The position numbers were made by a program, and so were the translations under genes. Shown here piece after piece: positions 1 through 58,733 of a stretch of DNA of 58,733 nucleotides. The notes beneath the pieces are model-generated. The model was not told the DNA's origin. It searched no databases and saw nothing but the letters and a program-made list of their open reading frames with translations. The stretch is from a virus. Numbering within the stretch: the first letter of the stretch is position 1; the number at the start of each line of letters is the position of its first letter. The stretch is from positions 1-58,733 of the IMG/VR virus record IMGVR_UViG_3300025138_010775. One strand, written 5' to 3'.

Positions 1-3000
1 CATCATCTCCGCCACCACCTCCACCACCTCCGCCATCGTCTCCACCACCACCTCTTCCACCTCCGCCACCACCTCCGCCTCCGCCATCATCTCCGCCACC
101 ACCCCCACCTCTTCCTCCACCTCCTGGGGTTAGTCCTAGTCCTACTCCTACTAATGCCAACACGATTGCTGGTGCTATAGATGTTGTTATTTGTATAGAT
201 ACTAGTTTTAAGTATCCATTACAGAATTGGACACAATTTAAAGATGAGTTATATAAATTTATTTATGACACTAATAGCAGAGCAGATTTTGCTAACGATA
301 AAGTAAGAATTGGTATCACTACCAACTTTAATGAATATCCTCTGACCTCAAACTATAATGCTTTATTACAAAATCTAAATAATATTTCTTTTGATTCGCC
401 GCCACCGCCTTTCCCTCCTCCTCCTCCCGGCGTTGAATTTCCTAAGTTTTATACATTTCGCTTAAAACATCAACTGCAAAAAGCAAAAACACAACTAAAC
501 AATTCAAAGATTTGTAATAAATTAATCGTTGTTGCTACTCCTGCTTTCAGTACAGACATTGTACAAGAATCACTAGCTATCGACGAAGCAAAAGCAATTA
601 ATAAGTTAACAGTAAATGATGGAACATCTTACTATCCTTATAGTATTAAGATGATTAGCGCATATAGTCCTTTAAGTAAATATCCAAAAACGCCATCAAA
701 TAATACTAAATTACAAATTATATATGACCAATCTACAGCAAAAAATGGAGGAGCTTCGTGGTTACAATATGAAAATTTATGGAACTACGGCTATGGAACT
801 AATAGTACTACCGGTATTAATACGGTGGTTCCGACTTTAAGATACTTTATCACAAATATGGTATCAATATCTCCTACTCCTACTCCAACACCTACTCCTA
901 CAGCAACACCAATACCTTTGCCTGGGGGTATACCTAATAACATAGCAGGATGTAACGGCGAAGCATTTTTTGTAGATTGTCTTCCTACAGAAATAGCTGT
1001 TGGTAATTCTATAGATGACTATGCTAATATTTGGACACCTACTAATATTACGCTTAAAAAAGGCGACACAATCAGAATATCCTCTAGAGGATGTATGTGT
1101 TCAGAAAGCGTTGCTTTACAAAATATTAATAATCAAGATTTACAATTAGACGACGAAACACTAGTTCTTACAGAAGATGCTGATAGCTTATGTTCAGATT
1201 TTACAGGAGTACCAGGATCTAATGTTAATAGATTGTATGGTACGATTTTACCGGATGGAGTTAAGCCTAGTATTATTAATCAATTTGATATTGATCTTGG
1301 ACCAAATATGGCAGGAGGAACAGCGGTAAGTAAAATAACTAAACCTGGAACTGGTAAATTGTGGTTGCTGCCTTATGCTCCAAGCTATAGTAACACAAAT
1401 GCTTATAAATTTTGTGCTTCTATTTATGTAGACGCATTTTTTGCTACTCCAACAGCTACTCCAACAATCACCCCTACACCTACTGTCACTCCTAGTATTA
1501 CTCCAACAATATCATTAACTCCATCTATTACTCCTTCTAATAGCCCAACTGTTACGGTTACTCCTACTGTTACACCTACACTCACAATTAGCAGTACTCC
1601 TACTTTGACCCCCACTCCTACTTTAGCGGGATGTAATCTTGAAATATCATCTTTAGCATTAAATGATAGTAGTATGTCTATTATAGATGAGGGCCAAAAC
1701 CATATATATGTTGCTGATGGTTATGACGGAATCAAAATAGTTAAGAATCATGGCAGTACTTTAGAATTATTAAAATACGTTAATAAAGGACAAAATATAG
1801 ATAAAATAGCAGTTGACTTTAGTTTAAGAAAACTTTGTGCTGGCTACAATAAACAGATAGATATAATATCAATTGCAACTCCTGCTACGGCCTCCGTTTC
1901 TGCTACAATAGATCTGTCTTCTGTACTTACTGGTGGCACAGATAAAATAACAGATATTAAAGTTTTAGAGTCTCATAATACTGCTTATGTTATCTCTAAG
2001 CTAGGTGTATTTGTTGCGATTAATCTTGCTACTAATTCTATCATTAATAGTTCTACTTTAGTTAGTAGTGTTAATTACGATTTCAATTCACTAGACATAG
2101 CAACTTATCCTAATTATGATTATGTTTATGTAGCATTAAGAGGCTCTACAGGTGGAGGAATTTACAGAGTAGAAGCCGACACTCTTACAGTAAGTAATGT
2201 TACTTCAGTAGCTATATTAGCACCCAGTTCAACATATAGTTATGTGTATCCAAAATCTATAGCCGTTATTGGTAATTATGCTTATTTAGCGATTACTACG
2301 GGTAATGTAATAATATTCAAATTAGATCCTTTTACACTAATGTCTAGTCTTGAAATTAAGACAGCTGGGACTGCTGTAAATATTACTAAGTCTTGGGAAG
2401 ATCAATATCTATTTATTGCAGACTCTCAACAAGGATATACTATAGCTAATGTAGCAGATGTTGATAACATACATCTCAACTCTGTAGATAACCACAATAC
2501 GGTTTCTAATGTCGATATGTCTTCTGATGCTACTAAATTAGTTTTGTCACAAGGATATAAAGGCATCACTGTTGTAAAAAGTTGTGTTGGTAATTTTAGA
2601 CCTACTCCAACTTCAACCCCAACCCCTACAATTACGCCTACAAATACAGTTACTCCTACCGTCACTATTACTGCAACACCTACTGTTACACCTACTATTA
2701 CTGCTACTCCTACGGTTACTCCATCTTTAACTCCTACAATTTCTTTAACACCATCTAATACTCCTACTAACACAGTTACTCCTACTATTCCAACAACATT
2801 GACACCAACCCCAACAAATACTCCTACTTCATCACCAACACCAACCCTAACAGTAACTTCGAGTGTTACTCCTACTGTTACTGCTACTAAGACACCAACA
2901 CCAACATTAACGCCTACACATACAACCACTCCTACTATTACTCAAACGGTTACGCCAAGTCATACCTCTACGCCTACAACAACACCTACTAGCACCCCGA

Positions 3001-3863
3001 CACCAACTATTACTTTGGTTGATAGAACCAATAGGGCTAATTATAATAGCACAGCTTCTTGGGGGAGCGGCTCTCGTATTACTACTGTAGGAACCAATGG
3101 TGGAACTAGTTATTATGGCTGCTATGATTTTTCTGGACTTTTATTTGAATGGCTAGATGATGAGCCTTCTTCATTATATAAATGGGTAAGGGGCGGAGCA
3201 TATACATCTGCTTTATTTTATATAAGCAAAGCGTTTAGAAGTATACAATCTCCAGTAGCGCATTCACAATATACTGGATTTAGAGTATCTGCAAAAACTA
3301 CATCCTCAGACTTAATAGATTTTGTTACTGTATCAAATATAGACAATGCTAATGATAGCACAGGATTTGGTGCTGTATCTTACGAATACAAAATAGGTAA
3401 ATATCAAATTACCAATGCTCAATATGTAGACTTTCTTAATGCTGTAGCTACGACAGATCTTTATGGTCTATATCGTGTATATATGGGAACAGAACCTGAT
3501 GGAGGAATAACTAGACATGGATCATCAGGTACTTATGTTTATACCTATAGGAATTATATGCAAAATAAGCCAGTAAATCATGTCAATTGGTTTGATTGTG
3601 CAAGATATTGCAATTGGTTACATAACGGCAAACCCACAGGTTCACAGATAAGTTCTACTACAGAAGCCGGGGCATATACCTTAAACGGTGCTATTGCTGG
3701 TATTATAGATAAAAATACGGACGCCAAATATTATATTCCAACAGAAGATGAATTTGTCAAAGCGGCATACTATAATAATTCGATATATTATGATTATGGT
3801 ACCCAATCAAATACTGCGCCTTCTGCTGTTACAGCTAGTCCAGATGGCGACGGATTATTTTAG
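1..3863 (+). CDS. Giant multidomain virion surface protein, N-terminus outside window
   Basis: The frame is open from base 3 without a stop, so the ATG at 651 is internal (about codon 217 of the visible 1286). Visible order: a poly-Pro stretch; a von Willebrand A-like domain (nt about 160-870; strand DVVICIDTS with a degenerate MIDAS); a short TPTP linker; a Cys-containing beta-rich domain (945-1437); TPTP linker; an LVIVD-type beta-propeller-like region (1629-2600; recurring units such as [12 protein letters not shown]); a long TPTP linker; and an FGE/C-type-lectin-like domain (3016-3863) whose C-terminal half precedes its N-terminal half. The FGE catalytic cysteines are absent, so it is likely a binding domain. 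The stop is 25 nt before the next structural gene. A host-contact role is inferred from the domain types and neighbours. Confidence 0.8.
3..128 (+). repeat. Poly-proline coding repeat (CCN-rich)
   Basis: Almost every codon is CCA, CCT or CCG, interrupted by Ser and Leu. This gives runs of 4-10 prolines with SSPPPP-like units, as a rigid linker ahead of the vWA-like domain. A second short run lies at about 402-435. The repeat continues past the left edge, so its full length is unknown and it may be an assembly breakpoint. Confidence 0.85.
1444..1623 (+). repeat. Thr-Pro (TPTVTP) linker repeat
   Basis: Degenerate repeats of ACTCCTACT-like nonamers encode about 60 residues of alternating Thr-Pro with Val, Ile and Ser. 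They separate a beta-rich domain from the propeller-like region. The antisense strand is open as a GVGVTVGV string, which is an artefact of the repeat and not a gene. Confidence 0.85.
2602..3015 (+). repeat. Long Thr-Pro linker repeat before the permuted FGE domain
   Basis: About 138 residues of TPTVTPT/TPTITAT-type repeats are encoded by imperfect ACTCCTACT/ACACCTACT units. It is an extended linker joining the propeller-like part to the C-lectin-like tip. The same repeat class recurs at 20650-20883 and, on the other strand, at 58268-58327, so it is a shared building block of this phage's surface proteins. Confidence 0.85.
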
Positions 3864-3888
3864 AACATATATAGGATAATAAAACAAT

Positions 3889-5868
3889 ATGGTATATAAT
3901 AAATTTGAATTACCTGATTCAACAGTTGAGATACAGTCTGATGCTCCTAGAGATCCTACTGTTATAATAGAATTTAATGGTAGTGGCATACACAAGATTG
4001 CTGGGCCAACTCCGCAATTTGCATTTAGTACTAGCTACAATAGATCTTCTGTAGGACAATTAGATAGTGTTGATAGAAAAATCACACTAGAAGGTCAAAT
4101 AGTAAGATCTGCAAATCCATCATTTTCATTTCCTGTAGTACCAGATCAATCTGGAGTAAAGGGATTAACAGGCGCACACGAAGCATTAAAAGCTTTATTT
4201 TCTGAATGTAGTGCTGGTACTCTTGCCATGTATTGCGACGGAAACCTGTTTTTTGAAAAACATAATGTTAGAGTAGACAGTATAGAATTTAATAGTAGCG
4301 ACAATAATTTTATACAAGTTGCTGAATATTCTGTTGGGTTAAGTTTCTTTGAAGCAGGATCTCATGGATATGCTGTTAAGAGCACATCAGATGACTGGAG
4401 TATAGAACCTTTAGATGAAATTGTTCATCAAGATTTTACTATAACAGAAGCAGATGCTGGTGGAGAATTGCATAATCCTTCAAGAGATTCAATTGGGGGA
4501 GGCAGACAGACTCCAACTGATAATACCGTCATTAATTTTTCCTCTATTCCTAGATATAAAATTTCTAGAAAATTATCTGCCGCTGGATTACCTAATACTG
4601 GAGTTGGTAGTGGCTGTACAGATGTTGGTGTTAATACATCATACCTAGAAGCTAAAGGTTGGGTAGAATCAAAACTAGGAACCGCCTATAATGGATCGAG
4701 TAATGATAGTTCTGTTTTAAGTAGTGGATTACCATTTTTCACTGACTCTCCTGACTATGGTAGTATGAAAGGAACAACGTTCTTATATAATCATGTAAGA
4801 ACTACTAATTTTAGTATTTCTGAAGGTGTGTATTCTGTTAATGAAACATGGTTAGCAATGCCAACAGGAGTTAGATTTTTAGAAAACTATGATATTGATG
4901 TTTCTACAGATGCAAGTTTTATAAAAACAGTTAGTGTCAAAGGAGAGATACAAGGTCTTTATTTAAAAGAAATGACTGCTTTAACTGGAGAAAATTTAAC
5001 TCCTAACAGTAGTGGTCTTATTGAAATTGACAATGACAACACGAAACAAGCTACCTTGCCAAACGGATCATTGCCTGCTGCTTCTCCTTTTGGTAACGAA
5101 ACTAGTAAAAAGAATCTAGTATCCAAAAATAAATTTGAGAATGCCCTTAGTGGCTATGTGGATCACGTTAAACCATTTTTATATCAAAGAGCTAATATAG
5201 GATTAAATAATAGATATTATAAGAAATATTGGTTAGACGAAACCACTAGTCAAAATAATACTGTTTCTTCTGGTGATGATGTTATTCCTAACGCTCCACA
5301 AATTAGAAATCCAATTTATGTTAAAGAACAACAGTTAAATGTTATTCCTATCAGTACAAGCGAGGCCCATAATATACAAAAAGGCAGTATTAGCTATAAT
5401 TATCAGTTTGATAACAAAAGAAATATTTGTACTGGTGTATTAAGTTCTAATGTTACTGTAGATACAAATTTTCCTACAGATGTATTTGCTGAAGCTTTTG
5501 TTTTAGGAAGAGCACTTGGTCCAGTTTTACAAAATTTAGGAACAATAACTTCTGCTAAAAAAAGTATAAGTATAGAGGTTAAAGTTATACCCCCTAGAGA
5601 TATAGATGGATATAGTATGAATAATGTAACCTGTCCTCTATATGTGGGCGGGAACATATATCAAACTATTACTGGCATCGCTAATTCTCTTAAACCTTAT
5701 GGAGATCAAACAACAGCTTTGGGATATAAGAACGATAGTGTAAATAATAAAGGACACGTTTACACATCAACAGATTCAGAAAATTGGAATCCCATAGATG
5801 GGTCTTATAGTCTACAACTTTCGTTTACTTATCAACCATGTAATCTCAGTCAATCTTTTAGGACTTAG
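3889..5868 (+). CDS. Putative tail/baseplate structural protein (659 aa)
   Basis: The protein is rich in beta-strand-type sequence and has no signal peptide or membrane segment. Its N-terminus (residues about 20-60, with a PTVIIEFNGSG strand) and a following module ending near residue 160 look like the compact beta domains of phage tail or baseplate proteins. I do not recognise a named family. It sits 25 nt after the giant surface protein and 10 nt before the 2068-aa protein, on the same strand, so co-expression as a late gene is likely. A TAGGATAA leader lies at 3872-3879. The structural role is inferred from context and composition. Confidence 0.6.
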   Translation: MVYNKFELPDSTVEIQSDAPRDPTVIIEFNGSGIHKIAGPTPQFAFSTSYNRSSVGQLDSVDRKITLEGQIVRSANPSFSFPVVPDQSGVKGLTGAHEALKALFSECSAGTLAMYCDGNLFFEKHNVRVDSIEFNSSDNNFIQVAEYSVGLSFFEAGSHGYAVKSTSDDWSIEPLDEIVHQDFTITEADAGGELHNPSRDSIGGGRQTPTDNTVINFSSIPRYKISRKLSAAGLPNTGVGSGCTDVGVNTSYLEAKGWVESKLGTAYNGSSNDSSVLSSGLPFFTDSPDYGSMKGTTFLYNHVRTTNFSISEGVYSVNETWLAMPTGVRFLENYDIDVSTDASFIKTVSVKGEIQGLYLKEMTALTGENLTPNSSGLIEIDNDNTKQATLPNGSLPAASPFGNETSKKNLVSKNKFENALSGYVDHVKPFLYQRANIGLNNRYYKKYWLDETTSQNNTVSSGDDVIPNAPQIRNPIYVKEQQLNVIPISTSEAHNIQKGSISYNYQFDNKRNICTGVLSSNVTVDTNFPTDVFAEAFVLGRALGPVLQNLGTITSAKKSISIEVKVIPPRDIDGYSMNNVTCPLYVGGNIYQTITGIANSLKPYGDQTTALGYKNDSVNNKGHVYTSTDSENWNPIDGSYSLQLSFTYQPCNLSQSFRT

Positions 5869-5878
5869 GAATGTATAA

Positions 5879-8800
5879 ATGCCAACTCAGCCGTGCAACA
5901 ACAATAAAAAGATAGCACAAACTTTATTTCTTGGTGCTAGTGTTGCTAATTTTAATACTAGTTTAGGATGGGGAGATCAATCCTCACAGTTAACCGTTAA
6001 TCTTATAGAAGATAAAGCCTCTGGTTTTTGTAATACTAGTGGAGGAGCACTATTTGCTCAATTCCCTAATTCAAGAGAGGTTTCTCCTAATCATTATCAT
6101 AATTGTATTAATGATGATTGTTATATGTTGTCTGATGGTAAACCTTTTAATTCAAAAAATAATGACTATAAAGATAGACAATTATTAGGTAAAGTTTATT
6201 ACCAGTTTTATGATGATCCTCCTGTGATTCCGACAACAGGAAAAACAAATGCCGTGCTGTCAAATTACTGGACGCTTCCAGATCCAGGATTTATTGGTGC
6301 AGAAACAGCAATCAACAGAGATGGTACTACTATAGAAAGATATGATCCTACAGGAGCAAGTCTTAATCCTGGTTATGATATTATTAATTGTCCTGTATAT
6401 TTTAGAGTTGGAGATTTTAGTTTTGGCGGATTAGTTCAGTCTTGGACAACATCAGCTTCTAATTCTGGTGAAACCATAACCGTTAATATTCAAGATATGA
6501 AATCTTTGTTGTCTGAATGTTATATTATTTTGGGTAAATTTTCTGGTGCTGTATTTAGCAAAATAAAAAACTCCGAGAGTTTTTATGGAAAACCACATAA
6601 TTGGGTAGGAGACAATGTAGATTACTTAGGCAGGCTTTATAATGGCAATACTCCCAACGTTTTTAATGTTTATGGTTTTTTAGAATCTTTTGGAGCAAAT
6701 AGTTTTGGTGCTGCTAATCTTAATCAAAATGGTATTTCCGCCAATAAAGTAATAGACGCTTTAAGTGTATTAGCGGGCAATGTAGATACAGACTCTAGTA
6801 TTTTTAATCCTGCCCAAACAGGTTATGCTCAGAAAAGTGCTTTTTCTCCTTTTGGTAGAATATTATCTAAAACACCACAAGCATATGATACTTATGTTAA
6901 TATTAGTACTGGTTTTGGTAAGTTTGGAATAGTACCTCCTACGACATCTTTAGCAGATGGCGTCGATAGAAGTGAGTTTGTTTTAGATTTAAGTGAAATT
7001 CCTAGACTACCAGACGATTTTAGAATAGCTGAGCCTGTAATGAGTATTACTGACTTCATTACTAGAATAGCTGACGAATCTGGATTTGACTTTTTAGTAG
7101 ATTATTCTCCTATAAGTTATAATAGTAAGATTACTAATGTTATTAAAATAAAAGTCGTATCTAGAAACAGTCAACCAGTGCCTAATCAAATTAGTAATAC
7201 TGTAAAAAATCTTTCTTGTAATGGTTTCTTAATTTCTTCTAATAGCATAGGTAAAGAAAAAAATAATACAAATTTAAAAAGCATTGTTATTGGAGGCAAT
7301 CAAAAAAGATTATTACAAATTAAATCCAATAGACTTGCTTATACTCAAACTAATTTAATATTTAATCCTACTACTTTAGAATTTGTGAATTATGACACAT
7401 TAGGCAATAGTCCTACGGCATCAAATAAATTTGCACATGGTAAATACAGATTTCCTTCTGCATTTTCTACTAATAATATAGACTTATCTAAACAAGTTAA
7501 TCCTAATCAGGAAGATAGGTATAATGCTGAAGACACATTTACTGATATTGTTACTGGTTCTGACGAGGGAGATAAAGATACTTTATATAACGACTCTATG
7601 CTTGGTGGAGCAGAATCTGATCCTACACAAGGAAATTATTGGAAGACTATTGAAATTGATCAATCAGACCCTATAAGTCTTAATAATCCAGGTAGCGCAA
7701 GAGATAGTGTCGTTGGAAATGGCTTTAGATGGTTTCCTTTGTTTAAAGATGCTATCTGTCCCTTTTTTGGATATGTGAGAGAAGAAGAGCTTAAAGTAGA
7801 TACAGAAGATAAAAATACAGACTTTCGAGTTCCAAGACCTGTTTATCTAGATACTTGGACAGGACAGCTAGCTGTTATTGTTAGACTGCATGAATTGCCA
7901 GAAATAAGCATACCTTTAAATACAAACTTTTCATTAGAGGGACAACAATGTGTTCTAATTTCAGAAAGTGAAATAAGATCTGCTCTAGTAGGCTTCGATA
8001 ATTTTTTAGTCTATTCTTTAGCTAAACAATATCGTCCTGATCTTTTAGAATCTTTAAGACTAAGTCATAGAACTAAATATTTTAACAAATTGATAGCTGA
8101 AAGAACTAATTCAGCAGAAGCTGCTGCTATGGCTAATAAAAAATATGATTGGTTCTGGAGACAAATCCATGGAAACATAGCTGGTCCAGATGGTCAACCT
8201 ATCGAGATAGCTCCTGCTAAGAATGATGGATCATCTTATATAGACGAAAAGGCTATGCAAGATTTACAAATATTACATCAGTTTATTAGTACTCTTGCTG
8301 GATATTATGGTAAACAGTACATGGTGTCTTTACCAAATTTACAGTCTTATAGAGATCAACAATATGCTGATATTACTCTAAATACAGAATATGGAGATGC
8401 TATTGTTTTTCAAGGTGGGGGAGAAATTTTTTATAATTATGAACCAACTGATGCTGCTTGGGAAGAACCAGGGAACGCTATAGATAATACTATTTCTGTA
8501 GGAGGTGCTAATTATTATGCTTTGGCTGAAAAAGATGGTAAAATAGGCCCTGTTTTAGGATATAATTCTAATAAATATTTTGATTATACTAAAAAAGAAA
8601 TGTGTCGATTTGCTCAATCTGTTTTTAATCAGAATAGAGCAGACTTAACTGATCAAAAAATTAATCCTGCTTGGAGTTATGATATATTTGATGAATTATT
8701 AACAATGAAAGACCAGCAATGTCCTGATAATGGTTTTATTTTTAATAGTATTAATTTAGCAAGTATACCGACTACAGAATATATCAACATTAGTGCCGGA

Positions 8801-11800
8801 GGTGCTGCGAAAGATGCTTTTGCTCAATCTATGGCAAGTACACCTTTACAGAAATGTTATTTAAAAGCACAAGCTAATCCGCAAATAGCATATCTTAATC
8901 CTAAAAATTTCTATTTCCCTAAAGCTATTGTTACATCTCCAGGATTAACTCTTAATACATCCAGTAGTCAATATAATCAAGATCCTAATAGGACAGTAAT
9001 AACCAATGTATCTACTGAAGATCTAATTATTTATTTAAAAACAACAAATAAAAAATATTGGGACTATGAATTTATAGGCTATTTATTATATTATGTTAGT
9101 CCTGCTTTTAGAAATCAATTCTACGGTAATTTTGCTGTCTCTAGTAATGAATCAGCTACGCATGTTGAAATAGCGCCAAAAGCTGCACATCCGTTTTTTG
9201 CAGCAATCCCCATAGAATTAAAAAATTATGTATATGGACCTTGGGCTAATAATGTTTATGTTGATTATTTAAGAGATCCTCAAGCTGTTTTTCCAGATGG
9301 AGTAACGGTTAAAACAGGAGATGGATTTCCGCCAACATGCACAACAGACTCCTCAACGGTCAATGACGAACAAGCAAAAAATATTATAGATAATTTAATT
9401 GGTCCCATGAACATAGAAGTCGATGAAGAATTAGTTCCTTGGAATTTCGGTGGTGCTGGTTTTATGGATAAAGTAGCTAATCTTAAAGCATATTCAAAAC
9501 TAAACTATCAGAGTATAATAGAAACTGCTCAAATAAAAATGCCCGGAATCCCGATCTTTGATATAGGTTCAAGTTTTGACACTACTACTTTTAATAATGT
9601 AGCAATTAATTTTGGTAGCTATATTAGTAATAAAACATATACATATAACGACGTTAAGTTCGGCAATAATACTTTAGATAATTATGATGGTTTTGATTTG
9701 CCCAATTCTTTAAGCACATTATATTCTTTTAACCCACCTAGTGCTCCTAAGACCGAAACATATAACTATACTACAATTGCTCTTAAGACACCATTAGCTA
9801 GTCCTAGTACAGTTATTAGTAATATACAGGTTAATGTGGGGAACGGAGCTATTGAAACCACATACTCTTTAAGAACTTATACCAAGAAATTATCTCTATT
9901 TAATAAAACAGAAGTAGACAGGGCGGCAAAACAAGGAAGAGAAGGAATATCAAGAAATAAACAAATAGCCAGCATATCACAACAAAATAATAACAATTTA
10001 ATACAACAGTTTAAAACTAGAGAAGATCAGAGAATAAATAGTGCTAATAAGAATTTTGATAGTATAGGCTTTAGTAGTAAATTATTTGGATGGAGTCCTA
10101 CAACAGTTTTGGTGGGTCAGGCTTCTCCATATTTAAAGTCTCTAAACACTTTTCCTACTTTTATACCTCCTAGTTCTGAATATGTATTTCCTGATGAATT
10201 TGGATCTTTAGGCTCAGATAATAAAACATATACTTTGCCTACGAGTAAATCTATTGGTGATGACGATGACTCTAGGTCTGCTGCTTTAATTCAAGGAGAA
10301 AGTACCCATGTTCCTACTTTATTAAATAGCAGTAAGTTTAGAGTTGATGTTGGTATGTATGACGTTAAAGAAGTTAGGACACAATTAAGTTCTGATTATG
10401 GTTTGCAATCTGCTATGAGTTTAGACGGTTTATTATCTCCTGTTTCTTTTTATCCAACATTTAAAAGAAGTACTTTTAGTTATAGCAAATATGATCTGAA
10501 CAGCTGTCCATTTTGTAAAGGTACCAAAAAAATAAAATCAGAATATAAATTCTATATTAGCGGTAGTGAGAAAAAAATTGTAGATTTTGTATATTGTGAC
10601 TATTGTGCTAGAAGAGATGAAAATCTTAAGTACAAGTTAACAGCAGGTGCTAGTAGTGCTTCTTCAGAAGTATTACCTCCATATGTTATTACAAATGAAA
10701 CAAGCCAATCTGTTCTAGAATTATTTAAAGGACTAAGTGGTGGAGGCAGTTCTTCCAGTACTGCTGGGGATAAACCCGAAATTAATCTTGCTACTTTAAA
10801 TCCAATCTTAGTCGGTGATGGAGATTTTCGTAATACAAATACCCAAAACTATGTTGGTAAGCATCCAGATGGCAAACATGAAGAATTGTTTTTTGGAAAT
10901 ACTCCTAGACCTTTTAAGGATAGATCTAGACATGGTATAGAAATAGTGGCTAGAGGAGCTGTTGTTCAAAATAGTTTAGAAATTAGCAGTTCTAAATATG
11001 AATATCAATATGATTCAGACTTTAATCCAGATTATCATAGCAGAGATTTGGAATTAAATAAAAGTGTTAAGGCAGCAGGGGCAATACCAACATTAAAAGA
11101 TTATCAGATGAATCAAAGGTTCTTAGGATTAAGAGGACCACTAGTGATGCATGCTTGGGGATACGACAAAGAAGGATATCCTGTTCCTAACGCTGCTGAT
11201 GAGCCAAGACTGATTGATCAATTAGGAAGACCTAAAAGATTTAAATTAAAAATAAAACAAGGCTACCCTAAAAAGATAGCATATTCTGAATTAGCTAATG
11301 GATCAGCATATGCAAGCGGTAATGGTATTATAACAAAAGGTGAAGAGTCAACACCTCCAGAAGATGAGACAGAAGTACAGCATTATGTTTATGAAAACGA
11401 CTTGGAAAATAATGGAGGTTTCCTAGATGCCAGCATGACAGGAGAAGATAGGATGACTGGTTTTCAGGGAGATATTATTAGCAAGACACAATCTTTTGAT
11501 AATGGTAAATGGTCAGAAAAGACTAAATTAAAAGAATTTTACTTAAATTTTGGAGAACGTCCTGATTTATGGCCAGTTGGACCAATTGATCTGCGATGGG
11601 ATGAAGATAGACATGTTTGGAGTGTTCCTGTAGACGTTACTGTATACAAGATGGTTTATGTGACTTTAGAAGAGAATATGATAAAAGCAGCAGATTATTT
11701 TGATGAGACATTACCCGCTAGAGGATTTTTAGATGAATTAGAATATAGACAAGAACCGTTGCCTAATAATGCTAGGAGATTAGTATATGTAAGAGATAAA

Positions 11801-12085
11801 AGTGGTTATACCGCACCTAGAGGAGCAAAATTATTATGCAGATATGATACAGGCTCAGGATATTACGAGCCAGTATCTAAACCTTCTTTTAGTGCATATG
11901 GAGTTTTACTAGATGATAATCAGGCTACAATAGACATGGATTATGCTCAAGGTAAAGTAGCAGGTTCTGTACCAACTATGCAAGTTAAATATGATAATAA
12001 ATTTAATGAGACTTTTAGTATAAATGCTAAAGCATTTTTTAATTTTAATGGAGGCAAGTGGATATTAATTCGCGCTGGATATTAA
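5879..12085 (+). CDS. Giant virion structural protein, probable baseplate/tail component (2068 aa)
   Basis: This very large soluble protein has no obvious membrane segments. An N-terminal part (residues about 1-220) contains a strand pattern around PVYFRVGDFSFGG that resembles a small baseplate-type beta domain. Near residues 1541-1585 there is a zinc-knuckle-like motif (CPFC, about 38 residues, CDYC) following NSCPF; such four-Cys motifs are unusual in tail proteins. A flexible Gly/Ser-rich stretch lies near residue 1620. It is preceded by TTAGGA (5865-5870) 8 nt before the ATG and followed 16 nt later by the next giant gene. Catalytic function is not recognisable. A size-based virion role is likely; the precise position is unknown. 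Confidence 0.6.
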   Translation: MPTQPCNNNKKIAQTLFLGASVANFNTSLGWGDQSSQLTVNLIEDKASGFCNTSGGALFAQFPNSREVSPNHYHNCINDDCYMLSDGKPFNSKNNDYKDRQLLGKVYYQFYDDPPVIPTTGKTNAVLSNYWTLPDPGFIGAETAINRDGTTIERYDPTGASLNPGYDIINCPVYFRVGDFSFGGLVQSWTTSASNSGETITVNIQDMKSLLSECYIILGKFSGAVFSKIKNSESFYGKPHNWVGDNVDYLGRLYNGNTPNVFNVYGFLESFGANSFGAANLNQNGISANKVIDALSVLAGNVDTDSSIFNPAQTGYAQKSAFSPFGRILSKTPQAYDTYVNISTGFGKFGIVPPTTSLADGVDRSEFVLDLSEIPRLPDDFRIAEPVMSITDFITRIADESGFDFLVDYSPISYNSKITNVIKIKVVSRNSQPVPNQISNTVKNLSCNGFLISSNSIGKEKNNTNLKSIVIGGNQKRLLQIKSNRLAYTQTNLIFNPTTLEFVNYDTLGNSPTASNKFAHGKYRFPSAFSTNNIDLSKQVNPNQEDRYNAEDTFTDIVTGSDEGDKDTLYNDSMLGGAESDPTQGNYWKTIEIDQSDPISLNNPGSARDSVVGNGFRWFPLFKDAICPFFGYVREEELKVDTEDKNTDFRVPRPVYLDTWTGQLAVIVRLHELPEISIPLNTNFSLEGQQCVLISESEIRSALVGFDNFLVYSLAKQYRPDLLESLRLSHRTKYFNKLIAERTNSAEAAAMANKKYDWFWRQIHGNIAGPDGQPIEIAPAKNDGSSYIDEKAMQDLQILHQFISTLAGYYGKQYMVSLPNLQSYRDQQYADITLNTEYGDAIVFQGGGEIFYNYEPTDAAWEEPGNAIDNTISVGGANYYALAEKDGKIGPVLGYNSNKYFDYTKKEMCRFAQSVFNQNRADLTDQKINPAWSYDIFDELLTMKDQQCPDNGFIFNSINLASIPTTEYINISAGGAAKDAFAQSMASTPLQKCYLKAQANPQIAYLNPKNFYFPKAIVTSPGLTLNTSSSQYNQDPNRTVITNVSTEDLIIYLKTTNKKYWDYEFIGYLLYYVSPAFRNQFYGNFAVSSNESATHVEIAPKAAHPFFAAIPIELKNYVYGPWANNVYVDYLRDPQAVFPDGVTVKTGDGFPPTCTTDSSTVNDEQAKNIIDNLIGPMNIEVDEELVPWNFGGAGFMDKVANLKAYSKLNYQSIIETAQIKMPGIPIFDIGSSFDTTTFNNVAINFGSYISNKTYTYNDVKFGNNTLDNYDGFDLPNSLSTLYSFNPPSAPKTETYNYTTIALKTPLASPSTVISNIQVNVGNGAIETTYSLRTYTKKLSLFNKTEVDRAAKQGREGISRNKQIASISQQNNNNLIQQFKTREDQRINSANKNFDSIGFSSKLFGWSPTTVLVGQASPYLKSLNTFPTFIPPSSEYVFPDEFGSLGSDNKTYTLPTSKSIGDDDDSRSAALIQGESTHVPTLLNSSKFRVDVGMYDVKEVRTQLSSDYGLQSAMSLDGLLSPVSFYPTFKRSTFSYSKYDLNSCPFCKGTKKIKSEYKFYISGSEKKIVDFVYCDYCARRDENLKYKLTAGASSASSEVLPPYVITNETSQSVLELFKGLSGGGSSSSTAGDKPEINLATLNPILVGDGDFRNTNTQNYVGKHPDGKHEELFFGNTPRPFKDRSRHGIEIVARGAVVQNSLEISSSKYEYQYDSDFNPDYHSRDLELNKSVKAAGAIPTLKDYQMNQRFLGLRGPLVMHAWGYDKEGYPVPNAADEPRLIDQLGRPKRFKLKIKQGYPKKIAYSELANGSAYASGNGIITKGEESTPPEDETEVQHYVYENDLENNGGFLDASMTGEDRMTGFQGDIISKTQSFDNGKWSEKTKLKEFYLNFGERPDLWPVGPIDLRWDEDRHVWSVPVDVTVYKMVYVTLEENMIKAADYFDETLPARGFLDELEYRQEPLPNNARRLVYVRDKSGYTAPRGAKLLCRYDTGSGYYEPVSKPSFSAYGVLLDDNQATIDMDYAQGKVAGSVPTMQVKYDNKFNETFSINAKAFFNFNGGKWILIRAGY

Positions 12086-12101
12086 TTAACTTAGGATAAA
12101 T

Positions 12102-15100
12102 ATGTCATCTTTTTTTAATAACTACATGGTAAATGATTTAGAATCTTATAATTTACCACCTGATGCTAGTGTTATAAATTTCCCTGAAGGATTTAGTGGC
12201 GACGTATCTATAAATACAGAGTGGCTACTAAGCCAAATGCAAAACACTAGTGTTGATAGAGAAGGGTGGAGACCAATATGGGTGACATTAGGTAGTTCGA
12301 ATGTTACTACAAAAACCATTAATAGGAATCTAACAGAATCAAAATCTATACTTGGCTGTGAAAGGTTTTTAAGTTTCCAGCCCAAATTTCGTGAGTGGCA
12401 AGTTAAGTCTGGTTTTCCTAATATGTCATTAGATTGGCACTTAAATACAAATGATTTACCCCACGATCCTTTGTATGGTATCATTGGATGGTTTGCTAAA
12501 TCGACTGCTTCAAATTTTAATATCGGTGAACAATCATATAATTTATATATTGCTGATGGTGACATATTTTCTTATGCTGATTCCGCGTTGCCAAGGCAGG
12601 TGATATACAATTTGAGCCTATGTTCAAAAACACATATATCTCCTACTTTATGGAAAAAATATCAAAAAATATATAGTATTTTAACTTCTAATCGACCAAT
12701 GCAAAATACAGATGGCGATGCTATTTCTTTTCATCAACAAAGATGGTTAAGAAAAATAGCTGCTGTTTTTGCTTCTGGCCCACAGTTAGATGGTATCACA
12801 CAAGAAATACTTACAGACTCTAATGTTTTAGACTTTTTGTTTACAGAGACAATACCTTCTCTTATTACGAGCTCAACAAATGAAATTACGGCTATAAATA
12901 AATTTTTAGATTATATTGATAATAATACAAGTAGTACACAATTAAATGGTAGCATATATGAAAACCAGATAAATTATAGTTACATAAGTACAAAAAAAGA
13001 ACTCTTTACTAAACTAATGAGTAAATATACTGCTTATTTAGACTTGAATAAGCCTTCTGTAATTTCATATCCTATTGATAATGGTCCACATTTTTATATG
13101 AATCAAGTACTAACAGACCATTGCGACAAAAACTTAAAGGGAACAACCGTATATAATAATATACATTTTCAGGCAGGTCCATATGAATTTAAGTCTAATT
13201 TTAGCAATAGGACTACAGAATACATAATTAAAGGAGCTGATAAAGAATATAAAATTCCTACATTTGATATAGCTAAAAATTTTCAGTTTTATGAGATAGA
13301 CAAGCCTATTGGAGTTACTGTTGGAGGGGACGTCTATATACCGGTTACTAAACAAGGTAATAGTAATTTAAATGAAGACAATACGGCCAGATGCGAAGAT
13401 GGAAGGCTCGCTACTGGAGTAACGTTGCCTAAATTACAATTAAGTACAGAATATTTAAGATCGGTTTTAGGAGATGCATATTTTCCATTTTTTGATATAG
13501 ATGCTGCTACTTTTTCTTTTAAATTAATATCTGGACCTAATAAAGGTATTATATTTACAGAAAATGATTTAGAACAAGAAATGAATTTTACTAAAATAGG
13601 TAGATATAGAATAAGATTAACTGTTTCTATAGACACCTTATCTGTATCTGATGAATTTTCTGTAACACTCGTTAACAAAACAGGATGTATAATAGGTATT
13701 GATGCAAATGGGGAGATAGCTGTTAAAGATCCAGCATCTAATGATGGTGGCTGGTCTGTTGACGGAGGACTTTCTGACAGTGAGAGGCGGAGGTTTCTAG
13801 GAGGAGGAGCTGAAGCTGAAGAAGCTGATGAAGCTGTAGATTTTATACCAGATAATTATTATAGTCCTACCAATGAAAGCCCAGTTACATTTGGTAGAAA
13901 TAGAGCTAAACAATATGTTAATTATATAGATAATAGAAAGTCTGTATTGACTATACAGGAAATACCTGTTGATACTGTAAAACCATTATGTCCTGGAGTT
14001 AGACAGTTGATGATGAGTAAATATGGAGTTATTTGTCCTGTAAAAACCAATTCATATATTGCTGTTGACGCCCCAGACACATTACCTAATGACGATGGGC
14101 AATCTTCTGGTGCAGATACTATTCTAAGACTTGATGATGCTACAAGATTCAACAAGTTTTTCTTTAAAACTATTGAATCAGGTGACAATTCTACAGAATT
14201 AAAGATAAGTTATATTCCTGGCAATGCGACCATGAAACTTTATAGGATGAATTTAGAATCTATTAGAGATGGGGATTCCAATGGCTTTTCGAATACCGGC
14301 TACGGATCAGGGAGTAGCACTGCTAAAAGTCCATATCAAAACTTTCTATACAAAATAAAGAAACCAAACAGAGAAAGGACAGCTAACGAAACCAAATTTT
14401 ATAGAGAAGCACCTGGAGAAACAAGTATGCTATTAAGATATAATAAAGATAAAGCATACATCGAAAGCGTAGAAACTTATCCTAGTTTAGAATTTGGTCT
14501 TGAGCGTGCTCCGGGTATTGCTACTTTCGGTGGATGGGAAGGCGATAAAGAAGGTTTATTCGAAAATACCCCAGATTATGATCAGTTAAAAAATTATTTT
14601 ATCAGTAAGGGCAATGTCAGTTACTTTCCAAAATATGTAAAAGGCCACTGGTTGAATTATCACAAACCTGGAGATGCTGAATTTGGAGGAGGCTGGAAGG
14701 GCCCACCCGCTATATGCTATTTAAGAGAAGCAAAAGTGTATTCTGATACAGATTCTTCAAACGGCTATGATGCCCTTAATCCCAATATACGGTTTCAAAA
14801 AGGTACATTTGATCCTTCTGTTGGTTTTTTATTGGGAGATAATCCATATAACAATAAAACTAGTTCTTTAAAATTTAATGCTGGTAATAAAAAAAGTTTT
14901 CTTTTTAAAGGTCCAGGATTTTACAATGGCATTAGAGGTGATGGGTCTGTGCCTATTAAAGAAGGCAAGGAAAATATTAATGAAGTCCCCCAATCTGTTT
15001 CTATGAGGTCTAATATAACATTAAACAATAATGGATGGCAAGCACAATTTGTAAATGTAGAAGGATCAGATGGACAGACAGAAATAATTTTAGATAATCC

Positions 15101-18100
15101 AAACGTTATAGAAGAATTTGCTACGCATCATGGCTACAGAAGATTGGGTGGCTATGGAGATGCAAAAATACCACAATTGTGGAAGTCTGATGAATATGAA
15201 GTAAGTCCAGGTTCTTATACTTTCGCACAAAGAGGCAAGAGATTGATTGCAGAAGGTAGGGATCAAGATGGCACTCTAATAGCTGCACAAATTAAAGATG
15301 TAGAAGTAAAACTAAATTTCTTGAATCAAGTTAATCTGAAAGATGTTAAAATTAAATTATCAATGAGGCCATCTTTTTCTACAAGATCTAGAATGAAACC
15401 CAAAAGTGATGGTATAAGTTTAAATCCAACTACTAAAGAATTCAACACAGATCCATATAGCTACGCTAATTCTACAACTACCCAGACGATACAAAACTTT
15501 AATACAGAAGCTGATGAGTATACAGAAGCATATGAAGATAGAAGCTCTTTATACGACAATATACAACATGAAGGATTGGCTCAGTATATGAGATCTTTAG
15601 ATCTTGATAATAATATCACAACCGATTCGTTTACTTTAACCTTATTAAATAGAGAAAATGTAGATGCTAATACCATAGATACTTGCTTACGCTTTTCAGA
15701 CAGAGCTAATAAATACAATGTTCCAACTAATTATAATATATATAATAGTGGTTTAAATTTAAATCAAAATATTACTAGTACAATATTACCACCTTCATTA
15801 TCGAATCCAAGGTATTCAATGAAAGAGATAAATGAATATTCCGCAATGATGAGAACTAATGACTTTATACCATTGTCTAATACATTTGCTAAATTTAGAA
15901 ATCATTTTATTTTTAAGGGTGCCCTAGAGGAATCAGATAAAGAAGGCTCAATAGTAAAACCAGACTCTAATACAACCTTTACTTTAGAAATAGAATGTTT
16001 TGGCGACGACGATATGGTAAGTCTAGATACCATTTCAAATCTAGCCAGCAAATTAGACGAAAAGCCATCTGAAAATAAAAGAAGTTCTGATAGCTTATTT
16101 AATTCCTTGTGTTCTTGGGAAGTTATTATTCATACAGATACTCCAAAGATGAATGATGGAGACAGTCTTGGTATGATTAATTATGGATATGCCCCAGATA
16201 TACCAGGACATAATTATATATCAACGGATCCTAATATTAAATTAAAACTACCTAAAACAGTTTTAGATGCTCCAAATAATTCTTTGTCTGACTATAGTGA
16301 TTGTATTTTTGATGACGAGACACGAGAAACTATTGGATATATAAGACCTCCTGAAGCTATTAAATTTCCATCAGCTGCATTAGCTATGGCTTTGGCATCG
16401 ATTGCATCTATGGGATTGCTTGGTGGAGTAGTTGGGATTATGGCTGCTTTTGTAATTTCATTACCAAGTTTTAGCTTTATCACTAAAATGTTAAGTAATA
16501 TTAGAAGGGCAGAAGTAGATCAAGCCCTGTCTGACGCAACAGTAAAGAGCGATTATACTAAATATGGATATGGTCAATCAGACAAGATATTGCTTAATGT
16601 TGGATCGAATAAAGGCATAGTATATAACTTAGAAGCGGCAATATATAGGTATTCAAATACTCCTATATTAAAACAAAAAGTTAGAGATTATGTTAAGCCA
16701 GGCCCTTGTTTCTTGCCAGAATTAGGAACGTTCCCCTTAACAGAACTTAAAGATATTCTTGATTTATTTGAACCAGAAGATATTAGTAAGGAATTAGCAG
16801 ATGAACTTAAAACAAAACCCAGCATTAATAGCATACCACATAAGATATTAATGAATAATAACATTATGTCTTTAGATCTTGAATCCCCTCAAACTATGAG
16901 ATTAATTCCTGGTAAAAGAGCTTATAATTATTTTGATGTGGGTCAAGAAGTATATGATCCAGGAATTTTTTGTACAGACGTAGGGCCTAAATTCGACCTG
17001 GTCTCAAATCTTGGGCCTCCGTCCTACTCACCACCACCACCTTCTCCTCCACCTCTTCCTCCTCCTTCTCCACCTTCTCCTCCGCCACCAAGTTCACCAG
17101 GTTTCGAGTCTGCGTCCTATCACGAGGAAGAGCCTTCTCCTTCGCCTCCACCTAGTTCACCGCCACCACCTGTTTCATTGCCACCTCCTCCTCCGCCACC
17201 GAAGCCTGCTACGATATTGGCAAAAGGTTTTATTTTAATAAATGGACTGTACTATACTATATTACAATTTAATATCTCTTTACAATATTCTTCTATATGT
17301 TTAAAGCCTGATGAAAATCCTAATATTCTTGTATATTCAACAGTAGGAGATGCCCCTTCCTATAATCATGTAATTCCTGCAAGCCAAACAAACAATACTC
17401 TATTCCCCCAATTATCCTATGGCTCTTCTCAAATTGTAAATTCTTCTTTTGTTAGCAATCAAGATATTCATAATAGACTACCAACTATATATGATATTTT
17501 TAATAATCAAGAAAACAATGTAAAGTCACTAAGTCGTGTAAATTTATTTGGCAAATATCTTACCAAAGGGGACGGATCAATTGGAGGAAGATTAACAAGA
17601 AATTCCATACCTGAAAAACATGATTTAGAAAATTATAAAGGCAAAGAGTCTATGGCCACAACATCAGACCCTGATAACGGTTCGACTACTGCTGTAGCAG
17701 GATACTCATATAATTTATTTGATTTGTATTCTCCCATATCAAGAACAAGTTCCCAAGGAATAGAACTAAAAACACAAGATAGCAATTTAATATCTCCTAA
17801 CCTACAAGACCTATTAACAAATATAGAAAATGTGTCGGATAAACACTTTAATATAGTAGAAATAAAATCACAAAAATTTTCAAAACCTTGGCAAGATGTA
17901 GATATTCAAGGTTTCGCTACTATTGAAAATGAATTTCAACCAGGTTTTTGTATTGGCTTAAATAGTATCCAAGGCAAAAATGGTACTATAGTAACACACA
18001 TTATAGACAGATTAAACTTTTTAAATTCTACAGATTCTCTTGTGGGAGATGAATCCTTTAATCAAATGTCTATACCTAACCTAAAGATAAAAATAGCAGG

Positions 18101-19415
18101 ATTACAAGATGATAGCGTTGGTTGTTTTTTAGACAAACAAGGGAATGCTGTTCGGCCATCAAATCTTACACAGTATGAGATAGACTGTCCTAAAACAGTT
18201 TGTACACAAGCATTTTTAGCCAGATCTCAAGAAAGAACAGATTTGTTTAAAGTATTAGAAGAAATAGGAGTTAAGTATCAAACAGATCCTAGTGACAATA
18301 TTGAAGTTGTGTATTCTCCCTATACTGATAATCAGGATATACATTCTCATAAAACCTATCGCTTTACTAATAATACCGAACAGTCTAAAGAGCCCTTTGT
18401 TTATAATATAGAAGTTGATGACGATTCATACTGGATCAATATAGACCCAAGACAAAAATGCAAAACTAGTAGAGATATGTCAGCTAAAATTTTAGTTAAA
18501 GCAGTTTACACTTGTGTTCCAACAGTAGGTATCGTTACTAAGATGATTGAATATGATGTAGCAACAGACAATGCTCAGTCTATATGTGCTAGGAAGACCG
18601 CTAGTATCGAAGGTCCAGTTACTAGGATGGAAAACAGAGGCAATACTTTTGAATATACTTTTGACTTAGCTCATATATCTAGAATGAAGTTTTGGTATCA
18701 AGAAAAATATGGAATACCACTTAATGTTTGGGAAGAAAAAACTTTTCCTGGAAAAGCTCCTGCATTAGGAAACGGTACTATTACTAGATCATTTTTTATA
18801 AGACCAGGTGTAGAAGCAGAAGATGTTTTGGTAGAAGTTACGGAGACTTATCTAACTCCTTCAGAAAATTATTTTCGTAGTACTATAGGTCTAGACCCTA
18901 AGAACAATGTTGCTGCACAGTGGGACACTAGTGATCCGAGTTGGGATGAGGTTTATGGAAGAGGTCAATATTCTGATGATTATGTAAATAAAGAACCTTA
19001 TGTTGAAACATATGGTGAGTATGTTGGAGAAGTAAGAGATATTATACCTGATTCTATATTAGAGAATCCATATTTAATTTGTAGTAGTAGAGTTATTCCA
19101 AGAAAATTAAAAAACCTAGATACTCATTATGAAAAATATACATATGGTCCTATGGGCGAAGTATACAAGAATTTTCCTAGTGTTGGGCCTGGAGGTCCTT
19201 TCACTAATATCTTACAAATGTGGCATTGTGTGGATCCTACTAAACAATTAAACAATACTGAAGCTCCAGATTATTTTAAACTGCAAAATGAAATGATATT
19301 TAGAGCTTACTTTGGAAGTAACGACAATTTGGAACATAAAGATAATTATGTTGATAGTTTAGAAACTTTTGAGTGGACTCCCTATGAATACATACCAGAA
19401 AGGGATGAAAACTAA
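12102..19415 (+). CDS. Giant virion protein with Pro-rich extensin-like linker and hydrophobic pair (2437 aa)
   Basis: This is the largest gene in the window. Residues about 456-526 look like a PKD/cadherin-type beta-sandwich (a strand ending in SDEFSVTLVN). Residues about 1422-1460 form a strongly hydrophobic stretch, long enough for two closely spaced membrane helices and rich in Ala, Gly and Ile. Residues about 1640-1702 are a Pro-rich [11 protein letters not shown] region interrupted by an acidic HEEEPS segment. The C-terminal 700 residues are beta-rich and of unknown family. The start has TAGGATAA at 12092-12099. The stop TAA overlaps the ATG of the next gene (TAATG). A role as tail or baseplate protein that may contact the membrane is inference. 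Confidence 0.6.
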   Translation: MSSFFNNYMVNDLESYNLPPDASVINFPEGFSGDVSINTEWLLSQMQNTSVDREGWRPIWVTLGSSNVTTKTINRNLTESKSILGCERFLSFQPKFREWQVKSGFPNMSLDWHLNTNDLPHDPLYGIIGWFAKSTASNFNIGEQSYNLYIADGDIFSYADSALPRQVIYNLSLCSKTHISPTLWKKYQKIYSILTSNRPMQNTDGDAISFHQQRWLRKIAAVFASGPQLDGITQEILTDSNVLDFLFTETIPSLITSSTNEITAINKFLDYIDNNTSSTQLNGSIYENQINYSYISTKKELFTKLMSKYTAYLDLNKPSVISYPIDNGPHFYMNQVLTDHCDKNLKGTTVYNNIHFQAGPYEFKSNFSNRTTEYIIKGADKEYKIPTFDIAKNFQFYEIDKPIGVTVGGDVYIPVTKQGNSNLNEDNTARCEDGRLATGVTLPKLQLSTEYLRSVLGDAYFPFFDIDAATFSFKLISGPNKGIIFTENDLEQEMNFTKIGRYRIRLTVSIDTLSVSDEFSVTLVNKTGCIIGIDANGEIAVKDPASNDGGWSVDGGLSDSERRRFLGGGAEAEEADEAVDFIPDNYYSPTNESPVTFGRNRAKQYVNYIDNRKSVLTIQEIPVDTVKPLCPGVRQLMMSKYGVICPVKTNSYIAVDAPDTLPNDDGQSSGADTILRLDDATRFNKFFFKTIESGDNSTELKISYIPGNATMKLYRMNLESIRDGDSNGFSNTGYGSGSSTAKSPYQNFLYKIKKPNRERTANETKFYREAPGETSMLLRYNKDKAYIESVETYPSLEFGLERAPGIATFGGWEGDKEGLFENTPDYDQLKNYFISKGNVSYFPKYVKGHWLNYHKPGDAEFGGGWKGPPAICYLREAKVYSDTDSSNGYDALNPNIRFQKGTFDPSVGFLLGDNPYNNKTSSLKFNAGNKKSFLFKGPGFYNGIRGDGSVPIKEGKENINEVPQSVSMRSNITLNNNGWQAQFVNVEGSDGQTEIILDNPNVIEEFATHHGYRRLGGYGDAKIPQLWKSDEYEVSPGSYTFAQRGKRLIAEGRDQDGTLIAAQIKDVEVKLNFLNQVNLKDVKIKLSMRPSFSTRSRMKPKSDGISLNPTTKEFNTDPYSYANSTTTQTIQNFNTEADEYTEAYEDRSSLYDNIQHEGLAQYMRSLDLDNNITTDSFTLTLLNRENVDANTIDTCLRFSDRANKYNVPTNYNIYNSGLNLNQNITSTILPPSLSNPRYSMKEINEYSAMMRTNDFIPLSNTFAKFRNHFIFKGALEESDKEGSIVKPDSNTTFTLEIECFGDDDMVSLDTISNLASKLDEKPSENKRSSDSLFNSLCSWEVIIHTDTPKMNDGDSLGMINYGYAPDIPGHNYISTDPNIKLKLPKTVLDAPNNSLSDYSDCIFDDETRETIGYIRPPEAIKFPSAALAMALASIASMGLLGGVVGIMAAFVISLPSFSFITKMLSNIRRAEVDQALSDATVKSDYTKYGYGQSDKILLNVGSNKGIVYNLEAAIYRYSNTPILKQKVRDYVKPGPCFLPELGTFPLTELKDILDLFEPEDISKELADELKTKPSINSIPHKILMNNNIMSLDLESPQTMRLIPGKRAYNYFDVGQEVYDPGIFCTDVGPKFDLVSNLGPPSYSPPPPSPPPLPPPSPPSPPPPSSPGFESASYHEEEPSPSPPPSSPPPPVSLPPPPPPPKPATILAKGFILINGLYYTILQFNISLQYSSICLKPDENPNILVYSTVGDAPSYNHVIPASQTNNTLFPQLSYGSSQIVNSSFVSNQDIHNRLPTIYDIFNNQENNVKSLSRVNLFGKYLTKGDGSIGGRLTRNSIPEKHDLENYKGKESMATTSDPDNGSTTAVAGYSYNLFDLYSPISRTSSQGIELKTQDSNLISPNLQDLLTNIENVSDKHFNIVEIKSQKFSKPWQDVDIQGFATIENEFQPGFCIGLNSIQGKNGTIVTHIIDRLNFLNSTDSLVGDESFNQMSIPNLKIKIAGLQDDSVGCFLDKQGNAVRPSNLTQYEIDCPKTVCTQAFLARSQERTDLFKVLEEIGVKYQTDPSDNIEVVYSPYTDNQDIHSHKTYRFTNNTEQSKEPFVYNIEVDDDSYWINIDPRQKCKTSRDMSAKILVKAVYTCVPTVGIVTKMIEYDVATDNAQSICARKTASIEGPVTRMENRGNTFEYTFDLAHISRMKFWYQEKYGIPLNVWEEKTFPGKAPALGNGTITRSFFIRPGVEAEDVLVEVTETYLTPSENYFRSTIGLDPKNNVAAQWDTSDPSWDEVYGRGQYSDDYVNKEPYVETYGEYVGEVRDIIPDSILENPYLICSSRVIPRKLKNLDTHYEKYTYGPMGEVYKNFPSVGPGGPFTNILQMWHCVDPTKQLNNTEAPDYFKLQNEMIFRAYFGSNDNLEHKDNYVDSLETFEWTPYEYIPERDEN
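17017..17208 (+). repeat. [11 protein letters not shown] proline-rich repeat
   Basis: CCA/CCT/CCG codons with intervening TCT/TCA give SPPPP and PPPSPP units resembling plant or algal extensin/pherophorin linkers, split in the middle by a short acidic segment. It forms a stiff linker within the 2437-aa protein. The +1 frame is open as a His/Leu string and is a shadow. Confidence 0.85.
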
Positions 19416-19789
19416 TGGAATTGTGTGAGCTATTAACACATGATGGATATGATTTTAAATGTAAAAACTGTGGTATAGTTTTGAGTTTTCAAGAGTACCA
19501 ATTGAGTGAACCAGTATATGTTTGTAATATGTCTATTAAGAAAAATGAAAGTTTTCCATCTTTTATTAAAAAAATTAAAAATTTTGCATTGGCCACAATA
19601 ACTCATATAGCTACTGGTGCAAAAATGTGTGATGATAAAACAATACAGAAACGTTATGAAATATGCCAATCTTGCAGTAATTTTACCAATAATTCTTGTA
19701 AATTATGTGGGTGTTCATTGAGTAGAAATAAGCGTTTTATTAGCAAATTGGCTTGGAAAGATCAAAAATGCCCAATAAACAAGTGGTAG
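19415..19789 (+). CDS. Small Cys-rich (zinc-binding) phage protein (124 aa)
   Basis: It has an N-terminal zinc-ribbon half-site (CKNC at residues 16-19) and a C-terminal module with CQSC, CKLCGC and CPINKW. The C-terminal pattern, an ICxxC...CxxCGC followed by a CPxxKW end, is one I know from a widespread small protein of phages and bacteria of unknown function. The gene starts inside the stop of the 2437-aa gene (TAATG), so it is translationally coupled to a virion gene. No enzymatic role can be assigned. Confidence 0.65.
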   Translation: MELCELLTHDGYDFKCKNCGIVLSFQEYQLSEPVYVCNMSIKKNESFPSFIKKIKNFALATITHIATGAKMCDDKTIQKRYEICQSCSNFTNNSCKLCGCSLSRNKRFISKLAWKDQKCPINKW

Positions 19790-19837
19790 GTGTATAAGTA
19801 AACATAACTATATAGTCTTAAAATGATAGGATAAGTC

Positions 19838-20884
19838 ATGCCCAAAATTTCAGAATTAGACATTATTAAACGGTTAACCGAAGATGATTTTTTTCTGGTT
19901 GTAGACAAAGAGACTTCTACAACAAGACAGATTAAACTTTCTGATATTTTAGATATTGTTCAGCATGTTTTTAAATTAGAGATTAGAAGAGATCCTCCAG
20001 GACCAATAGAAAGACCTCCTTTAGCAGTTGTACGTACTCCTGGAACTTTAATTTCTAGCCCAGATTTATCCTCACAAATATTCAACACCCAAACCTCTGT
20101 CGCTGGTAAGATTGGAAAATCTGGTAGCCTGTCTTTTACAAGACACACAATCTCAAGATTAAATACAGAACTTTTAGCTTTAGGATTCAAGCTAGTATCA
20201 ACCTCAGGAGCTAATACTGGAGGTAAAACTAATTATACTCAACCAAACAATAATACTCATCATTCATGGAATAGAGCTAAAAATACTTGGGAAACTATTC
20301 CCGCTACTCAAAGCAGCTGGATAGGCTCTATGACCATAATTCCAAATACAGATATCTCTAATTTAATTGACTCATACTCTGTCACATCTACAGAAAGTAT
20401 AATTACATTAGCATATGATTCATTTGCTTTGCCTAATAGATATATTGTTACTGCTGTCAACGCTAATGAACAATACGGATCTGCAGAATCTAATGTGGTA
20501 ATATTTGATACATATCATGAGGTTACTGGAGCTCAAACAGTTAGTATGTGTAAACCTTCTGGTTACAATAAAATAAGAGTACAAATTAAATCTGAAAGAG
20601 GAAATAGTTTTGAGTACACCTTAAAAGATAGTGGTACAGCATGTTCGGTATCTCCTACTCCTATACCTGTGACACCAACTGTTACTCCGACATCATTTGC
20701 TACTCCTACTCCAACTTCTACTCCTAGAGTAACACCTAATGCTCCTACAGCGACACCAACTGTTACTCCAACTAGTTCTGCAACACCAACCGTTACGCCA
20801 ACTAGTTCTGTGACACCAACTGTTACTCTAACAAGCTCAGTAACTCCAACCAAAACACCGACACCAACAGTCACCCCATCCTAA
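19838..20884 (+). CDS. Tail-fibre-like protein with C-terminal TPTP tail (348 aa)
   Basis: The N-terminus (PKISELDIIKRLTEDDFFLVV) matches the usual opening of phage fibre proteins, in which a short DxxxxV/DG-type anchor module attaches to the tail. Residues about 60-265 are beta-rich and unassigned. The last 75 residues are TPTVTPT repeats including three copies of a 30-bp unit. It begins with TAGGATAA at 19827-19834, 3 nt before the ATG. Its TPTP tail ends exactly where the next gene opens with an FGE-type domain, the same order that is fused into one polypeptide in the first gene of the window. Confidence 0.65.
   Translation: MPKISELDIIKRLTEDDFFLVVDKETSTTRQIKLSDILDIVQHVFKLEIRRDPPGPIERPPLAVVRTPGTLISSPDLSSQIFNTQTSVAGKIGKSGSLSFTRHTISRLNTELLALGFKLVSTSGANTGGKTNYTQPNNNTHHSWNRAKNTWETIPATQSSWIGSMTIIPNTDISNLIDSYSVTSTESIITLAYDSFALPNRYIVTAVNANEQYGSAESNVVIFDTYHEVTGAQTVSMCKPSGYNKIRVQIKSERGNSFEYTLKDSGTACSVSPTPIPVTPTVTPTSFATPTPTSTPRVTPNAPTATPTVTPTSSATPTVTPTSSVTPTVTLTSSVTPTKTPTPTVTPS
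20650..20883 (+). repeat. TPTP repeat with three tandem 30-bp units
   Basis: Units at 20756-20785, 20786-20815 and 20816-20845 each encode PTVTPTSS-type decapeptides, with a partial fourth unit. The copies differ at a few bases and are clearly recent duplications compared with the more degenerate TPTP repeats at 1444-1623 and 2602-3015. Confidence 0.85.
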
Positions 20885-20904
20885 TAAAAATATAGGTTAT
20901 AACA

Positions 20905-23052
20905 ATGGCGCATACATCACTATTTGATTTTACTAGACCCCATAGATCTGTTAATTTGCTCACCACTTCTGGTGAATGGGATGGAAAAATTAGAGCTACT
21001 ACGGTAGGCACTAATGGCATGCCATCATATTATGAAACTTATGATCAAAATGGAGGAGTTTCTGAATTTACAGAAAAGTCTGTACTTTTAAGAGACAAAG
21101 ATTTAAATGGAATGCCATATAATTTTTCTATGGGTAAACAGGCTTGGGGAGGTAATTATCTTTTATCAAAAGATGGATTTACAGCTTCTAGAAACCAAGA
21201 ATCATTTACTACAGTAGCTATTAGTTCTGGCAATTCCGGTTTTGGATTCAGAGTCGGTTCTATCAGCTCTTCTATAGAATTAAGCGGTACCGTTTCTGGT
21301 GCAAATATTACTTTTTCTGCTGGAACATATGATCCAATACACATGGATAAAAGAGTTGAAGTTTCAGGTTCTGGCATGTTGAGCTTTGCAACTATTGCTA
21401 ATGTAGTTCTAAAATCTAACAACGAAGTAAAAGTCATATTAGATAGAGATAGTAATGTTAATGGAGACAGAAATATAAAACTTACTTTGTCAAACCCTTT
21501 TAATATTCCACATATGGCTATTGTAGCTAATTCTGGAAACAGTCCAGATGGTTTTTCACCAGGACATGGTAAAGTTGATTCTAATTATAATATTGGTAAA
21601 TATTGTGTCACTAATGATCAATGGACAAATTTTTTAAATACAGCAGCTTCTGGATCTTTACATGATGAGCTATGGAATTCAAAAATGGAAGGTATTGAAA
21701 GAACTGGCGTAGGCTCTACTTATGAATATACAACCAAAGATCTCTATTACAACAAGCCTTTAGAAGTTGTCAGCTGGCAAGCTGCTGCTATGTATTGCAA
21801 TTTCTTGCATAATTCTAGTAAAAACGACACAAGACCAGCTTCTGCAAGATTATTAGATGGGGCTTATGATCTCAAAAGTAATGTTAAAAGCTTTAATAGA
21901 AGTTCTGGTGCGAGATACTTTTTGCCGTCTGTTAGTGAATGGTATAAAGCAGCATATTATAATCCTGGTGGTACAGATATTTATGGTAGAACATATATTC
22001 CTAGTGGTGCGGGATATAAAGATTTTGCTATTATGAATGATGAAGAACCTTCTGTTCAAGAAAGCATCAATGATCATGGCGATGGTCCCCAAGTATTAGA
22101 TGCTGGTCTTTTTGATAGAAATAGTTTCGAAGAAATTGTAAAATTATCTGGACATAGTGGTTCTGATAAAATTTTATGGGCTTTACATGGAGCCGCTGAC
22201 AGATGGGATAGTGTTATTACTCTTATTAGAGATTATAGACATAAAGATGCTCAGACACAAGGTCAATACAAGAATTCTGCTAGATATTTTCAAATGAAAA
22301 CAGCATATGAGCATCATTCTGCAGCCATTAGAAAAACAGGAGCTCTTTGGTATGGACTTAAGCTAGATCAGATTAATTTTTATTCTAGTTCTGATAACAG
22401 CATAGCGTCTTGTGGACCTCAAATGATAGCGTTTACAGATGATAAACTTCCTGGCTCTGTTACCTCATGTAGACAAAGATGGATGCCATTAACATTTGTT
22501 TTAGACGTTAATACACGTTTTTTAAATACTTTTAGCGAAAATGATTGGTTGGAAATTATGACTCATGAATTGGGTCATGGTTTAGGTTTCGGCACTTTAT
22601 GGAACAGAAATTTTGGCCCTAACGTAAGAAATCCATGGAACAGCTGTAGTAGTGCAGGTGGAACTGGATCTGAAGGAGCATATAATGCTACTGATTTAGA
22701 TGGAGATTTCTTTATTAACACAAGCAAAGCATACAATTCTGCTGTTAATGACGGAGTAGAAAGAAGACTAATACCCATTACTGGAGCTCACTGGGTTAGT
22801 AATTATAGGGACGATACTACCGCTACAGACGGATTAGAATATCCAGGCTTAAGTAACGAGTTGATGCAAGTTAATTATATTGCTAACAGTATAATTTCAA
22901 CAGTAACTATTAATAACATGATTGACTTAGGTTATTACGGTCATGTAAATCATATTACTGGCGAATCCAGCTTAAGTTTAGACAACAAAGTAGGTGCATC
23001 TTCTATACCTAGAATTATAGGTCTCGGTGACCCAAATTGTCGTCAAGTATAA
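20905..23052 (+). CDS. Permuted FGE/C-lectin-like domain fused to leishmanolysin-type metallopeptidase (715 aa)
   Basis: Residues about 20-115 match the C-terminal half of an FGE-type domain (TTVGTNG, a YDQNGG near-motif, then GFGFRV). After a roughly 80-residue beta-rich insert, residues about 215-365 match the N-terminal half (IGKYCVTNDQW, a PLEVVSW-AAMYCNFL segment, ARYFLPSVSEWYKAAYY). The order is therefore permuted. The C-terminal part is a metzincin of the leishmanolysin (M8) type: HELGHGLGFG with His554, Glu555 and His558; the third His (629) comes 71 residues later in GAHW, followed by a NELM Met-turn near residue 650. FGE cysteines are absent, so the first domain probably binds while the second cleaves host surface protein. 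The stop lies 1 nt from the convergent gene on the - strand. Confidence 0.75.
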   Translation: MAHTSLFDFTRPHRSVNLLTTSGEWDGKIRATTVGTNGMPSYYETYDQNGGVSEFTEKSVLLRDKDLNGMPYNFSMGKQAWGGNYLLSKDGFTASRNQESFTTVAISSGNSGFGFRVGSISSSIELSGTVSGANITFSAGTYDPIHMDKRVEVSGSGMLSFATIANVVLKSNNEVKVILDRDSNVNGDRNIKLTLSNPFNIPHMAIVANSGNSPDGFSPGHGKVDSNYNIGKYCVTNDQWTNFLNTAASGSLHDELWNSKMEGIERTGVGSTYEYTTKDLYYNKPLEVVSWQAAAMYCNFLHNSSKNDTRPASARLLDGAYDLKSNVKSFNRSSGARYFLPSVSEWYKAAYYNPGGTDIYGRTYIPSGAGYKDFAIMNDEEPSVQESINDHGDGPQVLDAGLFDRNSFEEIVKLSGHSGSDKILWALHGAADRWDSVITLIRDYRHKDAQTQGQYKNSARYFQMKTAYEHHSAAIRKTGALWYGLKLDQINFYSSSDNSIASCGPQMIAFTDDKLPGSVTSCRQRWMPLTFVLDVNTRFLNTFSENDWLEIMTHELGHGLGFGTLWNRNFGPNVRNPWNSCSSAGGTGSEGAYNATDLDGDFFINTSKAYNSAVNDGVERRLIPITGAHWVSNYRDDTTATDGLEYPGLSNELMQVNYIANSIISTVTINNMIDLGYYGHVNHITGESSLSLDNKVGASSIPRIIGLGDPNCRQV

Positions 23053-23053
23053 A

Positions 23054-23380
23054 TTATTTTTTATTATTGGATGTATATTTATACCATCCATTATTCTTGG
23101 TATAATTACCATCGGCATCTTTTCTCTTGGGGAAAAGAGTTCCGCCCTTTTTATGTTGACCATATGACAGAACTGCTCCGCAGTCCATGCATCGTAATTC
23201 ATAGTATTCATTATCATCCACAACTCTTACTACAAACTTAATATTTTCAGATCCACATATTCCACATTTAACTTCTCCAAAAATTTCTTGGATACTAGCT
23301 ATTTCTTTAAAAAGCTCTTTTTGGCCAGCACCATCTAATTCAAACTCAAGTTTGTCTCCTACCTTATATTTTGCTTTCAT
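23054..23380 (-). CDS. Zinc-ribbon protein of unknown function (108 aa)
   Basis: Four cysteines in a treble form (CGICGS at about 39-44, CMDCGA at about 64-69) make a zinc ribbon. The C-terminus has the conserved-looking phrase GQHKKGGTLFPKRKD followed by NNGWYKY. I recognise this as a recurrent small phage protein found near recombination genes, without assigned function. It is the last gene of the leftward operon, 4 nt after the putative annealing protein, and ends 1 nt from the convergent structural operon. A ssDNA or recombination accessory role is inferred from position only. Confidence 0.6.
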   Translation of the reverse strand: MKAKYKVGDKLEFELDGAGQKELFKEIASIQEIFGEVKCGICGSENIKFVVRVVDDNEYYELRCMDCGAVLSYGQHKKGGTLFPKRKDADGNYTKNNGWYKYTSNNKK

Positions 23381-23384
23381 AATA

Positions 23385-24062
23385 CTATTTCCACTCCGAA
23401 TTATATTCTAGGATAGTTGAAGGTATATTATCTACGTCTTGTTGATAGGCAGATAATTTTCTAATCATCTTAACAGCATCTCCATGGTCCATAGCATATA
23501 TATTCTTAGAATCTATACTTTCAGAATCAAGCAATGATGTTATATTTATATTAAGTCTTTTTCCTAATACGTCAATGAAATTAATCTGATTATTTGTTAT
23601 TTTACTAACAGTATTCCCATCTAGATCCTCTACCTCTTTAGCTATTTCTTCCGCAGCAACAACTTTTCTAAGCTTTAAGCCCCTTCTCAAGGCCCTACCT
23701 TCAGCCCTAGTTTCTGCTACAGCAATAGGATGATTTCTATATATCTTGTCGCAATTGCCCCAATAAACGTCAGCGGCCCCATTAACGGTTATTGTTTTAA
23801 ATTGTTGATCAATCTTCGGATCATTTAAAATATAGACCAGGGTGTGTATCACTGTGGCTCTGTTGCCATTCTCTGGGTTTGGAAACTGAGGTATGCTAGA
23901 AGAACACTCTACGAGAGTACAATCCAAAGCGGCCTCAAATATTCTTCTCAAGCCATCTGTAGTAGGATTGTCCGCAATTTTTTCATCATCAGACAATAGT
24001 CCTAGAACGTAATCATTCCATTCAATATCATTAGGAGAAGGCTTATTAGGTTTTCTTGGCAT
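23385..24062 (-). CDS. Possible single-strand annealing protein (Rad52/Sak-like) (225 aa)
   Basis: The central part contains AETRAEGRALRRGLKL (residues about 117-132), resembling the KAxTxAxxRALRxxG helix of Rad52/Sak/ERF-type annealing proteins. A strand with GAADVYWGN precedes it. The C-terminal 60 residues (NNQINFIDVLGKRLNIN and a following helix) resemble the small helical tail often appended to phage annealing proteins. No catalytic motif is visible, as expected for such proteins. It would complement the RecA-like and Cas4-like proteins of this phage. The assignment rests on motif likeness only; an unrelated conserved phage protein is possible. Confidence 0.4.
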   Translation of the reverse strand: MPRKPNKPSPNDIEWNDYVLGLLSDDEKIADNPTTDGLRRIFEAALDCTLVECSSSIPQFPNPENGNRATVIHTLVYILNDPKIDQQFKTITVNGAADVYWGNCDKIYRNHPIAVAETRAEGRALRRGLKLRKVVAAEEIAKEVEDLDGNTVSKITNNQINFIDVLGKRLNINITSLLDSESIDSKNIYAMDHGDAVKMIRKLSAYQQDVDNIPSTILEYNSEWK

Positions 24063-24064
24063 TT

Positions 24065-24874
24065 TTAATTATCCTTAATGTGAAAAATTCTATTATCTGC
24101 ATCTGGAAATTTATCAGTTATTTGTTTAACAATATCTAGTAATTGATCAAATATTAGGTAGGATCTAGAAACGGAAAAGTCCATTTTTTGTTGTATGCGT
24201 ACTAGCACCATTCCTTTGCCTAATATTAAACCTTGTTTTTTATTATCATATGTTTTAGTCTTCTTTAATGTATCCGATCCCCATACAGGACTAAAATGTG
24301 AAGGCCCATCAACTTCTATCGCTACATTTATCTTAGGAAGATACAGGTCTATTTGCAACTTTGTATTTACAAGACTTTGCTCTTGATGAAATATAACATC
24401 TATATTGTTCTTAATGAGTTGCTCTAATAAAAATTTTTCTAGTTTTGACCCAACTTTACTAGTAGTTCTTATCGCTTCATTAGCAGATTGTTTCATTAAT
24501 TGCTTTTGCTCATCAGACATGTCATTCCATAGTTTTCTATGAGTTTCTTTTCTTTGTTCAAGTTCGTTACTATCTAAACTATCCCAAGACTGCAAAACTC
24601 CCATGCCTATTTTCCTTTTCGTTTCTTCGGTGCGATGAGTACCTTTGGTTGGATGTTTATGTTTACCTGTTTTTAAAGCATTTTTTTGTGCTTCGCTTTT
24701 ATTTCTAATTGGTATATTAAACTTTTTAGCATCTCTCCTTAACTTATTGGCATATGTATTATATGTGGACGCTATATCAGCAAAACTGTTTTTGTTTTTA
24801 ACATATAAGTCTTTTAGCAGTTCTATTTTTTTAGCGTCTGTTAAATTATTATAGGATGTTTTTGATGCTTTCAT
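24065..24874 (-). CDS. Homing-endonuclease-like protein: NUMOD3-type motif plus Vsr/DUF559-like nuclease (269 aa)
   Basis: The N-terminal third has helical HTH-like segments followed by a NUMOD3-like motif (KGTHRTEETKRKIG at about 75-88), typical of DNA-recognition parts of homing endonucleases. The C-terminal domain has a GSKLE start (about 143), IDLYLP (about 176) and AIEVDGPSHF (about 184), with the E-D-(x)-H arrangement of the Vsr/EDxHD fold, then LVRIQQ. This combination is known from free-standing phage homing endonucleases such as the I-Bth0305I type. It overlaps the next upstream gene by 26 nt. No intron is seen next to it, so it may be an intronless mobile gene. Confidence 0.65.
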   Translation of the reverse strand: MKASKTSYNNLTDAKKIELLKDLYVKNKNSFADIASTYNTYANKLRRDAKKFNIPIRNKSEAQKNALKTGKHKHPTKGTHRTEETKRKIGMGVLQSWDSLDSNELEQRKETHRKLWNDMSDEQKQLMKQSANEAIRTTSKVGSKLEKFLLEQLIKNNIDVIFHQEQSLVNTKLQIDLYLPKINVAIEVDGPSHFSPVWGSDTLKKTKTYDNKKQGLILGKGMVLVRIQQKMDFSVSRSYLIFDQLLDIVKQITDKFPDADNRIFHIKDN

Positions 24875-25307
24875 GGTTTAGGTTCCTAGAGATACATATT
24901 GGTTTTTTCCAGCATAAGTCATAAACTTCTGATATTTTATCATTAGAAGCTATAAATTCCAAATTCTTTGTTTCAAACATTTCTTTTATGTTTTGATATC
25001 TAGAATATGATTGATTAGACCATATAGAATCTGAAACAAAAAAGAATATTTTATTAATATTAGGAAAATTCTTTGCCATCATTAATGACAAACTATCAAA
25101 TACAACAAGATTGCCATAGAAAAACTTTGCCTGATTAATGTGTAATATAGGTATGTTTTTGGTGTGTAATTTTTCGTTATAGCTATTAAAAATACATATC
25201 TGATTATACGGATTGCTATCTATTATAGATTTTATAGACTCAAATATAGATTCATGCATTTGGGCATTATTCGTTTTTAGTATTATAAATCCTAAATCTT
25301 GTTTCAT
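24849..25307 (-). CDS. Uncharacterised protein of sugar/glycosyltransferase island (152 aa)
   Basis: I do not recognise the family. The N-terminus (LGFIILKTNNAQMHESIFESI) has alternating strands and helices suggestive of a Rossmann-like or GT-type fold, with hydrophobic strands around residues 5-10, 35-40 and 65-70. The start ATG overlaps the stop of the preceding gene (ATGA), showing coupling within the operon. It is rich in Asn, Ile and Lys like all genes in 24849-29559. Function unknown; a sugar-related role is context only. Confidence 0.5.
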   Translation of the reverse strand: MKQDLGFIILKTNNAQMHESIFESIKSIIDSNPYNQICIFNSYNEKLHTKNIPILHINQAKFFYGNLVVFDSLSLMMAKNFPNINKIFFFVSDSIWSNQSYSRYQNIKEMFETKNLEFIASNDKISEVYDLCWKKPICISRNLNHESIKNIL

Positions 25308-25963
25308 TTAATGATGCTCCCAATATAGTCTGAGTATGTTTGATATTTTTTAGAGTCTAAATTTATTTCGTTTAATTTTGTGTCTAATACCTTGCATCCA
25401 CACAAAGTTGCCTCTAAAGCATAGAATTGATTTTGACAGATGTAAGTGTGGGAATCATTTAAGACATTATTTTTATCATTCTCTGTTAAGAAACCTAAAT
25501 TCTGTACATGATTTATTTTTTGATTATTAAACATTTTAATTTTATATTTGCTTTTATTAGGATATAATAACCGTGTCATATCATCGTTTATATCTGTTTC
25601 ATTATCTAAAAAGTAAGAAGCATTAATGCCTCTGCTTTTATTTTGTTGATTAAAAAATCTATATGGATTGTATAATAGAGGGATATCTTTGTCATATAGA
25701 TGAACGATATTTTTTATCTTATCGACATCTGTTGCTTGTTCTGAAATATGATAAACTATTATTTTACTATCAGTAATATTTGTACAGAAATGAATCTCTT
25801 CATGCGTGAGTTTTTCTGCAACAAAAATATACAGATTTGGTTTTTTAGTTTGATGTATTTTATATACATTGTTGAAAAAGTCAATATACGCAATAGTATG
25901 GCCAGATACAGAGTCTAGATTATTAATAAACTTATTATCATCTTTTTGTACAATTATTTGCAT
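25304..25963 (-). CDS. Divergent glycosyltransferase-like protein (219 aa)
   Basis: The C-terminal region contains an FYALEATLCGCKVLDTKL segment (about residues 178-195), which matches the E-A-xxCGxxV part of the nucleotide-sugar-binding domain of GT-B enzymes. The N-terminal part is too diverged to show a complete acceptor domain, and at 219 aa it is about half the size of a normal GT-B protein. It could be a single-domain remnant or subunit. ATGA overlap downstream and a 10-nt overlap upstream place it in the same operon as the GT4 enzyme. Confidence 0.5.
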   Translation of the reverse strand: MQIIVQKDDNKFINNLDSVSGHTIAYIDFFNNVYKIHQTKKPNLYIFVAEKLTHEEIHFCTNITDSKIIVYHISEQATDVDKIKNIVHLYDKDIPLLYNPYRFFNQQNKSRGINASYFLDNETDINDDMTRLLYPNKSKYKIKMFNNQKINHVQNLGFLTENDKNNVLNDSHTYICQNQFYALEATLCGCKVLDTKLNEINLDSKKYQTYSDYIGSIIK

Positions 25964-26637
25964 TGAACAAACCTTTTGGCTTTCTTTATGTCATTAGTAC
26001 TATTTACTTTCATAATATTCCTATATGATATTGTATGATGCTCTATATCAGAACTTTCTTGTAAAAAATTTATAATTTCAAATAGAAAATAATTATTAAT
26101 TTGTTTCTGTTCATTCATTGTTAATATCTTTTGCAGATCAGACTTAACCAAAAAAGCACATTCGCACCATTTTTGTTGTAATTCGTAGAATAAATATTTA
26201 GAATCCTTGTTATGACAACCTATACTAAAATTATCTTTATCTCTGTCTAAAAGAAAAATTTTTGATTTATCTTTTTTTCTAATGCTGCTAAAACACCTAT
26301 TTTTAAATAAAACTCCATTTTTTATAATAAACAGATTATTGAGACTATCTATATTGTTTTTAATATAATTGATAATGTGCTTAGATTCGTTACAATTTTC
26401 GTATTCAGATTCATAAATACTATGTACATTTTTATACTTATCTGCAACCTTTTTAACTTTGTTATGTTGGAATCCAGTAGATAAATATATTTTATTTTGT
26501 CTATTCATTATTTTTATTGATTTAATCTGATAGTCTAAGATTGTGTTTTTTGAATTAATAGGCAAAAGAGCTTTTGAACCTATTGATTTCATACCTTTTG
26601 TAATTTCTGGCATTATTATTAGATAGTCATTACTCAT
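25954..26637 (-). CDS. Nucleotidyltransferase-like protein (GT-A/NTP-transferase fold, 227 aa)
   Basis: The first 40 residues (LIIMPEITKGMKSIGSKALLPI, then ILDYQIKSI) align by eye with the start of sugar-phosphate nucleotidyltransferases, where a Gly-rich loop is followed by KxLLPI and a helix. The Gly-rich signature GxGxR is replaced by ITKGMKSIGS, so activity is uncertain. It probably takes part in supplying or decorating activated sugars with the neighbouring transferases. It overlaps its neighbours by 8-10 nt. Confidence 0.5.
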   Translation of the reverse strand: MSNDYLIIMPEITKGMKSIGSKALLPINSKNTILDYQIKSIKIMNRQNKIYLSTGFQHNKVKKVADKYKNVHSIYESEYENCNESKHIINYIKNNIDSLNNLFIIKNGVLFKNRCFSSIRKKDKSKIFLLDRDKDNFSIGCHNKDSKYLFYELQQKWCECAFLVKSDLQKILTMNEQKQINNYFLFEIINFLQESSDIEHHTISYRNIMKVNSTNDIKKAKRFVQCK

Positions 26638-27382
26638 AGTACGGATGTATTACTTCTGTGTCTTTTTTTAAGGTGTCCATATAGTATTTATTATTTTTTT
26701 CGGAATATGATTTAATTTCTTTAAACGTCACTATAGGCAGACATAAACCATTTAGATCTCCAGTAGATTTTCTTAATCCAGCAACTCCTGGTGGTCTTTT
26801 GACGGTAGCTAAAAAATTTACATAATTAATTTGTTCTTGTAGTTCTGAAAAATTTTCACGACTATAGCACAAGTATCCTGTCTTATTTGCTTCTAAATTA
26901 GTACCTGTAATTGTATTAAAAATATTATTTTCATCCATATTGCCTGTACTATTAACAAAATTATGTGATTTCCAAGAAATCTTATTTCTTTTTTTCATGC
27001 CATCAATAAATTTTAGAATATCTTCTTTATTTAGGACACAAGCTATAGATATTTCATATGGCTTGATATATAATTTATCTATATAGTCGTCATATATTTT
27101 AAATATATCGTCTACTGTTTTATCTACTAAATTTAATATTAGGTAGTAACTAATAGCATTTTTACGACGAACATAATCTATAAAATCTTTTGATAAATCA
27201 TCTTTATGTTTATTGAATTGTTTTTTAGAAAAAGCGTAAGAACATTTATAGTTTTTAATAATGGTGTTACTGTCTGTTTCTTCAACCGTATATTCTTTTG
27301 AAATCAAAGAAGGTATATTAAACAAGCAATCACTGTCTTGAAAAAAATAACAAAGAGAACATACAGTATTAACTTCGCTCAT
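26630..27382 (-). CDS. Uncharacterised Cys-containing protein in sugar island (250 aa)
   Basis: The N-terminus has four cysteines (C8, C11, C19 and C47) that could form a metal site. Residues about 100-130 (ISIACVLNKEDILKFI) look like a strand-helix unit of a Rossmann or GT-A fold, but I see no DxD or clear catalytic motif. No family is recognised. It overlaps both flanking genes (8 and 4 nt). A glycan-related role would be inference from neighbours. Confidence 0.45.
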   Translation of the reverse strand: MSEVNTVCSLCYFFQDSDCLFNIPSLISKEYTVEETDSNTIIKNYKCSYAFSKKQFNKHKDDLSKDFIDYVRRKNAISYYLILNLVDKTVDDIFKIYDDYIDKLYIKPYEISIACVLNKEDILKFIDGMKKRNKISWKSHNFVNSTGNMDENNIFNTITGTNLEANKTGYLCYSRENFSELQEQINYVNFLATVKRPPGVAGLRKSTGDLNGLCLPIVTFKEIKSYSEKNNKYYMDTLKKDTEVIHPYYE

Positions 27383-27792
27383 AAAGAAATCCTTTGAATT
27401 TTATACAAACTATGTATATCATCACTAGATACGTCTACAATTTTTACATCTGGCTTATTATGAAACATTTCAAAAATTTCTGGCTGGTTAATAATACAAG
27501 TAACTCCATGCATGGACTTACAAACATCATCATCAGATATTTTTTGAAACTTGTAAGAATCAATTATATGATTAAAGTTTAACAGTTTTAATGTCAGAGT
27601 CCCAGACTGTTTAAGTTTGTTTACAGCAATATTAATAATATTTAAACTATCTGTTTTTGGAAACATATTTAATATAGCAAGATACATATTGTTGTTTGAA
27701 AAATTGGGTATAGAGTCTAACGAATTGATGTCTATATTTTCAGCAGACTCCAACTGATGGGTGTCTTTATAACAAATGTTAGTTAGGCGCAT
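27379..27792 (-). CDS. Small protein resembling a truncated methyltransferase (137 aa)
   Basis: Residues about 55-80 (INIAVNKLKQSGTLTLKLLNF) resemble the post-motif segment of class I SAM-dependent methyltransferases (LKPGGxLxI). The Gly-rich SAM-binding loop that should precede it is missing. At 137 aa it is shorter than an active enzyme, so it may be a remnant, a subunit or a different fold. ATGA-type overlap with the next gene. Confidence 0.4.
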   Translation of the reverse strand: MRLTNICYKDTHQLESAENIDINSLDSIPNFSNNNMYLAILNMFPKTDSLNIINIAVNKLKQSGTLTLKLLNFNHIIDSYKFQKISDDDVCKSMHGVTCIINQPEIFEMFHNKPDVKIVDVSSDDIHSLYKIQRISL

Positions 27793-28639
27793 TATTGGCT
27801 CCCTGTAAAATTTTTGTCAAATTATCATTAAAAGTTTCAATATTATATATCTCAGATAAGTCTGATATGTCTGTTGGGTCTTTACTCATTGCATAATTTA
27901 CGCATTCAAAAGCATTCTGAAAACTACCAAATTGTAATATATGGTTATTTATAGGAGAGTCCGTCAAATCTAAACTTGTAATACCAACACCTTTACATAG
28001 TGTACAAAGTATTAAATTGATTTTTGATTCTAGGTCTATAACTACTTTATATTTACCTATTTGATTTATCGTGTTTTCTATATCTCCACTTGTACTATTG
28101 ATCATATCAGAATCTTTATCTGTTTTTTTAATTTCTTCAAATAGCTGATTTAATACATCATTATTGCTGTGGTTAATAATTAATATATTTTTTTCTTTTT
28201 TAACATTTGTTGCATAGGGGATACCATATTCTATATTGTAGCTTTTTTTAAGTACACTGTCAGAATTTCTATTAAAATTAATAATAGTAATATAATCATG
28301 TTTTAAATTATTATTTAATATATGTAAATCTTCTCTTTTTATCTTAGTAAGATCTTCATGATTAAAAATGATAATATGTATATTTGAATTTTTTAATTCT
28401 AGCAGGGCAGAAGATTCTATCATAAGAGTGTTAAATAGCATATAGTCATAATTAAAATCGTATACCTTATTTTGTTCAGCAAGTGTTTGTTTATAGAGAA
28501 CTACGATTTCAGGATGTTCAAAAAGTATAGCGTCAAAAATTGTATTGTTGGAGTTAGATAAACAGATATTTTTAAAACTATTTACCTTAGTTCTTAATCT
28601 GTGAAAAACATTAGATATGGGCCATTCATTGTTTAACAT
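27779..28639 (-). CDS. Uncharacterised, possibly glycosyltransferase-like protein (286 aa)
   Basis: Alternating beta-alpha segments (IVVLYKQT, IHIIIFNHEDL, ILIINHSNND, YKVVIDLESKINLILCTLCKGVGI) suggest two Rossmann-like lobes. The last segment resembles the xxxEAxxxGxPV region of GT-B enzymes but lacks the Glu. Strongly Asn/Ile-rich. It overlaps the next genes by 14 and 7 nt. The assignment is weak and rests on fold-like pattern and operon context. Confidence 0.4.
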   Translation of the reverse strand: MLNNEWPISNVFHRLRTKVNSFKNICLSNSNNTIFDAILFEHPEIVVLYKQTLAEQNKVYDFNYDYMLFNTLMIESSALLELKNSNIHIIIFNHEDLTKIKREDLHILNNNLKHDYITIINFNRNSDSVLKKSYNIEYGIPYATNVKKEKNILIINHSNNDVLNQLFEEIKKTDKDSDMINSTSGDIENTINQIGKYKVVIDLESKINLILCTLCKGVGITSLDLTDSPINNHILQFGSFQNAFECVNYAMSKDPTDISDLSEIYNIETFNDNLTKILQGANNAPN

Positions 28640-29559
28640 AATAAGTCTTTAATATTTATCTCGTTGTTTTTTGATTGTTTTGCGTCTTTTGTTTGAAATG
28701 ATGCTTGCAAAGATTTATTGATAATAGTATAAGTTGTATTATTGTGGTTATTATTAATATCTAAGTCTAGGTCACTATAATCAATACAACGATTGCCGTA
28801 TGATCTAGACAGAGAATATTGTAATACGGGGAAATAGTCTTGGTTTAAAGCCAAAAAGACATCTCCGGCATTATGAAGAGAATGTAATACTTCTTCGTCT
28901 TTATCGAACATAAAAAATACCCTATCTGTATAGATATTGACATTATAGTACTTCTTAGCATTCCGATAAAAGTCAATAATTTCTGTTGCATTTGTTCTGT
29001 CATCAAATCGACAATAAATAACCAAAGAATTGTTTTGTGGTATTTGTAGAAAATTAGAAATTATTAGCTTTAATACTTGCATATCCTGATCTTCTGCTAT
29101 TGCATAAAATTTTGTAGTATCTTCGTATACAGGTAAAGACAAAGTATCTGTTTTTGTTTCTTGTTCAAAAGGTTTCAAGTGTATCAATCTATCTTTTTTA
29201 ATACCGATACCAACAAAAGCATTGTAGTCAGAATTATTTGTTGTTAAAATTTTATCTACAAGTTCTAATTTGTTTTTAAATTCTAATGGTATGCTTTGCG
29301 TCGGAGACATTATTGGGACGAAGTAAGTTTTACTATTAATGTCTGGATGTAAATCAATTATGGTACAGTGTTGAATATTTATATCGGGATATTTTGTACA
29401 GCTTAGAACATTTTCATATGAAATATTTTGAGAGCCTCCATATATTGGATAGACATAATTATTATTGCTCGTAACTTGGGATATCTCTTTGAAGAAAGAG
29501 ACAGAAGCTTTACCGAGAAAAGAGTGTTGTAGTAATGGTCCTATATAAAGTATATTCAT
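28633..29559 (-). CDS. GT-B-like glycosyltransferase, divergent (308 aa)
   Basis: The N-terminus (MNILYIGPLLQHSFLGKAS) has the hydrophobic strand plus Gly-containing loop that opens GT-B glycosyltransferases. Later segments (LVIYCRFDD, a helix, VNIYTDRVFFMF, and AGDVFLALN) follow the order of the C-terminal lobe, where GDVFLALN corresponds to the ADVFLxPS region. The final EA-type donor motif is not conserved. It probably works with the adjacent GT4 enzyme; substrate unknown. The stop overlaps the start of the following gene by 7 nt. Confidence 0.5.
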   Translation of the reverse strand: MNILYIGPLLQHSFLGKASVSFFKEISQVTSNNNYVYPIYGGSQNISYENVLSCTKYPDINIQHCTIIDLHPDINSKTYFVPIMSPTQSIPLEFKNKLELVDKILTTNNSDYNAFVGIGIKKDRLIHLKPFEQETKTDTLSLPVYEDTTKFYAIAEDQDMQVLKLIISNFLQIPQNNSLVIYCRFDDRTNATEIIDFYRNAKKYYNVNIYTDRVFFMFDKDEEVLHSLHNAGDVFLALNQDYFPVLQYSLSRSYGNRCIDYSDLDLDINNNHNNTTYTIINKSLQASFQTKDAKQSKNNEINIKDLLC

Positions 29560-31211
29560 TGTTGTGTTTTTAATCTAGCATATTGAATAAAATCGTCGTC
29601 AAACTGTATATTATTGTCTATAGCAAATTTTAATTCATTATTGTTTTTTACATAAGTGTTGATTTGGTCTATAATAGTATTAATGTCTATGGCTTTAGTC
29701 TGTAAACCATTCATCTGAAAGCCGTTGTCTATATCATTTAAAAAGTGTAACATTCTGCTAGAAGAAATTTTTTCTATATCTCCCAACCCTTTATGACACA
29801 TTAAAATCATTTGATCTATATTTTCGGATATATCAATATCTCCAACACGGTCTACTTTTTGTAGTTCTGGCACTTTAGACCAATCAGACTTATAATTCTG
29901 TTGAGACAAACTGTCTAAATATGTTTCCCATTTTTTAGCTATAATATCCCAGTCATAAAATTTTTCTGTTAATTCTCTTATCTGTTTTCTTTTTTTATCT
30001 ACCATAGACTGAGGCAGATTTAATGTCTTATTGATCGTACTAATTAAATCATCATTATCTGGATAGACTCGTACGGCTCTTGTTTCTAATTCTTTAAATG
30101 GAGACTGAACTTTTATAGGATATGCTTTAAGCTTTTTTATAACATCACACATAGCACTATAGTTTACTGTCGCTACCGGAACACCGCATGCTGCTGCTTC
30201 TACTTGTGGCATGCCGAAACCTTCGCAGATAGCATATTGCACATAAAGATTAAATGTGTTATAAATAGTAGATAGTTGTTCTGTACTTATTCCAGAACTA
30301 ACACTAGGAAATACTTTCGATCTTTTTAGACATTTTGTACACAATATATTAGGACCAGAAAATACCTGAGAAGAAACATGATCACAATTTTTGCAAACAT
30401 AAGTAAATAGTACTTTATTGGCAAGCCGATTTTCTTTTAATACTTCTGGTAAATCCCATCCTGCATCGGGCCAACTAGTATGTAAATAAAGATATAAATT
30501 TTTACCTATAGAGGCATTACTTTTTTCGCATTGATCTAAAAGTTTTCTAAATGCACCACATAATCTAGGTATAAGTTTTCTTTTTTGGTTTCTCATTACA
30601 GAACCAATAATAATACTGTCTTTATCTATGCCTAAAGACTGTTTGCATTCTTGCATATTTTTAATTCTAAAAGTCTTTAAGTCTACTCCAGGGGATGCTG
30701 TGTCTATATAATTAACATTATCACTAGACTGTTCTTTTAAAACATTGGCTCCCCAATCAGAATAAGTAAAAACTGCGTCAGCAGATAGATATGTATCCAT
30801 CCACATCTGCTGTTGTGGGGCAGAGTCTATCGTGGGCATAAGTATCCAATGAAAATATGGCCTACAGGGAGAAAGCTCTTGATAAGCACTCATCCAATAG
30901 TCTCTTATGTCTATAACAACATCTGGCTTAAAATCTACAACAACTTTGTCAAATCTCCATCGACCAAAAGCATTGTCTGGTCGAGACGAATACTCTTTAT
31001 GTCTTGAGTCTTGATCATTAACAGAATTAGCATATAGTTTCCATGGGATATCTTTATCTCTAGGGTCATTAACAGTTGCATAACTAGCAAATTCTGCTAT
31101 TTCATATTTTTGTGTAGCATATAACCTATTTAAAATTTCTCTGGTATAGGTGCCATATCCTGAATTTAGGAAACTGGCTTCTGAACACATTAGTATTTTA
31201 AGTTTGCTCAT
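29556..31211 (-). CDS. GT4-family glycosyltransferase with inserted zinc ribbon (551 aa)
   Basis: The N-terminal lobe starts with LKILMCSEASFLNSGYGTYT, the usual Gly-loop of GT4 enzymes. The C-terminal lobe has SVMRNQKRK (about 207) and CEGFGMPQVEAAACGVPVA (about 342), the donor-binding E-x7-E motif. Between them an unusual insert carries CKNC and CTKC (residues about 274-299), a zinc ribbon. The last 130 residues are an extra helical extension. It starts 12 nt after a rho-independent hairpin, without a clear Shine-Dalgarno sequence, so its expression may depend on read-through. It likely transfers a sugar to a phage or host glycan or to modified DNA; the acceptor is unknown. Confidence 0.75.
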   Translation of the reverse strand: MSKLKILMCSEASFLNSGYGTYTREILNRLYATQKYEIAEFASYATVNDPRDKDIPWKLYANSVNDQDSRHKEYSSRPDNAFGRWRFDKVVVDFKPDVVIDIRDYWMSAYQELSPCRPYFHWILMPTIDSAPQQQMWMDTYLSADAVFTYSDWGANVLKEQSSDNVNYIDTASPGVDLKTFRIKNMQECKQSLGIDKDSIIIGSVMRNQKRKLIPRLCGAFRKLLDQCEKSNASIGKNLYLYLHTSWPDAGWDLPEVLKENRLANKVLFTYVCKNCDHVSSQVFSGPNILCTKCLKRSKVFPSVSSGISTEQLSTIYNTFNLYVQYAICEGFGMPQVEAAACGVPVATVNYSAMCDVIKKLKAYPIKVQSPFKELETRAVRVYPDNDDLISTINKTLNLPQSMVDKKRKQIRELTEKFYDWDIIAKKWETYLDSLSQQNYKSDWSKVPELQKVDRVGDIDISENIDQMILMCHKGLGDIEKISSSRMLHFLNDIDNGFQMNGLQTKAIDINTIIDQINTYVKNNNELKFAIDNNIQFDDDFIQYARLKTQQ

Positions 31212-31215
31212 ATAT

Positions 31216-31240
31216 AAAAACAGGGGTCTTTGCAGACCCC
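31216..31240 (-). terminator. Rho-independent terminator downstream of SSB
   Basis: On the - strand a 7-bp perfect GC-rich stem (GGGGTCT/AGACCCC, 31223-31229 with 31234-31240) closes a GCAA (GNRA) tetraloop and is followed by TGTTTTT. The + strand side has no U-run, so it acts leftward, after SSB (stop at 31259). The U-run lies only 4 nt before the ATG of the GT4 gene. Confidence 0.85.
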
Positions 31241-31258
31241 CTTAAAAGATAAAAATAA

Positions 31259-31654
31259 TTAAAAAGCCACAACTTCTTCTTTATCGGAAGAACCAGTTTG
31301 AGCATTTTGTTCTTTCTTATATCTAGAAAGCTTGGTCAGCTTAGAAAAGTTGTTCACCCTAACCTTAAAGCTATTGTGCTTAACTCCATCCTTTTCCCAT
31401 GAATCATTTCGCAAAGATCCTTCAACCATTACTAAATCTCCTTTGTTGAAAGACTCTGCAATAATTTCAGCACCGGTATCCCATGCTTCACAGTTAATAA
31501 ACGAAGTGACCTTGTCTCTTTCGCCATTAGCCTTAGTATATTCCCTAGAAGTAGCAACAGTAAAATTAACAACTGTTGTATCTTTACCTCCAGTACTAAC
31601 TTTTCTATGTTCTGGGTCTCTAGCTAGATTTCCTCTTAAAATTACAAGATTCAT
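31259..31654 (-). CDS. ssb: Single-stranded DNA-binding protein
   Basis: It has an OB-fold of the bacterial SSB type: MNLVILRGNLARDPEHR at the N-terminus, then VVNFTVATSREY, FINCEAWDTGAEI and VMVEGSLRNDSW in order. At 131 aa it is shorter than E. coli SSB, with a short linker and a modestly acidic tail ending DKEEVVAF instead of DDDIPF. The start at 31654 is chosen because AAGGAG lies 6 nt upstream; the ATG at 31660 directly abuts that site. It has its own promoter (31699-31726) and a terminator after it. It coats ssDNA at the fork for the polymerase, primase-helicase and RecA-like protein of this cluster. Confidence 0.9.
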   Translation of the reverse strand: MNLVILRGNLARDPEHRKVSTGGKDTTVVNFTVATSREYTKANGERDKVTSFINCEAWDTGAEIIAESFNKGDLVMVEGSLRNDSWEKDGVKHNSFKVRVNNFSKLTKLSRYKKEQNAQTGSSDKEEVVAF

Positions 31655-31698
31655 TATCATCTCCTTAAAAAGTAAATTATCCAAAACCAACACAATGT

Positions 31699-31726
31699 AT
31701 TATAAAACCTAATCGGATATAGTCAA
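31699..31726 (-). promoter_or_regulatory. Sigma70-like promoter for SSB
   Basis: On the - strand TTGACT (31721-31726), a 16-bp spacer and TATAAT (31699-31704) match the consensus at 11 of 12 positions. The -35 box overlaps the TGA stop of the polymerase C-part gene. The expected transcript starts near 31692, giving a leader of about 38 nt before the SSB ATG. Confidence 0.75.
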
Positions 31727-33348
31727 GCCTTAGGAATAAAACATTTTTCTACGATTAGACTATCTTTATTTTTTGACTTCTTACCAGTAAAAATTAATAC
31801 ATTTCCTTCAAACACATGAGTCCTATATGACGCCCATGTTTCTGGAAAAAGAATAATAGAATCTAATAAACCATACTGGTCTTCTCCTGTGACGAAAGCC
31901 ATTTCTGCACCAGGGTTTTTACCGTTTTTTGTTTTGGTAACATTGACGCCAACAACTTCTGCCGCTAATATAATATCATTAGTTTTATATGTTTTTTTAA
32001 AATCTTTGCAGTTGGTATTGGTCATTTCTATTTTGTAAGAATCTAATTTTGAGCATGTGATGGCTGCTCCTAATAGAGAGTTCTCTGAATCTGACAACCA
32101 TTCTATTTTATCTGTTAGTGAATAAGGAGGATTATCTATAGAGGCTATTAAATTATTAATAATTTCTTTTCTATTGATGTTAACTCTTTTAGTTAGTAGC
32201 TCTGTGAGTATGGTCTTTAAATTATTTTCTTCATTAGCTATTGCTTCTTGACATTTTTCCATTTCTTTTTTTGTCAAGGTATTGAATACTTCGTACTCAA
32301 ACAACATTTTAGTCCTAGATATTTTAAAATAATCTAATGCACCGCATGATATTAAGGCTTTAGTTGCGGTACTGTTAATCTTACACAAAACTTTATTAAG
32401 CATATCGTACCAATTTAATTGTTTTATATTTATCTTGTCTTTTTCTAAGATTTCTAATATCTTTTTATATACAGAGTTGCCTAAGCCTTTTATGTCTGTT
32501 AGTCCAAAAAATATTTTTCTGTCTTTTATAGAAAACAGTTCATTAAGATTTCTAATATCTGGAGTTTGTATATTGATATCCATCTCGTTGGCATTTCTGA
32601 CCAATTCTTTAATCTCTTGTTGTGGATCTATTTTGTCTTTAGCGAATTTCAGATATGAAGCAAAGAAGACTCTTGGAAAATGAGCTTTGGCGTATGCTGA
32701 AAGATATGCGTTCATAGCATAACTTACTGCATGGGATTTATTAAAACTATATCTTTGACTTTTTTCAATCCATCCAAATATTTCTTCTGCTGTGTCTTTA
32801 TCTACCTCGTTGACCCTTTTGGCTCCTTGTAAGAAAGACTTCTTAACTTCTGCCATTAAATCAGCCTTTTTCTTACCGATAGCCTTTCTAAGAACATCGG
32901 CTTCTTGAAGATCAAATCCAGACACTACTCTAGATATTTCCATAGCCTGTTCTTGATAAATCATTTCACCATAGGTTGTTTCCAATACTCTTTGCAGAAT
33001 GGGGTGATAATAGTCTACAGATTCTTCTCCGTTTTTCTTATCAATATAGTGATTAGATACTGTTTTACCATCTCTCACGGCCTCTAAACATCCAGGTCTT
33101 AAAATACTAATTAGGGCTGAAAGCTGTTCTATGTTTCCTGGCTTTAGTCTTTTAGCCATGCTTTGTCCTAGTCTAGACTCTAACTGAAAACAACCTTTTG
33201 TGTTTCCTGAAGAAATCAAGTCCCAGGTTTTAGAACATTCCAAATTAATTTTTTCTAATTTTGGCTCAAATTGTATTCTAGGAAATTCTTCATTATTCCC
33301 TGTAATCTCAAATTTACAACCACAATCAAAAGTATAATAATCAGACAT
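31723..33348 (-). CDS. DNA polymerase III alpha subunit, C-terminal part (fingers to OB region)
   Basis: It begins with a 35-40 residue segment containing DCGCKF and then joins the alpha-subunit pattern at CSKTWDLISSGNTKGCFQLES (about 38-58), RLKPGNIEQLSALISILRPG (about 67-86), YQEQAM, LRKAIGKK and FNKSHAVSYA. A helix-hairpin-helix segment (ITDIKGLGNSVYKKI type) lies near residue 283, and residues about 440-541 form an OB-like tail. It lacks the PHP domain and the catalytic Asp residues, which are in the separate gene at 34211-36082. The two products must associate to make a polymerase. It overlaps the exonuclease gene by 8 nt. Confidence 0.88.
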   Translation of the reverse strand: MSDYYTFDCGCKFEITGNNEEFPRIQFEPKLEKINLECSKTWDLISSGNTKGCFQLESRLGQSMAKRLKPGNIEQLSALISILRPGCLEAVRDGKTVSNHYIDKKNGEESVDYYHPILQRVLETTYGEMIYQEQAMEISRVVSGFDLQEADVLRKAIGKKKADLMAEVKKSFLQGAKRVNEVDKDTAEEIFGWIEKSQRYSFNKSHAVSYAMNAYLSAYAKAHFPRVFFASYLKFAKDKIDPQQEIKELVRNANEMDINIQTPDIRNLNELFSIKDRKIFFGLTDIKGLGNSVYKKILEILEKDKINIKQLNWYDMLNKVLCKINSTATKALISCGALDYFKISRTKMLFEYEVFNTLTKKEMEKCQEAIANEENNLKTILTELLTKRVNINRKEIINNLIASIDNPPYSLTDKIEWLSDSENSLLGAAITCSKLDSYKIEMTNTNCKDFKKTYKTNDIILAAEVVGVNVTKTKNGKNPGAEMAFVTGEDQYGLLDSIILFPETWASYRTHVFEGNVLIFTGKKSKNKDSLIVEKCFIPKA

Positions 33349-34033
33349 TATTAAAGGCGTTTCTAAACTTAATCTTTGGTGACAAACTTCTAAATAGCTT
33401 CATAAATCTAATCAGTATTTCTGCAGTATCTTGTACATCCTTTAACGCATCATGGGCATTTTCTTTAGATAGTCCCATATAGTCTCTAAGATTATCAAGA
33501 GTATAATTTTTTAATTCGTTATTATTCTCAAACCAATAAAAAATAACATTCATGATATCTAAAACATCTCTAGGATAAAATATGTCAGTTTTGTTTTCCT
33601 TGTTGACATTTTTATATTTTTGACTTAACCTATTAATAATTGGTAGGTCAAATCTATTAATGTTGTAACCAGCAGCAATAGGCGCACTAAAGCAGTTCTT
33701 TTTAACAGATCTTGTATGGTACATTTGTAAATAACTTACAAACATTTTCCAAGCCTGTTCTTGCTTTTGATGCTTTTTCCAAGACTTGAGAACTTCCCCT
33801 TTGGTTGTTCCTTGGACTTTTGCATGAAAATCTAAAACATCAGAATCATCATAAGTATATTTAGGGTTATCTTGTAGTGCTTCAGGCTTTAAGCAAATAT
33901 TAAATTCTGAATCTGGCACCACCTCCAATTTAATTGGATCAATAATAACGGCTGCAATCTGGACAGGACTACAAACTTCTGGATTGCAACCGTCTGTTTC
34001 TAAATCAAAAACACAAATTTTTTGACTGTTAAT
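33341..34033 (-). CDS. DnaQ-like 3'-5' proofreading exonuclease with probable AUU start
   Basis: DEDDh exonuclease: FDLETDG (Asp10, Glu12 by this start), NINRFDLP in the middle, and the HDALKDVQDT end motif (His and Asp five apart). Its position between the two polymerase halves indicates the epsilon-type proofreader of this replicase. The frame also has an ATG at 34096, but that lies inside the 60-aa gene and has no Shine-Dalgarno site. GGAGGTG lies 5 nt before an ATT codon at 34031-34033, which gives the normal N-terminus (xNSQKICVFDLETDG) and overlaps the upstream stop (ATTAA). I therefore choose AUU. Product is 230 aa. Confidence 0.8.
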   Translation of the reverse strand: MNSQKICVFDLETDGCNPEVCSPVQIAAVIIDPIKLEVVPDSEFNICLKPEALQDNPKYTYDDSDVLDFHAKVQGTTKGEVLKSWKKHQKQEQAWKMFVSYLQMYHTRSVKKNCFSAPIAAGYNINRFDLPIINRLSQKYKNVNKENKTDIFYPRDVLDIMNVIFYWFENNNELKNYTLDNLRDYMGLSKENAHDALKDVQDTAEILIRFMKLFRSLSPKIKFRNAFNNV

Positions 34034-34211
34034 CTGACACCTCCACCTTCTGGTCTGGACGAATAAAATGTTTGTTGTTAGGATCTGCTGCCACATAGCA
34101 GTTGATACTTTTACAACAAGTAACCTTAACTGAATTTACTTTGACATATTCTGTGTTGTTGAGTTTAAAAGATTTACCAACAGCAACTTCTTGAAATATT
34201 TTTTGCATCAT
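34029..34211 (-). CDS. Small protein between polymerase halves (60 aa)
   Basis: It starts in the stop of the polymerase N-part gene (TAATG), with GGAG a few bases upstream; the second ATG (34208) is equally possible. The sequence shows a small beta-rich protein with two Cys in VTCCKSINCYV and no recognisable motif. Its stop overlaps the proposed AUU start of the exonuclease. Possibly a replisome accessory or a spacer gene; no function can be assigned. Confidence 0.6.
   Translation of the reverse strand: MMQKIFQEVAVGKSFKLNNTEYVKVNSVKVTCCKSINCYVAADPNNKHFIRPDQKVEVSD
34038..34044 (-). promoter_or_regulatory. Strong Shine-Dalgarno site deciding the AUU start of the exonuclease
   Basis: GGAGGTG on the - strand, within the last codons of the 60-aa gene, is 5 nt (counted after GGAGGT) from ATT at 34033. 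No ATG, GTG or TTG in the exonuclease frame lies at a usable distance. Confidence 0.6.
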
Positions 34212-36082
34212 TATTCTCCGTATGATAGTGTATCTGATATTGACATAACCTTATCTAACATAGCCACACCAAGGATATCAAACTTGATAATACCCAAAGA
34301 TTCTAGATCTTGCATTTCCATACCAGCTATAGTGGTTTTGTTTTTTGTATCATAAATCATTGGACACATCGTATCTAAGTTGTGACTACTAATTACTACA
34401 CCGGCAGCGTGTTTTGATTGGTTGGATTTGGTACCCTCTAATCTAATAGCCTGTTCGAACCTTTTGGCAAGGGGGCCTTTTAATTTATTTCCCTGTTTAG
34501 ATATTGAGCACCATTCTTTAAGTCTATCAGTATTATTTTCTAAAGCCCATCTAATTATAGAAGCTTCCCCATAATCGTCTTTCATTTCTTGTAATTCATC
34601 TGCAATTTTTGCTTCATCGGGTATGCATTTTGTTATCTGGTTCATTTCATCAAAACTTATGTTGCCATAGACACGCAAGACTTCTTTTAGTGCGCCTCTT
34701 CCTTTCATGGTATTAAAAGTGATCATTTGAGAAACTTTATTTTCTCCATATCTTCCTCTAATATATGATATGATGTCTTCTCTTTTATTAATCGGGACAT
34801 CTACATCTATATCTGGCATAGAGACCCTACCTTCTGTATTCCTACCAGAGTTATAAAATCTTTCAAAAATTAGGCCATATTTCATTGGATCAATTGAGGT
34901 GATTCCAATAAGATAAGATACCAAACAGCCAGCAGCAGAACCTCTTCCTGGCCCTGGCAACCACCCTTGAGACCGCACACGATCGACAATATCGGCAACA
35001 ATTAAAAAATAGCTAGATAAGTCAGCTCCTTGTAAAACAGACAGCTCTTGCTTGATTCTTTCGGTATATTCATGATGTTTTTCTTTAGGTACATTATTGG
35101 CTATTTTGTCCCTCCAGCCGTTACGACATAACTGCCTTAAATATTCATCAGGATTTTGTTCGTTAGGACATTTAAAAGGAGGAAGTAATGGTCTGTTTAA
35201 TATATCGTATTCTTCACACATACTATCTATTAGTTGTGTATTTTCTATTTCTTCTTCTGTATGTATTTCTGCCATTTCTTCAGGAGAAAGAATATAGTAT
35301 TTGTCAGACTTAAAAAAGCAACTAAAGGGAACATCTTGTCCATCCAACATCTTTTTATTAATATCTGTTAATGTCGTTTTTATATTGTTGCACAAGAGGA
35401 TTCTTTGATCCGTGGCATCTTCTTGCTCAGAATAATGAGCATCAGGAGTGCATATAACTTTTGTTTTTGTTATTGCTGCTAAAGCTCTAATTTTTTCGCT
35501 TAATTCTTTTTGCTTTGGCATATATTCTTGATCCATTAATTGTGTTTCAAGAAAAAAGTTTTCCTTGCCAAATATGTCCTTCATTTGATCTACAAAATTT
35601 AAGCAGAGTTTTTGATAATTATCTGGATTGTTTGCGATAAGATCTGGGATATATGAACCCATATGTCCGCAGAAGCTTATTAAATTTTCCCCCTTTACCA
35701 CTTCTTGTAATTTATCTATAGAAAGTCTTGGTTTACGATAATAATTATTAGGATTATTGGATTCAGAAACTATGCGAATCAAGTTTTTCCAACCTTCAAA
35801 GTTCTTAGCCAAAACTAAGAAATGAGTTAGCTTACTATTCTCTGGTGTCTTTATATTAGAATCATCAAAGGACAAATATAATTCACATCCTAAAATAGGT
35901 TTTATATTATTAGATTTAAGAGTTTGATGCATTTGAACAGCACCAGATATCGAACCGTGATCAGTAATTGCACAACTTTTAACTCCAATATTTTTACACC
36001 TTCTAGCTATTTGTTTAGGCTTAGATAGGCCGTCCAGCAAAGAATAGTGGCTATGAACATGTAAAGGTATATAATTTTTCAT
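34211..36082 (-). CDS. DNA polymerase III alpha subunit, N-terminal part (PHP and catalytic palm)
   Basis: A PHP domain comes first (HVHSHYSLLDG at 8-18, ITDHGS at 39-44, GCELYL at 65-70), with its metal ligands apparently intact. The palm has GPGRGSAAG (377-385) and the catalytic PDIDVD (Asp424, Asp426), and the third catalytic Asp is in KFDILG (Asp602). The protein stops at residue 623, about 20 residues after this Asp, exactly before the region that continues in the separate C-part gene. No intein-like sequence is present at the end. It overlaps the nuclease gene upstream by ATGA and the 60-aa gene by TAATG. Confidence 0.9.
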   Translation of the reverse strand: MKNYIPLHVHSHYSLLDGLSKPKQIARRCKNIGVKSCAITDHGSISGAVQMHQTLKSNNIKPILGCELYLSFDDSNIKTPENSKLTHFLVLAKNFEGWKNLIRIVSESNNPNNYYRKPRLSIDKLQEVVKGENLISFCGHMGSYIPDLIANNPDNYQKLCLNFVDQMKDIFGKENFFLETQLMDQEYMPKQKELSEKIRALAAITKTKVICTPDAHYSEQEDATDQRILLCNNIKTTLTDINKKMLDGQDVPFSCFFKSDKYYILSPEEMAEIHTEEEIENTQLIDSMCEEYDILNRPLLPPFKCPNEQNPDEYLRQLCRNGWRDKIANNVPKEKHHEYTERIKQELSVLQGADLSSYFLIVADIVDRVRSQGWLPGPGRGSAAGCLVSYLIGITSIDPMKYGLIFERFYNSGRNTEGRVSMPDIDVDVPINKREDIISYIRGRYGENKVSQMITFNTMKGRGALKEVLRVYGNISFDEMNQITKCIPDEAKIADELQEMKDDYGEASIIRWALENNTDRLKEWCSISKQGNKLKGPLAKRFEQAIRLEGTKSNQSKHAAGVVISSHNLDTMCPMIYDTKNKTTIAGMEMQDLESLGIIKFDILGVAMLDKVMSISDTLSYGE

Positions 36083-37128
36083 TCAATACTTCCTGGAGCT
36101 TGGTAATGACCTACATTATACCCTGGCACCGTGTACTCGTCAACTACATTTTCTAAACCTTTTAATTGTATGTCATGAGCAACTTGTTCACACATGGTCA
36201 TATTATATCCAGGATTACAAACTTGTCCTTCTCTATATTCTAGTATCGGCAATATATCCTTATTGTCTTGAAAAGAATTTTTGCCATAATGACATAATTT
36301 TCTACATTTCCATGTTTTAGACAGTTTGGGTCTTTTTGTGTTTTTAATATGATAAAATTTTTGCCTTAATAAATCTTCAGTCTTTTGCATATCTGACTTA
36401 TTAAAAGTCATACTAAAAGGACCTCCGTCATTAATAAAGTATATCGTTATGATACAAGTTTCTATATGTGGATATAGTTTCTGTACAGCATAGAAATATA
36501 TCATTAGTTGTGGATCAACCTCTAATTTTTCTTGAGTTTTTTCCTCACCCGTTGCCCAATTTAATCTTCTGCCTGTTTTCCAATCGATAATTTCTAAGGT
36601 ATTTTCTGCTGGTTGAGTAATTAAATCTATTGTGCCTTTAATTGACAGATTTCCTTTAAGCTTTTCTCCGCTAGGCAATTCGTACTCGTACTCTGCCCAA
36701 GGCTTATTAATAGTTATATCAAATCTTTGTTCGGGGTAAAGAATATTTCTATTTCTTGGATCAAACATACCACCAGCATATTCTATTGCCTTGTATGTCC
36801 ATTTTTTACAATCTTTAAAATCTTTATCTGACCAATCATGATGACTAAAGCCTGTAGTGTAATACTCATAGACTCTTTCTATTATATCGTCTAGATCATA
36901 ATTATATACATTAATTTCTCCAAGAATATCATCTTTGAATGTAGATTCCCCTTTCTGTACAGTATATTTTACAAAAGCTAAAATTTCTAAATTTTTATGT
37001 ACTATAGTTCCTTTGTCTGCTTTTTTATTGGAGGGAGATCTGTAGCCCATAACATAATCAAAAAGATATTGTTGTTCACACATATTATGTGTGTTATAGC
37101 TGGAACTACGAAAGTATGTAATTATTAT
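36079..37128 (-). CDS. Cas4/RecB-like PD-(D/E)XK nuclease with probable AUA/AUU start
   Basis: Nuclease core: KGTIVHKNLE (the His of motif I), GTIDLIT, then EIIDWKTGR with the D-(E)xK pair. Cysteines near the N-terminus (MCEQQY) and in WKCRKLC and TMC near the end form a Cas4-like cluster. The only ATG (37083) would remove a conserved segment: upstream codons read YFRSSSYNTHN directly before MCEQQYLFDYV, the normal N-terminus of this family. In that extension GAGGTG lies 5 nt before ATA at 37128, which overlaps the TAA of the dNMP kinase (ATAA); ATT at 37122 is an alternative. Product is about 349 aa. Likely end-processing exonuclease for recombination. Confidence 0.75.
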   Translation of the reverse strand: MIITYFRSSSYNTHNMCEQQYLFDYVMGYRSPSNKKADKGTIVHKNLEILAFVKYTVQKGESTFKDDILGEINVYNYDLDDIIERVYEYYTTGFSHHDWSDKDFKDCKKWTYKAIEYAGGMFDPRNRNILYPEQRFDITINKPWAEYEYELPSGEKLKGNLSIKGTIDLITQPAENTLEIIDWKTGRRLNWATGEEKTQEKLEVDPQLMIYFYAVQKLYPHIETCIITIYFINDGGPFSMTFNKSDMQKTEDLLRQKFYHIKNTKRPKLSKTWKCRKLCHYGKNSFQDNKDILPILEYREGQVCNPGYNMTMCEQVAHDIQLKGLENVVDEYTVPGYNVGHYQAPGSIE

Positions 37129-37865
37129 GATATCACCTCGTTTAAGATTGTTTCTATTTCTATGGATTGATTATATATGTCTATGTCGTTATTATTAACA
37201 ATATAGTCAAACTTTTCCCAATCGTAATTCTCTTTATCCAATGCTGTTTCGCTAATATGAGTAGAGTCATAAGTATTTCTATTAAGTCTAACTACCACGC
37301 CGTTATTTTGTTGAATACAATCTACCTCATTAGGGAATCTACAATCAGTAATTAAAGATAGTTTACTTTTATCTCTTTTAATTTTGGCAATAATTGCTGC
37401 AGTCCAGACATCAGATTTCATTTTTCTAAACATGTCAGTACCGACATACTGCATAACTTCTCTAGCTGTCATGGCACTATTAGTACCTGGCCAAAAACAG
37501 TTTACTAATTCATTTTTTGAATTGTCTGAACCATAACAATGTTCATGTGTTAATCCTAGTATATTCATACATACATCTTTTTTTAATGGATCAGCAAAAC
37601 TATATACTTTTATAAAAGGATCTATAGTGGAGCAGACCTGTCTCATAATATAATCATTAGAATCATGAATATGAGATGGGTCAAATGGACCACTGTAGTC
37701 TTTATTTCCTAAAAGATCGCTAACATGTATTAATCCATCATCATTAATTTTTACTTTTTTAGCAATCCTAAGATTGATCATAAAAGTAGAATATATAAAA
37801 TTAACACAAGTATTCTTTCCTGACTGCTTTCTTCCTGAAAAAGCAATAATATTTTTGTTAGACAT
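37125..37865 (-). CDS. Deoxynucleoside monophosphate kinase (T4 gp1-like)
   Basis: The P-loop GRKQSGKNT (residues 11-19) is the variant found in T4 gp1-type dNMP kinases. YSFADPLKK (about 89), ITDCRFPNE (about 167) and the downstream VVRLNR strand follow in the order of this family. 246 aa is the usual length. It phosphorylates dNMPs toward dNTPs, fitting with the dCMP deaminase and ribonucleotide reductase of the same strand. It overlaps the primase gene by 8 nt. Confidence 0.8.
   Translation of the reverse strand: MSNKNIIAFSGRKQSGKNTCVNFIYSTFMINLRIAKKVKINDDGLIHVSDLLGNKDYSGPFDPSHIHDSNDYIMRQVCSTIDPFIKVYSFADPLKKDVCMNILGLTHEHCYGSDNSKNELVNCFWPGTNSAMTAREVMQYVGTDMFRKMKSDVWTAAIIAKIKRDKSKLSLITDCRFPNEVDCIQQNNGVVVRLNRNTYDSTHISETALDKENYDWEKFDYIVNNNDIDIYNQSIEIETILNEVIS
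37134..37139 (-). promoter_or_regulatory. Shine-Dalgarno site for a non-AUG start of the Cas4-like gene
   Basis: GAGGTG within the last codons of the dNMP kinase gene is 5 nt from ATA (37128) and 11 nt from ATT (37122), both in frame with the conserved N-terminal extension of the nuclease. The ATG at 37083 has no such site. Confidence 0.55.
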
Positions 37866-39009
37866 ACTCCAACCTTGGTTTAATAAATTCCTGTATTTGT
37901 TCCACTGTCATTGTCGCAATATCCTGATAATCAATCTGGACATCTACAATATTATAAGTCCTTTCGCATTTCTTGTAAACATTCTCTGCCGCCTTCTTAC
38001 CAGCATCATCGTTATCCATAATTGTATATATCGTCATAGCTCCTGACGTATCTAAAATCATTTTTTGAATATCCGCTAAAGAAGATCCAAAGATAGCAAC
38101 AGAATTATGTATTCCTGCTTCTTCTAGTCTCCATACATTTCCGGGGCTTTCTACTAAAATTACAGATCTAGATTGTTTGATATGTTCCTGAGCAAACCAA
38201 TAATTATAAAGATGATTTTGTGTTTTAAATCCATAATTATGTCTCCATTTACAATAAAGATATAGTGACTCTTGTTTTGGACAGTCTTTTTCTAAATGAT
38301 AATGATTACAAACATCGCACTTTTCTGTAGTAGCACGGCCAGTACATCCTACCATATATTTTCTATTATTATCATATACAGGAACTACTGCTCTACCAGA
38401 CATTGGCTTACCACTCTTTATACAATCTCCAACATCATATTTAGTAAGAATATTTTCGCTAAAACCTCTAGACATAAAATATTTAGAAGGTATATCTAAT
38501 GAGTTCATAATAGATGTTCTTGATATTTTTTTGGAGTCATCAGGTTTTGTATTACTTATATATTTGACAGCATTGACAAAGAGACTTTTTTCTTTATCTT
38601 TATTGTTGATTTTTATATTACTTAACTTATCCCCTAGAAATTGTTCAGCAAATGTTATCGTCTCTTTAAAGGTGCATATATTTTCACTATTATTAGGCCA
38701 GTCAAACCTTCTCTTTGATAGACATCCTCTAATAAAACCTAATATCGAAGATTTAAATGTTTCTTCACACCCATGTGTTCTGCATTTCCAGTTGCCTCTA
38801 TAAGAATCTCCTGTGTGATATAGATTAAATGCAGAATCATTATCTCCTCCATGTATTGGGCAACTACAAATTACCATTTTATCTGATATTCTATAGTCTT
38901 CGACGTCTAATACATCTAATAGCTCTTCTATATTATCACAAAGCCTATCTGACATCACCTTTAGTTGGGCTTGATCAGGAAAATTCGATTGCTTGGTCTT
39001 CGTTATCAT
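37858..39009 (-). CDS. DnaG-like DNA primase
   Basis: N-terminal zinc-binding domain of the CHC2 type: CPIHGGD (Cys50, His53) and WKCRTHGCE (Cys76, Cys81, by the first ATG). TOPRIM domain: SVILVESPGN (about 283) with the conserved Glu, then TIMDNDDAGKKAA (about 338) with the DxD. A second cysteine pair near residues 216-219 (CDVC) with a following HY and CP may bind another zinc. The start may be 38955, which gives AAAGGTG close by; the 39009 start overlaps the helicase gene by 35 nt without a clear ribosome site. It primes the lagging strand with the DnaB-like helicase next to it. Confidence 0.85.
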   Translation of the reverse strand: MITKTKQSNFPDQAQLKVMSDRLCDNIEELLDVLDVEDYRISDKMVICSCPIHGGDNDSAFNLYHTGDSYRGNWKCRTHGCEETFKSSILGFIRGCLSKRRFDWPNNSENICTFKETITFAEQFLGDKLSNIKINNKDKEKSLFVNAVKYISNTKPDDSKKISRTSIMNSLDIPSKYFMSRGFSENILTKYDVGDCIKSGKPMSGRAVVPVYDNNRKYMVGCTGRATTEKCDVCNHYHLEKDCPKQESLYLYCKWRHNYGFKTQNHLYNYWFAQEHIKQSRSVILVESPGNVWRLEEAGIHNSVAIFGSSLADIQKMILDTSGAMTIYTIMDNDDAGKKAAENVYKKCERTYNIVDVQIDYQDIATMTVEQIQEFIKPRLEYV

Positions 39010-40432
39010 TGATTATAAACCCATCGTTATCAGGAGTGTTACCATTAGTTAATTCTAGTCTAGTTTGACCTTCTGTGATTTTTGCACACCAACCCTTCAT
39101 ATTGCAGTTGATGTAATCGTTGTCATCCAATCCTCCACCATGTCGACTAATAACAGGCAACAACTTTCTATTGCCAGCATTTGGTCCGTCTTCTGCTATT
39201 TCTTCATCTGTCTTTCTTTTAAATATTGTAAAGTTGCTACAAAGCCATATAATTCTATCGGAACCACTAGCTGTATCAGTACTTTCTTTGGTTATGCCGT
39301 CTCTGTTAAGCTGTACAAATGCTACCACAGGAATACCATATTTGCAAGCAAAATTATGTAAAGAAGTCATCATAAAGCCTAGGACCTGATATTCTTTAAG
39401 GTCTTGAGACATACCTTGACTATCCATTAGTTTAAGATAGTCATAGAATACAACACAGTCATTAGCTGTACCGTCTGATTTTAAACCTACTTCTTTGACA
39501 ATCCATCTTCGCATAACAGCTAGCTGTTCTTCAAAAGGTTTACCAGCAATACTTTTATGATATAGTGGGATATTTGCAATGTTCTTAGCAGAGTCTTTAA
39601 TTTTCTTTTTCATATTAGGAGAATCAGCAAATTTACCAGATTCAATTTTATTAATTTCTACTTCAGTAGACATGGCTAATATTCTATGGATATGATCTTC
39701 TTTCGTCATTTCAGTATCCATATTAAGAACTGGTATTTTTAATTCGTTTGCTATATAAAAACCCATGTTGTCAGATAAAAGGGTTTTACCAGTTTTCGGT
39801 CTTGCAGCAATAACATTGATTGTATTTCTTCTTAATCCTCCGCCAATAGACCTGTCGTATACAGGAAAGCCTGTAGAGATACCTATTTGATCTACTGGAT
39901 TTGTTTCTAGATAATCCACATAATCTTCTATAGAAGAACCCATGGTCGTTGGAGCAGTTTCGGAATCTGTTAATTTAGAAGAAAAGTCAAATACCGCATC
40001 TTCTGCAATACCTAATATAGCAGCTATAGATTCATTACCATTAATGTCTAATATTTTATTTTGTGTGTTTTTTAATTCTGAATGTAAGTCTCTAGCAATC
40101 TGTAGTTTTTTAATTTTGGCAGCAAATTTTCTAGCATTATTACCGTCTACAGGAAAGTCTTTAATTGCTTTTATATGCTGAGATTCTTGTTTAGTATTTA
40201 ATAAGTTTGAAAGACCTAGCTCTTGAGCAACAGAGAATACAGATGCTATATCAATATGAACACAGGTTTCTTGTTCAGATATATGCTTTAAGCACTGGAA
40301 CAGATATTGGTTACTGTCTATGGTGAAGGTCTGTTCATCAATTAAATCTGCAATGTCCAAGAAGGCTTTATCACCACCTTGCATTATTGAACTCAAAACT
40401 GCTCTTTCGGCAGCGGGATCACACAATATCAT
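38975..40432 (-). CDS. dnaB: DnaB-like replicative helicase
   Basis: The N-terminal helical domain starts ILCDPAAERAVLSSIMQG, the usual DnaB opening. RecA-like ATPase core: Walker A AARPKTGKT (209-217), MDTEM, Walker B-type VVFYDYLKL and an FVQLNRDG strand. 485 aa is normal for phage DnaB. ATG at 40432 is chosen over the TTG 3 nt upstream because AAGGAG lies 7 nt before it; it overlaps the previous stop (TGATG). It is followed by the primase, as in many phages. Confidence 0.88.
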   Translation of the reverse strand: MILCDPAAERAVLSSIMQGGDKAFLDIADLIDEQTFTIDSNQYLFQCLKHISEQETCVHIDIASVFSVAQELGLSNLLNTKQESQHIKAIKDFPVDGNNARKFAAKIKKLQIARDLHSELKNTQNKILDINGNESIAAILGIAEDAVFDFSSKLTDSETAPTTMGSSIEDYVDYLETNPVDQIGISTGFPVYDRSIGGGLRRNTINVIAARPKTGKTLLSDNMGFYIANELKIPVLNMDTEMTKEDHIHRILAMSTEVEINKIESGKFADSPNMKKKIKDSAKNIANIPLYHKSIAGKPFEEQLAVMRRWIVKEVGLKSDGTANDCVVFYDYLKLMDSQGMSQDLKEYQVLGFMMTSLHNFACKYGIPVVAFVQLNRDGITKESTDTASGSDRIIWLCSNFTIFKRKTDEEIAEDGPNAGNRKLLPVISRHGGGLDDNDYINCNMKGWCAKITEGQTRLELTNGNTPDNDGFIINDNEDQAIEFS

Positions 40433-40842
40433 CAACCAGCTCCTTTAGCACAACTATTACATTTATATCTATTTACACCATCAACGATTAGCTGTCCACT
40501 AACTTGTTCTTCTTTGCCGCATACTCTACATCTTACATCAATTAATGCTGCTGGCCTGTTACGCATAATCGGTTGCGAAGACTTTAATTTTTCGTCTATA
40601 GCAACATCATTTTTGTGCATATTTTTTTCTGGCATATCTAAGAATAGGTTCTCTTCTAAACCATAAGGCTGTCTTTTTCTAACATTGGGGTTTTTAGATT
40701 TAGGAGCAGATATTTTTTTTTGAGGAACTTCTATAGATTCTGATGTTGAAGACTTTTCAGGATCAGGAGTTTCTTCCCCGTCTAATGTTTCTATCATTGC
40801 ATATAATAGTTGTTTTAATTTATCTGTGTCTACATTAGCCAT
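40432..40842 (-). CDS. C-terminal zinc-ribbon protein between recombination and helicase genes (136 aa)
   Basis: The first 100 residues are polar and probably disordered (Ser/Pro/Lys-rich). The last 35 residues are a zinc ribbon with CRVCGKEEQVS and KCNSC. Placed directly upstream of the helicase with a TGATG junction. I do not recognise the family; helicase loader or ssDNA-binding accessory are possibilities from position only. Confidence 0.6.
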   Translation of the reverse strand: MANVDTDKLKQLLYAMIETLDGEETPDPEKSSTSESIEVPQKKISAPKSKNPNVRKRQPYGLEENLFLDMPEKNMHKNDVAIDEKLKSSQPIMRNRPAALIDVRCRVCGKEEQVSGQLIVDGVNRYKCNSCAKGAG

Positions 40843-41317
40843 TTTTCACCTTATTCCTTTGTATTGAAATAATAATATCTGATAAGTTTTTTAAAGTATT
40901 AGCCATATAAGAAAGCCTGTCTATTCTTTGCTTGGCATATCGTTTAATCTTATTTAAAGAATCTGCTTTGGAGTTATGTTTGATTGCTTGCAAAGATTTT
41001 TCAATATATCCATATCCTTTGTAGCTGTTTATTTCATCAGCAATAACTTCTTTGATTTTGTCATCAGACCAATTGTACCTAGCTAGTTCTCTGTTAATAG
41101 TTCTCTGTATATGGAAAGCAAATTGAGATAAGCGATATGCTATTTCTCCACATTGATCTGGAGTAACTTTTTCTAAAACATCCCTAGACATTGTTAAATA
41201 CTCATTAAGTTCTTCAGAAGGTAGGCTTTCTGTGACGTAATTGGGTAGTCCCATCCCTTGTTCATATTCATCTAATATTGTATCCCAGTGTTCTAATTCT
41301 TCTTTAGTTGTTTTCAT
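40835..41317 (-). CDS. Helical protein of unknown function near RecA and helicase genes (160 aa)
   Basis: Predominantly helical sequence with many charged residues and no metal or nucleotide motif. The start is set at 41317 because that ATG overlaps the stop of the upstream nuclease as ATGA; the ATG at 41338 would give seven more residues. A recombination or replication mediator role is possible given the neighbours, but nothing in the sequence proves it. Confidence 0.55.
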   Translation of the reverse strand: MKTTKEELEHWDTILDEYEQGMGLPNYVTESLPSEELNEYLTMSRDVLEKVTPDQCGEIAYRLSQFAFHIQRTINRELARYNWSDDKIKEVIADEINSYKGYGYIEKSLQAIKHNSKADSLNKIKRYAKQRIDRLSYMANTLKNLSDIIISIQRNKVKNG

Positions 41318-41718
41318 GTTAATAGTCTGTCTCTCCATTCCTCTTCTGATTCTGAATAAGGAAGTTCTACGTATTCAATATCGTTTTTTTCACACCATTC
41401 TTTTTTTTGCTGATCTCTTTTTCTATGCTTCAAAAATCCTAAAGTGTTGTTGTGATAAAATTGTACAAATTTATAATGCTGTTCACCGTGAACCTCTATA
41501 CAAGTTTTACTCAATGGGAGATAAAAGTCAAGATACAAAGTTTCATTTTTTCTAATGGGTGCTCCTACCTCTTCTAATATCTGCAGTGTGGGGAAACATT
41601 CTTTAATTAATTTTCTAGCTTTAAGATGCAGACCCGATTTATTAAGCCTACTACCTTTTGCTATATGACCCTTTAAAGACCATTTCTTAATATTGTCGTC
41701 CAAATCACTGATGTTCAT
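41314..41718 (-). CDS. Vsr/DUF559-like endonuclease next to RecA gene (134 aa)
   Basis: KARKLIKECFP helix, LYLDFYLP strand with Asp, CIEVHGEQHY with the E-H pair, and a final IEYVELPY strand follow the order of the small Vsr/DUF559 nuclease fold. The start is 41718, where ATG overlaps the RecA stop (ATGA). The ATG at 41751 lies inside the RecA gene. Unlike the gene at 24065 it has no DNA-binding repeat, so it may be a recombination/repair nuclease instead of a homing enzyme. Confidence 0.65.
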   Translation of the reverse strand: MNISDLDDNIKKWSLKGHIAKGSRLNKSGLHLKARKLIKECFPTLQILEEVGAPIRKNETLYLDFYLPLSKTCIEVHGEQHYKFVQFYHNNTLGFLKHRKRDQQKKEWCEKNDIEYVELPYSESEEEWRDRLLT

Positions 41719-42728
41719 TGTATACCCATAGTTGTTTTTACTTCTTTCCAAAGACTATCATAAATTTTAGGATTCTGTGCTATAAAATCTCTAGCTTTTT
41801 CTCCACCTTGAAACTTAGGACTATCTTTGACACCAGAAAAGGTATACCAAGCACCACCTTTATCTATCAGTCCCAAATCTGTAGCCAAATTAAACAGTTC
41901 CATTTCTTTATCTACTCCAATTCCATATCTAATATAGCTAGTAATTTTAGCACCCGGAGGACCTAGAGCAGAACATATTACTTGCCAATCAATCGTTTGA
42001 CCAATTTGTGTCTCTTCCTTGCCAACGTTCCATGCTTTAAAATATGCTGCTTTTAATTTAATATCTGTTTGATAAGCAATTGCTTGTCCGGATTTTTCTT
42101 TCCATTCACTACTGCCATATCCAGGATTGCCCATAAGATGAGTAATTCCTATCACAATATTTTTATTTACAGGGATTACATTAGCTACTTTTCTACAAAA
42201 CTTTGCTAATAACTTTGCCCCATCTGCTCTTTGCATTTTGCTCATATCCGATGTAATTTCTGATTCTGTACACAACGCAGAATACGAGTCTATAATAACT
42301 ACTGAACCAGGAACTTCATTAATGATTCTTTCTCCGATTTGTAGATATTCTTCAGCATGTAATATTTTCCCTGTTTTAGATCCTATAATATGGAACCTGT
42401 CTAAATCTAATCCAGCTATACCGTTAAGGTCTCTCTTTTTCAGCCTACCCTCTATATTTAGGTAGTACACCTCTCTACCATCAGCAAAATCTCCATGAGC
42501 ATATTTCTTCTGTTGGGCAATCGCCGCAACAAAAAGAGATGTTGTTGTTTTACCACATTTCGGCTGTCCTGTAAAGATGACAAAACTACCTTCTGGAATA
42601 CCTCCGTTAAGGGCTATATCTAAAGAAGGACTTATAGGAATAGTTACAATATTTTTATCAATTACAGAATTACCAGATAGTATAATATCATCGCCAAAAG
42701 TTTTTTTAATATCAGTTTGTATGCTCAT
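41715..42728 (-). CDS. RecA/UvsX-like recombinase
   Basis: Walker A GQPKCGKTT (54-62), Walker B VVIIDSYSAL, a glutamine-containing IVIGITHLMG strand (L2 neighbourhood) and a GPPGAKITSYIRYGIGVDKEMELFNLATDLGLIDKGGAWY tail that corresponds to the conserved C-terminal part of RecA proteins (parts at residues about 255-297). 337 aa is close to bacterial RecA. It performs strand exchange in recombination-dependent replication and repair. ATGA overlap with the following nuclease. Confidence 0.88.
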   Translation of the reverse strand: MSIQTDIKKTFGDDIILSGNSVIDKNIVTIPISPSLDIALNGGIPEGSFVIFTGQPKCGKTTTSLFVAAIAQQKKYAHGDFADGREVYYLNIEGRLKKRDLNGIAGLDLDRFHIIGSKTGKILHAEEYLQIGERIINEVPGSVVIIDSYSALCTESEITSDMSKMQRADGAKLLAKFCRKVANVIPVNKNIVIGITHLMGNPGYGSSEWKEKSGQAIAYQTDIKLKAAYFKAWNVGKEETQIGQTIDWQVICSALGPPGAKITSYIRYGIGVDKEMELFNLATDLGLIDKGGAWYTFSGVKDSPKFQGGEKARDFIAQNPKIYDSLWKEVKTTMGIQ

Positions 42729-43131
42729 CGTCCATATCCTCTAATTTAGAAAGTATATTGTTTTTAATTTTATTTTTCCGGAAGGTTTTTCCTTGGGCTC
42801 TTTCAATAGGTTTTGAAAGTTCATTATTTTCTGTCATTAATTTTTTTTGTTCTGATTCTATTACGGGAGATAACAGAGGAGCCCTCAGAGAATATGTATT
42901 TCTGGTTTTTGGATTTTTTAATGCTCTAATTATAGCTTTTGCTTTATACTTTTTCAACAGTTTGTGTGCAGCACCAATTTGATTTTTATAAAAATTTTCC
43001 CATTCTTTATTTAACCAGAATCTATAATGCAAATCTTTCTTTTCTCTTTTAGCTTTTTTTTCACATATTATTTCTGTAATATACTGAGCATCAGAGACCT
43101 CTTTGCCGTTAGAATATTTTGATATATACAT
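42712..43131 (-). CDS. Basic protein upstream of RecA gene, unknown function (139 aa)
   Basis: A Lys/Arg-rich protein with YISKYSNGKEVSDAQYITEI at its start and a KLLKKYKAKAIIRAL helix followed by SLRAPLLSPVIE. I have the impression of a recurrent phage family beside recA genes but cannot name it. It overlaps the RecA gene by 17 nt and has GGTGGGG before the ATG. A DNA-binding accessory role is inferred from charge and place. Confidence 0.55.
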   Translation of the reverse strand: MYISKYSNGKEVSDAQYITEIICEKKAKREKKDLHYRFWLNKEWENFYKNQIGAAHKLLKKYKAKAIIRALKNPKTRNTYSLRAPLLSPVIESEQKKLMTENNELSKPIERAQGKTFRKNKIKNNILSKLEDMDDEHTN

Positions 43132-43139
43132 AGCCCCAC

Positions 43140-43463
43140 CTATTGGTTTGGCTTATAAATATACGATTCTGGGTTTCTAAAAGATTGGCTTTTTGTTGAT
43201 TCCTCAATTACTTGAGAAGCTTCTCCAGTCATTACCGTTACCCCAGAGCTTCCGCCGCCTGTTTCGTTTATCATTAGCTTTTTAGCTGCTGATACTTTTT
43301 CTGTTTTTGTTTTAACCTGACCTTTAGAAGAAGCATTCTTTTCTAAAATACTACCAACCTGTTTAACGGTTAAATTCAATTCTGATGCAATATTTTCTTG
43401 TGACATATCTTCATTATCCAGCCACCTAATTGCATAAGATTGTGCTTTAGTTATTCTACCCAT
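43140..43463 (-). CDS. Helix-turn-helix protein (107 aa)
   Basis: Residues about 5-40 (AIRWLDNEDMSQENIASELNLTVKQVGSIL) form a clear HTH of the sigma-region-4/RNA-ligase-like type, with the turn at SELNLTVKQ. The rest is polar, Ser/Thr-rich and probably unstructured. Starts in the preceding stop (TAATG). May be a transcription regulator or a DNA-packaging-type small protein; regulator is the simpler reading. Confidence 0.6.
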   Translation of the reverse strand: MGRITKAQSYAIRWLDNEDMSQENIASELNLTVKQVGSILEKNASSKGQVKTKTEKVSAAKKLMINETGGGSSGVTVMTGEASQVIEESTKSQSFRNPESYIYKPNQ

Positions 43464-43840
43464 TATATTAATTCCCTTTCAGTATTTAATAGCCATGATT
43501 TTACACCAGTTTTCAGAAAACTTATATAGTAATCAAAAGCTTTTTGGTTTACCATAATAAATTTTGAATCTTCTTTATAAGCAGAACTGTACGAATCCTT
43601 GTCGTTCCCTAGTTGATTATTAGGATCTACAGGTCTACTTGAACTGTCGCACTTTATCATAAGCCTATAGGATCCATTATCACGCACTATCTTTTTAGCA
43701 AAAACAGTATCGTTATTTTCTTTTGTTCTTGGATTATTGTTATCATCTAAAAAATCTTCTTGTCCTACAGAAGTATAAAATTCATCGCTGCCAATTGTTA
43801 CTTTGTTGTTTTTTGCTGTTGTTATAAAGTCATCCATCAT
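43463..43840 (-). CDS. Uncharacterised protein, paralogue of 44490-44861 gene (125 aa)
   Basis: It shares with the gene 0.6 kb upstream an EDFLDD motif, an FAKK/YAKA segment, PNNQ/PNNK, and a C-terminal FDYYISFLKTGVKSWL-type helix ending in ELI/DLI. The start 43840 is chosen because AAAGGA lies 5 nt upstream; the ATG at 43858 has no such site. No known domain. The pair arose by tandem duplication with two genes between them. Confidence 0.6.
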   Translation of the reverse strand: MMDDFITTAKNNKVTIGSDEFYTSVGQEDFLDDNNNPRTKENNDTVFAKKIVRDNGSYRLMIKCDSSSRPVDPNNQLGNDKDSYSSAYKEDSKFIMVNQKAFDYYISFLKTGVKSWLLNTERELI

Positions 43841-44147
43841 TAGTTTCCTTTGCTGCATTAATTAAAGATTGTTGAAAATGTTGTAAAAACTTTTCCATAT
43901 ATTCATTAGCATCTGATGTTTCTGGCACAGGCATATGAAAATTTCTTTTATATAACTTTTTTAAATTTGTATTTTCTCTTTTTTCATTTTGTTCAAAAAC
44001 ACTACACTCTACAGAAAACACTACCTCGTGTGCTGCGTCAGTGATTTTTTTAGGAGATGTATCTAATTCGTCATATTGGAGAAATTCAGATCTTTTTTCT
44101 GGATCTTCCATGATATCTTTTATCTGCTGCTCTATATTTACGTCCAT
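43830..44147 (-). CDS. Uncharacterised acidic protein (105 aa)
   Basis: Charged helical protein; residues about 3-30 (IEQQIKDIMEDPEKRSEFL) form an amphipathic helix. No motif recognised. It overlaps the FmdB-type gene by 10 nt and the following gene by 11 nt, so it is expressed in the same operon. Function unknown. Confidence 0.5.
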   Translation of the reverse strand: MDVNIEQQIKDIMEDPEKRSEFLQYDELDTSPKKITDAAHEVVFSVECSVFEQNEKRENTNLKKLYKRNFHMPVPETSDANEYMEKFLQHFQQSLINAAKETNDG

Positions 44148-44488
44148 TTTGTTCTTGGTCCTCTTCTGATTTTTTTGGAGCCATCAGGCATTGGTTTCTG
44201 GAACGAAGAGTCTTTGTATTCATTATGCTTATGGTATAAGTGGGTCTTATGGTCGTCGCTCAATCGGTCTCTATTTCTATTTGCTAAATCTCCTAGTTTT
44301 ATTTGATCGTCAGACTTAATAACACTACCTGTCATATTTTGTAAATCTGTACTATAAGATCTTTCTATCTTTTTACTATTACATTTAGTACATTTAGATT
44401 TACTTACAGAATTATCATAATTGCTATAAGTAGCAAAAATTTCAAATGTGTGACCACATTTAGAACATTTAAAAGTATAAACCGGCAT
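44138..44488 (-). CDS. FmdB-type zinc-ribbon protein (116 aa)
   Basis: MPVYTFKCSKCGHTFE and CTKCNSKKIER form the classic FmdB-family zinc ribbon (two CxxC pairs at residues 8-11 and about 33-36). The C-terminal half is basic and polar. Members are small putative regulatory or accessory proteins common in phages and bacteria; no specific role is established here. Confidence 0.75.
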   Translation of the reverse strand: MPVYTFKCSKCGHTFEIFATYSNYDNSVSKSKCTKCNSKKIERSYSTDLQNMTGSVIKSDDQIKLGDLANRNRDRLSDDHKTHLYHKHNEYKDSSFQKPMPDGSKKIRRGPRTKWT

Positions 44489-44489
44489 A

Positions 44490-44861
44490 TTAAATAAGGT
44501 CCCTATTTATTTCTTTAATCCACGAAGAGTTTTGAGTTGTTAAGAATTTTAAATACTTATTAAAAACATAGTAATTTACTTGTACAAAACTATATTTAGA
44601 CTTACAAGTTCTGTCTACAAAATTACCGGTTGGTTGATTTTTATTATTAGGATTATATGCTTGTTGTTTAGCATCAATAGCTATATAGAATTTATATGAG
44701 TTATTGTCCACTCCTAAGCTACTGTTAGGAACCATGTGTTTTGGTTTTCTAGAAAGTAGTGCTTTAGCATACAAAAAATTTGTATTTTCTTTTTCTAGTC
44801 TAGGGAGTTTATCTTCGTCAAGATAGTCTTCTGAACCAGATATTGTATAGTATTTATCCAT
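44490..44861 (-). CDS. Uncharacterised protein, paralogue of 43463-43840 gene (123 aa)
   Basis: Same pattern as its paralogue: SGSEDYLDEDKLPRLEKEN near the start, YAKALL, a middle PNNKNQ segment and a C-terminal FNKYLKFLTTQNSSWIKEI helix ending DLI. No metal or nucleotide motif. Separated from its copy by the FmdB-type and acidic genes. One nt precedes the FmdB gene start. Function unknown. Confidence 0.6.
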   Translation of the reverse strand: MDKYYTISGSEDYLDEDKLPRLEKENTNFLYAKALLSRKPKHMVPNSSLGVDNNSYKFYIAIDAKQQAYNPNNKNQPTGNFVDRTCKSKYSFVQVNYYVFNKYLKFLTTQNSSWIKEINRDLI

Positions 44862-45434
44862 TTATATAAACTTGCTAATATATTTTTCCCATATGTCTTT
44901 GGACTCTACATCTATAGTAATCACCTCTTGGTACCAAGGCAAGTATTTTGGAGAAAATTTTGGCTTAATCGGTTGTGAAAGTAGCGTCATATTAGCTTCT
45001 TCAGGTGTTTTATTAGCTTTCTTAGTATTGCATTTTCTACAAGCAGTTACTATATTTGTCCAACTGGTGCATACTTTATTGTCTTTAAATTTAGACTTAG
45101 GCACAATATGATCATATGTTAGCTGACTTCTTAACAAATGTTTTCCACAATATTGGCAACTGTTATTGTCTCTGGTAAATAAGTTCTTACGAGATAACTT
45201 AACATTCATTCTAGAGGATTTAAAATATCTTGTAGCCCTAGCTACCGCAGGAACAGGTATTAGTCTATTATTTGAGCAGATAATATTATCATCATATTGT
45301 TCTAATATCTGAATACCATAATTAAAATCATGCAAATATTTAATCTGCCATACGATAGCTTTTTTCCAATGAATGATACACATTGGAGTAAAGTCACAAT
45401 TAAGTACTAAACATTTTCTATTATGGTTGTTCAT
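44862..45434 (-). CDS. HNH endonuclease (190 aa)
   Basis: HNH core with two zinc CxxC pairs: CQYCGK (about 93-98), LTYDHIVPKSKF with the catalytic His, TSWTNIVTACRKCNTKKAN with the Asn and second Cys pair. This is the 5-methylcytosine-restriction/IscB-like compact HNH arrangement with a beta-rich N-terminal 80 residues. Start set to ATG 45434; a TTG two codons upstream is possible. It overlaps the PhoH gene by 14 nt. May be a homing or packaging-associated nuclease. Confidence 0.8.
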   Translation of the reverse strand: MNNHNRKCLVLNCDFTPMCIIHWKKAIVWQIKYLHDFNYGIQILEQYDDNIICSNNRLIPVPAVARATRYFKSSRMNVKLSRKNLFTRDNNSCQYCGKHLLRSQLTYDHIVPKSKFKDNKVCTSWTNIVTACRKCNTKKANKTPEEANMTLLSQPIKPKFSPKYLPWYQEVITIDVESKDIWEKYISKFI

Positions 45435-46122
45435 TATCAAGTCTACGGACTATATCCCCTATAATTGGATTTCTCACAATATCGGAAGTTTCTAGTCTAC
45501 AAGATCCGACACTATTGATATCATCTAGCCTATTAATTAATTCTAAAAAACCACCCTGTTGTTGTCTTTGTAGATCCGACTGAGCGATATCTCCAGTAAG
45601 GACCATTTTACTGTTCATGCCAATACGTGTTAAAAGCATTTTCAATTGATCATACGAAGCATTCTGACATTCGTCAGCCACAATAAAAGAATTATGGAAA
45701 CTTCTGCCCCTCATTAAACCTAAAGGTACAACTTCAATTTTTCTACCTACTTTTAATTTAGTATAACTCTGCATTTGTAAGAAATAATTAATTTCATCAA
45801 ATAAAGGCAGCAAATATGGGTGTAATTTTTCTTCTGCTGTACCGGGTAAATATCCTAGTTTTTCTCCTGCTTCTACAACAGGTCTAGTGATTACAATTTT
45901 TTCTACCTTTAAATCTAAAAGATATTCTAGGGCCATGCCTATAGCAATATGTGTTTTGCCACTACCAGGAACACCTTGACAAAATGTTACAGTATTTTCT
46001 GCTACTTCTCTGATATATTCTTTTTGATTTATTGTTCTAGGTTTTAGTCTATTTTTAAAACCAATAACATGTTCATCAGGAGTTAATTTATCAAGAGTTT
46101 TTTTGGGTTTTCTTTTTCTCAA
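45421..46122 (-). CDS. phoH: PhoH-like ATPase, TTG start
   Basis: P-loop GVPGSGKTHIA (50-60), VITRPVVEAGEKLGYLPG, FIVADECQNAS (Walker B) and MVLTGDIAQSD are the hallmarks of PhoH. The start codon is TTG with GAGGT 6 nt upstream (46129-46133). 233 aa is typical for phage PhoH, which lacks the N-terminal nuclease domain of PhoH2 proteins. Its phage role is unsettled, with links to RNA metabolism and phosphate stress proposed in the literature. Confidence 0.88.
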   Translation of the reverse strand: MRKRKPKKTLDKLTPDEHVIGFKNRLKPRTINQKEYIREVAENTVTFCQGVPGSGKTHIAIGMALEYLLDLKVEKIVITRPVVEAGEKLGYLPGTAEEKLHPYLLPLFDEINYFLQMQSYTKLKVGRKIEVVPLGLMRGRSFHNSFIVADECQNASYDQLKMLLTRIGMNSKMVLTGDIAQSDLQRQQQGGFLELINRLDDINSVGSCRLETSDIVRNPIIGDIVRRLDNEQP

Positions 46123-46146
46123 AACTTTACCTCTATAAGATTAGAA

Positions 46147-48345
46147 TTAAATTAGACAAGCACCACCGGCACAACTAATTTCCTCTATTCCTACGGTATT
46201 ATCCTCAGTTTCCATAAGCTGCGTATAATCAACCTTAGTAAAACTATTATATAAATCACAGTATATTTTCCAATTATATACGTCTTTCATACAATATGTT
46301 AATCTTTTTAAATCTTCTTCAAAATATTTTTTAGCGAACCTATGCATTTTTATAGCAAAGATTTTTTTATCGTCAGAGTCCTTGTCGGATTGCTGATCTA
46401 GCGTGATATAGTCACAAGCAGCCCATAGGTTTAAATTAAAGGCATTGAGTCCAAGTTCTATTAAACCAGAACACCACAGTCCCGCGTCTCCATACTCTTT
46501 CACTATTTCTCTACTAGTGTAAACAGTAGTAAAAGGAGCTTGCGGATAATCTTTATCTCCACTTTGTGGTATCAGACTAATTCCTGCAAAAAATTTACGA
46601 TTATTATAAATAAACTTAGTAACAGATTCCCATTCGTCAGGTTGTACAGTAACTGTATTGCTAACATTGTGGCTTAGAAAGTCTTGAGTACATAAGGATC
46701 TGTTTTTTCCAGAATGCACCCAGTTTCTTTGAGCGTCTTTTACAACACCTAGCATCTCAACAGCAGGTAATTGATTTTTTAGTTTTGACCCATCAGGCAC
46801 TTCTATAGGAAATTTTACTACCTCATCTGTATCATTCGCAGACCAAGATGATTTTTCACAAGCTAACGGGTTATAGCTTTTAAAATATTGATATGGAGGT
46901 TCTAATATGTTGGCCTGTACATGCCTAATGTATCTTTTAGCATGGTGTGGATGAATGCCTGAACTAGTACCTAGCATACTACTACTTGTACCTTCTGGTT
47001 TTAAACAGGTTACTCTAGCAGCTTGATTAATGCCTATTATCTTAGCCAGTTCTTTATTTGTATCAACAGCAATTTTAGCACCTTTTTTTAATACTTTTTC
47101 TGTTAAGACTAATTCATGTTTTTCCATAATGCCAGTTAGAGATACTCCTAGTAAAGCTTCTCTTTCAAAAATAGCATTTGTTGTATCTCCTAAGTATTCT
47201 AAATCTGTAAAGCCAGCCTGTAATGTGCCAATAACAGCAGCTGCCTTACATCTTTCGTAAAAATCTTCTTCGTCAATTACAGAAGAACAATTAATAGTAG
47301 AAAGATTACAGCCTTGCCATCCAGACTTGCCTGTTTTTTCGTCAACAGGCCACATGCCTACTTCAACACAAGGGTTGAATGTCATTTCAGTAGAATCGCT
47401 CCAGATAAAACCTGGTTCTCCAAACTCTTTAACCGATTCCATGAGTTCTGAAAATTGTTCATATGTAGTATCATCTTTCAAAAGCAAAGCAGAATTGTTG
47501 CTTCTGGCTCTTTGTGGATTATCTACATACCAGTTACCTGTCTTGGCCTTAGCCATCTCTTCGTCATCTGCACTAAATAATGCTAAAGACGCACTTCTAC
47601 GAACACCACCAGATAGTACAGCATCGCTGCTGTGCATAATAACATCATAAGCATCGATCGGTCGTAATTTTTTTTGCTTACTTTCAACACATGCCTCCAA
47701 TAATTCTCTAATTTTTTCTAAACCTTTTTGTAGTGGTTCAAAACCAGGGGCTTTGCCAACACCAGAAGATAGGGTTGACCCCTTTTTACGAATATTGCTA
47801 TAGTCAAAAACTATATACTTGTCTTTATATTCAGCAAATCTTGATTCACTAGGCTTACTAAAGTAGGAACTTAGTAAAACACCTAGAGAGTCTGCCCAGC
47901 CTTCGATACTGTCTTCTACTTTATACTTTACACCTTTTCTTTTGTCTTTTTTATTATGAGATAATGTTGGCAGTTTACTGATATGATGTTTTTGTACGCT
48001 AAAGCCCGTACCACTACCACACAACAGTAACCAAAAACATTCTTGAAAGAATCTTGAACGATCACAGTATGAACTGGTACAGTTATATATTTTTGCGTGT
48101 CTTTTTAATATCGGCTCTCCACCAAACTGTAAAGCTCTTTGGCTTCCTAATACTTTCTTCTTGAGCATAATATCGTACGCCCAATTAATTTGTTCTGTAA
48201 TATTTTCATTTTTATATTGAGTATGCATCATGTTCTTGACACGATCTACTGCCTCTTTCCATGTCTCTCTACGATTTTCTTTTTCTATCCATCTTGCATA
48301 TTTACTAACGAAAGTATAGTTTTGCAGTTCGTTCAACGCCGACAT
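46147..48345 (-). CDS. nrdJ: Class II (B12-dependent) ribonucleoside-triphosphate reductase
   Basis: Monomeric RTPR-type enzyme of 732 aa. Key residues: Cys89 in YNCTSSYC and the Cys of QGCNLSTINC form the redox pair; NPCVEVG carries the N-C-E active triad with the radical Cys. RPIDAYDVIMHSSDAVLSGG and CLKPEGTSSSMLGTSSGIHP are conserved barrel segments. The C-terminus has the CAGGAC (CX4C) reducing pair. No NrdB gene is nearby, as expected for a cobalamin enzyme, so the phage would rely on host B12. AAGGAG precedes the ATG. It makes dNTPs for replication and has its own candidate promoter. Confidence 0.9.
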   Translation of the reverse strand: MSALNELQNYTFVSKYARWIEKENRRETWKEAVDRVKNMMHTQYKNENITEQINWAYDIMLKKKVLGSQRALQFGGEPILKRHAKIYNCTSSYCDRSRFFQECFWLLLCGSGTGFSVQKHHISKLPTLSHNKKDKRKGVKYKVEDSIEGWADSLGVLLSSYFSKPSESRFAEYKDKYIVFDYSNIRKKGSTLSSGVGKAPGFEPLQKGLEKIRELLEACVESKQKKLRPIDAYDVIMHSSDAVLSGGVRRSASLALFSADDEEMAKAKTGNWYVDNPQRARSNNSALLLKDDTTYEQFSELMESVKEFGEPGFIWSDSTEMTFNPCVEVGMWPVDEKTGKSGWQGCNLSTINCSSVIDEEDFYERCKAAAVIGTLQAGFTDLEYLGDTTNAIFEREALLGVSLTGIMEKHELVLTEKVLKKGAKIAVDTNKELAKIIGINQAARVTCLKPEGTSSSMLGTSSGIHPHHAKRYIRHVQANILEPPYQYFKSYNPLACEKSSWSANDTDEVVKFPIEVPDGSKLKNQLPAVEMLGVVKDAQRNWVHSGKNRSLCTQDFLSHNVSNTVTVQPDEWESVTKFIYNNRKFFAGISLIPQSGDKDYPQAPFTTVYTSREIVKEYGDAGLWCSGLIELGLNAFNLNLWAACDYITLDQQSDKDSDDKKIFAIKMHRFAKKYFEEDLKRLTYCMKDVYNWKIYCDLYNSFTKVDYTQLMETEDNTVGIEEISCAGGACLI

Positions 48346-48405
48346 TATTTCTCCTTAAAAATTATTCTTGAGCAAGCCCTGGTAAGAAGTGATCATTTCA
48401 TAGAT

Positions 48406-48434
48406 ATGATAAATCATAGGTTAGAGTTTTGCAA
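48406..48434 (-). promoter_or_regulatory. Candidate promoter for the ribonucleotide reductase operon
   Basis: On the - strand TTGCAA (48429-48434), a 17-bp spacer and TATCAT (48406-48411) lie 60 nt before the nrdJ ATG in the largest gap of this strand. The region (48346-48466) also has an AGCCCT/AGGGCT inverted repeat (48375-48380 with 48434-48439) bracketing the promoter, and an ATGAT/ATCAT hairpin over the -10 box. No tRNA or other gene is seen in this gap. Confidence 0.45.
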
Positions 48435-48466
48435 GGGCTACGGGACATTAAAACGTTAAGTTATTT

Positions 48467-48961
48467 TTATAATACACCAGCTAAATTTTTGATCCAGGAA
48501 AAGTCTGTTTCAACTTTTTCTATAGTTATTTTTGTTTGGTGTACGAAAAGGTCAAATTTATTTTTTTCTTCCTGATTAAACAGATGTGTGCCGTGACTAT
48601 CAGCCATAATGACTTTTTGTATTCCTTCTTGCCATAAAGACATAATACAATCATTACAACTTTGTCCTGTTATATAAGCTACTCCATTATCCGGCCTAAT
48701 CACACAATTAGATAGAGCATTTCTTTCTGCATGTATCATCCAATGATATTTTTCTGGTCTTGTTTTTGGTAAGGCAGCGTCGTCCATACCTTTTGGAAAT
48801 CCGTTGTATCCTACTCCCAAAATTCTATGTTGCTGATCTGTTATTACACATCCGTGTTGTGTATGTATGTCATGGCTGCGTTGAGAAATCAACTTAGCGA
48901 TACCTAAAAAATAATTATTCCAGTCTGGTCTCATGTAATTATCATATGTTAAATTAGGCAC
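48467..48961 (-). CDS. dCMP deaminase
   Basis: Zinc-dependent deaminase: HAERNAL with the catalytic Glu, then QSCNDC (the PCxxC position; Pro is replaced by Ser). The N-terminus RPDWNNYFLGIAKLISQRS is typical of phage dCMP deaminases. The frame begins with GTG at 48961; ATG at 48934 (MRPDW) fits the family N-terminus better, and neither has a clear ribosome site. It supplies dUMP for dTTP synthesis; no thymidylate synthase is in the window. Confidence 0.85.
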   Translation of the reverse strand: MPNLTYDNYMRPDWNNYFLGIAKLISQRSHDIHTQHGCVITDQQHRILGVGYNGFPKGMDDAALPKTRPEKYHWMIHAERNALSNCVIRPDNGVAYITGQSCNDCIMSLWQEGIQKVIMADSHGTHLFNQEEKNKFDLFVHQTKITIEKVETDFSWIKNLAGVL

Positions 48962-48981
48962 TGTGTCAATAGCAAATAATA

Positions 48982-50034
48982 TTATTTCTTGTGCAAGATT
49001 GCGTAGTCGTAAAAACTGTCTATTTCGTCCTTGCTGATCTTTTGGCTGTTCTCGTCTGAATAGTTTAAAATGAGATTGCTAACTAAATATTGTCTATTAA
49101 TAAATTTTGCAGTTGCTATGTTTTTTGGATCTATGAATAATGTAAACAAACAATCAAGAGATTCTTTTATAAAGTAATCATATGCTACTTTAGCATTTAC
49201 TTCTTGTACATAACTTTTTAAATAATTTTCTGTTAGTTTTAAGAACTTGATAAGTTGATCATTGCCTGTAGCATATAGGGCCGTACCTCCATTTATGTGT
49301 GTATTCATTACAGTCAGCCTTTTGCTCCCAACATCTTTTGTCTTCTGTTCTGTTCCATCATATATAGATCCACATATCCAAAAATTACCATTATATTTAA
49401 CGAAACCCCGTAATCTGTTTAACCAATCTTTACCAAAATAACAATCACATTCTAAAAACAAACATGTATTATATTTTTGAAGCCAATCAAAAGTTTTATA
49501 AAAAGTATAATTAGGACCAGAATAATAACCATAATCTGGTATGGTAGCATACTCTTTATTGCTTTTTTTATCATAGTATATATCATATTCTTTAGGAATA
49601 TCTAAACATATAATTGTTACAGAATTAAAGAACTGTTTAAAGAATTTAATATCTATAGAGCTTTGCATATTTTGTTTGGTTACAACAACAAAGTCCAAGT
49701 CCACAGAATATGTATGCTTTTCAAGCTCTTCACAAAATCTCATATATAAACCGTTTGACAGCTCATTACCTGTCATCAAAAGAACAACGGCTTCTAGAGA
49801 ATTTTTAAATTTTATAGGCTTGATATCAATATTTATTAATTCGTCTATAGCTGGCGAACACAAAGGGGTTGAACGATAATCTCTATTCTCTTCTTTGCCG
49901 TATTCTAAATAGTGTTGTTCGGCGTCTTTTTGGTTGTAAATACCAGCAGATACTAAATCATAATTATGAAATAGGTATTGTCTCCATTTAAAGTTTACTG
50001 GTAATTTGTTTTCCATACTATAAAAACATTTCAT
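48982..50034 (-). CDS. Glycosyltransferase-like protein with HYLxYG module (350 aa)
   Basis: The N-terminal 60 residues (KWRQYLFHNYDLVSAGI, AEQHYLEYGKEENRDY) form the NPDL/HYLxYGxxExR module shared with the next upstream gene. The remainder has LEAVVLLMTGN, FVVVTK, a Cys-rich CLFLECDCYFG with an ECD (DxD-like) motif and INGGTALYA, consistent with a GT-A-type transferase. It overlaps the two-domain transferase by 17 nt. Acceptor unknown. Confidence 0.65.
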   Translation of the reverse strand: MKCFYSMENKLPVNFKWRQYLFHNYDLVSAGIYNQKDAEQHYLEYGKEENRDYRSTPLCSPAIDELINIDIKPIKFKNSLEAVVLLMTGNELSNGLYMRFCEELEKHTYSVDLDFVVVTKQNMQSSIDIKFFKQFFNSVTIICLDIPKEYDIYYDKKSNKEYATIPDYGYYSGPNYTFYKTFDWLQKYNTCLFLECDCYFGKDWLNRLRGFVKYNGNFWICGSIYDGTEQKTKDVGSKRLTVMNTHINGGTALYATGNDQLIKFLKLTENYLKSYVQEVNAKVAYDYFIKESLDCLFTLFIDPKNIATAKFINRQYLVSNLILNYSDENSQKISKDEIDSFYDYAILHKK

Positions 50035-52189
50035 TTAAACAGTTGTTGAAAATCTTTTTATTAAATTTATTTTTTGTATATTGCTTCATATTATTTCTAA
50101 TATTTGTCCAAATATTTTTATCTGTATATAACATAGCTATTTTTTCAGCAAAATCTTGATCATCTTTTCCTATTAAGCATTCTTTTCCATTAGACCATTC
50201 TAGCTGTTTTGCAAGCAAAGGAGTTATAACTGAAGGCAAACCATAAGAAACAGCATTAGTAACTTTATGAGGTATGCCAGCAGCAAATCTTGTAGGACCA
50301 ATAAATAGCTTGCAGTTATTATAATAAGAGTCTAATGCTTCGACACCACCTATTACTTTAATATTTTTGGTGTTATCTAAAGCCTTGATTGCTGGAGACC
50401 TGTTGTAGCCCACTAACAATAAATTGCAGTCTAGCTTATCTAGAGTTTTAGGCCATACATTATTAATAAAATAGACTATAGAATCATAATTAGGATTATA
50501 TTTATTTTCATTAATTATAGCTCCAACAAATAAAATATCTTTTCTTTTATTAAAAGATTTGTCTCCAAATCTAATTGGGTGGTAATGTCCAAGTATTTTA
50601 GTATTGGTGACTTTATTTTTTTCAAAAAAACCTTTTTCGTAATTAGACACAAGACATATCGTATCAGCAGGTTTGGTTATGGCAAGTTCTTTTAATCTGT
50701 GTCTGTCTTTAATCTTTTCAGATAGTTCTAGCCCATCTATTATCTCTGCTTGCAAAATCTCTCTATTGGCATAAATTGCTTCAGCATCATATATTATTTT
50801 AGCTTTATTATTCTCCTTAATGTCATTCATATATCTTGCTGCATTATGTGGCCTACTAATAAAAGCAATATCATATAAATTTTTTCTATCCAATATAAAA
50901 CTTTTAAAATCTAAATCTTTATTAACAACCTCAACACCTAGTTGTTGAAATTCTGATAAAATATTTTTGTCTGTAACTGTTTCAGGACAAGTGGCATACA
51001 AAGTTATTTGTAAGCCTAAGGATGCAATATATTTTAAAATGTCGTATGATCTAGGATATCCTTGTCCTTTTTTAGGATCTGGCAATATATCATCTACATA
51101 TAACAGTCTTTTGTTTTTATTAACGGATCTAGTTATATGTATGCTTTCTTGTCTAGAAGGAAAACTTTCTAATGATTTATGCCATTTGCTAACAAATATA
51201 TTTCTATTTTGTTTTTGAATGTCTAGGGCCTTATCTGCAAAAGTACTGTACTCAAAGTGATATATCTTAGATAAAGGCTGATATATAATTTTATAGCCCA
51301 TTTGTTTAAGCTTCATACAATAGTCTACTTCTTCATAATAACCAGGACTATATTCAAGATCAAAACCACCAATCTGTGACCAAAGATCCTTTTTAGTTAT
51401 TAATAATGCCCCAGAACAAAAATCTACTTGTTTAACATAATTATATTCTGGTTTTGTATAGTCATCATTTCTTCCATGCCCAAAACATGAACCGTCACTT
51501 AATACGATAGATCCGGCTTCTTGCAAAAGACCGTTAGACATAATTATCATGCCCCCAGCAGCACCAACATTTTTATTTTTAATCGTATGATATAAAGTAG
51601 ACACTGTTTCTTTTAAAACTATAGTATCATTATTGAGAAATAGAATATAAGGAGCTTTTGATGAGTTTGTTCCTATGTTACAAGATTCTACAAAACCAAG
51701 GTTGGAACTATTATTAATAAGAGTAATACCCTGAACATATTCTTGTAAAACTTTATTAGTATTATCTGTGGAGCAATCATTGACCACAATGATCTCGCAA
51801 TCTTTGATCATGTCTGCTTTGTATAAAGATTCTAGGCACGCTAGAGTATAATAGGGTTTATTATAACTAGGTACAATTATAGTAACTTTAGGCTTATTTG
51901 TTTTTTTGAAAATAATTTTTGTATTATTACAAATAGCTTGCCATTTGTCTATGGTCCTATTTAAAGACGTTTGTTGCAGCATTAAAGCAGCGGGTTTTGC
52001 TGTTTTATATTGTCTATTCTCTTTTATTCCAAATAACAGATAATGTTCTGTAGCGGATAACTCATCGTTAACTCCGTTTTTTTGTAGGTCTGGATTTAGA
52101 GACAGATATGTTTTAAAACAAAAATCTGCTGGCCTTAAACTATGAAGATCTTTACATGATCTTGCTGTTTCTTGATTAGATTGCCACAT
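50018..52189 (-). CDS. Two-domain glycosyltransferase GT2-GT4 (723 aa)
   Basis: Residues 20-65 are the NPDL...HYLLFGIKENRQY module. A GT2 domain follows (about 100-345): VTIIVPSYNKPYYTLACLES, IIVVNDCSTDNT, LFLNNDT (DxD equivalent), GGFDLEYSPGYYEEVDYC (with the ED base). The C-terminal part (about 365-723) is GT-B/GT4-like: LLYVDDILPDPKKGQGYPRS, DILFVGAI, LLVGYNRSPAIKAL, FIGPTRFAAGIPHKVTNAVSYGLP. Such fusions build polysaccharide or rhamnan-type chains. With the RmlB/RmlC genes it suggests a deoxysugar is transferred. No membrane segments. Confidence 0.82.
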   Translation of the reverse strand: MWQSNQETARSCKDLHSLRPADFCFKTYLSLNPDLQKNGVNDELSATEHYLLFGIKENRQYKTAKPAALMLQQTSLNRTIDKWQAICNNTKIIFKKTNKPKVTIIVPSYNKPYYTLACLESLYKADMIKDCEIIVVNDCSTDNTNKVLQEYVQGITLINNSSNLGFVESCNIGTNSSKAPYILFLNNDTIVLKETVSTLYHTIKNKNVGAAGGMIIMSNGLLQEAGSIVLSDGSCFGHGRNDDYTKPEYNYVKQVDFCSGALLITKKDLWSQIGGFDLEYSPGYYEEVDYCMKLKQMGYKIIYQPLSKIYHFEYSTFADKALDIQKQNRNIFVSKWHKSLESFPSRQESIHITRSVNKNKRLLYVDDILPDPKKGQGYPRSYDILKYIASLGLQITLYATCPETVTDKNILSEFQQLGVEVVNKDLDFKSFILDRKNLYDIAFISRPHNAARYMNDIKENNKAKIIYDAEAIYANREILQAEIIDGLELSEKIKDRHRLKELAITKPADTICLVSNYEKGFFEKNKVTNTKILGHYHPIRFGDKSFNKRKDILFVGAIINENKYNPNYDSIVYFINNVWPKTLDKLDCNLLLVGYNRSPAIKALDNTKNIKVIGGVEALDSYYNNCKLFIGPTRFAAGIPHKVTNAVSYGLPSVITPLLAKQLEWSNGKECLIGKDDQDFAEKIAMLYTDKNIWTNIRNNMKQYTKNKFNKKIFNNCLNEMFL

Positions 52190-52190
52190 A

Positions 52191-52682
52191 CTATTTGCAA
52201 ATATTATTGTCTTTATCAGAAATTATTGTTGGCTCTATTGGCCAATCTATATTATAGTCTTTATAACAATATGATTGATCCAATTTGCTATTATATTCAT
52301 GGTCTTGTTGATATATTAAAATACAGTCTTCTAATGCTAAAAAGGCATGGCCACAAAATGCAGGAATGTATAAACTATTAAATTTAGCTGATGTTAATTC
52401 TATTCCAAAATATTCTCCATATGTTTTGCTGGTAGGTCGTAGGTCCACACAAACATCATATACTGAACCACTGATACAGGTAACATATTTTGCATATGGA
52501 GTCCTGTGAACGCCTCTTAAGGTCCCTTTTTTAGAAGAACTATAATTTGTTTGCACAGGTTTAAATGACGCATCAGATTTAGAACTTTTGAAGATTTCAC
52601 AAAAAATGCCTCTATGATCTTTAAACATAGTTGGCTCTATGCAAAAGCAATTATCTATATGGGTACTATACTTATTCACCAC
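52191..52682 (-). CDS. dTDP-4-dehydrorhamnose 3,5-epimerase-like (RmlC), GTG start
   Basis: Cupin fold with FKDHRGIFCEIF (RmlC opening), SKKGTLRGVHRTPYAK (catalytic His in LRGxH), ISGSVYDVCVDLRPTSKTYGEY and IPAFCGHAFLALED. 163 aa, near the family norm (about 180). The start is GTG at 52682 with GGA 6 nt upstream; it overlaps the RmlB gene by 11 nt. It epimerises the RmlB product toward dTDP-L-rhamnose-like sugars. No RmlA or RmlD is seen, so the pathway depends on host or on the nucleotidyltransferase-like gene. Confidence 0.8.
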   Translation of the reverse strand: MVNKYSTHIDNCFCIEPTMFKDHRGIFCEIFKSSKSDASFKPVQTNYSSSKKGTLRGVHRTPYAKYVTCISGSVYDVCVDLRPTSKTYGEYFGIELTSAKFNSLYIPAFCGHAFLALEDCILIYQQDHEYNSKLDQSYCYKDYNIDWPIEPTIISDKDNNICK

Positions 52683-53658
52683 TTAACATCCAGTCTATTG
52701 TTTTAGTTAGAGAATCATCAAAACTAATAGGCTGCTGCCATCCCATATTTCGAAGTTTACTGCCGTCAAGACTGTATCTTCTATCATGACCGGGTCTGCT
52801 TTTTTCTAAATCAACATATTGTAGTCTAGGTTTTTTATTCATTGATAAACCTAGTTTTTTAACCATATCGTCATTATATAGCTCAACATCCCCAACCACA
52901 TTATAGTGTTCTCCTGCTTTCCCGTGATTAAATAAAAATAGGGTAGCATTTGCTGCATTTCTTGCATGGAGCCAATGTCTTTGCCCTACATATTCAACAT
53001 TGCCTTGACTATCTAACTTAGCATGTATCTTTACTGGCTGATTTCTATTTATGAGATCAATAGCTAAAGCAACAAATTTTTCTTTATGCTGTCTTTCTCC
53101 AAAAAGATTCATAGTATAAGTATGAATAATTGGCAATTTGTATGTATTGTGGTATGCTATCCCCAATGCCCCTTGTCCTGCTTTACTAGCACTATAGGGA
53201 TTACTAGGTCTCCACCTATCGTCCTCTTTAAAGTCGTACCCTTCTGGTGCTGGACCAAAAACTTCATCCGTTAAATAGTTAATAAATAAAGCCTTGGGGC
53301 AATATTTTCTATACCACTCTAATAAATTTAAAGTCCCCATAACATTATCTTCAACAAACTGTTTGGGGTGAGTTATACTGCGAGTAACATGACTATTTGC
53401 TGCTATATGAGCAACATAATCAACTTCTCCTATTGCTTCTATGGTATGAGGAGGTAGATCAAACTTTAAATCGTGATATACTATCTTAATTCTATGAGCA
53501 TTTTCTTTTACATGTAAACTATTGACTATTCTTTCCATATCTCCGACATAAGTTAATCTACACAGAGCTACTATATTCCAGTCAGTATTTACTAATACCT
53601 CTTCTACAAAATGGGATCCTAAAAAACCGGAAGCACCGGTTATTAATACTGTTTTCAT
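52672..53658 (-). CDS. NAD-dependent sugar dehydratase/epimerase (RmlB-like)
   Basis: Extended SDR: ITGASGFLGSHFVEE (NAD loop), DYVAHIAANSHVTRS, LTDEVFGPAPEG (the TDEV motif, with the DE catalytic pair), NPYSASKAGQG (YxxxK), NLFGERQ. These are the features of dTDP-glucose 4,6-dehydratase. 328 aa is normal. TAGGATAA precedes the ATG. It is the first gene of the sugar module. Confidence 0.82.
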   Translation of the reverse strand: MKTVLITGASGFLGSHFVEEVLVNTDWNIVALCRLTYVGDMERIVNSLHVKENAHRIKIVYHDLKFDLPPHTIEAIGEVDYVAHIAANSHVTRSITHPKQFVEDNVMGTLNLLEWYRKYCPKALFINYLTDEVFGPAPEGYDFKEDDRWRPSNPYSASKAGQGALGIAYHNTYKLPIIHTYTMNLFGERQHKEKFVALAIDLINRNQPVKIHAKLDSQGNVEYVGQRHWLHARNAANATLFLFNHGKAGEHYNVVGDVELYNDDMVKKLGLSMNKKPRLQYVDLEKSRPGHDRRYSLDGSKLRNMGWQQPISFDDSLTKTIDWMLSGE

Positions 53659-53679
53659 TTTTATCCTATATGATAGATT

Positions 53680-53955
53680 TTAAGTATCGTGATGTTCGTC
53701 ACTCAAGTCTGGTTCAACTTCAGTGCTTAACACTATATTAAGAGCAGCATCCTTTATGTCTACTTTCAAAATTTTATCAGACCACGATAACAAAGCCTTG
53801 GTTATATCTCTTGGGTTAAGATCATCTCCTGAAGAGTCTATATGATCTTTTGCTTCGGAAGCGATTATACCAGGATTGGCCATATCTTCTACATATATAT
53901 CTATAGTGTTTATGTCGTAAACTATAGAATCGAAATACTCAAAATGATTACTCAT
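53680..53955 (-). CDS. Small acidic protein of unknown function (91 aa)
   Basis: Asp/Ile-rich protein without signal peptide or membrane segment. It ends with a DEHHDT tail. It lies between the sugar module and the membrane-protein cassette with a 3-nt gap on one side and 21 nt on the other. No family recognised. Confidence 0.5.
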   Translation of the reverse strand: MSNHFEYFDSIVYDINTIDIYVEDMANPGIIASEAKDHIDSSGDDLNPRDITKALLSWSDKILKVDIKDAALNIVLSTEVEPDLSDEHHDT

Positions 53956-53958
53956 GTT

Positions 53959-54210
53959 TTATTTTTTCTCTGTTAATTTGTTATATAGTACTAGTGCAAT
54001 AACTCCACCAGCTACTCCTAAAAATATACCAGATGGCTCTAATTGTGAATTAAAACCACAGATATAATGTACTGCTCCTCCCATATAGGAACCAGCAACA
54101 CCCAGCGCAATAGTTTTAAAAAAACCAAAATTTTCTTCTCCCGGTACTAAGCTTTTTGCAATAGCGCCAACAAAAATACCATATACTGCCCATACTAATA
54201 AACTAAACAT
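53959..54210 (-). CDS. GlsB/YeaQ/YmgE-like small membrane protein (83 aa)
   Basis: Three hydrophobic helices (about 3-20, 30-50, 60-77) with GxxVGAIAKSLVPGEE between the first and second and GVAGSYMGG in the second match the transglycosylase-associated/GlsB family of small stress membrane proteins. In phages such proteins are often found in holin-like positions. It overlaps the upstream gene by 8 nt. Confidence 0.75.
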   Translation of the reverse strand: MFSLLVWAVYGIFVGAIAKSLVPGEENFGFFKTIALGVAGSYMGGAVHYICGFNSQLEPSGIFLGVAGGVIALVLYNKLTEKK

Positions 54211-54574
54211 TATTGGATGCCTCCACGATTTCTATAAGTTTTTCTTCCGTGAGTTCGTTACCTACTTCCATGATTGATTCTGTCATAGATCTACCATATA
54301 TTTTATATTGTTCTCTGCCTATGTGTTGTCTGATTGCCTTTTTTATTCTCATTACTGTATACCAAGAATTTCTATCACAAACTTTTTTGATTCTTTTTGC
54401 ACAAGATTCCGACGTTCGTTGTTTATCACAGTGCTGCATTATTCTAACTAAATTTAAAATAATACCTATAATCATAATAGTTAAGATAATACTACCAAAG
54501 TTTTCATCTTTGCTTTTTTCTGCAGATTTAGTAGATATTGTTCGTGCTATATCTTCTAGTGTTTCATTATTCAT
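54203..54574 (-). CDS. Single-pass membrane protein with Cys/Arg-rich soluble part (123 aa)
   Basis: One transmembrane helix (about 27-45, FGSIILTIMIIGIILNLV) is followed by a basic region with several Cys (CDK, CAKRIKKVCD). No family recognised. It sits in a run of overlapping membrane-protein genes (8 nt overlaps on each side); a role in lysis or envelope modification is inferred. Confidence 0.55.
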   Translation of the reverse strand: MNNETLEDIARTISTKSAEKSKDENFGSIILTIMIIGIILNLVRIMQHCDKQRTSESCAKRIKKVCDRNSWYTVMRIKKAIRQHIGREQYKIYGRSMTESIMEVGNELTEEKLIEIVEASNNV

Positions 54575-54866
54575 TGATTGATGTTATTGTTGGGTTAATA
54601 ATTATTGTATTTTTAGAACCTTTTTCTTTGTCATCAGGTTCGCAGTATCCACAACTGACTTTTGCTATACCGTCACCACTTATATACCATCCTTTGCCTT
54701 TACAAATAGGACAGTCTTTTCTTTTGTATTTTTCTACAACCGTACCACCTTGCTCTGCTGCAATTTTACCGCCAACTAATGTTACAACAGAAACTGTACT
54801 ATAGCTAGTAGTTGAAGCAGACAGTGCTACTACTCCGATTAATATGCCTATTGCTAGTATTTTCAT
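54567..54866 (-). CDS. Exported or membrane-anchored protein with DnaJ-type zinc knuckle (99 aa)
   Basis: It has an N-terminal signal-like helix (MKILAIGILIGVVALSAS), then a CPICKGKGW motif and CGYC, which together resemble one DnaJ zinc-finger repeat (CxxCxGxG). The tail is acidic then hydrophobic-polar. Starts with ATGA overlap of the 51-aa gene. A zinc-binding exported protein in the lysis-like cassette; function unknown. Confidence 0.55.
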   Translation of the reverse strand: MKILAIGILIGVVALSASTTSYSTVSVVTLVGGKIAAEQGGTVVEKYKRKDCPICKGKGWYISGDGIAKVSCGYCEPDDKEKGSKNTIIINPTITSINE

Positions 54867-55018
54867 TTGTTGAATATCCTGTCTAATAGATCTTTTAAAG
54901 GTCTTTTAGGTTTGGGTGTTGTGATATCGGTCGGTTTAAACATTTTTAAAATTGCTAATATAAAATTAGTGATAGTCTTAACTAGACTATTTAATGCTAT
55001 TTTATCTAATAATCTCAT
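54863..55018 (-). CDS. Small hydrophobic/basic protein (51 aa) between peptidase and zinc-knuckle genes
   Basis: ATG at 55018 overlaps the stop of the papain-like gene as ATGA, and its own stop overlaps the next ATG as ATGA, so translation would pass through it without gaps. The sequence has an amphipathic or membrane-active helix (about 9-27) followed by TTPKPKRPLKDLLDRIF. The double ATGA junction is strong evidence for a real gene. It could be a lysis or membrane-active peptide; that is inference. Confidence 0.65.
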   Translation of the reverse strand: MRLLDKIALNSLVKTITNFILAILKMFKPTDITTPKPKRPLKDLLDRIFNK

Positions 55019-55941
55019 AAGTAAGCCTCAAATCCGTAATCTGGAAGTTTCTGTGGTGGAAATCCATTAAAGTCACTAAAGGCATAAGCTCCATTTTGCC
55101 TCAACATACCTTCTGCTACATCTGCATGTATTAAAAAAGAACCATCTGGGATAGGACCCCATTCTGGATGTCCTCCACTATTGAATTTACCCCAACTATT
55201 TTGTACGAGAAAAGCAGGCTCGTCGCCCGTATCATCGCAAGCTGTCCAGGCCATTGCATGATTCCAGCCTCCAGATTTTCTTGCAAATCCCTTCTTATCT
55301 CTTTTGTTTGAAAATCCATAGCTACTACATACACTTAATCCATACCCATTAGCAAGTGCGTCTCTAGCTTCTTCTACTGTTTTGATTAAAGACGCTGTCT
55401 TAACCTGATGATCATCTGCTTTGTCAATAACTTTATCTGGTAAACCTCTAGAGCCCCATCTTGTTCCTACACTGCTATTATATTTACTAAAATCAGCTAC
55501 TCCAGGATAATTTTTTCTGACTAAAACTCCACCTGTTTTACTTACAAATGAAGCAGCTCGACTGCAACTCATACCTTGTCCACCATGACCACGACATCCG
55601 TATATGGCTTCTGTCGCTCCCCTAGCAATCCAGCTTTCTGCGTCTCCTTTGATATGAATTTCTACTGCTCTTGTTACATCACAAGCATTACGAGTAGCAT
55701 GACTCACACAGTCTCCTGTGGTTTGTCTTTCAACATAACAGTTTTTATCAAAATGTAAAGCAGACTTAAAAGGAGTAGACAGCTTACCTTTTCCACTATC
55801 TTTAATTTTTTTTGATCCGTCTTTGAAATAGGCATATCTAGATGTTTCTATTAATTCATCATAAACATGCTGTTCCCAAAGACATCCACTAAAGCCTTTT
55901 CTGTATTCATTATATAATTGATCTGGTGTCATTCTTGGCAT
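55015..55941 (-). CDS. Papain-like (C1-type) cysteine peptidase (308 aa)
   Basis: The catalytic set is in order: Gln73 and Cys78 in ERQTTGDCVSHA, His228 in GGWNHAMAW, Asn248 in LVQNSWGKF. No signal peptide; the N-terminal 60 residues are polar and could be an inhibitory or targeting segment. Several extra cysteines (106-127) may form disulfides. It lies among membrane and exported proteins, so it could cleave a peptidoglycan cross-bridge, a host surface protein, or a phage precursor. It is the most likely enzymatic component of the cassette. ATGA overlap with the 51-aa gene. Confidence 0.82.
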   Translation of the reverse strand: MPRMTPDQLYNEYRKGFSGCLWEQHVYDELIETSRYAYFKDGSKKIKDSGKGKLSTPFKSALHFDKNCYVERQTTGDCVSHATRNACDVTRAVEIHIKGDAESWIARGATEAIYGCRGHGGQGMSCSRAASFVSKTGGVLVRKNYPGVADFSKYNSSVGTRWGSRGLPDKVIDKADDHQVKTASLIKTVEEARDALANGYGLSVCSSYGFSNKRDKKGFARKSGGWNHAMAWTACDDTGDEPAFLVQNSWGKFNSGGHPEWGPIPDGSFLIHADVAEGMLRQNGAYAFSDFNGFPPQKLPDYGFEAYL

Positions 55942-56441
55942 TATTTAGATCCTTGATAGAAAGCCCATGATAAAGCTCTGAAAGATTCAGCAGCTTTTTT
56001 TCGTAATTCTGGTGTTAAAGAAATATCTTGATCTCCAATACCTGCTACTATTACTGCTTTAGATGCTTCAGCTAAATTAGGATATTTATCTTTTATATTT
56101 AGTCTCAACATTTTACCAGACAAAGCATTAGCTTCTCTGATACTTAAAGTGTCAGTAATTATTTTGTCATCACCATCTAATTCTATTAGTGTTGCTAAAT
56201 CACAGTATAAAGATGTTAGCTTAAGACAATCTCTTTTTCTTCCAGACTCTTCAGAAGATTGTAATATTTCTACTACAATCCTAGATTTAGCCAATAAATT
56301 ATCATCAGCAGGAGCATCTGTAACACACCCTTCTACTACAGATATAGCAGAGCCTGGAGTATAAATAGAACTTAAATCTGGTTTTAAAAAACCAAAAGCC
56401 AAAAGTATTACCCCTATTACTAATAGAGTATTTTTTTTCAT
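55941..56441 (-). CDS. Exported or membrane-anchored protein (166 aa)
   Basis: N-terminal hydrophobic helix (TLLVIGVILLAFGFLKP) after KK is a signal anchor. The remainder is soluble and mixed alpha-beta with two Cys that could pair (CVTDAP and RDCLK). No family recognised. ATGA overlap upstream; its stop touches the peptidase start. A periplasmic or cell-envelope partner of the peptidase is plausible. Confidence 0.55.
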   Translation of the reverse strand: MKKNTLLVIGVILLAFGFLKPDLSSIYTPGSAISVVEGCVTDAPADDNLLAKSRIVVEILQSSEESGRKRDCLKLTSLYCDLATLIELDGDDKIITDTLSIREANALSGKMLRLNIKDKYPNLAEASKAVIVAGIGDQDISLTPELRKKAAESFRALSWAFYQGSK

Positions 56442-56842
56442 AGTTCTACATCCTTTTTAACTGGTTGTTTATCTTTACAAACTGTTGGACTAAGGTAAGG
56501 AAACATTTCGTCTGCAACCTGAACAGCCTTTGAGCAGCCGCTGCGTTCTGCTAAGTCTCTTGTTTGTTTCCAAGAAACTACAAGATCAAAAAATAAATTT
56601 TGTGTTTCTACAGGAGCATCTTGTAAATGTTCTGGCATTTTAATCATTGGCTGATCTTTCTTTTTTTTAAGATCTCCAAAATATTCTTTAAGACTAGCTA
56701 TAGCATCTGTTACTAATTTTTGAACAGGACTAAGTCTATCCTTAAATAATACCCATATAATTATACCAGCACCAGCATATAAAGCCAAATCCATAGGCCC
56801 CACACTACTACTAAACTCCTCGAAACTTTGTGTAAAATTCAT
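56438..56842 (-). CDS. Membrane protein with one transmembrane helix (134 aa)
   Basis: Transmembrane helix at about 17-33 (MDLALYAGAGIIIWVLF), preceded by a short external segment and followed by a helical cytoplasmic domain (LVTDAIASLKEYFGDLKKKKDQ) and a conserved-looking C-terminal helix. Size and layout would fit a holin partner or spanin-like inner protein, but no family is recognised. Overlaps the next gene by ATGA. Confidence 0.55.
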   Translation of the reverse strand: MNFTQSFEEFSSSVGPMDLALYAGAGIIIWVLFKDRLSPVQKLVTDAIASLKEYFGDLKKKKDQPMIKMPEHLQDAPVETQNLFFDLVVSWKQTRDLAERSGCSKAVQVADEMFPYLSPTVCKDKQPVKKDVEL

Positions 56843-56843
56843 T

Positions 56844-57320
56844 TTAGCTCCTCACTATTTTTTTAATATTATTTAGGAAATTCTCAACAATAGGATTTTT
56901 CTCAACACCGCCTACAGTAGCTTCGACCTTAACGGTTTCTCTGGATGTAAAAACCCCAACCTGTCTAAATGTCGCAACCATAGCATCGATACCAGAACTA
57001 ACAAGTATCATTAAAAAGCTTTTAACATGAGTATGTATAATTGGCTCTAAAACAGATGGTATCCATGGGAGATCAACATAGGTAAAAATTTTGTCATAAA
57101 AACTACCAATTAATTCTAATGCTAGTTTTTTCTTATCTGGACTACTAAGGTCTTTGCCAAAGTTTTCTATAAGCTGGATTACTACAGCAGTTAATAGCTG
57201 TAAGATTTTCCATACTTCACTAATAGCAAATCTTTTTACATCTGAAAGCGACTTTTTAGTTTCATTAATTAAATTTTCTACTTCTTTTCTGATTAATTCT
57301 TTAGTTGTTGAATCGCTCAT
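56844..57320 (-). CDS. Helical protein with hydrophobic segments (158 aa)
   Basis: An amphipathic N-terminal helix (KELIRKEVENLINETKKSL), then hydrophobic segments at about 38-53 (ILQLLTAVVIQLIENF) and 97-113 (SFLMILVSSGIDAMVATF). It could be a peripheral or pinholin-type membrane protein. No family recognised. It follows the holin-like gene by 9 nt and precedes the next by 1 nt. Confidence 0.5.
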   Translation of the reverse strand: MSDSTTKELIRKEVENLINETKKSLSDVKRFAISEVWKILQLLTAVVIQLIENFGKDLSSPDKKKLALELIGSFYDKIFTYVDLPWIPSVLEPIIHTHVKSFLMILVSSGIDAMVATFRQVGVFTSRETVKVEATVGGVEKNPIVENFLNNIKKIVRS

Positions 57321-57329
57321 TTTTTTACC

Positions 57330-57791
57330 TCATGTGATTATATATGGTTCAATCTCTTTAAAAATCTGTTCGCCTACGCCATTAATATCTATTAATTGTT
57401 TTGATGTTGAAAAATTTTGTTTTGTTCTATAGTCTACAATCTTTTGAGCAGTCACTGGGCCTATATGCGGTAGTTGTATTAATTCTCCTATACTAGCAGT
57501 ATTTATATTAACATTTTTATGTTCTTTGTCTATCCCAATATAGTCTTCAAGTTCTTTACTTACCCTATCTTCTTTTTCTTCTCTTGCTTTTCTTTCTGAT
57601 AGATATCTAGAGAAAAAAGCAAATTGACCACCAATTAGTATAATACTTTCAACAACATGAGTTGACACACTAATCAAATCATCTTTAGTGTCAGCTTCTG
57701 TAATTACTCCAAATATAAATAATCCACTAATAACAAAGCTTACTAATGTAAACCAAAATTCACTAGTTTTATATCCAGGTTTGCTCATCAT
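57330..57791 (-). CDS. Holin-like two-helix membrane protein fused to a ComEA-type HhH domain (153 aa)
   Basis: The N-terminus KPGYKTSEFWFTLVSFVISG is the opening I know from phage holin-like proteins. Two transmembrane helices (about 13-30 and 45-63) are followed by a charged segment and then NINTASIGELIQLPHIGPVTAQKIVDY...LIDINGVGEQIFKEI, a canonical double helix-hairpin-helix as in ComEA. The HhH would lie in the cytoplasm or outside depending on topology. The fusion suggests a membrane-DNA link rather than a simple holin. First gene of the cassette, preceded by two palindromes and a candidate promoter. Confidence 0.7.
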   Translation of the reverse strand: MMSKPGYKTSEFWFTLVSFVISGLFIFGVITEADTKDDLISVSTHVVESIILIGGQFAFFSRYLSERKAREEKEDRVSKELEDYIGIDKEHKNVNINTASIGELIQLPHIGPVTAQKIVDYRTKQNFSTSKQLIDINGVGEQIFKEIEPYIIT

Positions 57792-57825
57792 ATAAATACA
57801 CCAGACCTATATTTACTGTAATATC

Positions 57826-57856
57826 TCTATATATAGATACACCTTAATTAAGGCAA
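57826..57856 (-). promoter_or_regulatory. Palindrome pair and candidate promoter upstream of membrane cassette
   Basis: Two perfect 12-bp palindromes, TCTATATATAGA (57826-57837) and CCTTAATTAAGG (57842-57853), lie 4 bp apart in the 74-bp gap before the cassette. On the - strand TTGCCT (57851-57856) and TATATA (57828-57833) are 17 bp apart. The palindromes overlap both promoter boxes, as in a repressor operator; a weak terminator for the fibre genes is the alternative. Confidence 0.35.
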
Positions 57857-57865
57857 TAAATACGA

Positions 57866-57967
57866 TTAAGAACTAGTATAAATTTGTGTGCTACCTAGAT
57901 AGATTTTGGCAACAGTCGCGTTGCCTATGTATATAGTAGCAATTGATGTGTCTGTTTTTACTGCCAT
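57866..57967 (-). CDS. Small fibre-associated protein with IYLGSTQIY motif (33 aa)
   Basis: ATG is 2 nt after the stop of the fibre-type gene. The peptide (IYIGNATVAKIYLGSTQIY) has two copies of a xxIYLGxxxVxKIYLG pattern, which I know from small structural repeats of phage tail proteins. Too short for most gene callers. No Shine-Dalgarno site is visible, so it may be translated by reinitiation. Confidence 0.5.
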   Translation of the reverse strand: MAVKTDTSIATIYIGNATVAKIYLGSTQIYTSS

Positions 57968-57969
57968 AA

Positions 57970-58254
57970 TTATATTATAAAATATAGGGTATTAGAATCT
58001 GGAGAAGAAATAGCATCATAATTAGCTTGAGTAATTTTTACCATATTTAATATTCCACTAGCACCAGTAGTGCCAAAAGGATTACTAGGCACACCTACAG
58101 AAGGTAGTCCTGACCACGCAGTTAATCCATCTCCTGCTTTTAGTACTCCACTATCTGTAGCTACTATTAGTTCTCCACTCGCTATAATTTCAGTAGAATA
58201 TTGTAAAGTGTTATAATCGCTATTTTTAGTAACAATTGTTGTATATCTAGGCAT
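57970..58254 (-). CDS. Tail-fibre N-terminal-type protein (94 aa)
   Basis: The pattern GELIVATDSGVLKAGDGLTAWSGLP followed by KITQANYDAISSPDSNTLYFI is that of Mtd-N/upper-fibre-type modules (parts at residues 27-50 and 74-94), found at the tail-proximal end of many phage fibres. Here it is a stand-alone protein. It lies 13 nt after the TPTP-tailed gene. A virion function is likely. Confidence 0.75.
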   Translation of the reverse strand: MPRYTTIVTKNSDYNTLQYSTEIIASGELIVATDSGVLKAGDGLTAWSGLPSVGVPSNPFGTTGASGILNMVKITQANYDAISSPDSNTLYFII

Positions 58255-58267
58255 TATATTTCAACTT

Positions 58268-58558
58268 TTAAAGGGGTGTCGGTGTTATTGTTGGTGTTGG
58301 TGTTGGCGTTGTTGTTATGGTAGGAGTAGGAGTAATCCCTCCCCCATCTATAACACTAGGTGATTGATAATACGTAATTTCATCATTTTTATTTGTCAAT
58401 CGGCTTTCTACGTCAAAATAAAGTTCTTGGTTCGTAATAGGGTCTCCACTTAAAGCAACAATTTGTCCTGCATGTGTGAGTATTACAGCACGGCCATTAT
58501 TCATTGATGTGCTTGATGATGCATTTGTTACTACATCATTTGTACCAATACTTCCCAT
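58268..58558 (-). CDS. Small virion protein with TPTP tail (96 aa)
   Basis: A strong AAAAGGAG ribosome site precedes the ATG. Residues 1-75 (GRAVILTHAGQIVALSGDPITNQELYFDVESRL) resemble a small fibre/beta module; the last 20 residues are TPTPTITP repeats, the same linker type as in the giant + strand proteins. It thus ties this - strand group to the surface structures of the left region. Confidence 0.65.
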   Translation of the reverse strand: MGSIGTNDVVTNASSSTSMNNGRAVILTHAGQIVALSGDPITNQELYFDVESRLTNKNDEITYYQSPSVIDGGGITPTPTITTTPTPTPTITPTPL

Positions 58559-58573
58559 ATTATTATTCTCCTT

Positions 58574-58733
58574 TTAACTACTTGTGTCCCCTACATAATA
58601 TCTAGGATCATCAAATCTAGTATCATATTTAGATTGTATTTGACTAATATTAGGAAGGTTTGTTACGTGGTTATTATTTACTAAATTATCTCTAAGACCT
58701 GTTCGTGGTACTGTTACTACAATAGTACCGTTT
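58574..58733 (-). CDS. C-terminal end of a virion-type protein, N-terminus outside window
   Basis: An open frame enters from the right edge and ends at 58574-58576. The 52 visible residues (TIVVTVPRTGLRDNLVNN, SKYDTRFDDPRYYVGDTSS) contain no recognisable domain. It is 15 nt upstream of the TPTP-tailed gene and so likely in the same operon. Confidence 0.55.
   Translation of the reverse strand, partial: NGTIVVTVPRTGLRDNLVNNNHVTNLPNISQIQSKYDTRFDDPRYYVGDTSS

Follow-up and report, generated by a model that had tools for sequence, protein, structure and literature searches.

Does the 715-aa protein of this virus (ORF 20905..23052, + strand) carry an FGE-type domain whose two halves have exchanged places and, if so, how did the exchange arise and what purpose does it serve? 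The window, by which we mean the whole stretch of 58,733 nucleotides analysed, is a linear IMG/VR virus fragment, for which a longer copy of the same virus (L004, 78.9 kb) and a relative (L005/L009, 42.6 kb) are available. The original prediction, made from the letters alone, placed the inverted domain at 20950–22110 and regarded it as the second of two copies. Our preferred reading, which we consider likely, is that both copies are true circular permutations of an FGE-type domain with a C-type-lectin fold, that the permutation has a single origin, and that the domain likely serves as a non-catalytic binding or display module of the virion.

To avoid circularity, half-profiles were built from 100 normal-order bacterial domains only. 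These placed the C-half before the N-half in both copies and matched neither shuffled controls nor any ORF of the window other than the two copies. In copy 1 (3027–3860), the C-half starts immediately past a long PTPT linker (3027..3287, +; i-E 9.7e-17) and the N-half forms the C-terminal end of the protein, ...SPDGDGLF (3315..3860, +; i-E 8.5e-67). The protein itself spans 3-3863 (+) of the window and has, by eye only, a von Willebrand A-like stretch near its start. In copy 2, the C-half comes first in the chain (TTVGTNG...SEF...GGN...GFGFRV; 20992..21255, +; i-E 1.2e-6, and 61 bits with a viral profile), and the N-half second (IGKYCVTNDQW...MYCNFLHN...LPSVSEWYKAAYY; 21514..21978, +; i-E 6.7e-38), with GFGFRV from 21238 and YNIGKY from 21586. 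The domain extends past the N-half profile match to a GDG at about 22092, and the predicted boundaries fit. Pfam alone detects both halves of copy 1, reversed (FGE-sulfatase 154-253, then 36-138), and only the N-half of copy 2 (FGE-sulfatase, 1.8e-9), missing its C-half.

The copies have diverged as strongly as had been proposed: aligned half by half, the C-halves are identical at 27/94 positions and the N-halves at 63/177. They nevertheless have a common cut, ending in ...GDG and starting just before W...TTVGTNG, at a point where normal-order relatives continue past GDG into an NxANxN...W...TTVGTNG segment. Both copies recur in the independent contig L005/L009 (87% and 75% identity), so an assembly error is rejected, as originally argued. 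The accompanying argument that two copies with one cut point make the permutation ancient was weak in itself, since the copies are paralogues of one event; its conclusion held up in the wider survey described below.

Between the halves of copy 2, at the fused old termini, lies an insert of 84 residues (21262..21513, +) flanked by GFGFRVGS and MAIVAN. The 80-residue insert of the original prediction is therefore real, and its beta-rich character is predicted at low confidence (beta strands in a part of the model with pLDDT about 44-68). The insert has no Pfam, phage or local relatives, and none outside two close viruses. After the permuted domain, the 715-aa protein continues into a C-terminal region with the motif HELGHGLGF (HExxH; 22564..22590, +), a putative metalloprotease site recognized from sequence only. 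This motif is degenerate (NQLGRALGF) in the 75% identical relative (L009:5992-8151), where the putative protease activity may thus be lost. The region has no Pfam or PDB family match and a single weak match among phage proteins. Twenty bases upstream of copy 2, a 348-aa ORF with a PTPTVT linker at its end (19838..20884, +) perhaps belongs to the same structural gene set.

Replication genes of the window match phage DNA polymerase, DnaB-type helicase, primase, UvsX-like recombinase and ribonucleotide reductase families. The + strand half codes for very large proteins that are rich in linkers and have no good PHROG matches. The DNA polymerase (phrog_405) is split over ORFs 31723-33348 and 34211-36082 (−; profile 43-611, 622-1077), with a polymerase-exonuclease-like ORF between them (33341-34096). 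On the longer contig of this virus (L094:4414-15743), two subtilase-like proteins adjoin the window; they contain PTPT/PPP linkers and RCC1-like repeats (by eye).

The permuted domain is homologous to the FGE-sulfatase/SUMF1-type family (PF03781), which matches both halves of copy 1 and, with the bacterial profile for its C-half, of copy 2, and with which it has the motifs IGKYxVTNxxY, YCNWLHN, LPTxxEWYKAA, GNVxEW and GFRV in common. It differs in having reversed halves, fused old termini and no catalytic cysteine pair, and in sitting within linker-rich phage proteins. Because the sequence match comes with an order opposite to the N-to-C order of PF03781 in both copies, we regard the domain as a permuted homologue and not as a standard member of the superfamily. 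Each segment is present once, the old termini are joined, mostly by 7-11 residues, and the new termini fall in a former loop, as expected of a circular permutation.

Structure prediction suggests that the permuted chain keeps its fold as one unit. With 83 aligned permuted domains as input, the AlphaFold model of copy 1 is a single compact domain (pLDDT 95.9, pTM 0.94), and that of copy 2 has lower scores (pLDDT 79.7, pTM 0.83), most of its core blocks lying above 80-90. The best Foldseek matches of copy 1 were TvpA, PorK, CarF, FGE and EgtB, each over 57-114 columns of one half with E-values above 0.05 and none over the whole fold; this is expected of a permutation under an order-bound aligner. 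The top match, at probability 0.99, was Treponema denticola TvpA (PDB 2Y3C), a variable protein of a diversity-generating retroelement (DGR) with an FGE-type C-type-lectin fold, and a profile search of PDB sequences likewise returned FGE-fold proteins with TvpA among the top matches. The copy 2 model gave only meaningless Foldseek matches and none to the FGE fold, probably owing to its low-confidence insert and the permutation, and a viral structure library gave no match.

How widespread is this arrangement? Viral contigs yielded 101 relatives when searched with a profile of four permuted domains, and those kept mostly align end to end in permuted order. With the first part of the N-half coded A, the rest of the N-half B and the C-half C, 105 distinct domains in viral contigs have the order C-A-B. 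For comparison, bacterial genomes were scanned with the permuted profile, and of at least 573 loci the best 80 were read. These come mainly from Planctomycetota and Verrucomicrobiota and contain 0 C-A-B against 109 distinct A-B-C domains. The closest sequence relatives are normal-order FGE-like proteins of Planctomycetota, Verrucomicrobiota and the PEP-CTERM type (L006-L008, L101-L180), which reach about 50% identity in a half and differ in that all have the N-half followed by the C-half. A clean division of the two orders between viruses and cells would be too strong, given that 61 distinct normal-order domains turned up in the viral collection when it was scanned with a normal-order query; those of L188, L189 and L025 are in clearly phage-like proteins, and those of L006-L008 are on short contigs of bacterial look. 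A search of 50,697 phage records gave no match to the permuted domain, and literature searches found no published description of a permuted FGE-type domain.

For phylogeny, the segments were restored to canonical order. A careful tree built from both halves, with 44 permuted and 26 normal rows that include both window copies and two other cuts, places all permuted rows on one side of a branch (support 99/97, 100% of bootstrap trees), with copy 2 on a long branch (2.68). Another tree gave the same separation (SH-aLRT 77). The picture was less clean in a quick tree made from a larger set of rows that were also longer, including L236: cut 1 needed four changes there, and the rows of cuts 2 and 3 were nested within those of cut 1. 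Conflict between the halves had been named as a way in which the prediction could fail. The N-half tree unites the permuted domains in one group with one change (support 82). The C-half quick tree splits them; the C-half data themselves favor a one-clade tree, which has an lnL 78 above the free quick search (p-AU 0.945). Thus, in the trees tested, the permutation arose once and the two halves agree. An independent origin in each lineage is not needed: one cut is common to 105 domains, and those placed in trees have a single origin. The prediction of an ancient permutation is borne out to that extent; its further claim that the permutation is functional draws support from conservation and from the predicted fold. 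The normal-order domain of L025 groups with L188, L189 and a planctomycete protein, which points to a separate acquisition; in that contig, a single protein (L025:2-4399) has a permuted domain directly followed by this normal-order domain of planctomycete-like ancestry.

The position of the opening has not stayed fixed, and two rarer versions of the domain open at other loops. A second cut (L067/L068) starts at YWxPSxDEWYKAAFY and ends in ...GAxSGIxLK, and a third (L226-L228) starts at YAMYATxSxSAPTRVSANGIGNG and ends in ...EDEWYKAAYYLPTV. Both versions re-seal the first cut (e.g. GNG-SAGNTG-NFANY) and retain the fused old termini; the opening has moved at least twice more after the first cut. 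Nested arrangements were also seen. A 3063-aa protein (L080:1396-10584) contains several permuted domains, one with a whole normal-order domain within its N-half, and a permuted domain of L087:3592-8670 has its C-half interrupted by RCC1-type repeats together with an Ig-like stretch (by eye).

Many domains with the first cut have cysteines near their first and last residues (copy 1 positions 10 and 268). Among 83 such domains, 32 have both, 3 a single one and 48 neither (Fisher 2e-19), so that about 40% possess the pair, and the same positions are rarely cysteine in normal-order domains (1/34 and 3/56). On the best tree, each end cysteine changes 12 times, nearly always in step with the other; only 3 independent changes fall on well-supported branches, and relatedness therefore explains part of the association. 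The pair is absent from both window copies and from the re-sealed forms. Judged by this pattern, it is probably a disulfide staple across the first cut.

What might the domain do? The catalytic FGE residues are lost: there is no cysteine-rich column in the C-half catalytic region of the 83 aligned domains, and no cysteine in the C-half active-site region of copies 1 and 2. The only common cysteines of the C-half are at its start and constitute the putative staple. Formylglycine synthesis is therefore unlikely. The FGE/C-type-lectin fold is a scaffold widely used in phages and bacteria for variable ligand binding. A diversity-generating retroelement was considered and rejected, as reverse transcriptase (PF00078) was found in 0/50 contigs with a permuted domain, all of them fragments; TvpA differs in this respect, being retroelement-diversified and in normal order. 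Permuted domains are mostly at protein ends or adjoin P/T/S-rich low-complexity linkers, a terminase match is present in 12/50 contigs, and the neighbors in L056 match baseplate wedge, head-closure and virion structural families. Most likely, the permuted domain is a ligand-binding or display module without catalytic activity, carried by virion adhesins or fibers; binding, virion location and host are inferred. The most serious competitor, which we rate as unlikely but worth keeping in view, accepts the same permuted fold and makes it an enzyme or a purely structural virion spacer that does not bind host or surface ligands. It gains from the indirect basis of the binding role, from the baseplate-type proteins among the neighbors and from the fusion of copy 2 to a protease-like region; the lack of catalytic cysteine columns in the C-half, and a top match that is a non-catalytic variable protein of the same fold, argue against it.

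Two further alternatives question whether each chain closes on itself. In a domain swap, the C-half of one chain would complete the N-half of the next, giving a linear polymer or oligomer with the copy 2 insert as a possible spacer. Reversed order is compatible with such a swap, and tandem arrays (CNCN...) do exist. Nevertheless, we think it improbable: the short junction linkers, the existence of proteins little bigger than a single permuted domain (L032, 315 aa) and a cysteine pair at both new ends all suit a closed domain better, as does the confident one-chain AlphaFold model, which swapping could also accommodate. Less credible still, to the point of being very improbable, is that the halves are non-co-folding remnants of a tandem array whose outer halves were deleted. 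Bacteria do have tandem arrays of normal-order domains that could yield such remnants, and copy 2 has its 84-aa spacer, but boundaries common to 105 domains, the absence of visible residue loss at the cut, congruent trees of the halves and moved cuts that retain each segment exactly once speak against it, as does the confidently predicted single fold.

Under the circular permutation that we prefer, the original N- and C-termini would have been fused through a short linker and the chain opened in the loop between the halves, in a single event in an ancestor of a family that then spread through tailed phages. The simplest route would be tandem duplication of the domain followed by trimming of both ends. 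Within large surface proteins of the virion, the product would be carried on proline/threonine linkers and act in ligand binding or display; a new opening would mount the same scaffold from a different face, and the site of the former termini could offer a place for inserting other domains. More tentatively, and with slightly more doubt than belief, we suggest that termini fused once, an opening since placed at three or more loops and a disulfide staple together let these phages vary the mounting of the domain beside or instead of diversifying its sequence.

Natural circular permutations are known in concanavalin A, swaposins and DNA methyltransferases, in which, as predicted here, halves are reordered and the fold is kept; those are other folds, and the FGE-like family here shows three openings. 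Permuted methylases are mentioned for jumbo phages (PMC7824862). Standard domain searches misread permuted proteins, as Pfam did with copy 2. The paired cysteines at the new ends make a direct, testable prediction. With its several openings, the permuted lineage also serves as a natural experiment on the loops in which this fold can bear its termini. The change in topology suggests an additional route by which phages may alter how a binding face is presented.
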